A DNA stretch of 64,000 nt from Cyathus striatus (taxonomy: Eukaryota; Basidiomycota; Agaricomycetes; Agaricales; Nidulariaceae), in the NCBI GenBank assembly GCA_025738555.1, contig JAOVFP010000009.1, forward strand, positions 4,814,749 through 4,878,748, read 5' to 3'. Within the stretch, counting starts at the first letter, position 1, and each line of letters starts with the position of its first letter. The position numbers and the translations under genes are program-made. Below are positions 1 to 64,000 of this stretch, one piece after another. Below the pieces are notes generated by a model that worked only from the letters and a program-made list of their open reading frames with translations, made no database searches and was not told the origin of the DNA.

Positions 1-360
1 CGTAAAGATTGAGGCTGTGGGTTGAGATCGCATCAACTGTAAGTAGTTCAGCAAGTTAGTATTTGTGTGACACGAGCGAATCATCAATCGCCGTGGTGAA
101 CTTATGAGCCCAAACCCATTATCATATATACACCAAATAAATTATTTTACACAACTGCAACCTGCGAGCATTCCTATCTATACCGCGGAACTCGTCGACG
201 CCTCTGCTTCATTTCTTTCAATGCCTTCTGGCCTCTCCAATGACCGTTCAGACTGTCCCGACCTTCGCGACCCCCCGAACCGTCCTGATCCAGATCCTGA
301 TGCTGATACAGATCCCGAACCAGAGCCTGATGGTTCCGTATGTTTGCTTTCTGCAGGCTG

Positions 361-2047
361 TTATTCACCCTCAGCTTGAGTCCGTTTAACGGCCACGAAA
401 CTGGGAACACGATACGTCCTCGACGTGTCTTTTCTAGTCGAGCTCATTGATGAGTCGATTTTGTCACGTAATGAGCTCCGGGATGATAGGCTGGATTGTA
501 ATTAACAGGATGAAGGAAATTTGTGGATGGTGTTGACTTACAGACATACGACAGATACAACGTTGAGATGTGTAGTTGCGAGTGAGGGAATTATAAAGTA
601 AAATGACCCTGAGCTATAGTAGAACTAGGAGGATGTGAGTAAGACCTTCAGAATAAATGCGGGGAACGTACCAGGAACACTGTTAAACTCGCACAAAAAC
701 TACGAAAACCGTAGTAAGCAATGGTCGACGTCAATCACGAGTCACTTACCTAGTGGCAGCGGACCGGTTAAGTGCGTAATTGAACAATTTATCAAGTAAT
801 GATTTCGTCCTTTCGTATCGTCAGCCTTACACTTAATACATTAAGGATGTACTCACCGATACGCAGCAGTATTTGTCTTGTGGAAGATGTACACCAATAT
901 AAATGTGATCAATAAATCACATGCAGCCGTTCCACCTCCCTGAATAGAGACGACCTTCGTACCGTAAATTGGATCGACTGTAATTCTAAGATGGGAGAAA
1001 GAGACGTACCACGATCATTCTTTGGCTATTTCCGAGTTTCAAGAATGTGCTAGCGGTGCTCATCAATGCTACTTGGACTCTCGAGTCGTTAGATATGGGC
1101 GCAGGTCACGTAGAAAGTACGTACTCGTTCCTGCGGCTGAGAAGCATTAGTAAGTGATCGATGAAAGAGTGGGAAATATTCTTACTGAACTGAAGTAGCG
1201 CGAGCATCAACTATTGTAGAGAAGTCAGCACAAGAACAGAGTCAAGCTGCTGTGGGAACTGACAACTGGTATGACGAGCAGACGGAATTTCGGCCCTAAA
1301 CTCGAGTTCACTGGGTATAAATGTTAGTCAGTGCTGTATACTAAAATCTGAATCACATACATATCCAAATACATGCCGAGAAGAATCTAGAGAAGTGAGA
1401 TGAATGATGTTGATAGCTTTAATGGAATTACGCGCACCATTGGGCGACGAATTTCGTAAGATACTACCAAACGATGACTTAGTATTCGACAGCAAAAGGA
1501 AGGTAGGATAATACACACCATGAGCATATATTTCGCCTTTCTTGAACAACCACGTTCAGCACCCTATATCACGCAATGGACTGTAAACATACCGGTATAA
1601 GTAGAACTGTCATAACTTCAAAACACATACTTTAACAAAAACCACATGACTTACAAAATGATATTATTCAAATCCGCCATATCCCCAAAACTCAGCATAA
1701 AGTTTGAATACGTCTGGTGGTCCGTGAATATCGTTTCTAACGTCGCCAGAAGCCTGTAATACCACCAGCACATGAAATAGCGACAGACGACGACTCACAT
1801 CAGAAGAAATACAGTCCCCTTGACAAGAATAGGATCAGTCCTCCCATAGCGTTTCAAATACTGCATCCCAACAAAAGCTCCGACTCCATAAAACCTATAC
1901 AACCGTCATAAGTCTTGATTAAATCCACGGAACGGTGTCCACTCACACAGAATTAACAATCAAAGCAATCATCTGCGCCCCATACACGCTCACAAACGTC
2001 GGCGAAGTCCTAGGATGAGGTATAAGCGTAGGAGATGGTGCATCCAT
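361..2047 (-). CDS. DUF6534-type multi-pass membrane protein (copy 1)
   Basis: Read on the minus strand from ATG at 2047. Exons give a hydrophobic N-terminal part (starting MDAPSPTLIPHPRT, with YGAQMIALIVNSV and FYGVGAFVGMQYLKRYGR), then LLATLETIFTDHQTYSNF, VQVALMSTASTFLKLGNSQR, a helix GGGTAACDLLITFILVYIF, SLLDKLFNYALNRSAAT, STIAYYGFRSF, and a soluble tail ending EGE at a TAA at 361-363. This order of about seven membrane segments with a conserved late (S/D)KL...N motif is what I know of the basidiomycete DUF6534 family, whose function is not established; location is presumably a membrane. Short GT-AG introns separate the exons. The stretch ~1080-1680 (TM3 to TM4) could not be spliced cleanly and may contain a lesion, so the gene may be damaged. 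Related genes lie at 43.9 and 61.9 kb. Confidence 0.6.
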
Positions 2048-3429
2048 TTCAGCAGTATAGCAATTTTAACGGGGCGTCCGAAGAGCTCTAACTCCAGTCC
2101 AAGAACTTCCATAATATACCTGTCCTCCTACGACTGTAACGTTTCTGAACAAGGGTTTATGACATTGAATACAGATGCTTCCATACAATTTAGCTAAGGT
2201 TTTTGGGTTAGCGTAGCCACTGAGGCGCGTGTTTCATATAGAAAAGGGATCAATCATGAGTAAAACTGAATAAGTTGGGCGCTTGGTACTTAAAGAGTTT
2301 CTCATGGTGCTAGGACTGCCAACAATACAAACTAATTTATTTCCCATTCTTTAATCTATGTTATATATTTTCCACATCCCCTAGTCTGAGACTGAATTTT
2401 ACCATATTTCTATGTTAACTTACTCATATTGGCTTAATTGTCTTCGCTCAGAACCATATAACATTCTGCATTTTTCTCTACAGCTTTCTAATCAAATATT
2501 TACATTGTCTTCCACTTGAATCCCAATTTAATTACGCCGTCTCAATACTATTCATCTCGTGTTTTCAGTTGGAGCTTTATTTAACTATATAGAATGGATA
2601 GCAGGAACTTTTATAACTATACCAATGGCAAGTAATTACTTTTTTTTTTTTTTGCAATCGTGTACTTAACATCAGTGATAGGGTACCATATGTTGCAACA
2701 TAGTATCGTCTACTTGTACGTATAAGTATAGTAACAGGCGAGAAATATGATGTATCATAAATGAGAAGGTAAATACACGCTCAAATCTACGCATTCGTAT
2801 GATAGTCAAAAATGACACGTGCTCGGTCTGTTTAACAAGCACGTATAGTATAGATGTTACATCTATACTATACCCGCTCGTCACGTTGTGAGGTCTGAAT
2901 CACTATATATACTACAAGAAGACAATGGTTTTGACCATCCACTTAAATTTGTTTTGTATAAATCTCACACTCATGCTGACTATAAAATTGAAACTGCTAT
3001 ACTGAGTCTCATAAAAAAAGTCGGGTGAAAAGTGGGAACAAGCACAAATGTATATGAGTTTGTTGATAATAATTATGATCTTCACACTCACGCTTACATG
3101 TAGTAGTCTTGGCTTTGATGGTTAGTGAGGATGCTAAACCACTTAAAATTGTATTAGCATGACTGTTAAAATGCAATGAAAGAACAGCGATCGAGGCAAA
3201 ATCATGTACTTAAGTAATTGTGGCAAAAGTAGATATGGGGTTTCGCAGACCGTTACGTAAGCACTAACTGAAGAGCCGGAGAATCTGACTGTCAGAATAC
3301 AATTCCATTTGATGGGATTGGGCGTGGTTGTTAGGCTTTCCATACAATAGCGCTGATATACCTGCGACAAACTTCAAGAAATTTCAAAGCTCTAACAAAA
3401 TTTGCACAGATGCGTTTATCAGTTCATGA
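2048..3429. other. Intergenic, AT-rich, no gene seen
   Basis: No coding exon chain was recognised on either strand. The stretch holds a poly-T run (~2640-2654) and the perfect palindrome listed separately at 2843-2873. The short open frames here resemble no family I know. Confidence 0.5.
2843..2873. repeat. 31-bp perfect inverted repeat (15-bp arms, 1-bp spacer)
   Basis: The arm GTATAGTATAGATGT at 2843-2857 is followed by a single T and then its exact reverse complement at 2859-2873. It is a cruciform/hairpin-capable AT-rich palindrome in otherwise gene-free sequence. No flanking target duplication or coding function was seen. Confidence 0.85.
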
Positions 3430-3957
3430 CTATGGCATATCACCGCTATTTGGCTTAAACCAACCAGGCCTATACCTGGTATGCAGGATGGAATGGACCT
3501 CTTTAATCATTTTCAAATCCTGCGAGCGCTGTCGCATCTCCTCGTTCACATTCGACCCCAAAATGATACACGCCGCTCCCAATTTGCCCCATCTAATTGC
3601 CCTTGTGGACGGATCGTATAGGTACTGAGGAGGAATTTTTGCCAGCAACGTATCTAGAATGAAGTCGAAGGCACTATCAATTTTATTCTTCGGAATGTTA
3701 AGTCTTTCTCCCCATTCATCGATATCTTTGAATGTAATGGGAAAGCCAAACACATACATCGGAACGTATGGGCTATTGGGCGTGACATAGGTATTGCGCA
3801 GTGGCACCGGACTGGTCAGTTTGTAAGTGTCTATTTCAAATCTCTGGAATTTGCTGTAACAATATATCAATTGGATGAATGACTGAGGCAAAATGAACAC
3901 GCACCGTTTCTCAGGTTTGGCTTTCTGGGTGACCTTCTGACTCGGAGGTTTGACCAT
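3430..3957 (-). CDS. Small unknown protein, partner of nuclease-like gene (pair 1)
   Basis: ATG at 3957, one 51-nt intron (3854-3904), stop at 3430; predicted 158 aa. I do not recognise the family outside this window. It resembles the partner proteins of pairs 2 and 3 in position, size, small first exon and a central motif of the form VPxYVxGxxITxxxI (here VPMYVFGFPITFKDIDEW). The C-terminal third (TRYRPGWF near the end) only loosely matches the RxRYKWYRL motif of the other two, so this is the most diverged copy. It is transcribed away from the nuclease-like gene at 5503. No signal peptide or membrane helix is evident. Function is unknown; an antidote, regulator or second subunit for the nuclease is inference only. 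Confidence 0.6.
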   Translation of the reverse strand: MVKPPSQKVTQKAKPEKRCVFILPQSFIQLIYCYSKFQRFEIDTYKLTSPVPLRNTYVTPNSPYVPMYVFGFPITFKDIDEWGERLNIPKNKIDSAFDFILDTLLAKIPPQYLYDPSTRAIRWGKLGAACIILGSNVNEEMRQRSQDLKMIKEVHSILHTRYRPGWFKPNSGDMP

Positions 3958-4104
3958 GATTTGGACGTGAGTATAAAATGATGTGTCCAGGTTTGGTCCG
4001 GCTTAAGTAGAAACAACAACCAATATACCACGTGATAGTGTTGATTAATTGCTTGAAGTTCAACTTTGAAGTTGTTGTTCAAGTTACTAACTTGCACGAG
4101 GCCA

Positions 4105-4830
4105 ATAGATGAACGAGAGCGGTTGTTGTGGGCCGTGAAGTGGTTATGTAATCTTCACGGGCGGCTGGCACCAGCGTTTGTACTTGGGTATGTTCGACCC
4201 AGTCTCTAATTCAATTCCGTCGCCTCATCCTCGTGTCATCGTAAGGCCAGGCTCTGCATCTACGGCTGACGTCTCCTTATGCAAGGTTCAAGGAAGAAAT
4301 AGGAACTGTGGCTCCACATTCCTTTTCTCCCCGCACCTGGTATGTATCAATTGATTGTTGGGCAATTGACTAACTCGTTCCTCCTTCTCTCACACCAGAG
4401 TTGTCTGCTAGATCCTTGCTAGATCGTTCACTGGGTTGTTTCGTCTGGAGATTTGCGTTAGCTCTCGCACTCGTACCAGTCTCTGCTACTTTCCTCTATG
4501 TCTGATGGCAACAACCCTGATACAGAGCAAGGCTCGCAGCCCGGACCCTCTAACTTCTCAGCTACCAATTCCGGATTTAGTCCTTCTGGAGCAGACAACA
4601 TCTCAGCTAATCTCGAAGAAGGACCCACCATCACTGAACTGTCAACAATTGCGTCCTCTAAAGGCAAGGCTCGGAAATCCAAGGGATCAATCAGAGGAGC
4701 TCCTCAGTCAGGGTCTCGAGTACCGCAAGGCACCGCTTCCTTCACTGTTGGAGAGGATTGGGGAGGAGCGCCTTCCCCCGTGCCATGCTGACTTCAGGAT
4801 CGACTTTCTTGGGAGGAACCAATGATTAAT
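4105..4830 (+). mobile_element. Possible LTR-retrotransposon fragment (LTR-like sequence plus gag-like start)
   Basis: The sequence from about 4119 (TGTTGTGGGCCGTGAAGTGG) to about 4440 has the look of a Ty3-type LTR and leader. It is followed by an open frame at 4498-4791 starting MSDGNNPDTEQGSQPGPSNF and rich in S, G, P and T, like the N-terminus of basidiomycete gag proteins. There is no protease, RT or integrase and no second LTR, so at best this is a remnant. It sits in the space between the two divergent genes of pair 1, which is about 1 kb longer than in pairs 2 and 3. The gag reading rests on composition only. Confidence 0.3.
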
Positions 4831-5502
4831 TGCCGACAGCAATCACCGGGACCGCGGGACCCCAATATGTATGCACTTATCATGATTGTCATGAATCATG
4901 ATGACGCTTGAGCGCTAGTGTGACAAGTTGAAGTTGAACTTGGGTGCCGAGCACTAAGCTATCTATTGTCTGCTCTCTTTTCATGCATCACCTCCTAGCA
5001 CTGAGGTGCTATCATGCAAACGTAGTTAGTACGTTTTTTTGTATTGGAGCACTCTGTGACATGGGTGCAAAGAAGAAGGGTGTTATTGATAGATTTGCGG
5101 GAGCTTATCGATGTCATTATGCAGCCTTCAAACAGTTTTCTTCATCATTCATTCGAAGCCATTCTCCTTCGAAGTACAATAGACAATGGTTCATGTTCTT
5201 CTCCATATGGCACCTATCTAAAGAAGCCAAGGAAGTCAATTGCCCACATGTATTTTATCAGATACACATTTTAAAGAAGTGGATATCTCAAAATATGAAC
5301 GATGCAATAAAGGTACAAACATATCTGCAGCATTTCGATATAGTGCTTTGTCTACCTGGCTCGCCTTAGTATCATTCCCCTTCTTGAATTGACGTACTTA
5401 ATCGCTGCCTAATATCCAGCCCACCCCCACCTGAGAGTATGTATATCTTGGTGACCATCAACATCCTTAATTAAACTCGGTTTCCATTATAGCCTATACC
5501 TA

Positions 5503-6685
5503 ATGGCCGTAAATAACTACAGAAATTTCTGGCTCCCTGGCCTCCTTCGCAACAGTGTAGTTGCAATTCCAACATATGCTATCATGACTGCATTTGCGTA
5601 TAGCAGGCGTTCGAACCGTCGACGACTCGAAGACCACTTCCATGCTATGTGGGGCTGTATACTGGACTCATTAATTGATGACTTGAGACCTCACCTCTTC
5701 GTCAATCCGCAATTAACGGTGTATTACGACCCAGACAATCCAGATCCAGATACATCTGGTGGGACAGTTTCGGCTGATGCTGCCAAGGAGTACCGTCCCG
5801 ATTTCGTGGTGATGGGAGTCCATGCAAAGAACAATGACGTGAGAGCCGGTAAACAGGATAGTACCTTCCCGGACAGGTTTGTCAACTGGTCTGCAATGAA
5901 AGTTCAATCTGCGAGCCCCTTTCTCCTTTGCGAACTAAAGAGGTGTCCCCCACGCTCAATCTATGAAGATACCCTTTTTTAAAAACTATTACGTCAACAT
6001 TTTAGGGACGCGAGGTCTGATGCTGAGACGAAGGTTCGACTTCTGTTTGCTAATCCAAACTACCATTGCGAAATGGTTATCTTTATCGCTGTAGTTGGCG
6101 AGTTCTTCCAGTTCAAGATCGCTGAGAAGAAAAATAATCGCAATTTCAATCTGAATGATTTACTATTCGATAATCTCTCCCCAATCAACCCCCCGCGGGT
6201 CAAAAGACCTCAAATTTTGTTCCGGCATGAAGGTCTTGCAGTTTCACATGAAGCATTCGAGAGGGAAGTCGAGGATGAGTCTAATGCAATTCCTGAGGCT
6301 GGTTCCTGGTCCAAGTTTCTCTTGTTCGGCACAAAGGCTGCCAACCAGCGTCTCTACCACATCCATAGAATATTGGAGGAGCTCTCAGAAGACAATGGGA
6401 TTCATGGATTCCAGCCACCAGCGTATGGGGAAAGTGCATCGGTATGGCTAACATTTATTTAATGATGTGTATTTTATTGCTGGTTCATCTTACATCTATT
6501 AGGAAGACGAATTTGATATGGTACTAGACAATGATGGAGACAATGATGGAGAAGAGAAAGGAGATGGGGATGTAGGTGATAATGAAGGCGATGATGAACA
6601 CGAGGATGAATACGATGATGAAGGCGATGGTGAATATGACGATGAAGGTGATGATGAATATATAGATGAATATATAGATGAATAG
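5503..6685 (+). CDS. PD-(D/E)XK nuclease-like protein with acidic tail (pair 1)
   Basis: Three exons, with introns at 5943-6005 and 6442-6502, both keeping frame. The motif pattern is RPDFVVMG (D100), then a hydrophobic strand SPFLLCELKR (E144-x-K146), i.e. D-x(n)-ExK as in PD-(D/E)XK nucleases. This is followed by an amphipathic segment DAETKVRLLF and a strand VIFIAVVGEFF. The nuclease-like genes at 23.4 and 48.9 kb share this order, including a late (F/I)GxxAxxxxY...I..EL element (here LLFGTKAANQRLYHI). Unlike those it ends in a ~45-residue run of D, E and G encoded by GAT/GAA-rich sequence. It is divergent from the partner at 3430. Activity (DNA cleavage) is inferred from the motifs alone. 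The start at 5503 is the first ATG in frame; a Met nearer AFAYSRR would align better with the other two. Confidence 0.6.
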
Positions 6686-9393
6686 GAAGTGAACTGTGAC
6701 TTGTGTATATAAGTACGTAGATGGCAAACCGTAAATGAGGGGTGGATGTCATGCGCTACAAAGAGCCGTGAAATTGAACAGATACTTACATCACACATGA
6801 TTTGGCATGCGATAAGTACATTGAAGAGGTATACCTGATTGTGACAGTTGGGCAGAGGTACACACTGCTACTCGTTAGGTGTACTTGTAGCCTGAGTTCA
6901 TGTACTTGCCTTTGGGCACCAATGATATGAGATGTTGTTGAAACTTGTCATTATCAAGCCGCATCATTCAAAATCGATCAATAACTTACAAGTTTGTGCG
7001 TATGTATATCAGCTATGTGAGTAAAAGCATTCCAGCTAGCTTTTGAATACTAAAAAAAAATGAATGTACCTGAAGTGTTTATGATTAATTATGCACAGGT
7101 GAGCGAAGTTGTGTGCACCCGGTCTGAGAGCGAACGCGTCGAGGCGCATTACACTGTAGCTGTAATAATTAATCTACATACTGAAAGGCTGTCGTGTTCT
7201 GGCAGCCTCACTGACTCAAACGTAAGTGACAGGATCAAAGTGTACCTTCGTTGCCCGTGAGTAAGAGTCATACATAATAAGTAGCTAGAGTAATAACATA
7301 CGTTCGTTGCCCGTGAGTAAGAGTGGGCAACGAAGAAGAGAGGGAGAGTATTTTATAGTAGGAAAAAAGGGTGGGAATAATATGTAGAAGTGATCGACGT
7401 GCGGGAGCGCGCGTCGGTGGTGAGATTGGGTGAGCGTAATATAAGGAAGCGAGGCCAGGCTTACACATACATAACATATGCATAATTACACATAATAATA
7501 ATAACTCATGAATAAAAGATGAAGAGAGGAGTGTGAGATACTGTAAATACATTGAACTTGAAGCTTGATTAGCATGTAAGGCATTTCAATTAAGCGTGGG
7601 AAACATCGTTGAACAAACCATTTCGTGAAAAAACATAGTTTCAAGGTCGATTTAAAGCTATGTTATTGTTGATATAACATTTAGAGACATTTATCTATAC
7701 ACAAGAATAGAAATGTACAACGAAAATGCGAAAAATGGAACAAAAACGTAGACTATGGCGCCCCCTTATCTACGGCAACCGAACTACGGCACAGCGAATA
7801 TTTTCCCATTCGGAGCGGCATATTTTTCAACACTTGGAACTTCATAGTGCTCAGCAGCAGGTAAGTCGATATTCGCCTCTGGCGCAGTATCAGCCTCTGA
7901 ATTATACGCAGGGTAGGAATTCGTTTACGTATGATGAGGATGCGTATGGAGGGTTTGATAATGCCCCTCCTGCTTCGCAGTCGCAGAGTAGACATGTACA
8001 GGGGAATAGGCAGAGTGTGGCATGCCGAATCCGTATCATGCTACTGTTGTTGGGCCGCCGCCTGAATTCCGCCCTGAGGCTTGGGAGAGGCGATGAGAGT
8101 GATTATAAGGAGGAGCCTAGGCAGGTTTTTAAGGTGCATTTTTTTTGCAGGTTGATTTGGAATGGTGCTGATGCGGTTTTGTAGGTTGATAATGCCTACT
8201 AATGCCTCCTTCAAGTGCTACACGGAACTAACGACAACTAACTGCTATCAGTACGCCTGTGTATCATCTCCCCCCTACCTTTGCTTCATGTACGAACATT
8301 TCACCACCTCGACTCTCTTTACTTCTTTATCTTATCATTATGTAAACGTGAAAAGATGAGATGAATGTACTCTTTTTACTTCTTTCCTTTCCCTTTTCAG
8401 TGACATTTCTAACCTACCCCTGTTCACTCGTTTTTTTGGCTGTTTGCTCGTTTTGTACTACTTTATATTCATGTTTATTACTCCCTTCATACTCTGCTTG
8501 TTCTACTTGCCGATTTTGGTATTGCAGATGGCTTGCATCACTCCTCTTTCGCTTTGCAGATCTCATCCCTCCCTTTCCTTCACTCCCTGCATTACTTCCT
8601 CCGGTGCTGCCCGCCCTTTCATCCCTTCCCACATTGGATTGTGGATATGTTTTACTTGCCTTTTTGATTGTGTTCCTCACATACTGTTCTTGTTCTGGTT
8701 ACGAGTAGATGTAAGTAGCTAGAATGCCGCTTTTATTTATTGTGGATGCCTCACGTGTCCGAGTTCTTCTCTCTCACTTGAGTGATATTCCGATTGGATT
8801 GGATTTTTCTGATTTGATGCTAACGTTGACTAGGACTACTAGGGCCTATGGCACCCCGCTCATTCTGCTCTGGATGATATTGGCTAATACTGCGGGCACT
8901 ATCTCACCTCTGGTGATGTTGATGTGATGTTTCAAAGGCTAACTGTGCACTGGATTTTCAGGTTGTTTTTAGTCAGGGCTTTTACAGATGTTACGGCAAG
9001 AAGCTTCTAAAACATGAACGCTTTCTAGCAATGTAGCGGAAAGATCTCATGTTGATGTGTTACACCCATCTAGTTAAGGAGTCCGGTTCTCCACCAACGC
9101 CCACTGATTTTTGGACTTGTGTTCTCTCGAGTTCAATTACTGCGCTCTGAACGTTTGAAGTTAATTTCTGGTGGCTATCCTAGAACTGTCCTGCTCACTG
9201 TAGTCGCTATCCGATATTCTCGTTGAATGCAGCTCGGAGGTCAGGCTTTTCGCTCACTTGGATATCCGTTGCACCGCAGGAATGGTGACCGTCTTGATCG
9301 CTCTGGTCGTTCAAAGGAAGGGCTCTTCCAAGGCTCGTCGTTACTGCTTTGACTCTTTTTCGAGATCTGGTCTCGGACGAAAGAATTACTGAA
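6686..9393. other. Mostly non-coding; weak remnants of unknown genes
   Basis: A 22-bp direct repeat (TTCGTTGCCCGTGAGTAAGAGT) occurs at 7247-7268 and 7303-7324. Between ~7710 and 8170 the plus strand has Q-, Y- and P-rich open stretches broken by stops (phrases such as QYQPLNYTQGRNSFTYDE), and around 8720-8930 a frame with SHLSDIPIGLDFSDL. These look like eroded exons but match no family I can name. The rest shows no gene. Confidence 0.35.
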
Positions 9394-10160
9394 ATGGTAG
9401 CAATGCCCGCCTGCTCCAAGGCAGACCCCCACTGCATCATCTGCACCCTAAATGCTTTCTCCCTATCAACCTCGCGGAGAACAGCATACTCTAGCTACTC
9501 TTTTCTTTGCTCATTCTCGGTCGCTGGTGGGGAGTGGGGCTTTTGTGTGAGTGGGATCCAGAAGGGTTACTATTAGGGTTATGATTGCGAGATGAGAGTG
9601 AATGGAAGGACGTACTTTGAGGATCTGGGGTTGTTTGAGGTGTTTTTCTTTTTTTTTAAAAAAATCCTAGTTTATTAGTAGGTTGTGGAAGACCATATGT
9701 CACGACTATCCTGTGTCTACTTGTATATACTTTATCAGATGAGGCATTTCACTAACTACGTGTGGGTGTGAAGTAAGGTATGGCTCAGGACAATAGTCCG
9801 GAGGGCGGCTGTTTGAGGTATAAGAAGCGGAGAGAAGGACAATGGTGTCAATGGTCTTCGGGGGGACACTGGACAGACAGGTCTGCTGGTGGTTCACGTC
9901 GAGCCCTGGTCAAGTCGAGCTGAGAAGGCATATGTCATAGATGGGGGAGATGACAATGAGAGTGAGTTGTGATTGAGAGGAGAGAGTAAATGAAGATGGT
10001 CGTCGTTGTTGACGATGAGCTCGAAGTGTTCGTCTCTCCCACCTGGGGCATCACGTGATTGTCCCAAATTTAGTCACATATTCCCGCGTTCCTACGTGTC
10101 CCCCCTAGGCTTCGGAGTCCATGAGTTAATTGGAAAGAGTGTGTATGTACTCGAAAAGGT
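9394..10160 (-). pseudogene. SET-domain gene fragment A (5' end and upstream region)
   Basis: Minus-strand sequence aligns by eye with the 5' part of the SET pseudogene at 61.3-61.85 kb. It contains the QMMQWGSALEQAGIAT block, the SQTTS-type N-terminus and upstream DNA reaching the TGTGTATG...ACTCGAAAAGG segment. Homology stops abruptly at about 9394, before any SET domain. About 150 bp of unrelated A/T-tract-bearing sequence (~9640-9800) is inserted relative to the other copies. The TAG just before the LE(Y/H)AVL(R/C)E block is shared with the copy at 61.4 kb, so duplication probably happened after the gene was already broken. Confidence 0.7.
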
Positions 10161-11320
10161 AAAATAGACGACATTCCCTGCATCAGTATTTACTACTTAT
10201 GCGCATATATGCTATGCTAACTGGTTACCCATTGACAGAAGTTGCACACGACTTCGTATGTATAATGTAACTGATATCCACTTTGCTAGCACCATCAGGC
10301 AATATGTTCCTACAAGGCCATGTGAGTAAAATCACCGGAAAACATGTATTGAGAGATAGTCCTGATAGTTCTATTAGAAGAAAACATTATCACACTGAAA
10401 AATGCATTACGCACACCAAGGATGATTCGATAATTGATGATTCAAGATAGTGTTAGCGAGTGTGGTCCACTGTAGGTCCCTCAGGAGTCAGAGCCAAGTC
10501 ACTATCCATCAGCTCGTATTCGTCTCAAATTCATCAGGCTATCTGCGGGGTTTGTTTGCAGCTCCGTGTATGGTCCATATATGTAAAGGCTCTAAGTACA
10601 CCCAATAAAACTCCAGGTTGCATCTTAGGTATTTGTATTTATTGCTTACAGTGGTAACTAGTGACCGAACTGGTTGTTGCTAACTTTGGCAGGATTTGTT
10701 TTTATTGTCGGTTGTGGTAGCATAATTTGTTATTCAGTGTTGTGCTATATCGTATTTTTAAATTAAACGACACACTTAGCTACTTTGCCAACCTCTTGAA
10801 AGCACCAGGGAATCGAAGTAGCCAGAGGCAAATATATAATTGAATATATACAACACATGGCTTAATAAAAAGAGTGGATACATAATACGAACGACAACAG
10901 ATCACCGGTAGAATACACTTGTAAAATATCTAAACACATACTTACTAGCTGTATTATGCCAGTGTGGAAGCAGCAGGGGTTGACCAAACGCCGATGATGA
11001 GGTACGACGGAAGAGTCGATAAGAGAATGTTGAAGTACAGGAGTGATGGTGTTGGCTAGACTATACTAGAGACCATGCCAAGAAAACTAAATGTTAGGAT
11101 TATATAATGTGGGCATGACTTTACACTACCCTTAAGTATTTATTGGTCCTTATTTGGCGATGTTAGGTTGACGTTGAACGTTGCAATGTTGAACTTCAGC
11201 CAACAGACAGTACCATGTCCTGGACACATATCTCATTTCCTCTATTTGATACACTCCTTGCCTTTAGGATGGATTTTTAGGTGCAGCCGGTAGCGATATG
11301 ATGTTGACACCGGTTTGTTA
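10161..11320. other. Intergenic, no gene seen
   Basis: No exon chain, RNA gene or inverted-repeat element was recognised in this stretch on either strand. Confidence 0.4.
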
Positions 11321-11329
11321 CTTTAAAAA

Positions 11330-13904
11330 TACATCTTTGAAGGCGATGGCCTGAGACTGAGGAAGAGAAGAGGGTTAAGGAATCTACGCGTACATTTTCT
11401 TCCTTTCTTTCTGCTCATCTTACTTACGAATACCACAGCTTTTGCTCCCACCTCGTTCATGCACAAATTCCCCATCTCAATCGTCAACATCGAGAACCTG
11501 ACAACGCCACCATACAACAAGGACGACTAGTACATCCGCGCCTTCATGTCAGAGATCGTACCCGCATTCAAGGACATCGCTCAGCTGAATCCTCTCTTCC
11601 GGGATCAAATCACCAACTTCAGCATCAACCAGGTACCTATCCTCGCTCTCTCTCCCTCGCCACCTGGCTAACGTACCCCCAGATCGCCTCAAACATCTTC
11701 GACGAACCATACAAACTAGTCGACTTCGCTGCAGCAGTATCAACAGGCGAAGTCCAAGAACTCCAAGACGTCCTTGAATCCCTCTCCATCCCAGACCATC
11801 TCCGCAAATCCCTCCTTGTCATCAAAAAAGAGCTCATCAATGCCTAGCTCCAATCCAAACTCTCGCGAGACATCAATTCCAAGATTGCCAAGTGCCAGTA
11901 TCAAGAAGGAGCTGGGGATGGAGAGCAATGGGAAGGATAAGCTTATTGAGAAGTTCCGAGAGAGAGCGGCGGCATTGAAGATGCCTGAGGGTGTGAGGAA
12001 GGTATCTGATAGAGAACTAGCGAAGTTGTAGGGGCTGGAGCCTGCTGCTAGCGAGGCGAACGTGACGAGGAATTATTTGGATTGGATTACTCAGGTTCGT
12101 TCCCTCCCTCTCCCTCGTCGTTTCGTACTGACGCAGCGTAGATCCCTTGGGGCAGACATACCCCCGAAAACTACTCCATCACGCATGCCCAAAAAGTCCT
12201 CGACGAAGACCACTACGGCCTCACAGACGTCAAATCCCGCATCCTCGAATTCCTCGCTATAGGAAAACTCCGCGGAACCGTCCAAGGCAAGATCATGTGT
12301 CTCGTTGGCCCTCCTGGCGTTGATCGACGAGGTGGATAAGATCGGGAGGGGGCATAATGGCGATCCTGCTAGCGCCCTTTTGGAGATGTTGGATCCAGAA
12401 CAGAATGGCGCTTTCCTTGATCATTAGTGCGTTCTTCTTCCCCTTCATGTTCGTGTATGCTGACGAGTTCCGTAGCATGGACGTCCCCATCGACCTATCT
12501 CGCATCTTGTTCGTGTGTACCGCCAACAACCTGGACACCATCCCTGCCCCGCTGCTCGACCGTATGGAGGTCCTCGAAGTCTCAGGTTATGTCTCAAAGG
12601 AGAAGAGCACCATTGCCTCTCGCTACCTCGGCCCTCAAGCTAAGGAGGCCAACGGTCTTGGTAGCGCTGACGTCGTTCTCGACGAAGCCGCTGTCGATAT
12701 TCTGATCAAGTACTACTGCCGTGAGAGTGGTGTTTGTAACCTGAAGAAGCATATTGATAAGGTGCGTGTTCTACTTCTATGCGTCTATGAAACCTGGCTG
12801 ATAGTGGCCATAGATCTACCGCAAAGCTGCGTTGAAACTTGTCCAGGATCTGGGTGAGGAGACGTTCCCTGAACCCAAGGAAGGCGAGGTTAGCCCTGAG
12901 GCTGCAGCTACCGCCGTCGAAGGCGAAGCTTCCTCTACAACCACCGCCGAGGACTCAACGTCCAAGTCTACGCCCGAGGAGAAGCCTCAAACAATACCCA
13001 GCACCGCGCCCAAAGCCAACGAACCGCAAGCCGAATCCACTAGCGCTGAAGACCCCGAGAAGGCCGTGACGACGCAGGAGCGCAAGCCGATGGAGATTCC
13101 CGCTGACGTTCACGTTCGCATTACACCCGACAATCTGAAGGATTATGTTGGCCCACCAGTGTACCAAAAGGACCGGATGTATGCTTCCCCTCCTCCGCCG
13201 GGTGTTAGCACTGGTCTTGGGTATCTCGGGAATGGGAGTGGTGCGGTTATGCCTATCGAGGCTATTGTACGTTTGCATATTTTCTTTTGCGTTGGGTGAT
13301 ACTGATAGGATTGGTTGTAGAGTATGCCGGGGAAAGGTGGTCTGCAGATTACTGGTAAGCTGGGCGAAGTCATCCGGGAGAGCGCAAACATCGGCCTTAG
13401 CTGGGTCAAAGCCCACGCGTACGACCTCGGTATCGCAGCGAGCCCTGACGACCAATTCCTTACCGACCGCCATATTCACGTGCATATGCCTGAAGGTAGC
13501 ATAGGAAAAGAAGGCCCCAGCGCGGGGACTGCAATTCTGAGCGCGTTTGTGAGCTTGTTTACAAAGACGAAGATTGATCAGGATATTGGTGGGTACCCTC
13601 TACATTCTGCTCGAATGCTATTCCTTATCACCTACCTTGCACAGCTATGACTGGGGAGATCTCGCTCGTTGGGCAAGTGCTCCCTGTTGGCGGGCTCAAG
13701 GAGAAGATTCTTGCTGCTCATCGTGCGGGTATCAAGACCATCATCGCCCCTGCAGCCAACCGTCCCGACATCGAGGAGAACGTCCCCGAGAGCGTCAAGA
13801 CCGGCATTCGATTCGTATACGTCGAGAATGTAAGGGAGGTGCTGGCGGAAGTGTTCAAATGTCAGCCTGTTATCGAGAAGTGGAAGTATACATTAGGCCT
13901 TTAG
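11330..13904 (+). pseudogene. Mitochondrial Lon protease (PIM1-type) pseudogene
   Basis: Lon homology runs through several exons in order: the N-domain end (SIVNIENLTTPPYN, RAFMSEIVPAFKDIAQLNP), [54 protein letters not shown], then VGPPGV directly joined to [17 protein letters not shown]. The Walker A Lys and everything up to the Walker B strand are therefore deleted (around 12315-12320). There are in-frame stops at 11528-11530 and later. From ~12470 onward the sensor/lid region and the protease domain are well kept, including the catalytic Ser motif [13 protein letters not shown] and the Lys motif [14 protein letters not shown], ending KYTLGL with a stop at 13902-13904. A functional Lon ATPase cannot be made; a free protease-domain protein is possible but unlikely. 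Confidence 0.9.
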
Positions 13905-15504
13905 GCGTGTTTCTGTGAGGAGAGTGCGGGTGAAGATACCTTTGCTACTCATGGATATTGTACGCGACAAGGGTTCCCTCGTCGATTGTGTAACGAGGTG
14001 TATTCGCGATAGATGCGGATGACGTGACACCTCGTTCTGACATATGCGTTAAAGCTTGCACGGCAAATATCGACGAGGAATTAATCGGACTGGTTTATGC
14101 AATCCATCGTCCTCGCTACGCCTACATTGTCGAACACAAATGAGCCCATCGTCCTAAAGAGTGGTGCCGAAATCGCTTAGATCCCAGCAGTCTACGTTAT
14201 TAAACCATGCTACGATCAATTGGCATATGTCCCCTGATATGATTGCTAGTGGGTCAGTGAGCGATCTAAGGATGAATTTGTCGGAGGACTTAAAGATCCC
14301 TGCGCGGATTGGTGCAGATTGGGTTGAGGAGGGTTTAGGGATGGTAATGAGTTTGCTGCAAATGTTGGACGTGCGCGTTTTGTTTTTTATGATGATATGA
14401 TATGATATGATACTGCCGGACGTTTAGAATTACGAGTGCTCCCGGATACGCACCACACGCTCCTTAATGACCTCAATGTGGCATCGGCAGTCGTCTCGAC
14501 CCTGCGCGTCCTGTCTCATATTCTTCAAGAAATGCAGCAGCTCCGGCATCAATCTTGCCACTATCTTTATTAAGTTGCATACCACGAGCTAGCCTCGTTC
14601 TTCTACACTCTAAATTCACAGCACCGCATATCCTGAGCTGAATTGCTCATAGCCTGAGAGCTAACTGCCGGTTCGTCGTGATGCTCTTTCAAACTACCAG
14701 GGTTCTCGTGGCTCTCCACTCGGGTGCTATATTGACTGCAGCTTGTTCCACCCAAAGTTTTCGTTCTAGTGTGTATATCTTGCTACAATGAACTTGGCCT
14801 CCTAAAACTATCTTGTATCTTCGAATGCTTCATCTGGTGTCGCTGCTCACCACTCTACTGCAGCCTTGACCATGCTACCTCACTTGTTTTCGTTGAAGTT
14901 CTGTGGTAACTATCATGTAAAAATTGCATGTAGCGTCGTGTTCCTTGGACAAATGCCAGCCTATATGATCTCTTTAGGATCTCTTATATAGGCTATCGTT
15001 GTCGTTTGAATGTATAGCGCGGTTATACCCTCCTGTAAACTTAGCAACAAGATTTTAAAACCAAAGTGAATGAATGTACTCTATGACTAGCGAGTCCCGG
15101 TCCATTGATATTCATCAACTAAGTAAGACACATGTAAGAAGATGTGTCGACCAACTCTAGGTTGATACAGTATATATGTTAGTAGAAACGACGAACAGAA
15201 GAGACACTCGTGAAGTAATCCCCCTAGTCGTAAAGCAAGCTCCAAATGCTAGGCATAACATATAGAGAAGAATCAAGGTGCATGATCGTGTTATATGATC
15301 AGAGAAATGGACGAAGGGAAAAAAATGGAGGATTGATGATGAACGAAAGAGAAGAAATAGATGCGAAAGAAGATTCCGCGAAATTTCACGCTCTCCCTCG
15401 ATCCACGCATCAAGCGCCACGTCCAGTGACAGTCCCATAAGCTGCGCAAAGATTGTGAATGGATGGATAAATGTGCGGTCGTCGTTGAACATTATATGAG
15501 TGGG
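13905..15504. other. Intergenic; contains a segment related to 56.8 kb
   Basis: No intact gene. About 14840-14945 is similar at roughly 70% by eye to 56800-56905, just 5' of the DUF6532-like pseudogene, suggesting a dispersed repeat or a relic of a duplicated gene flank. A short run of ATGAT units lies at ~14390-14410 and an imperfect hairpin (CCTATAT...ATATAGG) at 14960-14993. Confidence 0.4.
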
Positions 15505-15995
15505 TCACGATCTCTCCCTCCACCAGAACCAGAACGAGTCAAACTCCCACTCAACCCCCAGTAAACTTCTTAAAAGGAAGAGTTTGGGATTCGTGCAGTT
15601 GCGGAAGGAGGCGGCCAAGAGGCCTGTTTCCATGCAGGGTTCTCCGTCGTTTGGCATTGCTGGGCGATATGGTGAGATTGGAATAGGGAGGACGGCGAGT
15701 TCGAAGGAGAAGGAGAAGGAGTGGGATGTAGACGGGGAGGGGAGGGGTGAGGTGGTTGTCAAGGAGAGCATTGATGAAGATAGGGAGGAGAAAGTCAAAG
15801 GGAGGGAAGAAAAGGATGGGAGTAGGGGATTCATGGGCAGCGTGAGGCGTATCAGCCTCGTTGAGAGACATAAGCGCACCGAGAGTAGTGTCTCTCTCAC
15901 TGGCGTTGTTGAAGACACCCCTTCTCATCCTCCTCGCTAAGGACTCTCGTACCCATCTGAGGAGTAGCATAGGCAGTCAGCCTAGTGCCGACAGA
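15505..15995 (+). pseudogene. CFEM-protein cytoplasmic-tail fragment (second copy)
   Basis: The open frame encodes SLHQNQNESNSHSTPSKLLK, KRKSLGFVQLRKEAAKRP, MQGSPSFGIAGRYGEIGIGR and RRISLVERHKRTESSVSLTG. It is clearly homologous to the 3' part of the CFEM pseudogene at 28.34-28.85 kb, but this copy starts abruptly at about 15505 with no CFEM domain or signal peptide upstream. The frame here is better preserved than in the longer copy. It lies next to SET-gene fragment B. Confidence 0.65.
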
Positions 15996-16479
15996 CACCT
16001 CACTCGCCCAGGCACCGACGCATCCTTCACCCGCCCATCATGGGAAACGACGAGTGGGGAATGTGTAAGCATAGCGATGGTTTGCCAAAGTTCATTGACC
16101 TCCTGATACAGTCCCTAAGGACTCTAGTTATGAACTTTATAATCTCATGAACACCTGGATCATTTAAGATATAACATGAGATGGTTCTTACATTTGCATG
16201 CAACACAATTATATGTACTAATCTAATGCAGCAGTGCAGCAGAATGCGAAAAGCAGATAAACGACGTAGGAAATACCGATAGAAGATACGAGAAAGTACG
16301 AAATGGAGACAGAAAGGGAGTAGACAAAAAGGAATAATCGGCCCAAGTCTTTGCAAGTAGCTAACGAAAAGAAAAAAGGTTATAAATAGAATAAACTATA
16401 TAAGTAAGGCTGCTGACCCCATCTACGTGAACAGTATGGCGGCCATCGCTCGCCGCAGTCGCGGTCTTGTCGGTTGCGG

Positions 16480-18700
16480 TCAGCTGAGGGTCCTCTGGGA
16501 ATGTATGACGGAGCCTGAGTATGAACGCGGGGAAGGCACATATGAAGACTGGCTCGATTGAGACGAAAGAATGCCGTTACGAAGGGCGCGGGGTGCACTA
16601 GGTACAGGTCGTGGGGCAGTGGGTAACGTGCTGGGATTGGATGTGAACGAGGAGCCTGACGAGCAATAAAGAGGAGGAGTAGAGGATGGGGGAGGTCGTC
16701 CACCAGACAGCAACACTGAAGTATGAAATGACCGAAGATGTGTTTGAGGACTGCACGGACGATAGGAATCGAACCGTTTTGGTAGAAGTGGAGAGGTCTC
16801 GCCGATTTCGCCTTCTTGCTGAGAAACCCGGCGAGTTTGAGGGTGGTCCAATAACAGGGTGCATTGGCAGTGAGTGGGGTTTAGATATCTATTTGGTCAA
16901 CGAGACAGTGACGACGGGTACAGGGAGTGGGGTGTCACTCGGTAAAGGTGAAGAATCGGCGGTGATGGACTGTTCAGCGAGCTCCACCTTGGCCTCATGC
17001 ATAATCTCGTGCGTGAGTGGCGGAGTCGGAGCAGGCTTCGCTATTGCTCGAGGAGGCGGCGGGGAGGGAGTATGAGCCAACTTGGAGTTGTGAAGGGCGG
17101 AGGATGACAGCGGAGGAGGGTGATACCCGTTGACCTTTGGTGGTGCCATCTGGTAGTCGTCGACATCCATAGCTTTCCCTTGAGCTGACGGAGGAGGTTC
17201 GACTGGAGTCGCATCGACAGCCTCCCCTGCCAGATTATGCTGACCGTCAACAGACACCTGTATACGCAACATAAGAGGCGACAGCGGTAAAACCGGAGAG
17301 GGGCTTTCGTGGAAAGAGCCCGTAGATAAGGTACAATAGGCGACTGCAATAAAACGGTCTGCAGCATCATAGGCGACGGAGCTAGCACCTCGTTCGTACC
17401 AACAGGCGAAACAGCCAACACCTCATTCGTACCCGCCAGAGAAACAGCGAACGCCGATGACGCACTCATTGGCGACATCTGAATGCCGGTAAGGGTAACC
17501 TCCTCTTCCCGCTGCTTCTTCTTCTGCAGCGCAAAGCCCTTGAGGGTGAGCTTGACTTTGGGAACAGGGGCCGGTTGAAGCGGAGACAATACTGATGAGG
17601 GAGAAGTATAGTGAGAAATGGATGCTTCTCGTGGCATTTCGGACGGGGGTGCGAGAGGAGATGATGGCGGCATGGACGGCGAAAAAGGAGTTGCCTGTCT
17701 TGGATACGGCTCCTGAGACGAGATGGGCGGAGCGGAGGCGGGAGGCCCACGAGGAGAAGGTGACCGAACGACGACATGAAGTGTAGGAGACTTGGAAGCA
17801 AGACTATACGCAATCGGCACGTCAGGAGAAGAGTGACATTCATCCTGTCCTTCATAAGCTCCAACAATCTCCCCACCATCAACCATCGGTGACCATGGGC
17901 GAGACTAGGCAGTACCAGGGCTCAATTACACCGATCGTATACTCTCTTGCTACGTCCTCAAGTCTATCAAATGAAGACACGGTCCGTCAGTCTGTTAGAC
18001 CTTTCATTTCTCGACTCTGTTCCTTGTCCCAACACAATCGAGCCAACTGCCCCTACAAGTTTCAAGGCACCGATTCCGACGCCGCGGAAGAGGTTGGTAC
18101 TGTGATTGAAGGTGCTAGAGGAGGTGGGGGAGAGACGGAAGAAGATAGTTTGACGTCAGATAGCTGAGAATCTAGAAACGTCCTCGGAGAGACGTTCAGT
18201 TCATAGCTGAGTAGCGGGGGTGGTATCGACCGCCAGCGCAACTGCAAAAATAGTGGGTATTGCGTAAGGGGGACGAAAGGAAAACGAAAACAGAGAGAAA
18301 GCCGACCTGAATGTTCCAGCTCGTTCTTTGACTCTCACATGCGTTTTCAAAGACAATAAGATGCGGCTTTCTTTGGGTTTTCCTTCCTCACACTCGTGAG
18401 GTGGAGAGCGCCTCGAGGCCGTGGGTTGAGAGTATCAGTAGAGCTTTCAGCACCGAGGTGGTGGGAGAGAGAGGGCGAGATGGATGATGATGGCAGTATG
18501 CAACAACGAAGGAACTGCAAAAATTAGGCTGTTTGTGTTCGAAGTGTAAACCAAATACACCTCGGTATTCTCGGCTACCAACCACTGTATTTACCGGCAA
18601 GCACTTCCGGGTGGCAGTGCTGCGTGTCTTACACTTTTCTTTTGCTATGTACATCTCAAGTACATCTCTCTCAAATCTCGTTGGCACTTGTGGGCACCTT
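16480..18700 (-). pseudogene. SET-gene fragment B (proline-rich C-terminal region)
   Basis: Long P/S-rich minus-strand frames contain VPKVKLTLKGFALQKKKQRE, GIQMSPMSASSAFAV, an imperfect repeat LAGTNEVLAVSPVGTNEVLA, and at the 3' side KRFDSYRPCSPQTH with SFTSNPSTLPTAPRPVPSAP. The KVKLTLKGFALQKKKQREEE block resembles the K/R-rich C-terminal segment of basidiomycete Set3-like SET proteins. The 3' portion matches fragment D at 37.78-38.09 kb, and D continues into sequence matching the SET pseudogene at 59.6-59.8 kb, which is why I tie B to the SET family. Frame changes and stops around 16860, 17280 and 17900-18060 make it non-functional. Confidence 0.5.
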
Positions 18701-21411
18701 GTGGGTCCCTATTGGCCCATGCACATTTCCTTTGGCCATTTCTTTACGCTCAACACTTCTATGATGACTCAAGATATCCCTGAACTCGGGTAAAATCGCG
18801 CACAACCTCAGTCAGATGGCATTGGATAATATTCTGGATGCGTTGCTTGTTCTCCGTTAGCCCTTTGTTCACCTCAATACGCTCAACGCCTCGAGGATTT
18901 ATCCACAAAGCGCACCATATGGTTTCCAATTTTTCCAACATACTTACATGTTCTCATCATCGTTTTCCCTTTTGTCCCATCCAACATGTGTTGACTCACG
19001 TCACCTAAGTTATCGTCGATTTCTCCTACAAGCATCGACAGGATCTATTTCAGCATGTTAATCCGACATTCCAGAGTATGATATCCCGGTCACAGCATTA
19101 TAATCTGAATTTTAAATTAAGCACCCTATACACTAAGCCTGTATCTGCTCAGTGGTTTGGTACATGGTCATGAAACCCCGATGAATTCTGCCAGCAGCAA
19201 CGCTGCTGCAACTACCACCTCCAACTTCTATAGACTATTAGCCACATTTATGATATTACGAAGATCGCTTGCGATTCAATCAGCATTGCCGCTATGTTGA
19301 TATACTCGTGTCCATGACTACTGCCCAATGCTTTTTGAATCCTGTACCGGTAAAGAAGTGGACATCCCACAATTAACATCGTGAGCATTTGATTATTTCG
19401 AATAAGTAAACGAAGTTATATCCGTTACCAAACATCGCCTCTTCGAGTCCTCCCCAGTTTGAAGTCGTGATATATTGCAAAGCAATGCCATATCTTCATA
19501 TACACTATGTTACTCAATTAATACAATAATCGCTAATCACAACAGTTGAGACTCAAAGAAATCTCGATTTTCCTGTAGGTAATGAGAAAACATAGAAACT
19601 CTCTCACTGTACTCAAGCTTCCTCCCAGAAACTTTATGCCAGGTAAAACATCCTCAAATTATCATAAAACATTTTTTCTAATTTTCAATCCTTTATTTTA
19701 TAAGCTCGAAACTTCTTGAACTATGTATGGGGATTATTCATGTAAGCCATTCGATGTTGACGTTGTCAAGAGAAACATCAAGTTTCGAGGAAAATCACCC
19801 AAAATGATATGATTGGTATAGCATCAAGTGTAGTTGTATTTATCCCCCATCTTTATACGCACTAACATTCTCGCTACCTCTAGTTCTCACGTCTTGAGAT
19901 GCCAATTGGATTTTCCGTTGCCATATTTTGTATTCTGGGAAATCGTATAGCGCTGAAAGTATCCGGAGTCACCTGAATGAGAGCATTGAAAGGGACACGT
20001 ACATTTTAGCGTGCACTCCAAACGCAAGGGTGATTGAAGGGGTTACTGGTACAATCTACTTACCTTTTTCTCTTTGTATATTCCAAATGTGTATAAGAGC
20101 TTACAAATTGCTTCACAAATTTTAACATTTGAGCTTTGACTCATCTAAGTTGAGATAAAGTGAAATTTTCCGCAAAGAAGGCATTGACATTTCCCAACTC
20201 ATCCAATCGCTGCCATGGATCATCGTACTGATTTCAATATCGTAGTAATGCGCTCGTTCAACTTCAGCCTTTAGCAGAATGAATGTGTAGTTCGTCATCT
20301 CTACTATCATATAATATAAATCGACGGGCCCTCACACAATCCTGTTTCTTTTTTCGGATGCTGGGTTTTGCGATTCTTCGATATCCTTATTCCAACAATA
20401 CCCTTCTCTATTTCAATCACATTTCTCCTTCAGTTTCTGCTATCCTCCAATTTCTAATTATCTCCGCATTCACTCATTATGTCAATCCCCCCTCTCTTTC
20501 CACTTTCCTTCGCCCATTTCCCTATCTCTCTTCCCATCCATTCGCTCTTTCAACTTTACTTACATATTGTACTGACGATCGATACATGATTCTAGCAAAC
20601 ATCAAAAACTGTCTCCCACTAGGTTCTCGTGAGTCTGGTGATCGAATACCCTCGCTTAATTTGTCGTTGTTCTATGTTGTCTTTACTTTTATTGTGAATA
20701 GTGTGCTGGGTGTACACTCCAATACGAGTTGTGGTAGAAGAATGCGTTCTCTAAGTGAGGTTGAAAGTGCTGACAACTTTGACAAGGATTCTACTCAATT
20801 CTAGGTGTCTCATTACTTCGGCTTAACTGAATCTAGCATTTGTTGAACACGGCTCAAACACCCACATGCACACGTCGCGACAGTTCAGCTTCGACGAAGT
20901 CATACCGCAGGATGTGAACCGGTAGGCTGAGCTAAATCAACAGGAAGACTGAGTAAATTGAGATAGATTAATATGTACAATACAATACAATTTCGGGAGG
21001 TCTCCTCTAATGAGTTGATGATGTGACATATTTCGGTCCTCGACACCACAATGGCCAAGCAATTACTATTGATTGACTAATGCTTAGTGAAGCATAACAT
21101 ACAAAAGAAAATTATGCATAGTAAACAAACATGATGCCTATCTATTAGAAGACCATGAAATCAGTGAATGGTAGTTATGTAAATGAATAATGGGTGGGTG
21201 CATTGAATAAACAGACCAGCAGTAAGGTGACTCCAATGGACTCAGTAGTGACAGTGGTCAGAGGAAGCTGAGCAACTATGATGGACAATAAAGGATCAGA
21301 TGAGATTATCTGCTCTGCTGGGCAACCTCACTCAATAAATCAATAAATCATATGCTAAACATGGCCAAACTGGATAATAGATAACAACGGAGTATGTATT
21401 GGTATAAGTTG
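18701..21411. other. 2.7-kb gene-poor stretch
   Basis: No coherent exon chain was found. Open frames such as 20283-20804 are hydrophobic by composition and match nothing I recognise. No TIR, LTR or tandem repeat was recognised. Confidence 0.4.
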
Positions 21412-22061
21412 CTAATCCGACTTTACATCTACGCCATGCATAAATAAGTTTGCAGAGGGGTCTTGCTCAGGTCGTTCGAAATCATAGACCACGAGCCTGT
21501 ACCATTTATAACGCTCTCGAATTCTAATGACATCCTCCGGGTCATCAATACCAAATACTTGACACATTGCATTGAAGACTTCCTCCCTTCGCTCTTGAAA
21601 TGCTTTCATATGTGCCACAGGCCGGTTCGTGATAAATACAAAGAGTATATCTTCCGAAGTGTGTTGGCGATTTCTGGGAGGGGTAATAATGCTAAAAACA
21701 TGAACAGTGAGATATCTCTTTCACTCATAGTTATTGTAATATCAACATACAGATCATTTTCATACTTCTTATCAAACCCTAGCTCTTTCCACCTTTCATA
21801 TAGAGGTGCCCTCACGTTATCGATGCAACTGGGGGGATCATATTTACGAAGAATCTCCCTGTTCGTGAGCGTCCATCCAGCTGCGTAGACGGGAACCTCA
21901 ACTGCTATCTTTCCGTTAACAATCACAGTTGTTTTGGAGAGTCTTGGCTGTTTATCAATATCTATGGTTGGTGGAAAGAGATAGTTAAACCTAACATATC
22001 TTGTAGCCAACACAAAGTTATTCCAAGGCAGAACTTACTGTGCACGATTCATGACTGGCAT
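21412..22061 (-). CDS. Small unknown protein, partner of nuclease-like gene (pair 2)
   Basis: ATG at 22061 (MPVMNRAQ, tiny first exon), then two short introns, stop at 21412; predicted 177 aa. It aligns with the 174-aa partner of pair 3: VPVYAAGWTLTNREILRKYD against VPGYVAGWIIKNWEIRKKWD, then a shared helix-like segment (MKAFQERREEVFNAMCQVFG) ending RIRERYKWYRL. The family is unknown to me. It is predicted soluble, with no signal peptide or membrane helix. It is divergently transcribed from the nuclease-like gene at 23422. The shared upstream region carries a later transposon insertion (22367-23200), which could affect expression of both genes. Confidence 0.65.
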
Positions 22062-22366
22062 GATGAAGGTAAAGGTTGAAGTGTTAAAGAATAGCTGTTG
22101 TACACGCACCTATTTAAGAATTTGAACATCAGTCATGTGACTTAAATTACACGAAATAAGCTGATTGTACTTAAGCTTATTTGTTTCAAGTTGATTGAAC
22201 AATAGAAATAATAAGGTGTGAACTGGTACCATAGTTTCAGCTGTCTGTGGGTGACAGAATAGAACCATTTTAACAATATAAAATGTTGCAATGGGGGTTG
22301 TCCATTCTACGGGGTTTATCAGATGTGTCGGTATTCCCCACAGCTACATAAAAGATAAACCACATA

Positions 22367-23200
22367 CAGTCAAACTTGTAATAGTCCATACCTGTATGAA
22401 GCCATAATCGGCTATAGTCCATAGGTTTTTTCATCCACCGAATCGGTGGGCGGGAGAAATGGCTCGTAACCCATACTGTCACCAATGCTCAATAACCCAT
22501 AGAATTTTCTAGAGTTCGTAACCCATACATGCACCCTGAAAAGGAAATATTGTGCGCCCAGTGCACTCCTGCAGGCTCAAGCAAGCTCTTACAAATTACA
22601 GAAATGAATGAAACATTTCTCGTGGTCCATCTTGTAATTCCCAGGTTGAAGGCGAGATCTCCTCTGCCTTGAACGACCTTGTAGCAATTGGTGCACTCCA
22701 GACATGTAACAAAATGTCTATTGAAGAGCTATGCAACCCTTATGCTGAGCAGGAGAGCGTGTCCAAGAATACAACGGATGAGGACATCTTTAAAGCTGTC
22801 ATGGAGATGATGGAGGGGGGGCAGATGCACGCTGAGAAGAATGGTGGAGATGGTGGAGTAGTGGACTTGGAGGAAACTAAAGCTATATCTATGCGTCGAG
22901 ATGTATTGGCAGCATTACTTGCTATTTGGAAGTACCTCTCAGATAGCACTGAGCCAAATGCCAGAAGGCTCGAGCAGGACCTTGCAAGGTTTGTATGTCA
23001 AGTACACATGGAAGAGTCAGCAAGTATGGTGCTTACAACGATTACAGTACTTCGGCAGATAATATTATTACGTAATCACCGCTGTAACCTCGCGAAATAT
23101 ATTACGTAATCGTCGGCGCTTATCGCAGCAGTCCATAACCATCTATAACCCATAGCTTTAGACATCCACCAACCCCTATGGGTTACTACAAGTTTGACTG
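22367..23200 (+). mobile_element. Tc1/mariner-pogo-like element, 834 bp, internally deleted
   Basis: The ends are inverted repeats starting CAGTCAAACTTGTA on both sides (22367 onward; reverse complement ending 23200), flanked by TA at 22365-22366 and 23201-23202, the target duplication of this superfamily. Subterminal copies of (C/T)AACCCATA occur at ~22466, 22493, 22519 and 23146 and could be transposase sites. Inside is the C-terminal part of a transposase-like frame. The element is too short for a full transposase, so it is non-autonomous. It sits exactly between the divergent genes of pair 2. Confidence 0.85.
22645..23109 (+). pseudogene. Transposase C-terminal fragment (Tigger/pogo-type)
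   Basis: The frame VEGEISSALNDLVAIGALQT ... EDIFKAVMEMMEGGQ, followed by SMRRDVLAALLAIWKYLSDS, resembles the region after the DDE catalytic domain in basidiomycete pogo-like transposases. An intron acceptor (CCCAG) precedes it at ~22644. No catalytic D/D/D residues are present. The family call rests on this resemblance plus the TA-flanked TIRs around it. Confidence 0.5.
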
Positions 23201-23421
23201 TATAGAACATTGTGGGTACCTCAGAACAATGCATAAAAATTTCAATTCTCTGACGTTACAGTTGTATTGTTCATTGGAACAATTGGTCGCATAGAACAAA
23301 TAACTAGTAATGAATAGAGTGATAGAGTGAAATGGCTACATGCATTGACAGAAATGGATCGCATAGACTGAGTATATATATTAGCATAAGTGTACTCCGT
23401 CTACTATAGCATATCGGCACA

Positions 23422-24590
23422 ATGGATTCTCGCCTCTCTATCATGCGTTCTCTCTCTGCTTTAAATTCTGTATGTTATAACCCGAGGAACACCGAGGATT
23501 TTGTGCGCCCTCTCTGGACCGTCATACTGAATGACATAGTACACGACCACTCCCTTGAACTCATTCCTACATCAGAGTTCAGGCTCTACACTTCCCCACT
23601 GGACAAATTTCCTGACGTGCTCCTGCTCATGATACAGGTGTTTCGGAGATTTCTCTCTTTAATTCTAGTTTCTTCGATGATATCGATAAATCAGGAATGA
23701 CAGTTCACGACAAGAATGCAAAGGATGTTATTCCTGACTTTGTCATTTTACTTCCAATAGAAAAGACAAGATATTACGACTCCCAGGAAATAGCCGAATT
23801 TCTAAATAGGATAAAGGAGCGCATTATACCCCCAATCCCTCGCCTGCAAGAGCTCTATGCTCCTCTGCTTCTGGAGGTCAAACATGCGGCTACACGCCAC
23901 GCAAGCAATGTAAAAGTATATGCTGAGGATGTTAGCAGATTGACACATATCGCAAAGGTTCAAGCAACACTCCAGGGCAACTGTTTGTTCTCTTCGCCAA
24001 AGTTTGTGAAACAAACTGAGGTGCTGCTAGTTGCTGCTGCCGGGGAGTGGTGGACCGTTCGTATCATGAGGAGGTCCATGGCTGTTGAGTTTGATATATG
24101 TGATTATGCCGAGGACAAGTACAGAAGCAGCGAATTTGAAAACGACGAAATCGAAGAGAAGTTGTATCATCCTGCAGAAACAGATTTGATGGATAAAGAT
24201 GTGTCTTTTCAGTTTGACCAGCTGTTTGATATAGTGTGGAATAAGCCAGCGGAGCAGCAGAAGACAGAAAGAGATGTACGGGCTGAGAGAAGATTCAACA
24301 GTAAGGAGAAAATTGCCGATGCCAAGAAGAATCTACGTGATTTTCTCTCACAGTCCAAGGACCTATATTACGGTGAAGAAGACATAAACGAGTACTATGA
24401 ATGGGAGAAGAAGGCAGGGAAAAAGATTGATGATTTTATGGTCGCTATATCCGCCCCAGAATCTATTAATAAAGAAGACCTGGCATTGAAGTGGGTACCT
24501 ATCATGAGGATCGGGAGCCCTGCGTCCACTGCATACATGAATTTCATCGAAAACGAACTCATGGGTGCTGTAAAGAATGGGAAGTACTGA
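23422..24590 (+). CDS. PD-(D/E)XK nuclease-like protein (pair 2)
   Basis: Starts MDSRLSIMRSLSALNS with YNPRNTEDFVRPLW, matching YNPRRTEDFTHPVW of the pair 3 protein. The core is IPDFVILLP, then APLLLEVKHAATRH (ExK), AKVQATLQGNCLF (conserved Q), VLLVAAAGEWWTVRIM, a charged spacer, and the C-terminal motif MRIGSPASTAY...FIENEL ending KNGKY. The two open frames meet at ~23640-23690, where an intron is needed. The phase only works with a weak donor (GTTTCG at ~23640) and the acceptor at ~23675, so either the gene uses a poor splice site or it has a one-base frameshift. Otherwise the copy looks intact. It is predicted intracellular and to cut nucleic acid; this is inference from the motifs. Confidence 0.65.
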
Positions 24591-25324
24591 TACCATGTAC
24601 GTAATTTGACAACTTGCTAGCTACACCATTGACTTACAGATATAAATTCAAGCAGCTTATATGCAGATAACGATGAGGTGTTGTTCTTAGTAGATGGGGG
24701 TTTGCCGCTGGGCGGTGGGGAAGGACTTTTAACAAACTTTTAATGGAGATTATTCAGAATGTGAACCTTTTACGAGACATTGTCTGAGTTTGGCAGATGA
24801 AATAAACTATGGCATTCAAACCGCACATTCAGTAATTCACTGAAAGATCAGCCGACGTTGCCGTTGCTGCAACAAATGGCACTGTGAACTGTCTACTACC
24901 ATTATTGACCCCTGAAAAGCCAGATATTGTCTAATTAATATAGACTGGAATAATGGTGTTCATTTTAGAATCATCATTCTTCATTATTACATGACCCACT
25001 CCGATTAGATTGCCTCTGCCGCTGAGCACCAGGGACAAGATAAATAGAAGAGTTGGTCAAATATATTTTAAAAGATAATTAGAGTAAGGACAATGTAGGA
25101 TAAGTATGCATAGTGTTATCTATATCATTTGGCAGCCTGATACAAGTTTAAGCTCCAATTGATTTTTGAATTAAGCACCTATTAGCCGCTGGGTCATTAC
25201 AGGCCGTTACACTCCATTGCAGTTCTGACTTGTGGTCCTGTAGCATGGGAAGTTGCATCCATAACAACATTAGCTTGTAGCATAACACCAAAAGTTCAAT
25301 TTTGAATTCCCCTAGTAATGGGCC
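24591..25324. other. Intergenic; holds one TIR-like fragment
   Basis: No gene. At ~24806-24840 the sequence ACTATGGCATTCAAACCGCACAT is close to the outer end of the inverted-repeat element at 45695-47586. This suggests a solo end or relic of that family about 220 bp downstream of the pair 2 nuclease-like gene. Confidence 0.45.
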
Positions 25325-26194
25325 CTACATGATAATACACTGTTTCCTCTTATTTTCTTTTCCCCGGGCCTTTGTTGGCCTCATTTTCTCCAATGAACCT
25401 GGCTCTGTCTGTCGTAATGCATGAATGAGGTTAGTGAAAAGATGCTCAACATTTTGGGTGGTCTTGGCTGAAGTTTCAATGAATTCACAACCAAACTCCT
25501 TTGCCAGAGCAGCACCCTCATCTTTTGATACTTCCCGCTCATATTTTCTGTCACACTTGTTACCTACAAGCATGAATATGGGATCCTCTCGCTTAAGCCG
25601 AAGTATCGACTGCCGGAAGGCTTCTAGTCGATCAAATGTTACACGCGAAGCAATCGAGTAAACGAGTATGAATCCTTGGCCCTCACTGTATGCACTGTGA
25701 GGACTTGAACATTCGTACGAGACGTAAAAACATACCGGACCCATTGATCGCGTAATGTTGCGTATTCCTCTGTTGTAAATTAGTCATCCAAAGTAAAGAA
25801 GTGGAGTTTTATTCACTCACCCTGGCCAGCAGTGTCGATAACCTCCACAAAACACATCCTATTATCCACCACGAGCTGCTTCCGGTAGGCATCTTCTATT
25901 GTTGGATCATATGTCTAAACAGGCATTGCAAGCGATATCAGAGACTGTTGTAGCGACTGCGGTGATAATGCCATACCTCTATAGACAATTGAGGGGCTTC
26001 GTGTCGGCGAGTGCGGGGAGCTTGAGAAAGCACAACCACTCACCAACGAAACAGTTGAGTGTAAACTAATAAGCAGAGAGCATTCCTGTGAGTGCAAGTG
26101 CAACGGGACGTGGGAAACAAAGGCTCACCTGAACAGCCAGCGCTGTCTTGCCTACACCACCATCACCTAATACAGCCACTCTCCAGTTGTCCAT
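25325..26194 (-). CDS. Ras-type small GTPase with CAAX box
   Basis: ATG at 26194; the exon sum is 579 nt (192 aa). The G1 loop GDGGVGKT, effector [18 protein letters not shown] and TSAK are all present and canonical, and the protein ends CIIM, a farnesylation/geranylgeranylation CAAX box, so it should act at membranes as a signalling switch. The exons I derive are 26129-26194, 26044-26065, 25977-25978, 25821-25914, 25736-25769 and 25325-25685. The 2-nt exon AG is required to give FVETYDPT; skipping it puts a stop two codons later. All introns are 50-65 nt except the first (63 nt by these borders), with GT-AG ends. No lesion was found. It is the clearest conserved single-copy type gene in the window. 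Confidence 0.92.
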
Positions 26195-27089
26195 GCATGC
26201 AGAAGGGGTATTTAAAAACAGAGATAGAAAAAAGGATGAGAATTCGAGAGTAGTCGTCGCAGTCGTATCGTGGATGGTCGTTAGAAGAATGCGGAGGAGC
26301 CTTCGGTCAGGGTATACGACAGACAGGCAAACGGGAAACTTGGAGACTTGGGTCAACGCGTTCGGCTCCTTCGGGAGTCAGAACACACAATTCTTATTTG
26401 CCACAATTTACGTCTGTTTGAATGTCCGTCATGTAACATTCAAGGACCAGAACTATCTCTCTCTCTCTTTTGGAGTCTTTGCCGTTTCTTCAGTTCCTCT
26501 CGTTACCACCCCGTTCTGTCCTGCAAAACTGAATCACAGCAACTTAACTATGACTGTCATTCTATGTAGTACCACTGATGCATCCCATTCCAACTTACCA
26601 CTTTTAAAAGCAACGCCAGTGGATACAAAACACAGATCATACTCGCTTGGGTAAGGCACGTGTCGAAAGCAGGATCTGGTGAAGTCTTGAGAGCACCAGA
26701 AGGGGCTCCATCAGTCCACGAATAGAGATGATTGCAATCTTTGGACGATCTCAGGCTTTGGGAGTCGACGCGTTTGAGGCGCGTCGTGGTAACGTGATCA
26801 TATTGATTTCATAATCACCAATCCCGTACAACCCAGCACTCTACGACCTAGGGGTACACCGACTCTCTTGCCATCCGCCATACACTGTCCAAACCATCCA
26901 GTCCAGTCTGTCGCATGAAGTTAATGTGATTCCGAACAATATCTGCTGTCTGCCAGCCAGCTCAGCGTACTTGTACAGCCGTCAACGTGCACGCGGTTCC
27001 ACTTCGAACCTGCCCCGCTCTCAGACTCTGGGCAGACTTCAAATCGAACGCGCGAAGCTCCACCCCCTACTTCAATTCTTCGACTGTTA
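26195..27089. other. Intergenic between the Ras gene and the CFEM pseudogene
   Basis: It probably holds the Ras promoter (right side of 26194). No other gene or repeat was recognised. Confidence 0.4.
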
Positions 27090-28870
27090 ATGTCAAGCTC
27101 TTCATCGTTCTTCTTGCCATCGTGAAGATTGCAGCTGGCCAGGATGGAGGTGGGATAGATGGATTGCCTACATGTGCGATGACGTATGCAGAGACGGCTG
27201 CTCAGGCTCCTGAATGTACCTTTGTATGCCGTTCTTTTTTCTTCTGTCTTTGTTGTTTCTGCCTACTATCCTTCCTCTCCCTTTCCATCTGCGCACGTTC
27301 ACTTCTGCCGTCCCCTCCTGTATTGACTATGTCTCTGAGCCCCTTCTCCCCACCCTTCCATCATCGTCCTTTTTCCCCTCCCTCCCTTCCCCTCCATCTC
27401 TCTTCACGCTACTAACCCCACCGCACAGACAACCCCTGAAAACGACACACCTCTGCGCCTCAGGCTTCGTCAACGTAACGGTAACTTGCGTATCACGCAA
27501 CTGCCCCCACGAAGACCAGCCCCCCATACGTGGTATTTTTTTCAGCTCTATGTGGTGCGTCCCTTCACTTGTACATGAGAATTTAGGTGGGGGTTGACGT
27601 GGCTGACGGGTGTGGCAGGCGCAACGGGAACGAATACGTTACCCGCTAGCACCGTTTCGATTCCACCTTCAACTGGTCCTGGGTCTATTTCTCTTTTTTG
27701 TATGTTTTTACTCGTATTTCTTCCTCAGCTAATTTACGTGTCATACAGCAACTACAACGCAAACTTCGATCTCATCAACACTAAGCGGAATCGCACTATC
27801 ACCCCTTCTCTCATCCTCCTCCGCATCAATGCTAACCGGAACAGCTCCCCCGCGTCTTCTTTCCTAAACCTTAGGGTTAGGGGGACACCTTCTCCCCCCG
27901 GCCCGCTGCGGTGGACCCCGTCCCCGCTACGCCGCCGAAGGCTGGGGTGGGTGATGTGCTGTCTACGCCTTCGGGGGGGGGGGGCTTTTGAGTCGTATAG
28001 GAAGTGTGAAGCGCAGGTGGGCGGGGAAGAAAGGAAGTCTGGCGCCTGAAGAGGTTGCTGGTGGTGAGGAAGTTAGAGGGCGTGTTTCTGGTTTGTTTTT
28101 TTCTTTATTTCATTTTACTTACCTGATACGCTATAAAACTTCGTACAGAACACTAAGACCCCCATCTCACCCCCCGACCACATTCCTCTGCCTCATCTCT
28201 CCCCTCCTCACCACACCACTTCCCCTCCCCTTCCCTCGCACATATACATACACACGCACCCCCACGTCCCGCTTCTTCCGCACACAAGCAACGAACACGC
28301 TGCCTCGGCCAGTAACAGGCAGTCGAAGCAGCAGCATGACCGATCTCTCCCTCCACCAGAACCAGAACGAGCCAGACTCTCACTCAACCCCCAACAAACT
28401 TCTTAAAAGGAAGAGTTTGGGGATTCGTGCAATTGCGGAAGGAGGAGACCAAGAGGCCTGTTTCGATGCAGGGCTCTCCGTCGTTTGGGGTTGCTGGGCG
28501 ATATGGTGGGATTGGAATAGGGAGGACAGCGAGTTCGAAGGAGAAGGAGCGGGATGTAGAGGGGAGGGAAGAGGTCTGTTTCGAGAGCTAGGGGTGAGGT
28601 GATTGTCAAGGAGAGCGTTGATGGGGATGGGGAGGAGAAAGTCAAAGAGAGGGAGGCGAAGGAAAAGGAGAAGGAAAAGGATGAGAGTAGGGGATTCATG
28701 GGCAGTGAGGTGTATTAGCCTCGTTGGGAGACACAAGCGCACCAAGAGCGGTGTCTCTCTCACTGGCCTAGCATTCCTTCGTGTTCTGGAACTATACGTT
28801 CCAAAGACTCTAGAATATACTTGAGTAGCATAGGCAGTCGACTCAGTATCGATGGACCCTTCACCCAATC
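27090..28870 (+). pseudogene. CFEM-domain surface protein pseudogene
   Basis: A signal-peptide-like start (VKLFIVLLAIVKIAAGQDGG) without an in-frame ATG is followed by LPTCAMTYAETAAQAPEC, a CFEM signature in which the second expected Cys is Tyr. After an intron with an acceptor at ~27429 comes HLCASGFVNVTVTCVSRNC. Then come a P/S/T linker, GVGDVLSTPSGGGGLLSRIG and a tail with SLHQNQNEPDSHSTPNKLLK and RKSLG. Frame changes occur in the linker, in the tail after RKSLG and again near 28590. CFEM proteins are fungal extracellular or membrane-anchored proteins with eight cysteines; this copy cannot make an intact domain. The tail is duplicated at 15.5 kb. Confidence 0.65.
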
Positions 28871-29058
28871 CCTGCCCCTTCCTTAACGAGTCGTGCTATG
28901 GAGTCATAGACCAAGTTCTTCGATCAACCGACAACGGAAGAAAGCTGACCGTGGCTCACAACTGTTAATAAATCAAAATATAATTCCCTCTATATTTACA
29001 ATATGCATATACTTCCAGTAATTTTATATAAAACGACGACAATACCGTAAACAAATTG

Positions 29059-30046
29059 TCAAGCGGCAATGGAGTTATCGACTTCAAAGCCTCTCGTGAA
29101 TTCAATTTTGTACCGAAAATGAGAGAACATACCGTTTGTTAGACTAAGGTGTCCAGATGTTACAGGTTCTCGGAAGGAAACTATCAAATTTGGTAAGTAC
29201 AACGTATAAAAAAGCAGAAGAAACATGCCATGACGAGCGCCTCCGTCTTTCTTTGCGCTTTTACAAATCTTACGAGGATCCTGGAAGAAAGCTACATGAC
29301 GCTTGAATAAGATATTATACGAATACGATTTATTAGGATTCAAAACGTACCCATTAAGCGGAACTTTCTAAACGACCATGATCTAACACATTCAACCGCT
29401 ATCTCGCGAAACTGAGAATTTTTCTTGAGGAGTGCCATCATCGAAACCGAGTTGTAATCATCGTTGTCAGTTGTATTAATAAGGTAAGGGGTACATCTTA
29501 GGACTTCCATAAGGACAATTGCTATCCTTATGTCCGGAAGTTTGTCTGTGCAATACCTAAAAAGGAGTGTGTTATGAGTCTTAATAGACGAGTCCATGGC
29601 TTCATGCTCAGAGATGCTCCACAAGTCGTTGCCTTCACGAAGAACATCTTCAGGAAATATATAACGTTCATCCGGAGTATCTTGAAAAACCTCTGCCAAT
29701 TCATGAAGCTGTTTCAAACGACGGAAGATAAATGTGACTCACTTAATATCCTGAATTTTCGAAACGTCCACCCCTTGATGCACTCCATCATCAGCTCATG
29801 GAAATCAGGATTCGTCTTTACCATCGTTTGAATAAGCTCAAAGTAAGGAACTTCGAATTCTAGGTGAGGGGTATGTCTGACGATGTAATAAACGACTTCG
29901 ACTATGAGGTAGTCGGCAAGAGTCGGTTTGTTGTACTCGGGCTGGTGGGCAAATGTCTGTTTTATGTCGTCGTCAAGTTCTTTATGTTGGAGCTCGGTCC
30001 ATAAGTCAAGACCTTGTGCAAGCATCATCTCGTTAGTGATGACCAT
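29059..30046 (-). CDS. Short paralogue of the N-terminal repeat domain of the gene at 30358
   Basis: Starts at ATG 30046. Exon 1 carries one ~95-residue unit (LAQGLDLW...VRHTPHLEF...MMECIKGWTFRKFRIL). An intron with acceptor TTGGCAG leads to a second unit (LREGNDLW...LRCTPYL...AVECVRSWSFRKFRLMG), and a third exon begins AFFQDPRKICKSAKKDGG. The facing gene has the same two units, the same exon borders and AIIQDPLIKNAQRQ at the equivalent place. The homology then ends; there is no P-loop or nuclease part, only a hydrophobic tail to a stop at 29059. It may be a truncated duplicate or a stand-alone regulator or decoy. The two ATGs are 311 bp apart, head to head. Confidence 0.55.
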
Positions 30047-30357
30047 GTCGAGGGAGCGGTGGAGTTGGGTGAAAGTTGTGGTTGAAAATGGGCTGTGTTC
30101 AAGCTGTCACTCGAACGTTCAAAGGAACCATTGTCTTTACGTAATATACAAGTAATGTTCCTCTCACGCTTCAGCTCGGATATGCCGGGTGTGACGAAGT
30201 GTACCCGCGGCCCGCGCAGGCTACTGGCTTGATATGTAAGCTTGGACACATGGTACGTGTGGGCTCGTGTATAAGGGATATACAGGTGCTTATCATAAGT
30301 ACATACATATATAGTGTATCGTAGCCGCCGCCCACCCTAATCCTAATCAACAACATC

Positions 30358-33300
30358 ATGAACGACTCCGACATACTTCAGCAAGGTCAAGATATGTGGG
30401 AAGAATCCGAGCACAAAAGACTCGACGAAGAGATTAAAACGCTGTTCGAAAACCAGGAAGAGTTCAATGCGCTTAATATAAGAAACGGCGCTATCTTCAT
30501 GATCATCTACCATGTTCTACGGCATACGCCACCTATAGTGTACCATGTCGATACCTTCGAAATATTAATGCAGAAATCAGAAACTGATAATGCATTTCGC
30601 AAGCTTGTAATGGAGTGCATCAGAGGCTGGACATTTCGGGAATTAAGGATATTCGGTGAGTTCCATGTCAGTTAGTTTTTCAGAAAAACACAACTTATAT
30701 ACATATCAGCCGCAATTCAGGAGATAAAGCCTGAATCAGGGACAGGAATTGGTCTTCCAAAAAATGTGTTATTACAAGGCGCAGACTTGTGGCCCACTTG
30801 GCATCATGACGAAATGGACGCTGCGGTTAGGGGTAATTATGCAAAAATGATGAAGTACCAAGTAGAAAAGCCTTTGGATGTTAACATAGCAGCTATCCTT
30901 CACCATGTTATCGGTGCAACACCTCATCTTAACTATCATGATCTTAATAGCACCGATATTCTGTTGACAATTCTTCGGACCAATATTCAGTTTTATGCCC
31001 TTGCTCTGAAATGCATTAGAACATGGAATTTTCGCGAATTTCGGATACTGGGTGCGCTCCAGCGTATTCCTCATTTTTAGTTTATAAAACGACGCACTAC
31101 TTGCAGCAATTATCCAAGATCCCTTGATTAAGAATGCTCAACGCCAAATTCAGTACGCTGACTACACAAACAGTAAATCTACCCGCTTTGCGCTATGGGA
31201 TACTGATGATTGATGATGTTATTGCTTTCCAGAAGAAGGTATTATATATCTTAGACTATAAGAAGGACTACCGATATTTCTTACCTTCTTAATAAGCCGT
31301 AGAAAAATCATGGAATATACCATTCGTCGGAGAAACACATCGTCTTCTTTTTGATACAATAAATATCATGAACGAGAATAGAGGATCAGCTCCGTATGCC
31401 AACCACTTGCCTATTATTCAGAGCTCTGGAATGGGAAAATCCAGAACGGTACACGAGGTTTCAAAACTCCTGTTTACTGTGCCATTCAATTTACTTCCCA
31501 GTGACAACAGTAAGTAATCTTAAATTAATTTTCAACGAATGCAACATGAAGTGTTCCTGGTAGCATTCGGATTCCCCTACCAGATACTGAAGTTCGAAAC
31601 TACCTTGCTAGACACTACGACTCGCTTAATGCAGCGAAGGCATCGTACAGAATTTTCTTCATGAAGCTTTTTGAAATACTTTGTGATGTCATTAACGGCT
31701 TCCGACAGATGCGCTCTAATGATAAACAGGAGGGGTTCGCCAAGTTCTGGCACATGCATCTTCAACAGGAGAAAAATGGTGTCTCTAATCGGACCCAATT
31801 CTACAAGAGTGCTGTAGATGTTAGTATTATTGATTTTGCTGAATGTTATATTCACTGAAATCTGTATCTTGCACATATTTATTAACAGCTGGCATATAAA
31901 TCTATTGAAGATTACTCTAACCTTTCTGAAACAGATCGAATCGAGAAATTCTCGCCTTCCAATTTTCTGAAAGGAGCAAAAAACCTGCAAGATATCATTC
32001 TGCACAGAAGTGGTGGAAATGCCATTGAAACACATAGCGTGAATATACTTCTGTGCTTCGATGAAGCACGTATATTGTGTGATTATACCATCACAGATAA
32101 TGGGGAGTCAAAGAGAACACTATATGACGTGTTGACGTTTGTGCTTTCAGAACTGGTCGACATAAACCTGTTCTACATCACGCTTGCTACCAATTCTCAT
32201 CTAGGGCGATTTGCCCCCCCGAACTCTTTGCACCCATCCGCGCGTGTTCAAAACAACGAAGGAGTGCTTCAAACACCCTTTACCGAATTACCTTTCGACT
32301 GTTTATTTCGGAATGAGAAATTCTTTAAGGTTGGAAAAACGACACTAGACGATATATACCAAACTGGATATCTCGTTAAATTCGGCCGGCCACTGTACGT
32401 AATGTTTTGGATTGAAATTCGTGCTCATAGCATTGTTTATTTAGTTTTGGGGCGTTATGGAATGCACATAAAGACCTGAATACTAATGTCAATATGATTG
32501 AATTTGCTCGCATGAAGCTTCTTGGCTTCTCATCAGATTTCACTGCACCACAAATTAATACCGATGATATGACGGACAGGGATAAAATCCTATTACTCGC
32601 CATTCTTGGAACGCGTCTTCTATTGGAAATTGAACCGAAACGATCACATGGTCAAAATGCCGAGCAAGAGTTAGTTGAACAGCACTTGCGAGTGGTATAT
32701 AGTATACCACGCCACAGAGAGTACTACCGGTCGGGCTATCCTTCTGAGCCAATTCTTGCCGAAGTTGCAGCACAGGAAATGGCCAAAATATCACACATTC
32801 CTAAAGCGCTCGTGCAATTGATATCGGAAGAGTTCCTTGACAAAGGAGAGGGCGGTGAACTCGTTTCTCGGGTGTTGCTTACATCAGCTTATGACGCTGC
32901 CAGTCGCTTGACTCTCAGAAACATAGATGTTGCTGAGCCGAGCAATATCTGTTATAGCAGACCCGTCGCCGTAATCACATTCATGGAGCAATTACTGGGT
33001 GACCGGGTGAAGGATTTTGTCTTAGAGTGCTCGGCATATAACCACGACATAAAATTCAAGGATGCATTTAAAAATGCATATGTTCGCTTCACTCATTTTG
33101 GGCGATTCGGAAAAGACAATCTAATAAACTCTTTCACATCCCTATCAGCTTTCGCTCGTGCCATGGCTATTCAGTGCCACAAACAACAGCGTACCATTGA
33201 CATCGTTCTCCCGATATATTTTGTCAGCGATGACAAGAATTTTTCCAACACCAAGATGGTATTGGATCAGACATCCGCATTTCTGATTCAAATCAAAAAT

Positions 33301-33675
33301 AGGTCACAGAAAGAGTTTAAACCAATTGATGAGGCAGATCTTGGTGGTTTCTTCTCACAGCTATCTGATCACCAAGATTCAAAACCCTATATTTCGATCA
33401 CCATGAACCTTGGTGTGCACGGAAAGGAAGAGGTTATCACTCATGAATTAAAAGTGCAGAATCCCAGCAACCGACCTCGATTCGAGCTTGAGTTTGTGGG
33501 GTTTGGTTCAGATCTGTATCGAAATACAGAAGGTGAAGTACATCATTACCGAACGCTACTATCCATTGGATCTCTATTTGAGGAGCACGATCGTCAAGAC
33601 CCGGCCTCGATTGCAGCTGTCAGGCGGTTGAAGTCAGTTTGGGAAGGCGGAGAATACGATTGGATTGGACAGTGA
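30358..33675 (+). CDS. 965-aa protein: N-terminal repeats, P-loop NTPase, C-terminal QxK nuclease-like domain
   Basis: Exons as I splice them: 30358-30655, 30710-31051, 31107-31172, 31233-31238 (6 nt), 31297-31509, 31584-31819, 31889-32394, 32445-33675. They sum to 2898 nt with every phase matching. Residues ~5-99 and ~115-213 are two copies of a repeat (QGQDLWxxxEHK...RHTPP...MECIRGWTFREL). Walker A is QSSGMGKS (279-286) and Walker B NILLCFDEA (D445, E446). Near the end, TIDIVLP (D808) and FLIQIKNR (Q838-x-K840) form a D...QxK pattern like the Mrr branch of PD-(D/E)XK nucleases. A P-loop NTPase plus REase-fold layout is known from Crinkler-type (CRN-like) eukaryotic proteins, and ELPFDCLF and VKFGRPL resemble agaricomycete members. 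A conflict or effector role is inference. The 6-nt exon can be skipped without changing frame. Confidence 0.75.
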
Positions 33676-33804
33676 AAGACGAACTACTACCCTTATTATG
33701 CAAGGGACAGTTGTCGTATAGTTACTGCTAGTGCACACACAATTTATGTCAGAATTGTATACTAAAGTCACAGATATTTGAAGATTTAGAGCGCATGACT
33801 GACT
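33676..33804. terminator. Convergent 3' ends
   Basis: This short spacer separates the stop at 33675 (+) from the LYS9 pseudogene stop at 33805 (-). No distinct polyadenylation motif can be assigned. Confidence 0.2.
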
Positions 33805-35022
33805 CATAAAACCTTCTCAACAAGCGCCACACCCTCCCTCTCCAAAACTTCCCTAATCGAATCACAAATCTCATTCGTATACGGAGCAAGCACACCAGAC
33901 GTCTTAAAAACACCACACGGCAACCCCACAGTGAACGCCATAGTGAGTGCCATAGCGGAGTGTCCTGATGGGCTATTACCGTACGCTTCAAGCGTGGAGG
34001 CGATGATATCCTCCTACACCCATATCGGCTTATACACGATATAAAGGAGAGAAAGAAGACAAACCTCCTTGCCATCAGCCCACTCGACGTAAGACTTGTG
34101 CTGGAGCAGAGCATAACAAGATCACGCTCGCCCTGCTCGTACTTCATCGACCCCTTAAATTTCGTGCAAAGCGTATTGAGCAAATTCCCAGCACGTGAAA
34201 CGACTTTCTCATCCGAGAAAAGTCCAATCCATCCCTACCCCGAAATGATCCTGCTCATCTCGACCTCATTGGGGAACTCACAAATCACCTTGATGTGCTC
34301 AACAATAGACCTACAAACCAATCAGTCTCGCAGAGTATAAAGAAAAGAAAAACATACGCCTCGGAAGCATCATTAGCACCAACAACCTTCTGACTAACCT
34401 CGACCCAAGTAAGCTCATCACCCAACCACACCTTCTCACCCGCATCCAACCATCCCAATTTCACAAGTGCCTTAATAAACTCAGGGAACCTAGCATCCTC
34501 AACGTACCCCACACAACCGTCTCTGCCTCCGGAATGTTATAAAACTCACGGAACGGAACGGAGTTCCAGTTAGGAGATGCAACGAATGCGAAAGCGAGAT
34601 AAAGTACGGCTGGGCGTAGCACATCAGCTCGTCTCCGCTTATATCGAGCTGTTTGCCTTTGGAGAGGTATGCGGCGGAGTTTAAGAGAGCGAGGAGGACT
34701 CCGCCGGAGGACCAGGAGAACTTGTATTCTAATGGATTGTTTGCGCCTTCTGGGGTGAGAAGACCACCGAAGTATGATAAGAATTTCTTGATCTACTCCA
34801 ACATCAGTATCGTACCATAAAAGATAAAAGACAGCACACCTTATCCCCCCTCCGCATGAACCTCATCAATAATCTTGATGGTATACAAATGATTAAAACC
34901 GGGATCGAGCCCAACCTCATTCATAACCACAACGCCCGCTTTCTTCGCCTCTTTGTCCAGCTCGCGCATGGCCGGGGACACATAGCTGGTTGTAACGACA
35001 TGTGTCTTGTTTTTAATCGCAG
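33805..35022 (-). pseudogene. Saccharopine reductase (LYS9-type) pseudogene, 5' truncated
   Basis: The C-terminal two thirds of saccharopine dehydrogenase (NADP+, L-glutamate-forming; lysine biosynthesis) are readable in pieces: VSPAMRELDKEAKKAGVVVM, NEVGLDPGFNHLYTIKIIDE, PNWNSVPFREFYNIPEAETV, FPEFIKALVKLGWLDAGEKV, LTWVEVSQKVVGANDASEA, TLCTKFKGSMKYEQGERDLV, IASTLEAYGNSPSGHSAMAL, ending LVEKVL at a TGA (33805-33807). Several frame shifts and stops interrupt it, and a large part of the middle domain is missing. The N-terminal Rossmann domain is absent: at ~35022 LYS9 homology switches to SET-gene sequence. It cannot make enzyme. Confidence 0.85.
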
Positions 35023-35700
35023 CCCAACTCCCAGTGTTCCCGAAATCGACGCATTATTCGAGCCAATGACGGCGTAAGCGTCCGTGACTTGCGTTACGAG
35101 CGACAATTTGGCAAAATGCATCGACGGCGACGTCGTGGGAGGTGGGAGAAGTGGGACAGTGTCGAGCTTGACCCTTGAAGGGCCAGCAACCGTGGCATCA
35201 CAAAAAGAAGTCAGCAAAGTGCACAGGCACGAGCACGAGTAGCTACCTTTCTCGATACCAATATCACCATCCACGACCTCGACTCGAAACCGATGAATTA
35301 AGTGATCTGCAAAGGCGACGATGAGAAACGATAGATTACAACGAACTCTTTTCTTCACTCATTCTTGGTTACTGGTGGGGAGTGGGGCTTTTGTGTGTGG
35401 GTAGGATCTGGAAGGGTTACTATTAGGGTTAGGATTGCGAGATGAGAGTGAATGGAAGGACGTACTTTGAGATTCTGAGGTTGTTTGAGACATGGTGGAA
35501 CTTTGGTGTAAGAGGCGGAGAGAAGGACAATGGTGTCAACGGTCTTCGGGTGGGCAGACAGGGTTCACTAAGATCGGATGATGCGGTAGAGTCGAGCCCT
35601 GGTCAAGTTGAGCCTAGAAGGCGTATGTCATAGATGGGGGAGATGACGATGAGAGTGGGCTGTGATTGAGAGGAGAGAGTAGATGGGGATGGTCGTCGCT
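35023..35700 (-). pseudogene. SET-gene fragment C (5' end fused to downstream part, SET domain missing)
   Basis: The start MSQTTSESQST (ATG at 35493) and the upstream region match the 61.4-61.7 kb copy. The coding part then jumps directly to sequence matching 59.10-59.45 kb (VVIYRFSSSPLQIT and AVIGSNNASISGTLGVGL), omitting the SET domain and about 1.9 kb. On the left it joins LYS9 sequence at ~35022. So this piece has two abnormal junctions. Confidence 0.7.
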
Positions 35701-35739
35701 GTTGACGATGAGCACGAAGACTGTCGATGTTGCCAGCGA

Positions 35740-37510
35740 AAATCATTGATCATCCAACATAAAGCGCGACCGCCGGCTGCATCACACAGCAGTGACAGCA
35801 CTCATCATCGTCTTCGCTATCACCGGTCACCGACGTAACCGATAACCGGCGACCCGTCACATGTCCCACTGCTGCTCACTGCCATGCTCGTTGTTCTCTG
35901 TTCCAACAGTCCTCATCTCACCGTCCCCCACCCCAATCCCCCTCAACATATACGTTGGTGCCAGGTATACCCCTCCTCTCTGCTTACCACAGTCCCCTGC
36001 TACCTCACATCTGCACAGCGTTGTCTACGCTTCGTAGACGGCCACTTGCATTCGCCACTCATCTTCGCCCACATTCAGCGTCCTCGACACCATGTCAGTC
36101 ATGGTCACCCAACCCACCTCAAGTTCCTTACCTCAGGCCTCAGGCCTCAACGTTCAACAGCCGCCGCCACTCTAGACGGCTGCCCCTCTCGTTCCCGACA
36201 TGTCGATGCCACGTCGCCATCTTCATTCGACATGCTGCCTTCCTCCACTGCATCGTCGCGATGATGATGACGCGCCAGGTCCCCCACCTCAACGACCCAG
36301 TGCCGTCCATGCAAAGTAGACGGTACATTATGTCGGCCCACCCTCCTCCACCACACCCTCCCCTTCGCGTTCACAACGATGCTGGCAAGAATGGCGTCGA
36401 CAGCACGTCACCCAGTCCCCTGCTCCCTGCGTCGCCACACCTCGTGTCTCTCCCCCAACACCACCACCACCACCCACCGTTGTCTCCCCAGCAGCATCAT
36501 AGCTGTCTTGCCGTCTCGCCATTACCACAACGTTCTTCCCATGTGTCGTTGGCGACATAGACGCCATAACCCTGTCACCCACCACCACAACCTCTCTCCT
36601 TCTCCCTCTCATCCAAGCGTAATGGCATAACTGCCGTTTCGCGCTCGCCCCGCCCACCACTGTCGCTGCTACTGCCACGATGCCACGTCATCCAGCACCA
36701 CCACCACGATCCACCACCACCTCAAGACACCTCTAGCCTCCTCCCTGCGTCACGTCACCCAGCCCTCCCCGCCCTGGCGTCACGACGACGACGACGACGA
36801 CGACGATGGCACCACAACTACCTCCTCCCCAACCCCTCCCCCTCCCTGCATCAAGAAGACGACGACGATGTTGACAATAACGGCGTCGATGCCACGTCAC
36901 CCAACCCCCCTCCGTCCCCTTCCCCCCTGCGTCACGACGACGAGGACGATGCAACACCTCAACCTGTCCCTCACCTCATCGTTCCCAACTTCAACATCCC
37001 CCTCCTCAGGACCCACAGCGACGTTGGTGCCATGTCGCTTGTCACCAGGTACACCCCCTCACTCCAATCATGTTACCATCTCCCCTCGCCCATGCCATAG
37101 CCGTTCCCCACATCCCCAGCCCTCCCTCGACGACAATGTCGTCACGTCAACAGCCCCAGCCTCTCCCGCCACCACCATCTTGTCTCCACCACCACCACTG
37201 CCCCCTCTCCTCCATCCTCGACGACAGCATGTCATCCGGACCCTCTAGACTCCTCCTCCCTGTTTCATGGGCGACGGCGGCACCACGGCACCCACCCCCC
37301 CCATCCCCCCCCTCCTCCCCTCCGAGTCATGTCGACGCTACGCCATCCACCGCCACTTCCCTCATCGTCGTCTGGACTTCTCCCACTACCACGACCTCCC
37401 TCTCCTCCTCCCACACCAGCCACTGCCATTCTCCCCTTACTCCACTGCAACGGCATGGTTTCTATCTCATTCACCACCACCACTGTTGTCATCTAGGCCG
37501 TTTATATTAT
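35740..37510. repeat. C-rich low-complexity tract with imperfect repeats
   Basis: About 1.8 kb in which the plus strand is strongly C-rich (CCACC, CCTCC, CACCAC) and G-poor. Phrases such as ATGCCACGTCACCCA plus a C-run recur at ~36404, 36680, 36750 and 36887, and TCC(C)TGCGTCACGACGACG recurs at ~36750-36800 and 36925-36945. There is a (GAC)n run at ~36780-36807. Long P/H/S-rich frames on both strands are by-products of this composition, and I do not call a gene. It looks like a decayed minisatellite. Confidence 0.6.
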
Positions 37511-37774
37511 TATAGGTAGTTTATTATATTAGTATAGCTAAATTGAATGCTAGTAGTGTAATAATATAATAATTTTATTAAATGCTTAATTTATGAGATT
37601 ATAAGTGAGGGCTACTGGCAAGCTGCTATTACGAAGTCTGTACAGATCCGTGCGGGTCCGTACGGACCCATGGGGGGAGCGTAAATTACTGCGTGAGTAT
37701 GACACGCCCACCTACTGTGCGTGAAAATCTGGCTATGAGTGTGGCGCATTCAATCATGCTCACTTCTGAATGTA
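37511..37774. other. AT-rich spacer with a 16-bp palindrome
   Basis: The sequence switches sharply from C-rich to AT-rich at ~37510. GGGTCCGTACGGACCC at 37654-37669 is a perfect palindrome. No gene. Confidence 0.5.
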
Positions 37775-38352
37775 CGTCGAGCCTGAGTACGAACGCGGGG
37801 AAGGCACATACGAAGACTGGCTCGATTGAGATGAAAGAATGCCGTTACGAAGGGCGCGGGGTGCACTGGGTACAGGTCGTGGGGCGGTGAGTAACGTGCT
37901 GGGATTGGATGTGAACGAGGAGCCTGACGAGCGGTAAAGAGGAGGAGCAGAGGATGGGGTAGGTCGTCCACCAGACGGCGACATGGAAGTATGAAAAGAC
38001 CCAGGATGTGTTGAAGGACTGCGAGGACGATAGGAATCGAACCGTTTTAGTGGTGGTGCAGAGGCCTCGCCGATTTTGCCTTCTTGCTGAGCCGTACCCT
38101 CAACCCCTCGATCCTCATCCACAGCCTCGATCCTCATCCACAGCCTCGATCCCAGCAGCACCCTCCCCACCCTCCCTTCTGTTCTCAACGGTCATTGTTC
38201 GATCGAACCACTTTTTCCTCATCTTGGGAGGAACAAGCGACGACGCAGGCAACTCATCCTCCATGTCCATCGTCGGATTTCGCCAAACTGGAGAACCTGT
38301 AAGAGAGGGTCAGCAACACGAGCGAGTGATTTGTGTACCGCAGCAAAGGCGA
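37775..38352 (-). pseudogene. SET-gene fragment D (mosaic)
   Basis: 37775-38087 matches fragment B (16.5-16.82 kb; KRFDSYRPRSP and SSGSSFTSNPSTLL). 38088-38352 matches the SET pseudogene at 59.53-59.82 kb (MDMEDELPASSLVPPKMRKK). The junction at ~38087 joins two parts of the gene that are not adjacent in the other copies. The CCTCGATCCTCATCCACAG unit is tandemly repeated around 38105-38150. Homology ends at ~38352, where the transposase-bearing insert begins. Confidence 0.65.
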
Positions 38353-38403
38353 AAAGAAGTCCTATAAGCCTCAAAGATGTATAAGTATATTTAGCGAGGT
38401 CAA

Positions 38404-41400
38404 CTAAAGTACATCTCGAGAAGGACTACCAAAGCGCGCCAGAAAACCATTCAATACATTGTCCGACAACTCCTGATCCCTTTCTGGTACGAACTCAAAC
38501 TGACGATAGTGTGCAGCATCAAGCACTGCCGTAGTGGATCCTTGATAAGTATCCGTCATATCACTGATTGATAACGTAGAGGGCCCAGGTGGGGATTGAA
38601 GGACCGAAGGTGAGTGTACCGCTGTACCGAGAGCATGAGAAGCAGGGATAGCATGAGGTGCTGGCGAGCGCGTTGCGTGCGTTGGCATTGGCGCTGGCGG
38701 GTGAGTTGCATGCGTTGGCATTGGGTGTATTGGCATTGGTGGCTGCAGTGGGTGCGGCGTTGGCGAGTGCATTACGTGTGCTGAAAGTGAGGAGCTTGGG
38801 TGTGGTGTTGGGGAGCACGTTGCGTACGTTGGCATTGGCGAGTGCGTTGGCTGTGTTGGCTGCGTTGATAGGTGCATTGGGGGCATAGGCGAGCGCACTG
38901 GTGGCTCCAGTGGGTGCGGCGTTGGCGAGCGCATTGCGTGCACTGAAATTGAGGAACTTGGGTGCAGAGTTGGGGCGCACGTTGCGTACGCTGGCGTTGG
39001 CAAGTGCGTTGGCTGCTTTGGCCGTGTTGATAGGTGCATTGGGGGCATAGGTGAGTGTGGCTCAGCTGATGGAGTGAACAAGCGCACTGGAGCTGCTACA
39101 GGCATCGTCAATCCAGCTCCAGGTGTCACTGGTGTCGTTGAGCGTGAACCTGCAGAACGGTGAGGAGTAGAGGGTGTTCCTGAGTGAGAATCTGAAGCTG
39201 TTGAGTTGTGAGAAAAATGCGAGTGAACGAGAAGGAAACAACACACCATGTTGGTAAGGTGCTGCTGCTTCACGGGCATTTCTGCAGCGAGATTTTTGAG
39301 GCTCAGCCCTCCCAGATGAATTTCCATGTTCCTTCGAAGCACTATCTCGAAGTGCTTCGAAGGCCTTCTGGCGCTGAAGGGACTCCCTCCGTGTACGCTT
39401 CTCGTTCTCGATTTTTTCGTGAAGACTATCAACGGCGGTTTGAGCTTTTTTCGCTTTTCGTATCTTGACAGTAGTTGCTGCAGTACGTTGTAGATTACTA
39501 GTCATGCGATGTTGGAGAGTATTGTTTCGATTTGTTAGTATTCCCTCTTCTAGAGCGCGTTGAACTTCTTGGGACACACGCTGGTCAAGTTTACGAGCAC
39601 TGGTTATTCAAGTCAATGAAAGAAGCTAGTTATAGATGAGTTATAAAACATAGTACATACGATTCAAGAGCCTCTTTCAGTGAAAGACCAGTCCCTGTTA
39701 GATTATTTGTCCAGCTGTGTTGGCCTTCACCAATGTTCGTTGTCGATGCACAGATATCCCAGTCTTCAGGATACATCCGCGAGAGACTCTTCATAACGGA
39801 AGGAAGGATCCACTTATGGTTAAGTTTGTGTTTCCACCACGCTATTCATGTCAGCATAAAATTGACTGCAAGTAGAACCAACAACGTACCGTTAATCCTA
39901 GGATTACCGAGACTTTCAACGAACTTGGTAAAGGAGTCAACCTCATCTTTCGCCATGTATGGGAAGTTCCTGAGACACTGGAAGTCATTTGGCGAAACAA
40001 TGTCTTTAAAATCGAGAAGACCGCTAGATAGGTTATGATCAGTATTAAATATCAATCAATCAGCTCAAAACCTACCGCTGAACATGTGTTTGACATCCCT
40101 TAAGAACATAAGAGAGTATTTCTTCAGGGGTCGTATTGTCTGGTATACCGCTGTACCCAGAGTCATTCGTTGAAATAATGGAATCGCCAAACCCAAGTGC
40201 TTGCGCAGCTTCAAGGTCTGCGTTCATACAGAGAAGATTACCACCTGGCATTAGCCTCTTGAATCCGAGAGGCTTTCCAGTTACTCGACGGACAACATCT
40301 TGGAACTCGTCAAATAGACGTTTGTAGTATCGACGATCTTGACCATTAGTATAAACACGACCAATGGTTACCGCTCAAATCGACTTTAGCAAGAGTTAGA
40401 GAATGCGTTACATGAACTGAACGTACCACGATTAACAGCATTGCAAAATATAGCTATTTCCCACTCGTTGTAACCTCGAACTCTTTTGAAGGTATGGTCA
40501 ACCTCAAAACAAATAGCATCATGGATTAATGATAAAAGGAACGAATCGAATGTTAAGATCATAACATGATCTTCAATGTGATGGAAACCATGAATATAGC
40601 GCTGCGCAATTGGTAACTCTCTGTTATCTTTTAATTGCTGCAGATATACACCTAAAAGGCATATGCAGATAGGGGCGATATCTAATGATGTATATGTACG
40701 CACCTTCAATGTCAAGACCTCCTGGTGATTCCATAAGCTTCGCTTTTCTAATCATATCTTTCTTTCGTCGAGTATCTATAAGTGCCGTGTCATGAAGTGC
40801 CGGAGTATCACCATGCAAAATAAGTGCTGTTGTCGGTGCACTTTCAATTGACTGCACAGTTGCGCCTAATGGTCCATGAGCTTTTATCAGCTCGTTGTAA
40901 AGGCTTTTGCTCTGGTGTGAAAGTTTTGAGTAGTTAGGTAGAGGATGGTTGTGAGCAATGGTCCTGTGCAGTATGACAGCCTTACGTATATTTTCGTCTT
41001 GAGGTACATATATAAGTCGGTAGGCATCACATGGATGGTTCCTAATTTTGCTGTGAACTGCCTTTCCATTGACAATGTGAGGACGCGCTGAGGCAATGTA
41101 TTAATATCTATATGTTAATTATAAACACTGGTGAACGTACGGCAGTGCTTCAGTCGCCCTCCAATTGTTGATGAAATGATGGTTGAACATGGCTTCGTGT
41201 CATAAGCATCCGATGACATTGAAACATTCAATGGTGTAACACTACCATTGAGGAATAGAGAAGAGAGAAGCTCTTCATCAACGTCATCTGGGATTGATCT
41301 GGCAGCATGCTCCCGCTGCTGTCGAGTCCATTCACTGCAAGTAATGAAATAGGATTTTCCATTTGTGGTCTGTTTTGTCTATGAATTGTTAGACAGAGAT

Positions 41401-42705
41401 ATAAAGAAATAGTAGTGACATACCTCCTTTCTCAAGGGCTTCATGACCGGTTTTCCTGAACACTTGACCTTCCCTTGATCTGTGTCACGGCTACATGCCC
41501 AGGACGACTTGATCACATTAAACCATCTATTATGAGTAAATTATCAACTATAGCATCAATGTCAACACAGAAACAACTTACGTGACAGTTTTCGTCCTAG
41601 TTGACCTTACTTCTTCTCTATTGGATTGAATCTGTGCATCAATGAGCGGCTTGTTTGCCTCGGGATCAAGCTCATTTCGCACAACCCTGAGAAGTGTTGG
41701 GTCCACTTGCTCGCATGCCCACACTCCTTGACAGCTTAAGCGTGCTCGGCGACAGAGCACCGTTTCGGATCCAAGGACCCTACGTATCTTAGTGTAGGAG
41801 TCTCCCTTTCCATTGGGACCCTCAAATGAATCTCTGTCCTAAATGAGAGATGTCAGTACTATTGTCGAGTATTATGATTGTGCTTACCTTCTTTCTGATT
41901 AATGCATCAATTGGAATTAGTTTCCCATTCTCATCCCTCAGATTATACCTCTCATCACTTAAATCCAAAACATATGCTATTGAATGACGAGGAATTGGCC
42001 AGGCTGTTGGAAGACCTTTCACATACTGGACCGCATCAACTTCGAGTGCTTTTGAGAGCATAACCTTGCCCTGTTCAAAGCCTGTTGTTTTGACATCGTT
42101 GTCCAACCAAGTAGTTGGATCGATTTTTTTCAATGGGATATCCATGTTGTTGTCGATATCCATGAGGTCCGAGTCTGAAGTGTGCGTATTAGGATTTAGT
42201 AATATGTAGCATTGATAACTCACCATCTTCAACCTCTTCAACCTCTTCGACCTCAGACTCAGAGTCTTCTATTTCAATAATATCGAGCCCATTTTCTTGA
42301 ATAATGCGAGTTCGAACTGAATGTGCAGTGGAACTAGTGAGATCAATGATATCGAGGTCCTCAGCTTTGAATTGACGCATTGAATCAATTAGCTCCGGAT
42401 CGCGTTTTACACGTGAGATGGTATCAGGCACAGCTGATGACGATGCCAGTGATGATGTCACCAGGTCACCCCGTTGCTTGATGAACTCCCGGAGGCAAGG
42501 AATGTCCACCCAATCATTTGTTTGAAAGACATCGGGATTCTTGGTAATGAATGCTTTTGATAATACCTGGATGTACTGATACACAAATAGTTGTTCTTTC
42601 AACTTGGGTTTTAGCTCATACCTGATTGCGAAATTCTCGTATAATGTGGTCAGATACAGTGGACAGAAAAGTTCTGTCACTTTCAGAATGTGTTTCGAAT
42701 GACAT
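38404..42705 (-). CDS. MULE-type DDE transposase, multi-exon, apparently intact
   Basis: ATG at 42705 (MSFETHSESD), about a dozen exons, TAG at 38404-38406; I estimate 1,100-1,200 aa. An N-terminal acidic region (DIIEIEDSESEVEEVEEVED) is followed by a Cys/His-rich part (SWACSRDTDQGKVKCSG ... HRTIAHNHPLP), as in the WRKY-GCM1-like zinc fingers of Mutator-like transposases. The catalytic motifs are CFEVDHTFKRVRG (D1, ~40490), CMNADLEAAQALGFG (D2, ~40215), the GCQTHVQR C..H motif (~40090) and STTNIGEGQHSWTNN (E, ~39735). A long P/H/S-rich tail with repeated PMPPMHLST-type units ends the protein. No stop interrupts the exons I could read. It should act in the nucleus to mobilise its own element. 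Clear terminal inverted repeats were not found. Confidence 0.75.
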
Positions 42706-42954
42706 AATTAGAGAGCTTGAAGTTGTACAATGATGAAAACGACAGAGGTGTTGTTGCATGCAAATTTTTATACATATCTCTATTTACTTTGTATTTACTG
42801 CAGCCTGTGCTTAAATTTATGAGTTATGTTATGTATTTAATTAAATTTTATATTGCATTTTAAATAGGCCGGGATTGTTTTACACCGTGTAAAAGCACAT
42901 GGTGTAAATTTTTGTTTTACACCATGTATGGTGTCAGGTTTCGTCCCCCCGCTA
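42706..42954. repeat. Inverted TTTTACACCATG repeats near the transposase 5' side
   Basis: TTTTACACCGTGT (42878-42890), ACATGGTGTAAAT (42897-42909, inverse) and TTTTACACCATGT (42915-42927) form two overlapping foldbacks upstream of the transposase gene, close to the point (~42955) where SET-gene homology resumes. They may be part of the element's end or its promoter. Confidence 0.5.
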
Positions 42955-43470
42955 ACATATCGGTAAACCAAAACCCCCCACCCCAAAAAACCAAAACAAC
43001 TTACGGGGACATCTCCAGACTCTCAATCAAAGCCAGCAAACTATGAATCGCATTCCCATCGTCCCACTCCCAACCAAACACAACCTCCTCGTTGGCCTTC
43101 AAATCCCCCACAGCGAAAATCCCAAACGAAAGCGCCATATCCCGCTCCTTGGCCTTTTCAGGACAAAGGACGGGGCGGATGACTGTGTTTGGTCTGCATC
43201 CACTTCGTACAAAGCGGCCTTTGCTACTGGACAATCAAGCATCGATGGCTACGTCCAAAGGTGGCCCTACGAGGTGCACGAAAGGGCACGGCATGTCTAG
43301 ATGCGTGTACCTGTTGAGTGGTTCGGAGAGGTACGACGAGGAGGGGGTGATAAGACTCGTATACGGGGTGATGAATGACTGGGTTTTGATAGGCCGAGCC
43401 ATATGCACCGCGTATGGTAATGGCCAAATTGAGAGGGGCGAGTGTACCCCGCCAATTCTGTGCGTGACGC
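42955..43470 (-). pseudogene. SET-gene fragment E (contains the SET core)
   Basis: It reads PCPFVHLVGPPLDVAIDA, then KGRFVRSGCRPNTVIRPVLC, ALSFGIFAVGDLKANEEVVF and GWEWDDGNAIHSLLALIES. The RSGCRPN and SFGIFA...GWEWDDG motifs are the C-terminal half of a SET domain (SAM and substrate binding). A stop and a frame shift lie upstream of KGRFV. It matches 60.56-61.03 kb. Together with fragment D it brackets the transposase gene. Confidence 0.75.
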
Positions 43471-43938
43471 CAGAGTTTTGCACGGGTGCTAGCGTGTGTG
43501 ATTATGCCTGTTGATAGGGAGACATAGGAGTGTGTCCAGGGTTCGTCAATGTCGATGTGGTCGTCTTCGTTTGAGGTGTTGAGTGTTGGTGGTGGGAAGG
43601 TTGACGTCGATGAACATTGAATGTAGCTTGTTGAGTGTGGCGAGGACGTTCGGCGGGGGGTGTGCACGATCCGCTGCGAGAACTCTGAATGAAGTGGCAT
43701 CGAAGCTGTCGACTGGACTGTCAAGGACATTGGATTTGCAAGGGTGACGATTCACGGAGATGAGAACACGGTGTCACTTACGTAATATCTATGAATTAGC
43801 CTAAAATTAGATGCTAATTTTAACACTTATAAATAGTCACCGTTGGTGCACTGCACAGTCCTTCTTTCCCACTAAGAACTCAGCGCCATTAGACCCCTTA
43901 GTAGTGGCCCCTTAAAGCTTAGTGCGGAGAAATGCAAC
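43471..43938. other. Spacer upstream of the DUF6534 gene
   Basis: A minus-strand frame (SPVDSFDATSFRVLAADRAH) beside fragment E looks like a further broken exon of unknown origin. The right end is presumably the promoter of the gene at 43939. Confidence 0.35.
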
Positions 43939-45450
43939 ATGGGTCGTTCAACGCAAGAAACTGACTTACTTATGGAACTTCCAAGGACGATGCATTATGT
44001 TAGGAGCGACCAAATAATGCCTCCAATAGAGTGAGTTTTTTCATTCTAATCCAACAAGATTGTATTGAATAACATACACTATAGATGGGTCCCTATAGTA
44101 TGATTTTTATATTTCGTGCTCTCTTGTGGATTAACTCAGAGAAACTACTCTAGGTATTAGGATGTGCGATATATTGGTTTCTCTTTGGATTCTTTCTTTC
44201 GCAAGTCTGGCACTACTTTGTTTTGTTTCGGTTAAAAGACACTATAGTTATTCGCATCATGGGTTCGTTTAATTCGTACTCAGTCATTGAAATGTTACTA
44301 ATATTTAGTATTATTAGTGCTCGAAGTATTCATTGCAGCAATAGTGTATTCCAAAATTGTCGTTGATGTAACGTGGAAGTACTTAAATCCAAGTCTCGGG
44401 ACTGTGGCTTCTCTTTCAGTGTGGTCGTCTCTGGCACCTCTGGTTATTGCTATTGGTATGTATGTTGGTTTTCAAATTATGCCATTCATCGTAATTTCAC
44501 TGCAGTGTCTTCGACTATGCACTTCTTCTTCGCCTGGTAGGAATCTTTCGTAAAAATATGTCTGATGAGCTTTACCGATTGTGAATGGAAAAGGCGAATC
44601 CGACAGATTAAGCTATACAGCAGACCCATTTTGTTCATCTGTGGAATGATATGCTTGGTACGATATCTATTGATTTGATGGTAATGATCACCGAAGATAA
44701 TATTCCCTTTCAAGGTGTCATTGACCCAGTTAGGAGCTTCTGCTGTAACTGTCATTCGAGTACTTCATTTCGTTATTTATACGAGTACAGTAGCATTCAT
44801 CTTTTGCATTAGTTCAACATGGCTGGTCACCACCCAGCTGATAAACACTCGCTTGCTGACCCTACCACGGTAGGTAATAAGACTGGTCTGCAATGAAATT
44901 TTTTATTTACATGTTGCAGGTCTGGATTGTTGGCGGTCTAATATGTGATATTCTTATCACCGTCACAATGACTTCCATTGTGAGATGCGAACACACCCTC
45001 AATTAATTGCTAAATATATTAATTTTTAATATGCAGCTTTTCCGAGTTCGGGCGCGGTCAAGCTTCAGCACGACATTAAAAGCCCTGAATAAACACATTT
45101 CGTTATCGATTGAAACTGCTTTTCCAACGGTTACTATCGCCACTGCAGCTCTTATTTCATTTCTGAAATATCCAGGAACAAATTTTGACCTATTTTTGTA
45201 AGTGATCCATTCTTATACATTTTGTGGGTGCTAACGCTCCAGAAGCATGTTTCTCTTGTTTATTGTGTATGATGTTATATATTTTCGAGATACTGCTCTA
45301 ACATAATATTTTAGTTATGCAAATGCTCTGTTCGGTGTTCTGAATCAACGGGCAGAGCTCAGACAAATAGTATCAGAAACAATAACCAGCACAGATATTC
45401 ACGCTGCTGTTGGATCAAATAACCGTCTGTCTGAAGCTGACTCTCCTTAG
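43939..45450 (+). CDS. DUF6534-type multi-pass membrane protein (copy 2)
   Basis: Begins MGRSTQETDLLMELPRTMHY. Membrane segments follow in successive exons: VLGCAIYWFLFGFFLSQVWH with YFVLFRLKD, VLEVFIAAIVYSKIVVDVTW, LAPLVIAIGMYVGFQIMPF, then the conserved late block VWIVGGLICDILITVTMTSI, FRVRARSSFSTTLKALNKHI, ETAFPTVTIATAALISFLKY, NALFGVLNQRAELRQ, stop at 45448-45450. The intron borders that could be checked keep frame. The layout and the late block match the DUF6534 family (fungal, membrane, function unknown). The copy looks functional. The middle (~44540-44820) could not be fully spliced by eye. Confidence 0.7.
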
Positions 45451-45694
45451 CATCCTTACTCACCAACTGGTAACTTCAAACTAAATCATATTTCTCTGAT
45501 TTGGAACTTACCACTCATGTATATCATATAATTCATCACGATGCTTACTACTAGTACAAGTAGTACTTGCTTTTCATTCGTATATCTAGTCATATATCTG
45601 CATCAGCATATCTTGAGGGCTGTGAGTTGATTCTTGCGAAGAAAACATGAAGGAAACTGAATAGGGAATGAAAAGGAAGACTGAAGAAATGAAA
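45451..45694. other. Short spacer
   Basis: 3' flank of the DUF6534 gene up to the left end of the inverted-repeat element. Nothing else seen. Confidence 0.4.
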
Positions 45695-47586
45695 TATGGC
45701 GTTTAAGCTGCACATTTATTCGGGTGCCGTGCTACTTAATGTCAGCGCGCCCTTTGGGAGACTCTAGCACTACTTTCGTTGGTGCCGCGCCACCTTCTTT
45801 TGACTTTTTCTCAACTTGCCGCCACTTGTTCATCCAAGTGCTACTTTGCTTTTTTGACCCGCGCCACTTTGTGAGTCCACTCAGCGCGAACCAACTAGAG
45901 CAATTTGTGTTCACTTATTTCTGACAGCCCTGCGACCCGAGCCAGAAGTGGAGCGACTAGAAGAAAGGCGTATCAAAACGAGACATGAGTTCCAGAGGCC
46001 AGTGCTCAGAGGTGCGTACAGTTCCATAGTGAATCAATCATAGTGCAGTATGGGGCCCAAAATGATAAAGCGTAGATGAAGCCCATTGCATAGCGTTGTG
46101 ACCTGACTAGGACTGCTGGCAGTGTTGGAACACGGAGGGTTGCTTATGCAATCCATGCGCTATTGATGCGCCGTGCCGACAAACAGGATGCCGACTCTCC
46201 CTGCCTATGACGTGCATTGACTCATGGTACTTACAATTTTTCGATCTTTTCTAGTATTACAAAGATGTCTGCTCCCTCAGTTTGTCTCACAACGATACGA
46301 GAACTGAGTATTCTCTTATTATCTATTTGTCATATCTTATAGGCAGTGGCAGCAGAAGACGAAACAAAGACAAGCCAACTTGAGTGCTGGTTAGTGGCAA
46401 CGGAGGATGCTGCCAAACAATGCAAATTAACATGTACACAAGAGTACATATTTGCGTGAACTTGAAGCCACATGCGAAATGTTGTTTATCTCCCATGGCA
46501 GAGATGTGTTCGAGTAGCACCGGCAATTCTGAATTCTGATTCTATGTACTCTGTCGCTCACCGCTTGACCATACAACGTCAATTGTCAATATTCTTTTTC
46601 CAATGCCATAATAATATACCGGACATTGTCTTTCCCCATATCCATTGCGCTCTCTACGTACCAACTTCTTGCACTCATAATATCCTATTCTTTCTCCTGG
46701 ATGCTATCGTCAAATAGGCAAACTCTCGACATAATGTGGTGAATGCTTTAGGACTGCAGGGGTGCTGGTAACAAAGTGCGTGTATATGTCAAGAGTTTCG
46801 TTTCTTCTGTATCATTTACTGATGCATGTCAGGCCATTTTGTGCACCAGGGCCCTAATCACTATGTGGTCATCATCCAGCGTGAGCCGCCTCGGTTTCTC
46901 TCTCCTCTATGACTTCTTGATACTATCATACTCTCACAAACCTAGCGTACCTTTTGATGCTCTGATGCATACCGTATATCCAGACCCCTCTTCCATATGG
47001 TGCCGGGCCCCTTCTTATGCAGTATGCTTCTGGTTGAGTGCTACATGATTCCATCTGTGCTCCACTTCTATGGTTCGTTCCAAGCTCGTTCCCCCTTGCT
47101 TGTCTACCACATTGACGCATCATTTTGTGGGCACTCAGCCAATCTCACCGCTTACACACGTCCGACGGATTGCCAGCACATTGTTCTCTTCCATCTCATA
47201 CGTAGCACAGTCTATTTACACGTATACTCCCTCGCTCATACCACTTTTAGTTAAAAATAAGTATTTTATACAATTAAAAATGATTGTAGACTATTCTACT
47301 AGCATATAATGTATTTCATTTTGAGTTAAAAATTATTGAAATTATTAGAGCACTTGGGTTATCTGGCTGAAAAAGTGGCGCTGAGTGGACTCACAAACTT
47401 GAAGTAGCGCGGGTCAAAAAAAGCAAAGTAGTGCTTGAATGAACTGAAAAAATGGTGATAAGTTGAGAAAAAGTCAAGAGAAAGTGGCGTGGCACCAATG
47501 AAAAGTAGCACTAAGGTCTCCCAAAGGGCACGCTGACATCAAGAAGTAGCGTGACACCCGAAAAAATGTGCGGTTTAAACGCCATA
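45695..47586. mobile_element. 1.9-kb element with long terminal inverted repeats
   Basis: The left arm (45695 to ~45900) and right arm (~47370-47586) are reverse complements at high identity, both with TATGGCGTTTAA outermost, then GCACATTT and TTCGGGTG. The arms contain shorter repeated words of the form GTGCTACTTT, GCGCCACTTT and TTTTTTGACC, likely binding-site repeats. The ~1.47-kb interior has no transposase; its frames are unrelated and short, so it is non-autonomous. No target-site duplication was recognised (flanks GAAATGAAA and GTACACTGT). The right end lies 165 bp from the pair 3 partner gene. Confidence 0.75.
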
Positions 47587-47750
47587 GTACACTGTTCCCA
47601 CCATCACAGCGCCAATTTTTAACGTGGAACCAATGGTGCACCTTGATCCACGACGATATCATAGTGGTTTATGGCTGGAAAGTGTCTCACCAGAGATTAA
47701 AAAACAAATATTAACCAGAAATATTCCATTATACGGGAATTGAGGCGAAG

Positions 47751-48401
47751 CTATTTCCCCTCTGGCGCATCCTCTTCATCAGGATACTCATCGTCTGAAT
47801 ACATGCCAGAATTAGAGAATATTGTAAGCCTATACCACTTAAACCTCTTGCGCATCCTGTCCTTATCTTCTTTACTCTCGAATTGGAACAGATCACACAT
47901 CTGCTCAAAAATCGCGTCTTTTCGTGTCAGAAAAGTCTCCATATTTCGCTGAGACTTGTTCAACATGAAAGGAAAAAGGATGTTTCGTCCATCAAGCACT
48001 ATTTGAAGTGGAAAGTAAATCAACCTGGCATAATAACAAAGTAAGAAAATCTGCTGAGGCACTTGCCATATGAAATACTACAACTTACGGGTCCTTTTTC
48101 TCATCCAGCTGCATTTCGTTCCATCTACCCGACAATATCTGCTCGACATCGGTGACACTGTTCCAGGTGTTTTCTGGGTCCCACTTTTTACGAATTTCCC
48201 AGTTTTTGATGATCCAGCCGGCCACATAACCTGGGACTTTGGCTCGTTCCTTCTGAGTCAGTTGACCACGAACAGGTGGGAGACGGGTAATCTCTTGAGA
48301 TTTCGGGAAAACAGCTTCATATCTGTGCAGAAAAAGAATACTACCGTCAGCTTTTCATAAGTTTTATAGCGGAATTCAACCTACATGTCGCGCTGAACCA
48401 T
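47751..48401 (-). CDS. Small unknown protein, partner of nuclease-like gene (pair 3)
   Basis: ATG at 48401 (MVQRD, 17-nt first exon), two introns, stop at 47751; predicted 174 aa. Its middle is VPGYVAGWIIKNWEIRKKWD. Its C-terminal half is RNMETFLTRKDAIFEQMCDL then RMRKRFKWYRLTIF, ending in an acidic tail DDEYPDEEDAPEGK. It matches the pair 2 partner along its length, including the position of the first two introns. No known domain, signal peptide or membrane segment is evident. It is head to head with the nuclease-like gene at 48925, 523 bp apart, so co-regulation from one promoter region is likely. The acidic end may hint at a DNA-mimic or protein-binding role, but that is speculation. Confidence 0.7.
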
Positions 48402-48924
48402 TGTGAATAAAGTCGGTTGTGGGAGAACCAGGTCTATGTCCGTGAACTGTATATTACTTATATATAGCATTTTCAATCAACGTCATGTGCAGTGGGCGGC
48501 GTAGTCACGTGTCCGACACGGCATCGCGGCACCGTCTGGCAACAGCGACTGTTAATCTTATTTAATAATTTTGTTTTCTAGTGCAGTTCCATTTTTTAAA
48601 CATGCTCTCACACGTTAGAAGTATCTCGAATCTTCGAAAATAATGCTGTGTACTTATAAGTGAATCACTGTACCGCATGGAACATGGTGCATGACCATGT
48701 AACTGTTTACCTTCTCTGTGTGTACACATCAGTATTCTTTACCAAAATTGAACTATCGACTAATTTTCCAATTATGATTGCAATACATTTAACCATGTGG
48801 GGCAACATTAGATAAAATTGATGATAGATCTGACAACAACAAAGTTCCGAAAATCCTAATGAGTTTTGATATATAAGAAAGGCATGTAGAATTAGTTGTG
48901 CACCCGAACGAGCTCAGAACTAAC
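48402..48924. promoter_or_regulatory. Shared divergent promoter region of pair 3
   Basis: 523 bp between two ATGs facing away from each other. It equals the corresponding space in pair 2 (1360 bp minus the 834-bp element and its 2-bp target duplication = 524 bp). TATATATA-like stretches near 48450-48470 and 48870-48880 could be core promoter elements for the two directions. Confidence 0.5.
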
Positions 48925-50067
48925 ATGGAACACGTATCACTCCTTTACTCCCTCACTCTTCTCAATTCCTATATATACAACCCTAGAAGAACAGAAGACT
49001 TCACACATCCCGTATGGGCTGATATAATGACAGATTTATGCCGACCAATATCCAGAAGTCTTCTTCCCACCCCTCAGTACCGGCTTTATGTTTCACCGCG
49101 AGACCTGGAGCAACCTGCAGATCCCAACATTTCTTTCTTGACGCAAAGTGACAAAGAAGCTAAAGGCGTTATCACAGACTTTTGCATTCTGTTGCCAAAC
49201 CTGACGTTAGCGAACGATACGTCGAGAGTTTTGAATGTCGATGAAGTGCTTAAATACATGGAGCCTGGAATCAACTTCCAAGAGTTTGTTGTCAAGTCCG
49301 CATTTATTTCGGCTCTCGTAGAGCTCAAGCGACCATTATCACGCCATCTTCCTGATGTGAAGTCATATGTAAATCACAAGGAAAGAGGGTTGGAGCAAGC
49401 GAAGCGTCAAGTTACAGCGCAGGCTGAATGCTTATTTTCCATACCAAAATATGCATCTCAGAAGCACGTTATTTTGATTGCAGCTGTGGGCGAGTGGTGG
49501 ACTATGAGGGTGATGAAGAGAGAAATGGGCCATAAGTTCGCTCTTGGTGGATACGAGAGTCTTCTTGAAGATTTGGATGAAGATGATAGGGAGGAAAACG
49601 ATGAAAAAAGGATGCTGGATGAAACTGATTGGGATGATATTTTCTATCCTCCTAATAAGGTTCCATCCATTGCACAGGTAGAGCTGGAGAAAGCAGAAGA
49701 GTTGGAACGACAGCGGGAAGCGAAGCGGATTCAGGAAATGGAAGAGTTGGAGCGCATTGGTGATACATGGGCCGGAGAAAGCACCCCAAAGAAGCAGCTT
49801 CAGAATTTTCTCAAGGACGATAAGATAGCACCTCGATTCTGTACGGAAACAACAGTTAATGAACTTTACCGGCTCCAGGGTAATTGCACCGACGCCCAAT
49901 ACCCGTTTATGTATAGAGAAGTTGGAAAAATCCCCGAAGTCAAGATTACCAAGGAGAGTAGTTATTTGTGGTGTAATCCGATGAGGATTGGAAGCCCCGC
50001 ATCAAAAATCTATTTGGACTTCATTAGGAATGAACTGAGCGACGCTGCTAAAAATCACAGGTACTAA
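48925..50067 (+). CDS. PD-(D/E)XK nuclease-like protein (pair 3), intronless
   Basis: ATG at 48925 (MEHVSLLYSLTLLNSYIYNP), chosen over the upstream GTG because it aligns with the pair 2 start; single exon, 380 aa. Core residues are D85 (VITDFCILLP), E133 and K135 (FISALVELKR), then Q162 and Q166 in LEQAKRQVTAQAECLF and the strand HVILIAAVGEWWTMRVM. This is the D-x47-ExK pattern plus downstream helix typical of PD-(D/E)XK enzymes. A charged coiled-coil-like spacer (~230-290) precedes the C-terminal motif NPMRIGSPASKIYLDFIRNE ending KNHRY. It is the best-preserved of the three. A nuclease role is inferred from the motifs; no DNA-binding domain was recognised. Confidence 0.75.
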   Translation: MEHVSLLYSLTLLNSYIYNPRRTEDFTHPVWADIMTDLCRPISRSLLPTPQYRLYVSPRDLEQPADPNISFLTQSDKEAKGVITDFCILLPNLTLANDTSRVLNVDEVLKYMEPGINFQEFVVKSAFISALVELKRPLSRHLPDVKSYVNHKERGLEQAKRQVTAQAECLFSIPKYASQKHVILIAAVGEWWTMRVMKREMGHKFALGGYESLLEDLDEDDREENDEKRMLDETDWDDIFYPPNKVPSIAQVELEKAEELERQREAKRIQEMEELERIGDTWAGESTPKKQLQNFLKDDKIAPRFCTETTVNELYRLQGNCTDAQYPFMYREVGKIPEVKITKESSYLWCNPMRIGSPASKIYLDFIRNELSDAAKNHRY

Positions 50068-51052
50068 ACGAACTCCCTTAGGACTATGATATTTGAATAG
50101 AGATGTCACTTGCTGTACTATGATTTGGTGTAAATGAATCCATCAGCAAAGTCTGGGTTTGCTACCCGATGCTACATAACATTATATAGTACCATAGCAC
50201 CATAACAAAGATTCACCTTTATTAAATACTGTATAGGCTCCCACCTATGCTATAGAGTTCCATATAGTTTGTACTGCATACTATGGGTTGCTATGGGGTA
50301 CTGGTGTCATTAAGTAGCATACTATGGAGCAGGAGCCATCTGAGTGCACTATGAGTTGATATGGTAGTCATACTGCTAGCATATTTCAAAAATAATATTG
50401 CTTCTTGCTGATTTCGCAAGTTCAAATTACAAATTAGACTTAAAACAATATATCAAGTACATACACATAGAACATATACAATATAAATACAGTTTCCCCA
50501 GCACCGGAAGTTTCAGACACCTGCTTCCATTACTGAAATTTACACTACCTTCCTTCACACTTCAGCTCACTGCTCACCGCTCCTCGCCACCACATATCGC
50601 TCTCTAACACCCCGATGGCATTCATGTACTCTCACCACCCCCTCTCTCCAACAAAACAAAGTCAAAATTGAATTCACCAATCTACATCCTCTCATCCAAA
50701 ACAAGCTGCATGCCAGACTGGTAGCACTTGGTATCTCATTTTTTTGGATTGGAGTGTGGGGTATGAGTGGAGGTACATGTCTCCGGATACGATAGGTTCC
50801 TGAGGCAAGATATGTTAACAGTGTAAAGAGGGGAACGGAAAGGAGGAGGAATAGAGGGAGGTATGAAGAATGAATGAAAGGGAAGATGAAGAACAAAGGG
50901 AGGAAGAAAGAAGAGGGGATGGAAATGGGGAATTAAGGAGCGAAGAGGCAGGGACGGAAGGAAGGAAGGAGGAAGGAGAAGGATGTGCATCAAGGATTAA
51001 ATGAAGGGATGGGGGAAAGCATATACGAAAGAAGGAAATACGTACCATGATA
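50068..51052. other. Intergenic, no gene; short foldback and purine-rich stretch
   Basis: Around 50186-50310 words like TACCATAGCACC and GGTTGCTATGGGGTAC suggest a decayed foldback element. 50830-51040 is strongly G/A-rich on the plus strand (C/T-rich minus frames are compositional). No gene recognised. Confidence 0.4.
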
Positions 51053-51337
51053 CTGTACCCTTTTGACCAACTGTTCAGTAACGCATCACACGACGCCATG
51101 AACTTGAACAAATATACGTTTCGTCACGCATCACAGCTCCCCATGAACAGAGGTACAAGGAAATATTTAAAATCATAAAATAAAATCGTCGCTTTTTGTG
51201 AAAAATTTAGCTGAAAATCGTTTAGTGATGAACAGATCCTCAATTTGTCACGCATCACACTGACCCTTGGACAGAGGGTCTAACTGTTCATCGTCGTCAC
51301 AACATAATTCGACGAACAGTTGGTCGAAAGGGTACAG
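51053..51337. mobile_element. 285-bp MITE with TA target duplication
   Basis: The left end CTGTACCCTTTTGACCAACTG and right end (reverse complement, with one mismatch in the first 20) form ~24-bp TIRs flanked by TA at 51051-51052 and 51338-51339. The word CACGCATCACA (or ACGCATCACA) occurs three times inside. There is no coding capacity. TA-flanked short elements of this type usually depend on a Tc1/mariner transposase. Confidence 0.8.
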
Positions 51338-51394
51338 TACACCGTCCCTGCCCTGCACCTTTGAAGGCACATATTGTAATGTCGAATCACCCTC

Positions 51395-52960
51395 ACACCA
51401 GACTCTTGATCATACTCCCATTAATTCCATGCCACACACGCACGATGCCCAAGACTGCAATTATCGCATTCCGAACAGGCGTTAAGGTCTTTGAGTGGTG
51501 TTGGAATCGAGATGGAGGATTTTGCCCCATGATTTGACACGGACCTTGGTGACCCAAGCCATAGCGCACATCTCCATGATGAAGTACTTCAGTCCCATGG
51601 AGATTCCGTCGAGAGTGACGATACCAAGAACAAGGCCGCCTAAATTGTTGATTGTCGAGAGATCCTTTGCGCCAGTGGATACGTCGAAGAGAGTACGAGA
51701 GAGAAGGAAGGAAAACACCAGTGTCATTGCCCCACTGAGGAGACATATGATGAGACCGAAGAAGAGGAGGGATTTGTATGGCTCGCTGGGGAATATGGCG
51801 CGGTTAAGGGTCCAGAAGGGTGGTGGAAACTCGTTGTCTTCCTCTTCTTCCTTCTGCTCGACTCTGAATGGCTTCTCGACGCGAATCTGCACCTCCTTAT
51901 CCCACCTCCGTCTCACGAAAGTCCTGTCCTTACTCACACGACTTGGATCCACGCCGTTATGCTCGATATCCTCCTGCTCCTCATCAAACCTTTTCATCGA
52001 GAATATCAGACTCGTAGGGATGAACTGTAGCTCGATCTTCTCCCTGGAACTGCCAGTGCATCTTGAAGAATAGGAAGGTCATGTATTTGAATACTCAACG
52101 GTTGTCTTGGTCTATGATCCTTGATCTCGGGCTGAAGAGTTATCCAGCGCGAAACACGATACATTTCCTGCGCCTTCTTCTCTGGCTTTTCGGAGGTGTT
52201 CGACTCAGGTTTGATGGCGGTGAGGTCAGCTATGACGTCGAAAATCCAATTGCTGAGGGTAAGAGGGGAAATGGCGATACTCTGGTGTTTGAATCTCGAG
52301 GGGACAGTATCTTCCCCATCTGAATTGTCCTTGAATGCCTTATCCTAGTCGATCAAGACTTCTTCGCTGCCAACTTCTCTAGGGACAAAACCACCGGTGC
52401 GTTGTTGCGAAGCAAGCATCTTCCTGAACTCGCCCTCATTCCTATCAAAATTGAGAGAGCAAGATGAAGTGAGAGAAGACGAGGGTGAAGCAGCTTCGAG
52501 GTCTCCGCGATATCCCTGTTCCACGATGCGACCACACTTCATAACGTATACGAAGTCACCCTTGTCGATCTGGGAAAGCTCGCATGTGATAACGATGGTA
52601 GGTTTTCTGTGACGTAAGTGCTTTGATGACCTCGAAAACGAGAGAGCGCGAGGTAGCGTCGAATGATGTACCAAGAACAGGGCCGACGTCAGGATTCCAT
52701 TATCTCACGTAGGAAATCTCCAACTGTTGCCTCTGTCTACCACTCAATGACACCCCTCCACCCCCTCCTAGAACAGTCTCGTATCCCTGAGGTAAGTCCC
52801 TAATGAACTCATGATCAAAAGCGGCTCTACATGCATCTTCAACTTCTTCTATGTGCATAGACTCGACGAGCATCCAGAACCAGAGAAACCGAGAAGAATG
52901 TTCGTGTACACTCTTCCCGTCAAGAACGATACCACCTATTGGATCACAGGGGTAATCCAT
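51395..52960 (-). pseudogene. Ste6-like ABC transporter pseudogene (second half)
   Basis: Parts of one transmembrane domain (SEPYKSLLFFGLIICLLSGA, VFSFLLSRTLFDVSTGAKD, LGIVTLDGISMGLKYFIMEM) and of a nucleotide-binding domain (HEFIRDLPQGYETVLGGGG, VSLSGRQRQQLEIS, DATSRSLVFEVIKAL, FVYVMKCGRIVEQGYRGDLE) are present. The signature loop LSGGQ reads LSGRQ, and the Walker B DEATS is broken (PDVGPVLGTSFDATS). The blocks are out of their normal order: the TMD piece lies downstream of the NBD piece, as expected for the linker between the first NBD and second TMD of a full transporter. Ste6-type proteins export lipopeptide pheromone. Stops and frame changes make this non-functional. Confidence 0.75.
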
Positions 52961-53689
52961 GCACTATTGATGCGCTGTGCTCATTCAGCCAGCAGAATGC
53001 CGCCTACTCTATTCCACTGAGCCGTTATTGAAATTTTCGAACGTATCTTGTATTTAAGTAGCTTAGCAAGCAGTCTTGCAACTCTCCTCAGTCAATCGCT
53101 ATCTATTGCGAGAGCTGAGACTATATTGCTTATAGGTTATGGGCCCCTCCCCTGCTCCCATGAACAAATAAAAGGTCTCCAGCACCAAGACAACCAGCAG
53201 TAGCGCACCCCACTATCCGCACAAATCTCATCCCACTGTCCAATCCTCGCTGCCATCTCCAACCCAACCCAACCTCAACCTCAACCTGTCATCGCACCCG
53301 ACAACCGCATCCAAGGGTACACGAACAGAAGATGTTCACGCATCCACGCAGAGCCGAAGACGAAGCAACCCAGACCCAGACAGCTCATCCAAGACGAGTA
53401 ATGGCACGGGCACATCCCAGCAGCCTCTTGAACAGAGCGGGTACGACCACGGGATAGATGTACGCCCGCACCAGTCACAGACATGATATCGTACGAGGGC
53501 ATCTGCAACATAAACTGCTCCAGTAAATCTAAGAACGATAAGCGGCATTCAGCCTCATACCGCAGTCTATGGTGTTTTGAACATCCAGCTTAACCCACAC
53601 CTAGCCCCCCCGCGCACCCACACCCCCTCCCCGCTTCCTCAAAAAACCAAACCAAAACAAAGAAACGAAAAAGAGTTCACTATTCGGAT
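52961..53689. other. Unclassified stretch between pseudogenes
   Basis: ~52950-52980 repeats a short segment near 46160 (AATCCATGC(A/G)CTATTGATGCG). A minus-strand frame at 53281-53548 is Cys- and Trp-rich but matches nothing I know; it may be eroded coding sequence from the neighbouring IML2-like pseudogene. Confidence 0.3.
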
Positions 53690-54880
53690 AGCGCTTTAAA
53701 GCTACGTTGTGCCACGTTGATGTCGACACCTTCAAATGTAAAACTTGAGAGTATGAAGTGGAAGATGAACAGGGCCATGTCGCATATTGACCGTCGGACG
53801 CCTTCGGATTCTGGGTGGGGTGGTTAGTTTGGTTCGTGAGGAGGGTGAGAGTGGGAAACGAAGAAGTGAGACGAAAAGAGGGAGGAGTGGAAGAGGGAAA
53901 GAGGAAGAGGAGGTGGTGAGGTGCAGTGACGGAGAGGAAGAGGAGAGATACGAAGGGCAGAAGGGAAGGGGAGCGACAAGAGGGAAACGGTAACTGTGAA
54001 GATGGAGATAGAGATGAAGGTAGAAAATGTGAAAAGGAATAACGAAAGGTAAAGAAACCGAACATCAAAAAATAACCCACCAACACTAACACTCGGCCCC
54101 TATCCCCCTCACACCCCCCAGCATGCATTAATAACCCCAGTGCCCTTTCCCGATCGTCACGATATCCAAACAGCTCCACCAGGGTGCCCAGCCGTCCCGG
54201 AATCATACTTAGTATAATGTCGCACATCCCCGCCCCCAGATAGATTCCGCTGCAGAAGTGCACGTCGATAGAGGGGTCGTAGCCTTCTGAGTGGGCGGCG
54301 TCTGCTGCTGTAGTGTAAGATACGAGAAGAGGAGTTGGAAGTATAGGATGTATAAGAGAAGAGAAAGGGAAGGATATATGCCTCTTTTATGAAAGCCGAC
54401 CAATCCCCGGAATACACGATCCCCAGCAAGACCTTTCGAATAGACTCTCGGCATATACGAGCTCGGTGTTTCGCTCGAGGGGGGACATGCTTTTGATAAA
54501 GTCGACGCCAGAGGAGCCTAGGGTTCCGAGGAAAGAGTGTTTTTTGCGGTGCTGGGATGCGATGTGGCTGCCGTGTTTTGTGTGTCGGATTGCTGCGAGG
54601 AGGTCCTGTGAGACGGTGAGAATGGAAGAGGAAGGAAAGGGAGGAGGGACGAACATCATCTTCGTAAGGACATTAGACCTTTCGCACATTGTATTAGGCC
54701 GTAGAAAAGTATACTCATTCCCTAGATACATCAGTGTCGTCCAAAGCAGTAAGAGAAGGAACGCACTTAGTAATATCATTGTTGTTACAATCCTCCTCCG
54801 ACTCGATCATATGACTCTCAAGGAACGGCCGAGCGCATACAATATGCTTTGTATATCATCGAGTGCGTCTGCTGGGACGT
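53690..54880 (-). pseudogene. IML2/TTC39-like (DUF3808) protein pseudogene
   Basis: It reads, across frame changes, LGTLGSSGVDFIKSMSPLER, ELVYAESLFE, LLGIVYSGDWSAFIKEA, HFCSGIYLGAGMCDIILSMI, GRLGTLVELFGYRDDRERAL and a last exon with TFEGVD-NVA. This order (TPR-like helices with AE...LLGI.YSGDW and LR.GV.LG.G..NL.LS..P) is that of IML2/TTC39 family proteins, implicated in inclusion-body and lipid handling. The frame shifts at ~54440 and ~54190 and the missing N- and C-terminal thirds show it is dead. Confidence 0.7.
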
Positions 54881-55089
54881 AGGGCTGCTTCTTGAGCTTG
54901 AATCGTATCCTCTTCTTTCCGTGTAGAAGTCTCTGTGGGTGTAGATGTAGCTGGCGTGGGTTATTCGAATTGCAGGGTCGAGTCGAAGGAGTGGTCGAGG
55001 CAATTGGAAATCGTAAGCTGAGCCAGGACTACTGGGCACATACAATGTTCTGTGACTTCCGCACGAGCCCACAAGTACAGTGAGTGGCT

Positions 55090-56760
55090 CTGGTTCCACG
55101 TCCAACTCATTTCCCTTCTCAACGATATTACACAAATCCAGAAACTCCTCCCACTGTCTTGCAGAGCTTCCTTGTCCTCACCATGTACTCCATGACCATA
55201 ATCTCGATCTTTTCATTACTGAAGTAATCTGGTGCCTTGTACTCCCCTGTAAGATAGCTTCTGAAAGCACACTCTATCTGTAATGAAACATATATTACTA
55301 TGTGCCAAAGTAGAGGAGTGTGAGGAAAACTCACGCCAGCAGTTGCCATTGCAATGAAACCTTTAGGATATTCGTCTTGTCTGGTCACGCGTGCTATGAC
55401 CATTGCCTTCCAAAAGGGAGAAATGGTGTCGATAATGAACTGTGAGGCAAATAGCTTGTGTCCTCGCTAAAAGAATATGAGTGCACATGTAATGTAGGCG
55501 GAAGCTGTAGAACGCACCCTATAGTTAATATCCTTCGGATTACCCGTACATCCTTGTGGGACAGGGACTCGAAAAAATGCCGGACCGTTATTCTATAGTG
55601 CCCGTAGAGATATTTCCTGGTATTATTCTTGTTTCCTGCGAACTCGGACTGTTTACAGTGTTTTCGACAACTTTAAGCACCATTGACCCAATGTTGGAAC
55701 GGCAGAACTGTATGCGGTTGTAGGACTAGAGTACAGAATCCAATTAATGATTGAAAGAGACGTGTTGAATGTATAGAACTTACATGCCGATAGATAACAC
55801 AACCTGTTTCCTTCACTTGGTACCCACTATCCAGAACAACGGCATCAACAATGTCTTAAACAGTGGAGACAAGGAGGGAGCACTTGGTAGAGATGGTGCA
55901 TGGTGTATCTGAGGTGTAAAACGCCCATTCAATCATCGAACGTGCGGTCTTCCAGTGATTTCGAATGAACAGCGGAAGAGTTTTCGCATCGTCACTAGTA
56001 ACCGATGACCCAGAGTCTTCTCTCTTTACCGTAGGAGTTGCTGGTGACGACGAACCCTTGCCTGGAGTCTTGAGCACAGTGGGTAAGATATGGAAGCCAG
56101 TAAGAGTGTCGGACGTCGAGCAGTCTGCTTACCTTCTTCCGATTGGAGGTGTTCGTGTTATGGTAGTATTGGTTACCTTCACCTTTCGGATAGAAGGAGT
56201 CGAAACGATCGATAGATTGTCACAAAATGCCACCATCCGTCAAAGCTCATGGCATCAACCATCGGAACACACCCCATTCTCAGAGAGTAGAAGTACATAC
56301 CTCGTTTCCAATGAATCTACCTTCCTGAGCCTCGTATTCACCCGAATCCGCATCTTCATCGTCAAGTCCTCCAACACGAGAGTCCTGTGTAGATGTGTTT
56401 TCGTCTTGAATATGGGCAGGGAGTGCGGAGTGTGCATGGTTGAAGGCCACTAGATCAAGACCAGCAAGATTGTCTGGTCTAATCCAACCGGAACCGGGGA
56501 AATTTGAGGTGTGTATGTGATCAATCAATCGTTCCTAAGTAATACAAGTAGAACTCAGGTCCTTGCTTTCTTCCTACCACCGTTCAGCTTCGCCATCAAT
56601 CTTTTTCCGTCGATATCCTGTATGTGCTTAGTGAGTACTCTATCGACTAATCTTGCTTTATCATAAGCAATAACTCACCTTTGGAAAATCAGCTGCTATC
56701 GCAATTGATACATCTTCATCAAGTGCTCCTGTAGTGTGCTAGGCAAACTCAATCTGTGGG
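55090..56760 (-). pseudogene. DUF6532-like protein, degenerate
   Basis: Exon-like pieces: LDEDVSIAIAADFPK, DIDGKRLMAKLNGGRKKA, IDHIHTSNFPGSGWIRPDNL, KTLPLFIRNHWKTARSMIEW, QFIIDTISPFWKAMVIARV, then YPKGFIAMATAG...IECAFRSYLTGEYKAPDYFS. The last block (P.GFIA.A...IE.A...Y.TG.....F) resembles DUF6532, common in agaricomycete genomes and often near KDZ-type transposons; function unknown. In-frame stops (~55855) and an unspliceable middle argue for decay. The family call is tentative. Confidence 0.45.
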
Positions 56761-57355
56761 TATCATTTGACTCTAATTTGACTGCTTCACTTCGGATTTC
56801 CGCTGAACCAACTCTACTCGGGCATTAGTGTGTTACTTCACTTGTCTTCAAGGTTCTCATGTTGTAACTTTTATGTAAATTGCACATGTAGTTTCATGTT
56901 TTGTCGATACTATTCTACAGAGTGTCTTATATCTAGAGTATGGCTTGGAATGGGATGTGTTGTGTTATGGTAGCATGAAATATGCGGCTGTGCACGGTAC
57001 GATCGGTGTAACTTGGGTTGGGTAACCTTGAACGGCAGGGCAGAGACTGACACTGGTACATAACGCCTCGTACCCGGTGGGCGCAGCCCCGCCCGGTGAG
57101 ACAAGAGAATTCTTAGCCTCCAGATATCGCCAGCAGAAGTTTCATGCTGCCGTAACAATACGAAGCCGACGGCAACGAAGTAAGGCAGACTTGGTGTTGA
57201 GAGCAGTGGGTAGAAGAGCCGGCAACGAAGCAATAGACGAAAGAGGAGAGTGCTCTTCGCATAGGGGAACAGGAGACGGGTGTCTCTCGTCTCCAAGACC
57301 ATGCATCGAATGCGTTAGCGGAATGTCGAGCTCGTCCATCTCGACGCAGGCCATA
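56761..57355. other. Spacer with one P/S-rich minus frame
   Basis: A minus-strand frame (VEMDELDIPLTHSMHGLGDE) at ~57142-57350 may be an eroded exon; no family recognised. 56800-56905 is related to 14840-14945. Confidence 0.3.
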
Positions 57356-58814
57356 CGGTGATTTTTATACATAATTGCACTGTAATTACAGTGCAATCGT
57401 AATGTATAGATCACTGTAGTTACAGTGGCAGCCTGGTATTATTAAGCATAATGAAAGTCCGTATCTAAGCGTGCTGATACACGTGTTCCCAGAAGCTGAT
57501 GTACATGCATCCTTAGCAACAGATTATTAATCGCGCCCTTTCCCGCCCTTCGCGCGATATTTCCCAAAGAAACGGTTTTCATTTACTTTGGTCGGGATTG
57601 ATTACATTTGTAATGGGCTTCTTTAAACCTTCGTTTGCTTCCCTCCTTTAATTGAAATAAAAACATATGGTGGAATTAGAAATAACATACATTACTATAT
57701 ATTATGACTTAGCACACCTCTATATGAATGCACAGTGTACATCTATGTTTATATTAGGGCTAATAGCATTCTGAATCAATGCTTCGACATCTCTAAACAG
57801 AAAGAATGTTTATTTCTGTTGGCTGTCAAGAACAAACAAAGCTAATAGTAACGACATATATCGAACATTCTACACTACAGCAGAGTAAATTAATACCAGA
57901 AATGCGTTGATATACTTTTATCAGTGTCAAATTAATTTCGGAGCTACCGAGGTAGGTCCTCAGCATCTGTTTTAACGAAATTCCATATATATTAAAGCAA
58001 TAAGTTCATAAGACTTTGGAGTTTCGTCAGACCGAAACTCAGGGTGGTCCTATTGGCTTTATAAGTTGCATTATTAATCTTTCATAACTAAAATATTATA
58101 CAATTTGCAAAATTTATAAGAGATTTCATTCAAGGAATGGCTATAAATCAATTGTTTTCACTATTCCGAAACCTCCGTATGATACGGCATCCGGCGAGAT
58201 GGATTCTTTATATCACGTGAAGACATCTATCACCGATATCTTCGAACTTCGAAGGTGATCTTGCTTCGGATATTCCCGGACCCTGATGAAAGGATTCCGC
58301 CCTGCCGCCCAACGACCCCGCCCTATTCCACTACATCCCCAGCCCTCCATATTTCTACAATACATATGCCTTTATAGATAGGAATAAAATATTTACTGAA
58401 TTAGCATTGTATTTATAGCTTGTCAGACGTGAAACAATCAATTAACTGAGTTAAGTCTAAAATAACGAAATTTCAAGTTTTTGGAAAACATACTACAAAT
58501 TGGAAACATACCAAATTTACAAATGGCACTCCGAATTTCAGAATGTGGGCGGAAACTAATTACATAAGTTTTATTTAGAAGTGTCGGGATGTTATAACAC
58601 GAGGCACGAGCCTCAAGGGCGGTCGCGTGCACTACTGTGTATAGATGTAGTACTCGTTGCGGTAATTTGTGCGGCGCACCTAGATCTATCGGGTACACGC
58701 ATCGATGTGAGTGTGTAGTTTACTTTCAGTTATGTAAGTACATATACTGTAACTACAGTCAGGTATACATAATGCTCCCACTGTAATTACCGTGAATTAT
58801 TATAAAGATCACCG
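57356..58814. mobile_element. 1.46-kb element with ~75-bp imperfect TIRs built of palindromes
   Basis: The left end CGGTGATTTTTATA and right end (reverse complement CGGTGATCTTTATA) continue as inverted repeats for about 75 bp on each side. Both include the self-complementary core CTGTAATTACAG/CTGTAGTTACAG. ATTGCACTGTAATTACAGTGCAAT at 57374-57397 is a perfect 24-bp palindrome. The interior is AT-rich with no transposase frame, so it is a non-autonomous element. No convincing target duplication was seen. It abuts the 3' end of the SET pseudogene. Confidence 0.65.
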
Positions 58815-58817
58815 CAT

Positions 58818-61499
58818 CTAGTGCTCGACGTCACCATCTCCAGACGCAGACAGCTCCTCCATGGGTATCGGTGGATAGTCATGCGGCGTCAAAGCCACCG
58901 TAAGCGTATTCGGCGATGACATTTCCACCTCCGCCTCCGCCTCTTCTTCCTCTTCCTCCTCCTTCGGCAACTGGCTGACCTCCAATGAACCTTTATGCGT
59001 AAACGCGCTCCAGCTCATCTGAGGCGACCCCAAACCTTCCTCCGCGCCACGATCGACGTCCACAGCTCTCTCCTTGCCTTTGCCCTTCCCGAGCCCCAGT
59101 CCAACTCCCAGTGTTTCCGAAATCGACGCATTATTCGAGCCAATGACAGCGTAAGCGCCCGTGACTGGCATTACCATCGACAACCTGGCAAAGCGCATCG
59201 AGGACGACGTCGCGGGAGGTGGGGAAAGTGGGAGTGTATCGAGCTAGACTGTCAAAGGGCCAGCAGCCGCTACATCACCTACAGAAAGAGGTTAACAAAG
59301 GGTACGGGCACGAGCATTAACAACTTACCCTTCTCGGTGCCAGTATCACCATCCATGACCTCAACTCGAAACTAATCAATCAAGTGATCTGCAAAGGCGA
59401 CGATGAGAAACGATAGATTACAACTAACGAAAAACGTACCATTCCTCCGATGGAAAATCGGTCAAGACTTGCCATCCGTGTCACCCACTGGTTCTTCTTC
59501 CTCTTTCTCTGTGCCTGCACCATCCTTCAACCCTTCCGGCAGCTTCATCCCCAGCCTCGATCCCAACAGCAGCACAGCAGCACCCTCCCCTCCCCCCCCC
59601 TCAATTCCCAACAGCCATCGGTAGTTAGAACCACTTCTTCCTCATCTTGGGAGGAACAAGCGGCGACGCGGGTAACTCGTCTTCCATGTCCATCATCTGA
59701 TCTTGACACACCGAGCGAGGAGACTTTGAAGGAGGGCGTATCCTAATTCACCGAACTGGAGAACCTGTAAGAGAGGGTTAGCAACACGAGCGAGTGATTT
59801 GTGTACCACAACAAAGGCGAAAAGAAAGAAGGAAATAGGTCTTACCATCACGCTTATCCTCCTCCGCCCTCTCAACACGCACAACAACGCCTTTCCTCCT
59901 GTCCCTCCCCTTCCTCGTTTGCTTCTTCCTACTGCGCCCATTAACAACCTTCCCTTTCTTCTTCTTCCCTCTTCCTCGTACTCCTTCTCCGTCCTCTCTC
60001 CCCTTCCCCTTCCTCCGGCTCATCAACACACATCTCGACTCGACTCAACCCACCCGAAAAAGGGACCCTCTCCCTGGTCTTGAACCCCCTCCGATGACCA
60101 GTGAGCGGTCCCAGATCCACCCCTTCCGCTTTCTCTCCAGCAGCGGTACCTGAAGCAGGAAACGCAGATCCAGAAATGGAAGAAACGACTTTCTCGTTGA
60201 CGAATGCTGCCATTTGAACTAGGGCGCAGTCTTTTGCGCGTGCGCCGCATGAGCATGTTGTGAATGTAGATGAGAGGAGGTGGAGGATGTTGGCTATATG
60301 TTGGCGGAGGTGGGCGTATTGCTGTGGGCTGGTTGGTTGGGCGGTGGTTGGTTGTGGGTTTGAGGTGGGGTAGGTGATGGAGTAGTTGGTGGTGGTGGTG
60401 CGGTTGAAAGTGGTGGTGGTGCGGCTGTTGGATGTGGTAGTGCGGTTGAAGGTGGTGGTGTTGGAACCGTTGAAGGTGGTGGAACAGTTGTCGCACTCGG
60501 CACATTCGCAGTCAATGGAGAAACAGGCGCCAAAGCAGAAAAGGAAGAAAAAACGGCAAGCTAGCGTATCGGTAAATCAAACCTCCCATCCAATATTCAA
60601 AAGACAACTCACGGGGACATCTCCGGACTCTCAATCAACGCCAGAAACTATGAATCGCATTCCCATCGTCCCACTCCCAACCAAACACAACCTCGTTGGC
60701 CTTCAAATCCCTCACAGCGAAAATCCCAAACGAAAGCGCCGTATCACCCTCCTTCTTCGCCTTTTCAGGGCAAAGGATAGGACGAATGACGGCGTTAGGT
60801 CTGCATCCACTTCGTACGAAACGGCCTTTGCTGCCGGACACACGAGCGTTGAGGGCAACGTCCAAAGGCGGCCCTACGAGATGTACGAAAGGGCGCGGCA
60901 TACCCAGATGCGCGTATCCATTGAGTGGGTCGGAGAGGTACGACGATAGGGGTGTAATACGACTCGTATACAGGGTAATGAACGATTGCATCTTGATAGG
61001 CTGCACTGTGTGCACCACGTATAAAGGTGGCCGAATCGAGAGGTGCGAGTGGAGGCTTATGTATGGTGGAACTGACGTAGGCGGGAGGGGTTGGAGATGG
61101 ATTTGAATGTCTTAGGATTCTGATGGTGAGACGGGGACGGGGATGGGGGAAGGTCGTGGGGGATGGGTGGGACGGTTGATGAGGAGGCTGCTGCAGTGGT
61201 TGGGGAACGCGCGATTGAGATTCGGCATCCCGAGCTCCCCCTCCCCGGCGTTTCCAGTCTACGCCTGAACTCCTCCTATTCCTCCCAGTGGTAGCAACGC
61301 CCTCCTGCTCCAAGACAGACCCCCACCGCATCATCTGCACCCTAACTGCCTTCTCCCTATCAAACTCGCAGAGGACAGCATGCTCTAGCTACTCTTTTTT
61401 GTATGAGTGGGATCTAGAAGGGTTAGTATTAGGGTTAGTATTGCGAGATGAGAGAGAATAGAAAGACGCACTTTGAGATTCTGAGGTTGTTTGAGACAT
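58818..61499 (-). pseudogene. SET-domain (Set3-like) gene, largest copy (fragment F), degenerate
   Basis: The ATG at 61499 starts MSQTTSESQS, followed by a stop before QMMRWGSVLEQEGV. The SET region is split by a frame shift: SATFIRGAHSAAYQDAI, then FVHLVGPPLDVALNARV, GRFVRSGCRPNAVIRPILC, SFGIFAVRDLKANEVVFGWE with WDDGNAIH (one Glu codon fewer than in fragment E). Next come a P-rich linker, NEKVVSSISGSAFPASGTAA, a basic nuclear-type stretch (SRKKQTRKGRDRRKG), DMEDELPASPLVPPKMRKKW and AYAVIGSNNASISETLGVGL, ending DGDVEH at 58818. SET proteins of this type act in chromatin regulation. This copy cannot make one. It appears to be the best template for fragments A to E. Confidence 0.75.
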
Positions 61500-61878
61500 T
61501 GTGGAACTTTGGTGTGAGTAGGGTCTAGAGGTGGATGTAAGAGGCGGAGAAGAACAGTGGTGTCGATGGTCTTCGGGGGTTCGCTAAGATCGAATGATGC
61601 GGTATAGTCGAGCCCTGGTCAAGTCGAGCTGAGAAGGCATATGTCATAGATGGGGGAGATGACGATGAGAGTGAGTTGTGATGGAGAGGAGGGTGTGGAT
61701 GAAGATGACTGTCGTTCGTCTCCCCAACCTGAGGTATCACCGTGACGTGACGTTTCTAAATTTAGGCATATTCCCACACTAGGCTTCGGACATGAGTTGG
61801 AAAAAGTGTGTATGACTATGTACTCGAGAAGGTATGGTTTATGGAGTTGCAATGTCTACAGGTTCACCCGATCGAATT
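61500..61878. other. Upstream region of the SET pseudogene
   Basis: It is shared with 9.8-10.16 kb and in part with 35.5-35.7 kb (AGATGGGGGAGATGACGATG and following), so the duplicated unit includes promoter sequence. Confidence 0.5.
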
Positions 61879-63361
61879 TCATCCCCGGAATTCACGCTCC
61901 CAACTGCTGCATGAATATCTGAACTCGACGCCTGTTATGGTGTTGTTCGTCGACAAGTCACGTAGTTCTCGACGTGCATTCAGCGCAGTCATAAATGCAT
62001 TAGCATATCTAATTAGTAGCGTAACGAAAAATAATGTTATATAATAGAATCAACGACTTACACAATATAGAGGAGAATCATACTAGATTTATTATAAGTG
62101 TTGTTGCATGTTAAAATGAATGATATAACTTACAAACAAAGGTCGAAGTTAGTTTCCGAGTAGCCAATAAATGTTACGAGCACAGCCGTTGCCATCATGG
62201 AAGTCGGCAGACCGGTCTCGAGAGCTGTCGCAATGAGCTTATTCAGCAGTTTCGATATGCCCTTCAATGTCGACCGTTCACTGCGGGCTTGGAAAAGCTG
62301 TTGTGCAGATTGTTAGAGAGAACGATTTGCAACAGTTTGATGCTTACCAGAGTGGACATCGTAATAGTAATTATTACGTTGCATGTTAAACCGCCGATGA
62401 GCCACAGCTAGAAAACGAATTAGACAAGGAAATGTTGGGAAAAAAAAATGCTCACAGTAGTCAGCGTATTAAAAGAATGTTTAGCTGAAAGTCTCCGGCC
62501 TGCGATATTAAACTGGACGGAGAAACATGGGACAAGGAGAGGCGATTATTAAACGGCGATACGTACACGTATAAAGTCAGCGGTCGCACTAATGAATTGA
62601 GTAAGGGAAAGCTATAAAAGCAAGCGAATGAGCGTTATCCTTCATGGATAAAACATGGCTTACAGAGTAAACGAATGCACAGATGTAGAAAACAGTCTTG
62701 CTGGATCTTCGAAGCATGCGCATTCGCCTGTATGATGCAATGTTAATATGTCTAAATTGAAATAACAACATTCATACCACCCAAGGAAGAAATGGACAAT
62801 GGTAGAAACTATGTGGAGTATCGGATCAATTTGACCGGTTACAGAACAGATTTCGTACCAAATGCAATCGTCGGGGAAGGTAATGTTGACCATATTGGAA
62901 TAGGTGGAGGCGGACCGCTGACGACGCGACATCTAATTATAAAGAAACGCCACACTATAAACATCGCAAGGCCGGAGAAAACTACCGTTGTGAATATCAC
63001 GATCATGACTACATAGTACAACTATAATCAGAGGTATAACTTAAGGGGAAATAAGAACCACTCACCAAATATGCGAATGAACAGACGATCTTTGAGTCTG
63101 TACACAGTAAAGTACTTGACCAGTTGTAAAACAAAGACACCGGTAAGTGCCCAATATCCTGCGAATCCGAAAAGCTGAAATCACAGAATAAGTGACACCT
63201 AAGAATAAATAATGTTCACGAAACGTACAACAGGTAATCCCCTACAGGATTGTATTAAGTCCGGATGCAATGTAACAGAAGACGAACGACTTACTCGTAT
63301 GGGGTCATCGCCATCACCTCACTTATTCCTGGCCCATCAGATTGACCTTGGGTGGCGGCCA
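61879..63361 (-). CDS. DUF6534-type multi-pass membrane protein (copy 3), subtelomeric
   Basis: ATG at 63361 (MAATQGQSDGPGISEVMAMT). Exons follow with LFGFAGYWALTGVFVLQLVK plus YFTVYRLKDRLFIRIF, a helix VIFTTVVFSGLAMFIVWRFF, MLRRSSKTVFYICAFVYS, FNIAGRRLSAKHSFNTLTTV, LWLIGGLTCNVIITITMSTL, LFQARSERSTLKGISKLLNK, ALETGLPTSMMATAVLVTFI, then YANAFMTALNARRELRDLST and a TGA at 61879-61881. It shares the late GGL(I/T)C(D/N)(I/V)(L/I)IT(V/I)TM block with copy 2 and has short introns between segments. It looks intact and is the last gene before the telomere (~540 bp from the repeat array). Function unknown. Confidence 0.7.
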
Positions 63362-63903
63362 TGTTATATTGGAACTTGAAGGAAGTGGATAAAGAGAGTG
63401 GTGAATATAAATGAAAGTAATGGCACGCTGTGCCAGTAAGCACACTAGTTGGCGTCGTCGACGTTCTATATAGTGGAGGATGAGAGGAAAGACACCCTGG
63501 TTGCTGGAAGGATGGGCGAGCTCCCCTGATAGTGAGGATCCTGTGCAAGTCCCTGTAGAAGCAAGTAATTCAATGTACTTACGACGCGGCAGCCCAGCCA
63601 AAACTAACTGCAATTGGGATCATGGTTCTCCTTTTTAGTTGAACTGGCTATAAATCGAAGGTGTTCATTGATGCGACGCGTGGCGGGGACCTGGGGTCGG
63701 GTGGCAATTATGGCATGTGATTTGGCTCCAGTTTTTAGTATGAGCAGGCGCTGTGGATCAGATTCACAGAATATATATAATTGATTAATTCAGATGTGGG
63801 CTCACCAACTACTTTCGGAATGTGTAAAGTTGTGATTACATAGATGATGGAAGTACTGACTGTGAGGAAGGAAGAACTGCTGCTCAATGCTCATAGGTCG
63901 GGA
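63362..63903. other. Subtelomeric spacer
   Basis: Unique-looking sequence between the last gene and the telomere repeats. No gene or subtelomeric satellite was recognised. Confidence 0.5.
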
Positions 63904-64000
63904 GGGTTAGGGTTAGGGTTAGGGTTAGGGTTAGGGTTAGGGTTAGGGTTAGGGTTAGGGTTAGGGTTAGGGTTAGGTTAGGTTAGGGTTAGGGTTAGGG
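63904..64000 (+). repeat. Telomere repeat array (TTAGGG)n
   Basis: About 16 units of TTAGGG run to the window edge in the 3'-end (G-rich) orientation expected at a right chromosome end. Two shortened TTAGG units interrupt it at ~63974-63986. Confidence 0.98.

Follow-up and report, generated by a model that had tools for sequence, protein, structure and literature searches.

Among described systems, the Spok spore killers of Podospora and other ascomycetes come close to the locus reported here, being fungal, present in multiple copies and equipped with a PD-(D/E)XK-type nuclease, and PMC6660238 and PMC9972908 present this predicted nuclease as needed for killing. Spok is, however, a single protein in which a kinase domain gives resistance. 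The bacterial cifA/cifB system of Wolbachia is a second point of reference, where the nucleases of the CR-REase7/CifB type carry a histidine three residues after the active glutamate, according to PMC11342252. Restriction enzymes such as BpuSI and DrdV also belong to the PD-(D/E)XK nucleases. PIF/Harbinger-type DNA transposons, in turn, have two genes, one for a nuclease and one for a small partner. No paper on a meiotic driver in Agaricomycetes was found in the literature collection searched.

The window analysed here comprises the final 64,000 bases of contig C9 (4,814,749–4,878,748) in a genome of 107 Mb and 24 contigs, and it closes in a TTAGGG array, in agreement with the subtelomeric setting given by the original prediction. 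About 14 kb from this telomere lie two head-to-head genes, hereafter pair A, with the following features:

48925..50067, plus strand: nuclease-like gene A, 380 aa, a single exon in one open frame
48402..48924, no strand: intergenic region common to both genes, between the start codons, read from the sequence
48385..48401, minus strand: small gene A, exon 1, 17 nt, encoding MVQRD, modelled
48089..48322, minus strand: small gene A, exon 2, with the VPGYVAGW motif, from the gene model
47751..48024, minus strand: small gene A, exon 3 including the stop codon, with the RFKWYRL motif, from the gene model
63907..64000, plus strand: TTAGGG telomere repeats at the chromosome end, terminating the window

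The coordinates and lengths previously assigned to this pair are right: the plus-strand ORF encodes 380 aa, and the minus-strand gene, running in three exons from 48401 to 47751, encodes 174 aa after splicing of two GT-AG introns, both in phase 2. A distance of 523 bp separates the start codons, and both motifs attributed earlier to the small protein were found in gene A. Its short first exon fits the N-terminal start of the Cyathus database protein P0023, and a similar one was modelled at two further loci of this genome, E2 and F. A second intron, likewise in phase 2, was modelled at the corresponding position of B, B', C, C', D, D', E and E2.

We then asked what the larger protein is. Nuclease A carries E24, D85 and E133-x-K135 (with L134 between), followed by Q162/Q166; the putative active-site residues D85, E133 and K135 and the downstream glutamines had all been predicted and are present in the translated ORF. 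This corresponds to the PD-(D/E)XK active-site signature, namely D and E-x-K on successive strands together with an acidic residue in the first helix. In an alignment of 23 sequences D85, E133 and K135 are at least 90% conserved and E24 is invariant, and across the 15 nucleases compared D85 and K135 occur in all, E133 in 14 and E24 in all 14 that cover it. A low-confidence structural model of the nuclease appears to resemble the PD-(D/E)XK core of alpha-beta-beta-beta-alpha-beta(-beta) topology, and a PDB search by sequence gave no match to BpuSI or DrdV for this 380-aa protein. As the original prediction held, the organisation differs from that of Spok: no kinase family appeared among the Pfam matches of the nucleases scanned, and two genes are involved, the partner being a separate small undescribed protein. 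Likeness to CifB is likewise limited, as the column in question (136) holds H in one of the 15 nucleases (B), R in 12 and C in 2. A search of the protein database found 22 homologues from five mushroom genera in all, 21 of them outside Cyathus, in genera that include Lentinula, Rhodocollybia, Coprinellus and Candolleomyces. In one, P0019 of Candolleomyces eurysporus, K replaces the active-site E133, reflecting possible inactivity or a gene-model error. Four others from Rhodocollybia and Lentinula (P0002, P0006, P0007 and P0015) have a hydrophobic N-terminal segment directly before the NRRRTED motif, with a mean hydropathy of 1.8–2.5 over 17 residues; by the same measure the first-family copies assessed in this genome reach 0.5–1.1 and the H copies described below are intermediate (1.2–1.3).

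The small protein had no match to any known family or fold in the libraries searched. A model of Cyathus P0023 (pLDDT 71.8, pTM 0.70) predicts an alpha+beta domain of ~150 residues with beta strands, for which the PDB and viral libraries held no clear match. An identity as an HMG-box protein was considered and rejected: HMG_box PF00505 scored 16.2 bits against a cut-off of 25.4, in one of eight members only, and the beta strands of the predicted model speak against it. From 728 candidates out of 5.8 billion, a profile of eight first-family members retrieved four proteins, each of them belonging to Cyathus striatus; as the protein database yielded no first-family small partner from any other genus, the nuclease is more widely spread than its known partner. 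The Cyathus striatus nuclease P0001 and small protein P0023 are 57% and 59% identical to pair A, respectively, and the longest contig given for either is 251,926 bases, which makes linkage of the two in Cyathus probable too. For three of the four Cyathus small proteins the contig differs in length from that of the one Cyathus nuclease found. Two small-family members of the present genome are 89–91% identical to Cyathus striatus proteins, so that its host is probably closely related to this bird's-nest fungus.

To establish how often the two genes occur together, we took inventory of the nucleases by six-frame genome searches with several family members, followed by a recount. This gave 15 loci with at least 300 nuclease residues (A, B, B', C, C', D, D', E, F, G, I, K, H, H' and H''), leaving out shorter fragments at C12:4.095 Mb, C9:4.570 Mb, C4:28 kb and C12:2.050 Mb. 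A divergent small gene lies upstream in 12 of the 15, at a spacing of 0.3–2.4 kb, which in a 107-Mb genome is pairing far beyond chance, even if the 12 loci are not independent, since some copies are recent duplicates. All 12 are located 15–416 kb from a contig end. The reading frame is uninterrupted in eight nucleases (A, C, C', D, E, G, H' and H''), and seven of these adjoin an open small gene, of which only the 142-residue conserved part was seen open at H''. Among the interrupted copies, B and B' are split (the latter also with K in place of E24), D' is broken by four stops, F is fragmented and H contains an in-frame stop. The three nucleases lacking a divergent small gene are G, an intact 384-aa copy 7 kb from a telomere (C11:6414-7565) around which no small gene was found within C11:1-12000, and the decayed I (C9:4.768 Mb) and K (C4:1.527 Mb), for which neither the 1.3–1.5 kb read upstream nor genome searches with the small proteins revealed one.

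Small genes were also found on their own. The first small family has at least 20 distinguishable loci, of which nine are in pairs and 11 of 20 are without a full pair. Ten of its members are open (A, B, B', C, C', D, D', E, E2 and C12:2.05 Mb; first exons modelled in A and E2 only), and the remaining loci are degenerate or partial, the unpaired ones being mostly decayed. The second small family has at least 10 loci, three in pairs and seven unpaired, and among the latter C10:2.51 Mb and C6:2.04 Mb are open over the matched part. With unpaired members in both families, small genes without a full nuclease are common. Five of them lie 1.7–2.2 Mb inside a chromosome, the paired loci being nearer to contig ends. 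The pair is real, recurrent and more extensive than could be seen from the window: it consists of two linked genes that are maintained together, with G and the unpaired small genes as exceptions.

Two further pairs lie within the window itself:

21412..21989, minus strand: small gene B, open over exons 2 and 3, no position assigned to exon 1
22365..23202, no strand: 838-bp element located between the two B genes, its inverted ends 16 bp long
23422..24590, plus strand: nuclease gene B, in two separate ORFs of 92 and 297 aa
3430..3957, minus strand: 'small2', a distant small-protein relative of 175 aa with the motif VPMYVFGF
5503..6462, plus strand: nuc2 (H), a distant nuclease relative with an in-frame stop

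These had been taken for the same two genes occurring twice more. The pair at 21.4–24.6 kb is indeed a real copy from the same family, albeit with a frame-split nuclease whose halves could be joined by several GT-AG introns, none of them clearly right. The pair at 3.4–6.7 kb is instead a distant relative with an interrupted nuclease: the latter was reached with family members as queries (best E 1.7e-15) and with nuclease A itself (E 3.0e-8), the small protein was recognised as a relative by profile comparison only, and the H-type nuclease is open in two copies on C12 (H' and H''). The element at 22365-23202 is TA-flanked with ends TACAGTCAAACTTGTA, and it is opposite in orientation in the C4 duplicate, which is otherwise 99.6% identical.

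Of the explanations considered, we favour a two-gene toxin/antidote-like module, with a probability of about 0.4. In such a module the 380-aa protein would be an active, metal-dependent PD-(D/E)XK DNase that harms the cell, bound and restrained by the small alpha+beta product of the divergent gene; each small protein would match its own cognate nuclease, and one common promoter region would drive both genes. Such a pair would be retained, since a nuclease left behind without its small gene would be costly, and it would multiply through duplications from one chromosome end to another; distortion of inheritance would be a further possible step. What favours this reading is the pairing frequency (12/15 and 7/8), the conserved active site and the co-divergence, constraint, layout kept in the distant H family and small genes outliving their nucleases considered below, along with the Spok nuclease domain being needed for killing (PMC6660238). 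It is weakened by the solitary G, by the decayed state of most unpaired small genes and by the lack of a small partner outside Cyathus in the database, though 21 of 22 nuclease homologues come from elsewhere.

We next examined whether the two genes have evolved together. Over six pairs (A, B, C, D, E and Cyathus), the percent identities of nucleases and small genes correlate with r = 0.956, and two of 720 relabellings, the true one included, do equally well. Consistently, unrooted trees of the two genes, cut to these pairs, have three of three splits in common. With six pairs, and B covered by its larger ORF alone, this co-divergence is supportive, not conclusive. Purifying selection is indicated for both genes when diverged copies are compared. 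For the nucleases dN/dS was 0.285 (A-G), 0.307 (D-E), 0.367 (H'-H'') and 0.252 (B-E, at a dS near 2), other distant comparisons being saturated; for the small genes it was 0.309 (D-E), 0.335 (D-E2) and 0.402 (E-E2), and 0.186 for A-C at a dS of 3. Among closer copies, the B-B' small genes differ by two nonsynonymous and no synonymous changes, too few for any constraint to be visible, and the nucleases of C and C' encode identical proteins, with 2 of 1191 coding bases changed.

Such co-divergence, selection on both genes and head-to-head layout would equally be expected of obligate subunits. The small protein may accordingly be a positive cofactor, conferring specificity or dimerisation, of a nuclease that serves the host, for instance in genome defence or in handling chromosome ends, a role that would suit the subtelomeric placement of the 12 paired loci. 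A two-subunit enzyme of this kind ranks a close second among our readings and is held tentatively. It sits less well with small genes that stay open beside a broken or absent nuclease, one of them 90–91% identical to its Cyathus relative, with the intact solitary G, and with many decayed copies, a fast turnover for a host enzyme. If true, it would represent a new enzyme class near fungal chromosome ends.

The layout itself appears to be old. The H nucleases are 19–25% identical to the others and keep N19, E24, D85, E133 and K135, but not Q162/Q166. Their small partners scored 29.3 against the first small family in a profile comparison, a value reached by none of 300 column shuffles (largest 19.5; reversed profile 11.7), and a second alignment gave 28.6, again reached by 0 of 300 (largest 23.0); the hhalign probability for the two families was low (15.8–27%, E 0.0007–0.0016). 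Judging from the diverged nucleases and the profile relationship of their partners, the head-to-head layout has probably persisted over deep divergence, between proteins that are both without a described-family match in the libraries searched. This bears on the explanation that the two genes have no common function and are old accidental neighbours carried along by subtelomeric segmental duplication. The window does hold duplicated subtelomeric blocks, and the nearest pair duplicates lie within such blocks. Nevertheless, pairing that survives nuclease divergence to 19–25% identity, at a spacing of ~0.3–2.4 kb, and dN/dS well below 1 for both genes make mere neighbourhood improbable.

The toxin/antidote reading predicts that the small gene should outlive the nuclease, and this was found at four loci. 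At D' the small gene is open and 98.4% identical to that of D, next to a nuclease with four stops. At C12:2049362-2050396, deep inside a chromosome, an open small gene 90–91% identical to Cyathus P0026 is accompanied in the divergent position by only 28–37 residues similar to the C-terminal end of the nuclease (tblastn E 4.9e-6 within this region, 3.3e-4 over all regions examined). At E2 there is no nuclease within 4.3 kb upstream, and at H (3.4–6.7 kb) the small gene is open beside an interrupted nuclease. The reverse, an intact nuclease without a small gene, occurs once, at G. The four-to-one asymmetry, which leaves out B and B' with their unclear nucleases and the unpaired second-family members, is in the predicted direction, yet not significant (one-sided binomial 0.19).

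At D', moreover, the cause of the loss is non-selective. Here (C4:126,200-130,994) a transposon with inverted ends is inserted between the two genes, and from the transposon outward over the nuclease 78 of the 88 CpG sites of D are lost, compared with 3 of 125 on the small-gene side. Loss of the nuclease to CpG decay beside a transposon requires no selection on the small gene, and the D and D' small genes, with three nonsynonymous changes and one synonymous change, show no constraint since copying. Independently of the pair, the CpG-specific C-to-T decay over this interval is a natural record of mutation beside a transposon.

Finally, the original prediction had allowed for a mobile-DNA system, and the pair might be the core or cargo of a mobile element, the nuclease serving as the endonuclease in transposition and the small protein binding DNA as its partner. 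The multi-copy, patchy distribution and fast turnover would fit, as would the combination of a nuclease gene with a small partner gene known from PIF/Harbinger transposons. CifB REases, too, are traced to mobile CR-effector-like elements (PMC11342252). The near-identical duplicates, however, extend far past the pair: B/B' is 99.6% identical over at least 15.5 kb, and C/C' spans at least 9.4 kb contiguously, or ~11 kb with gaps. Pair-sized ends with inverted repeats and target duplications, as expected of a PIF/Harbinger-like element, were not found in these two duplications, and the inverted-repeat ends noticed belong to other elements inside the intergenic region. As the duplicated blocks far exceed both genes, the pair, as far as tested, spreads within subtelomeric duplications, without ends of its own, and is not itself a mobile element; we give this alternative as little credence as accidental neighbourhood. 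The proposal of a nuclease and small-partner system that is toxin/antidote, drive-like or mobile is, overall, partly supported.

If the toxin/antidote reading is true, the pair would offer a case of possible genetic conflict in mushrooms that is tractable at the molecular level. Its furthest extension, a selfish element of mushrooms in which a PD-(D/E)XK toxin and a new-family small antidote that outlives it, as at C12:2.05 Mb, spread among chromosome ends as a basidiomycete segregation distorter, is unlikely on present evidence. The decayed pair F (C14:3737475-3739970) is closer to the Cyathus pair (small gene 73–78%, nuclease pieces 57–84%) than is the intact pair A (57–59%), which points to turnover of pairs between species. 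Positions 12000-19803 of the window, in turn, are 97% identical to C12:4025488-4033181, with parts matching C9:4.54 Mb, C12:4.36 Mb and other contigs, and form a patchwork of subtelomeric duplications with relatives near the ends of several contigs.
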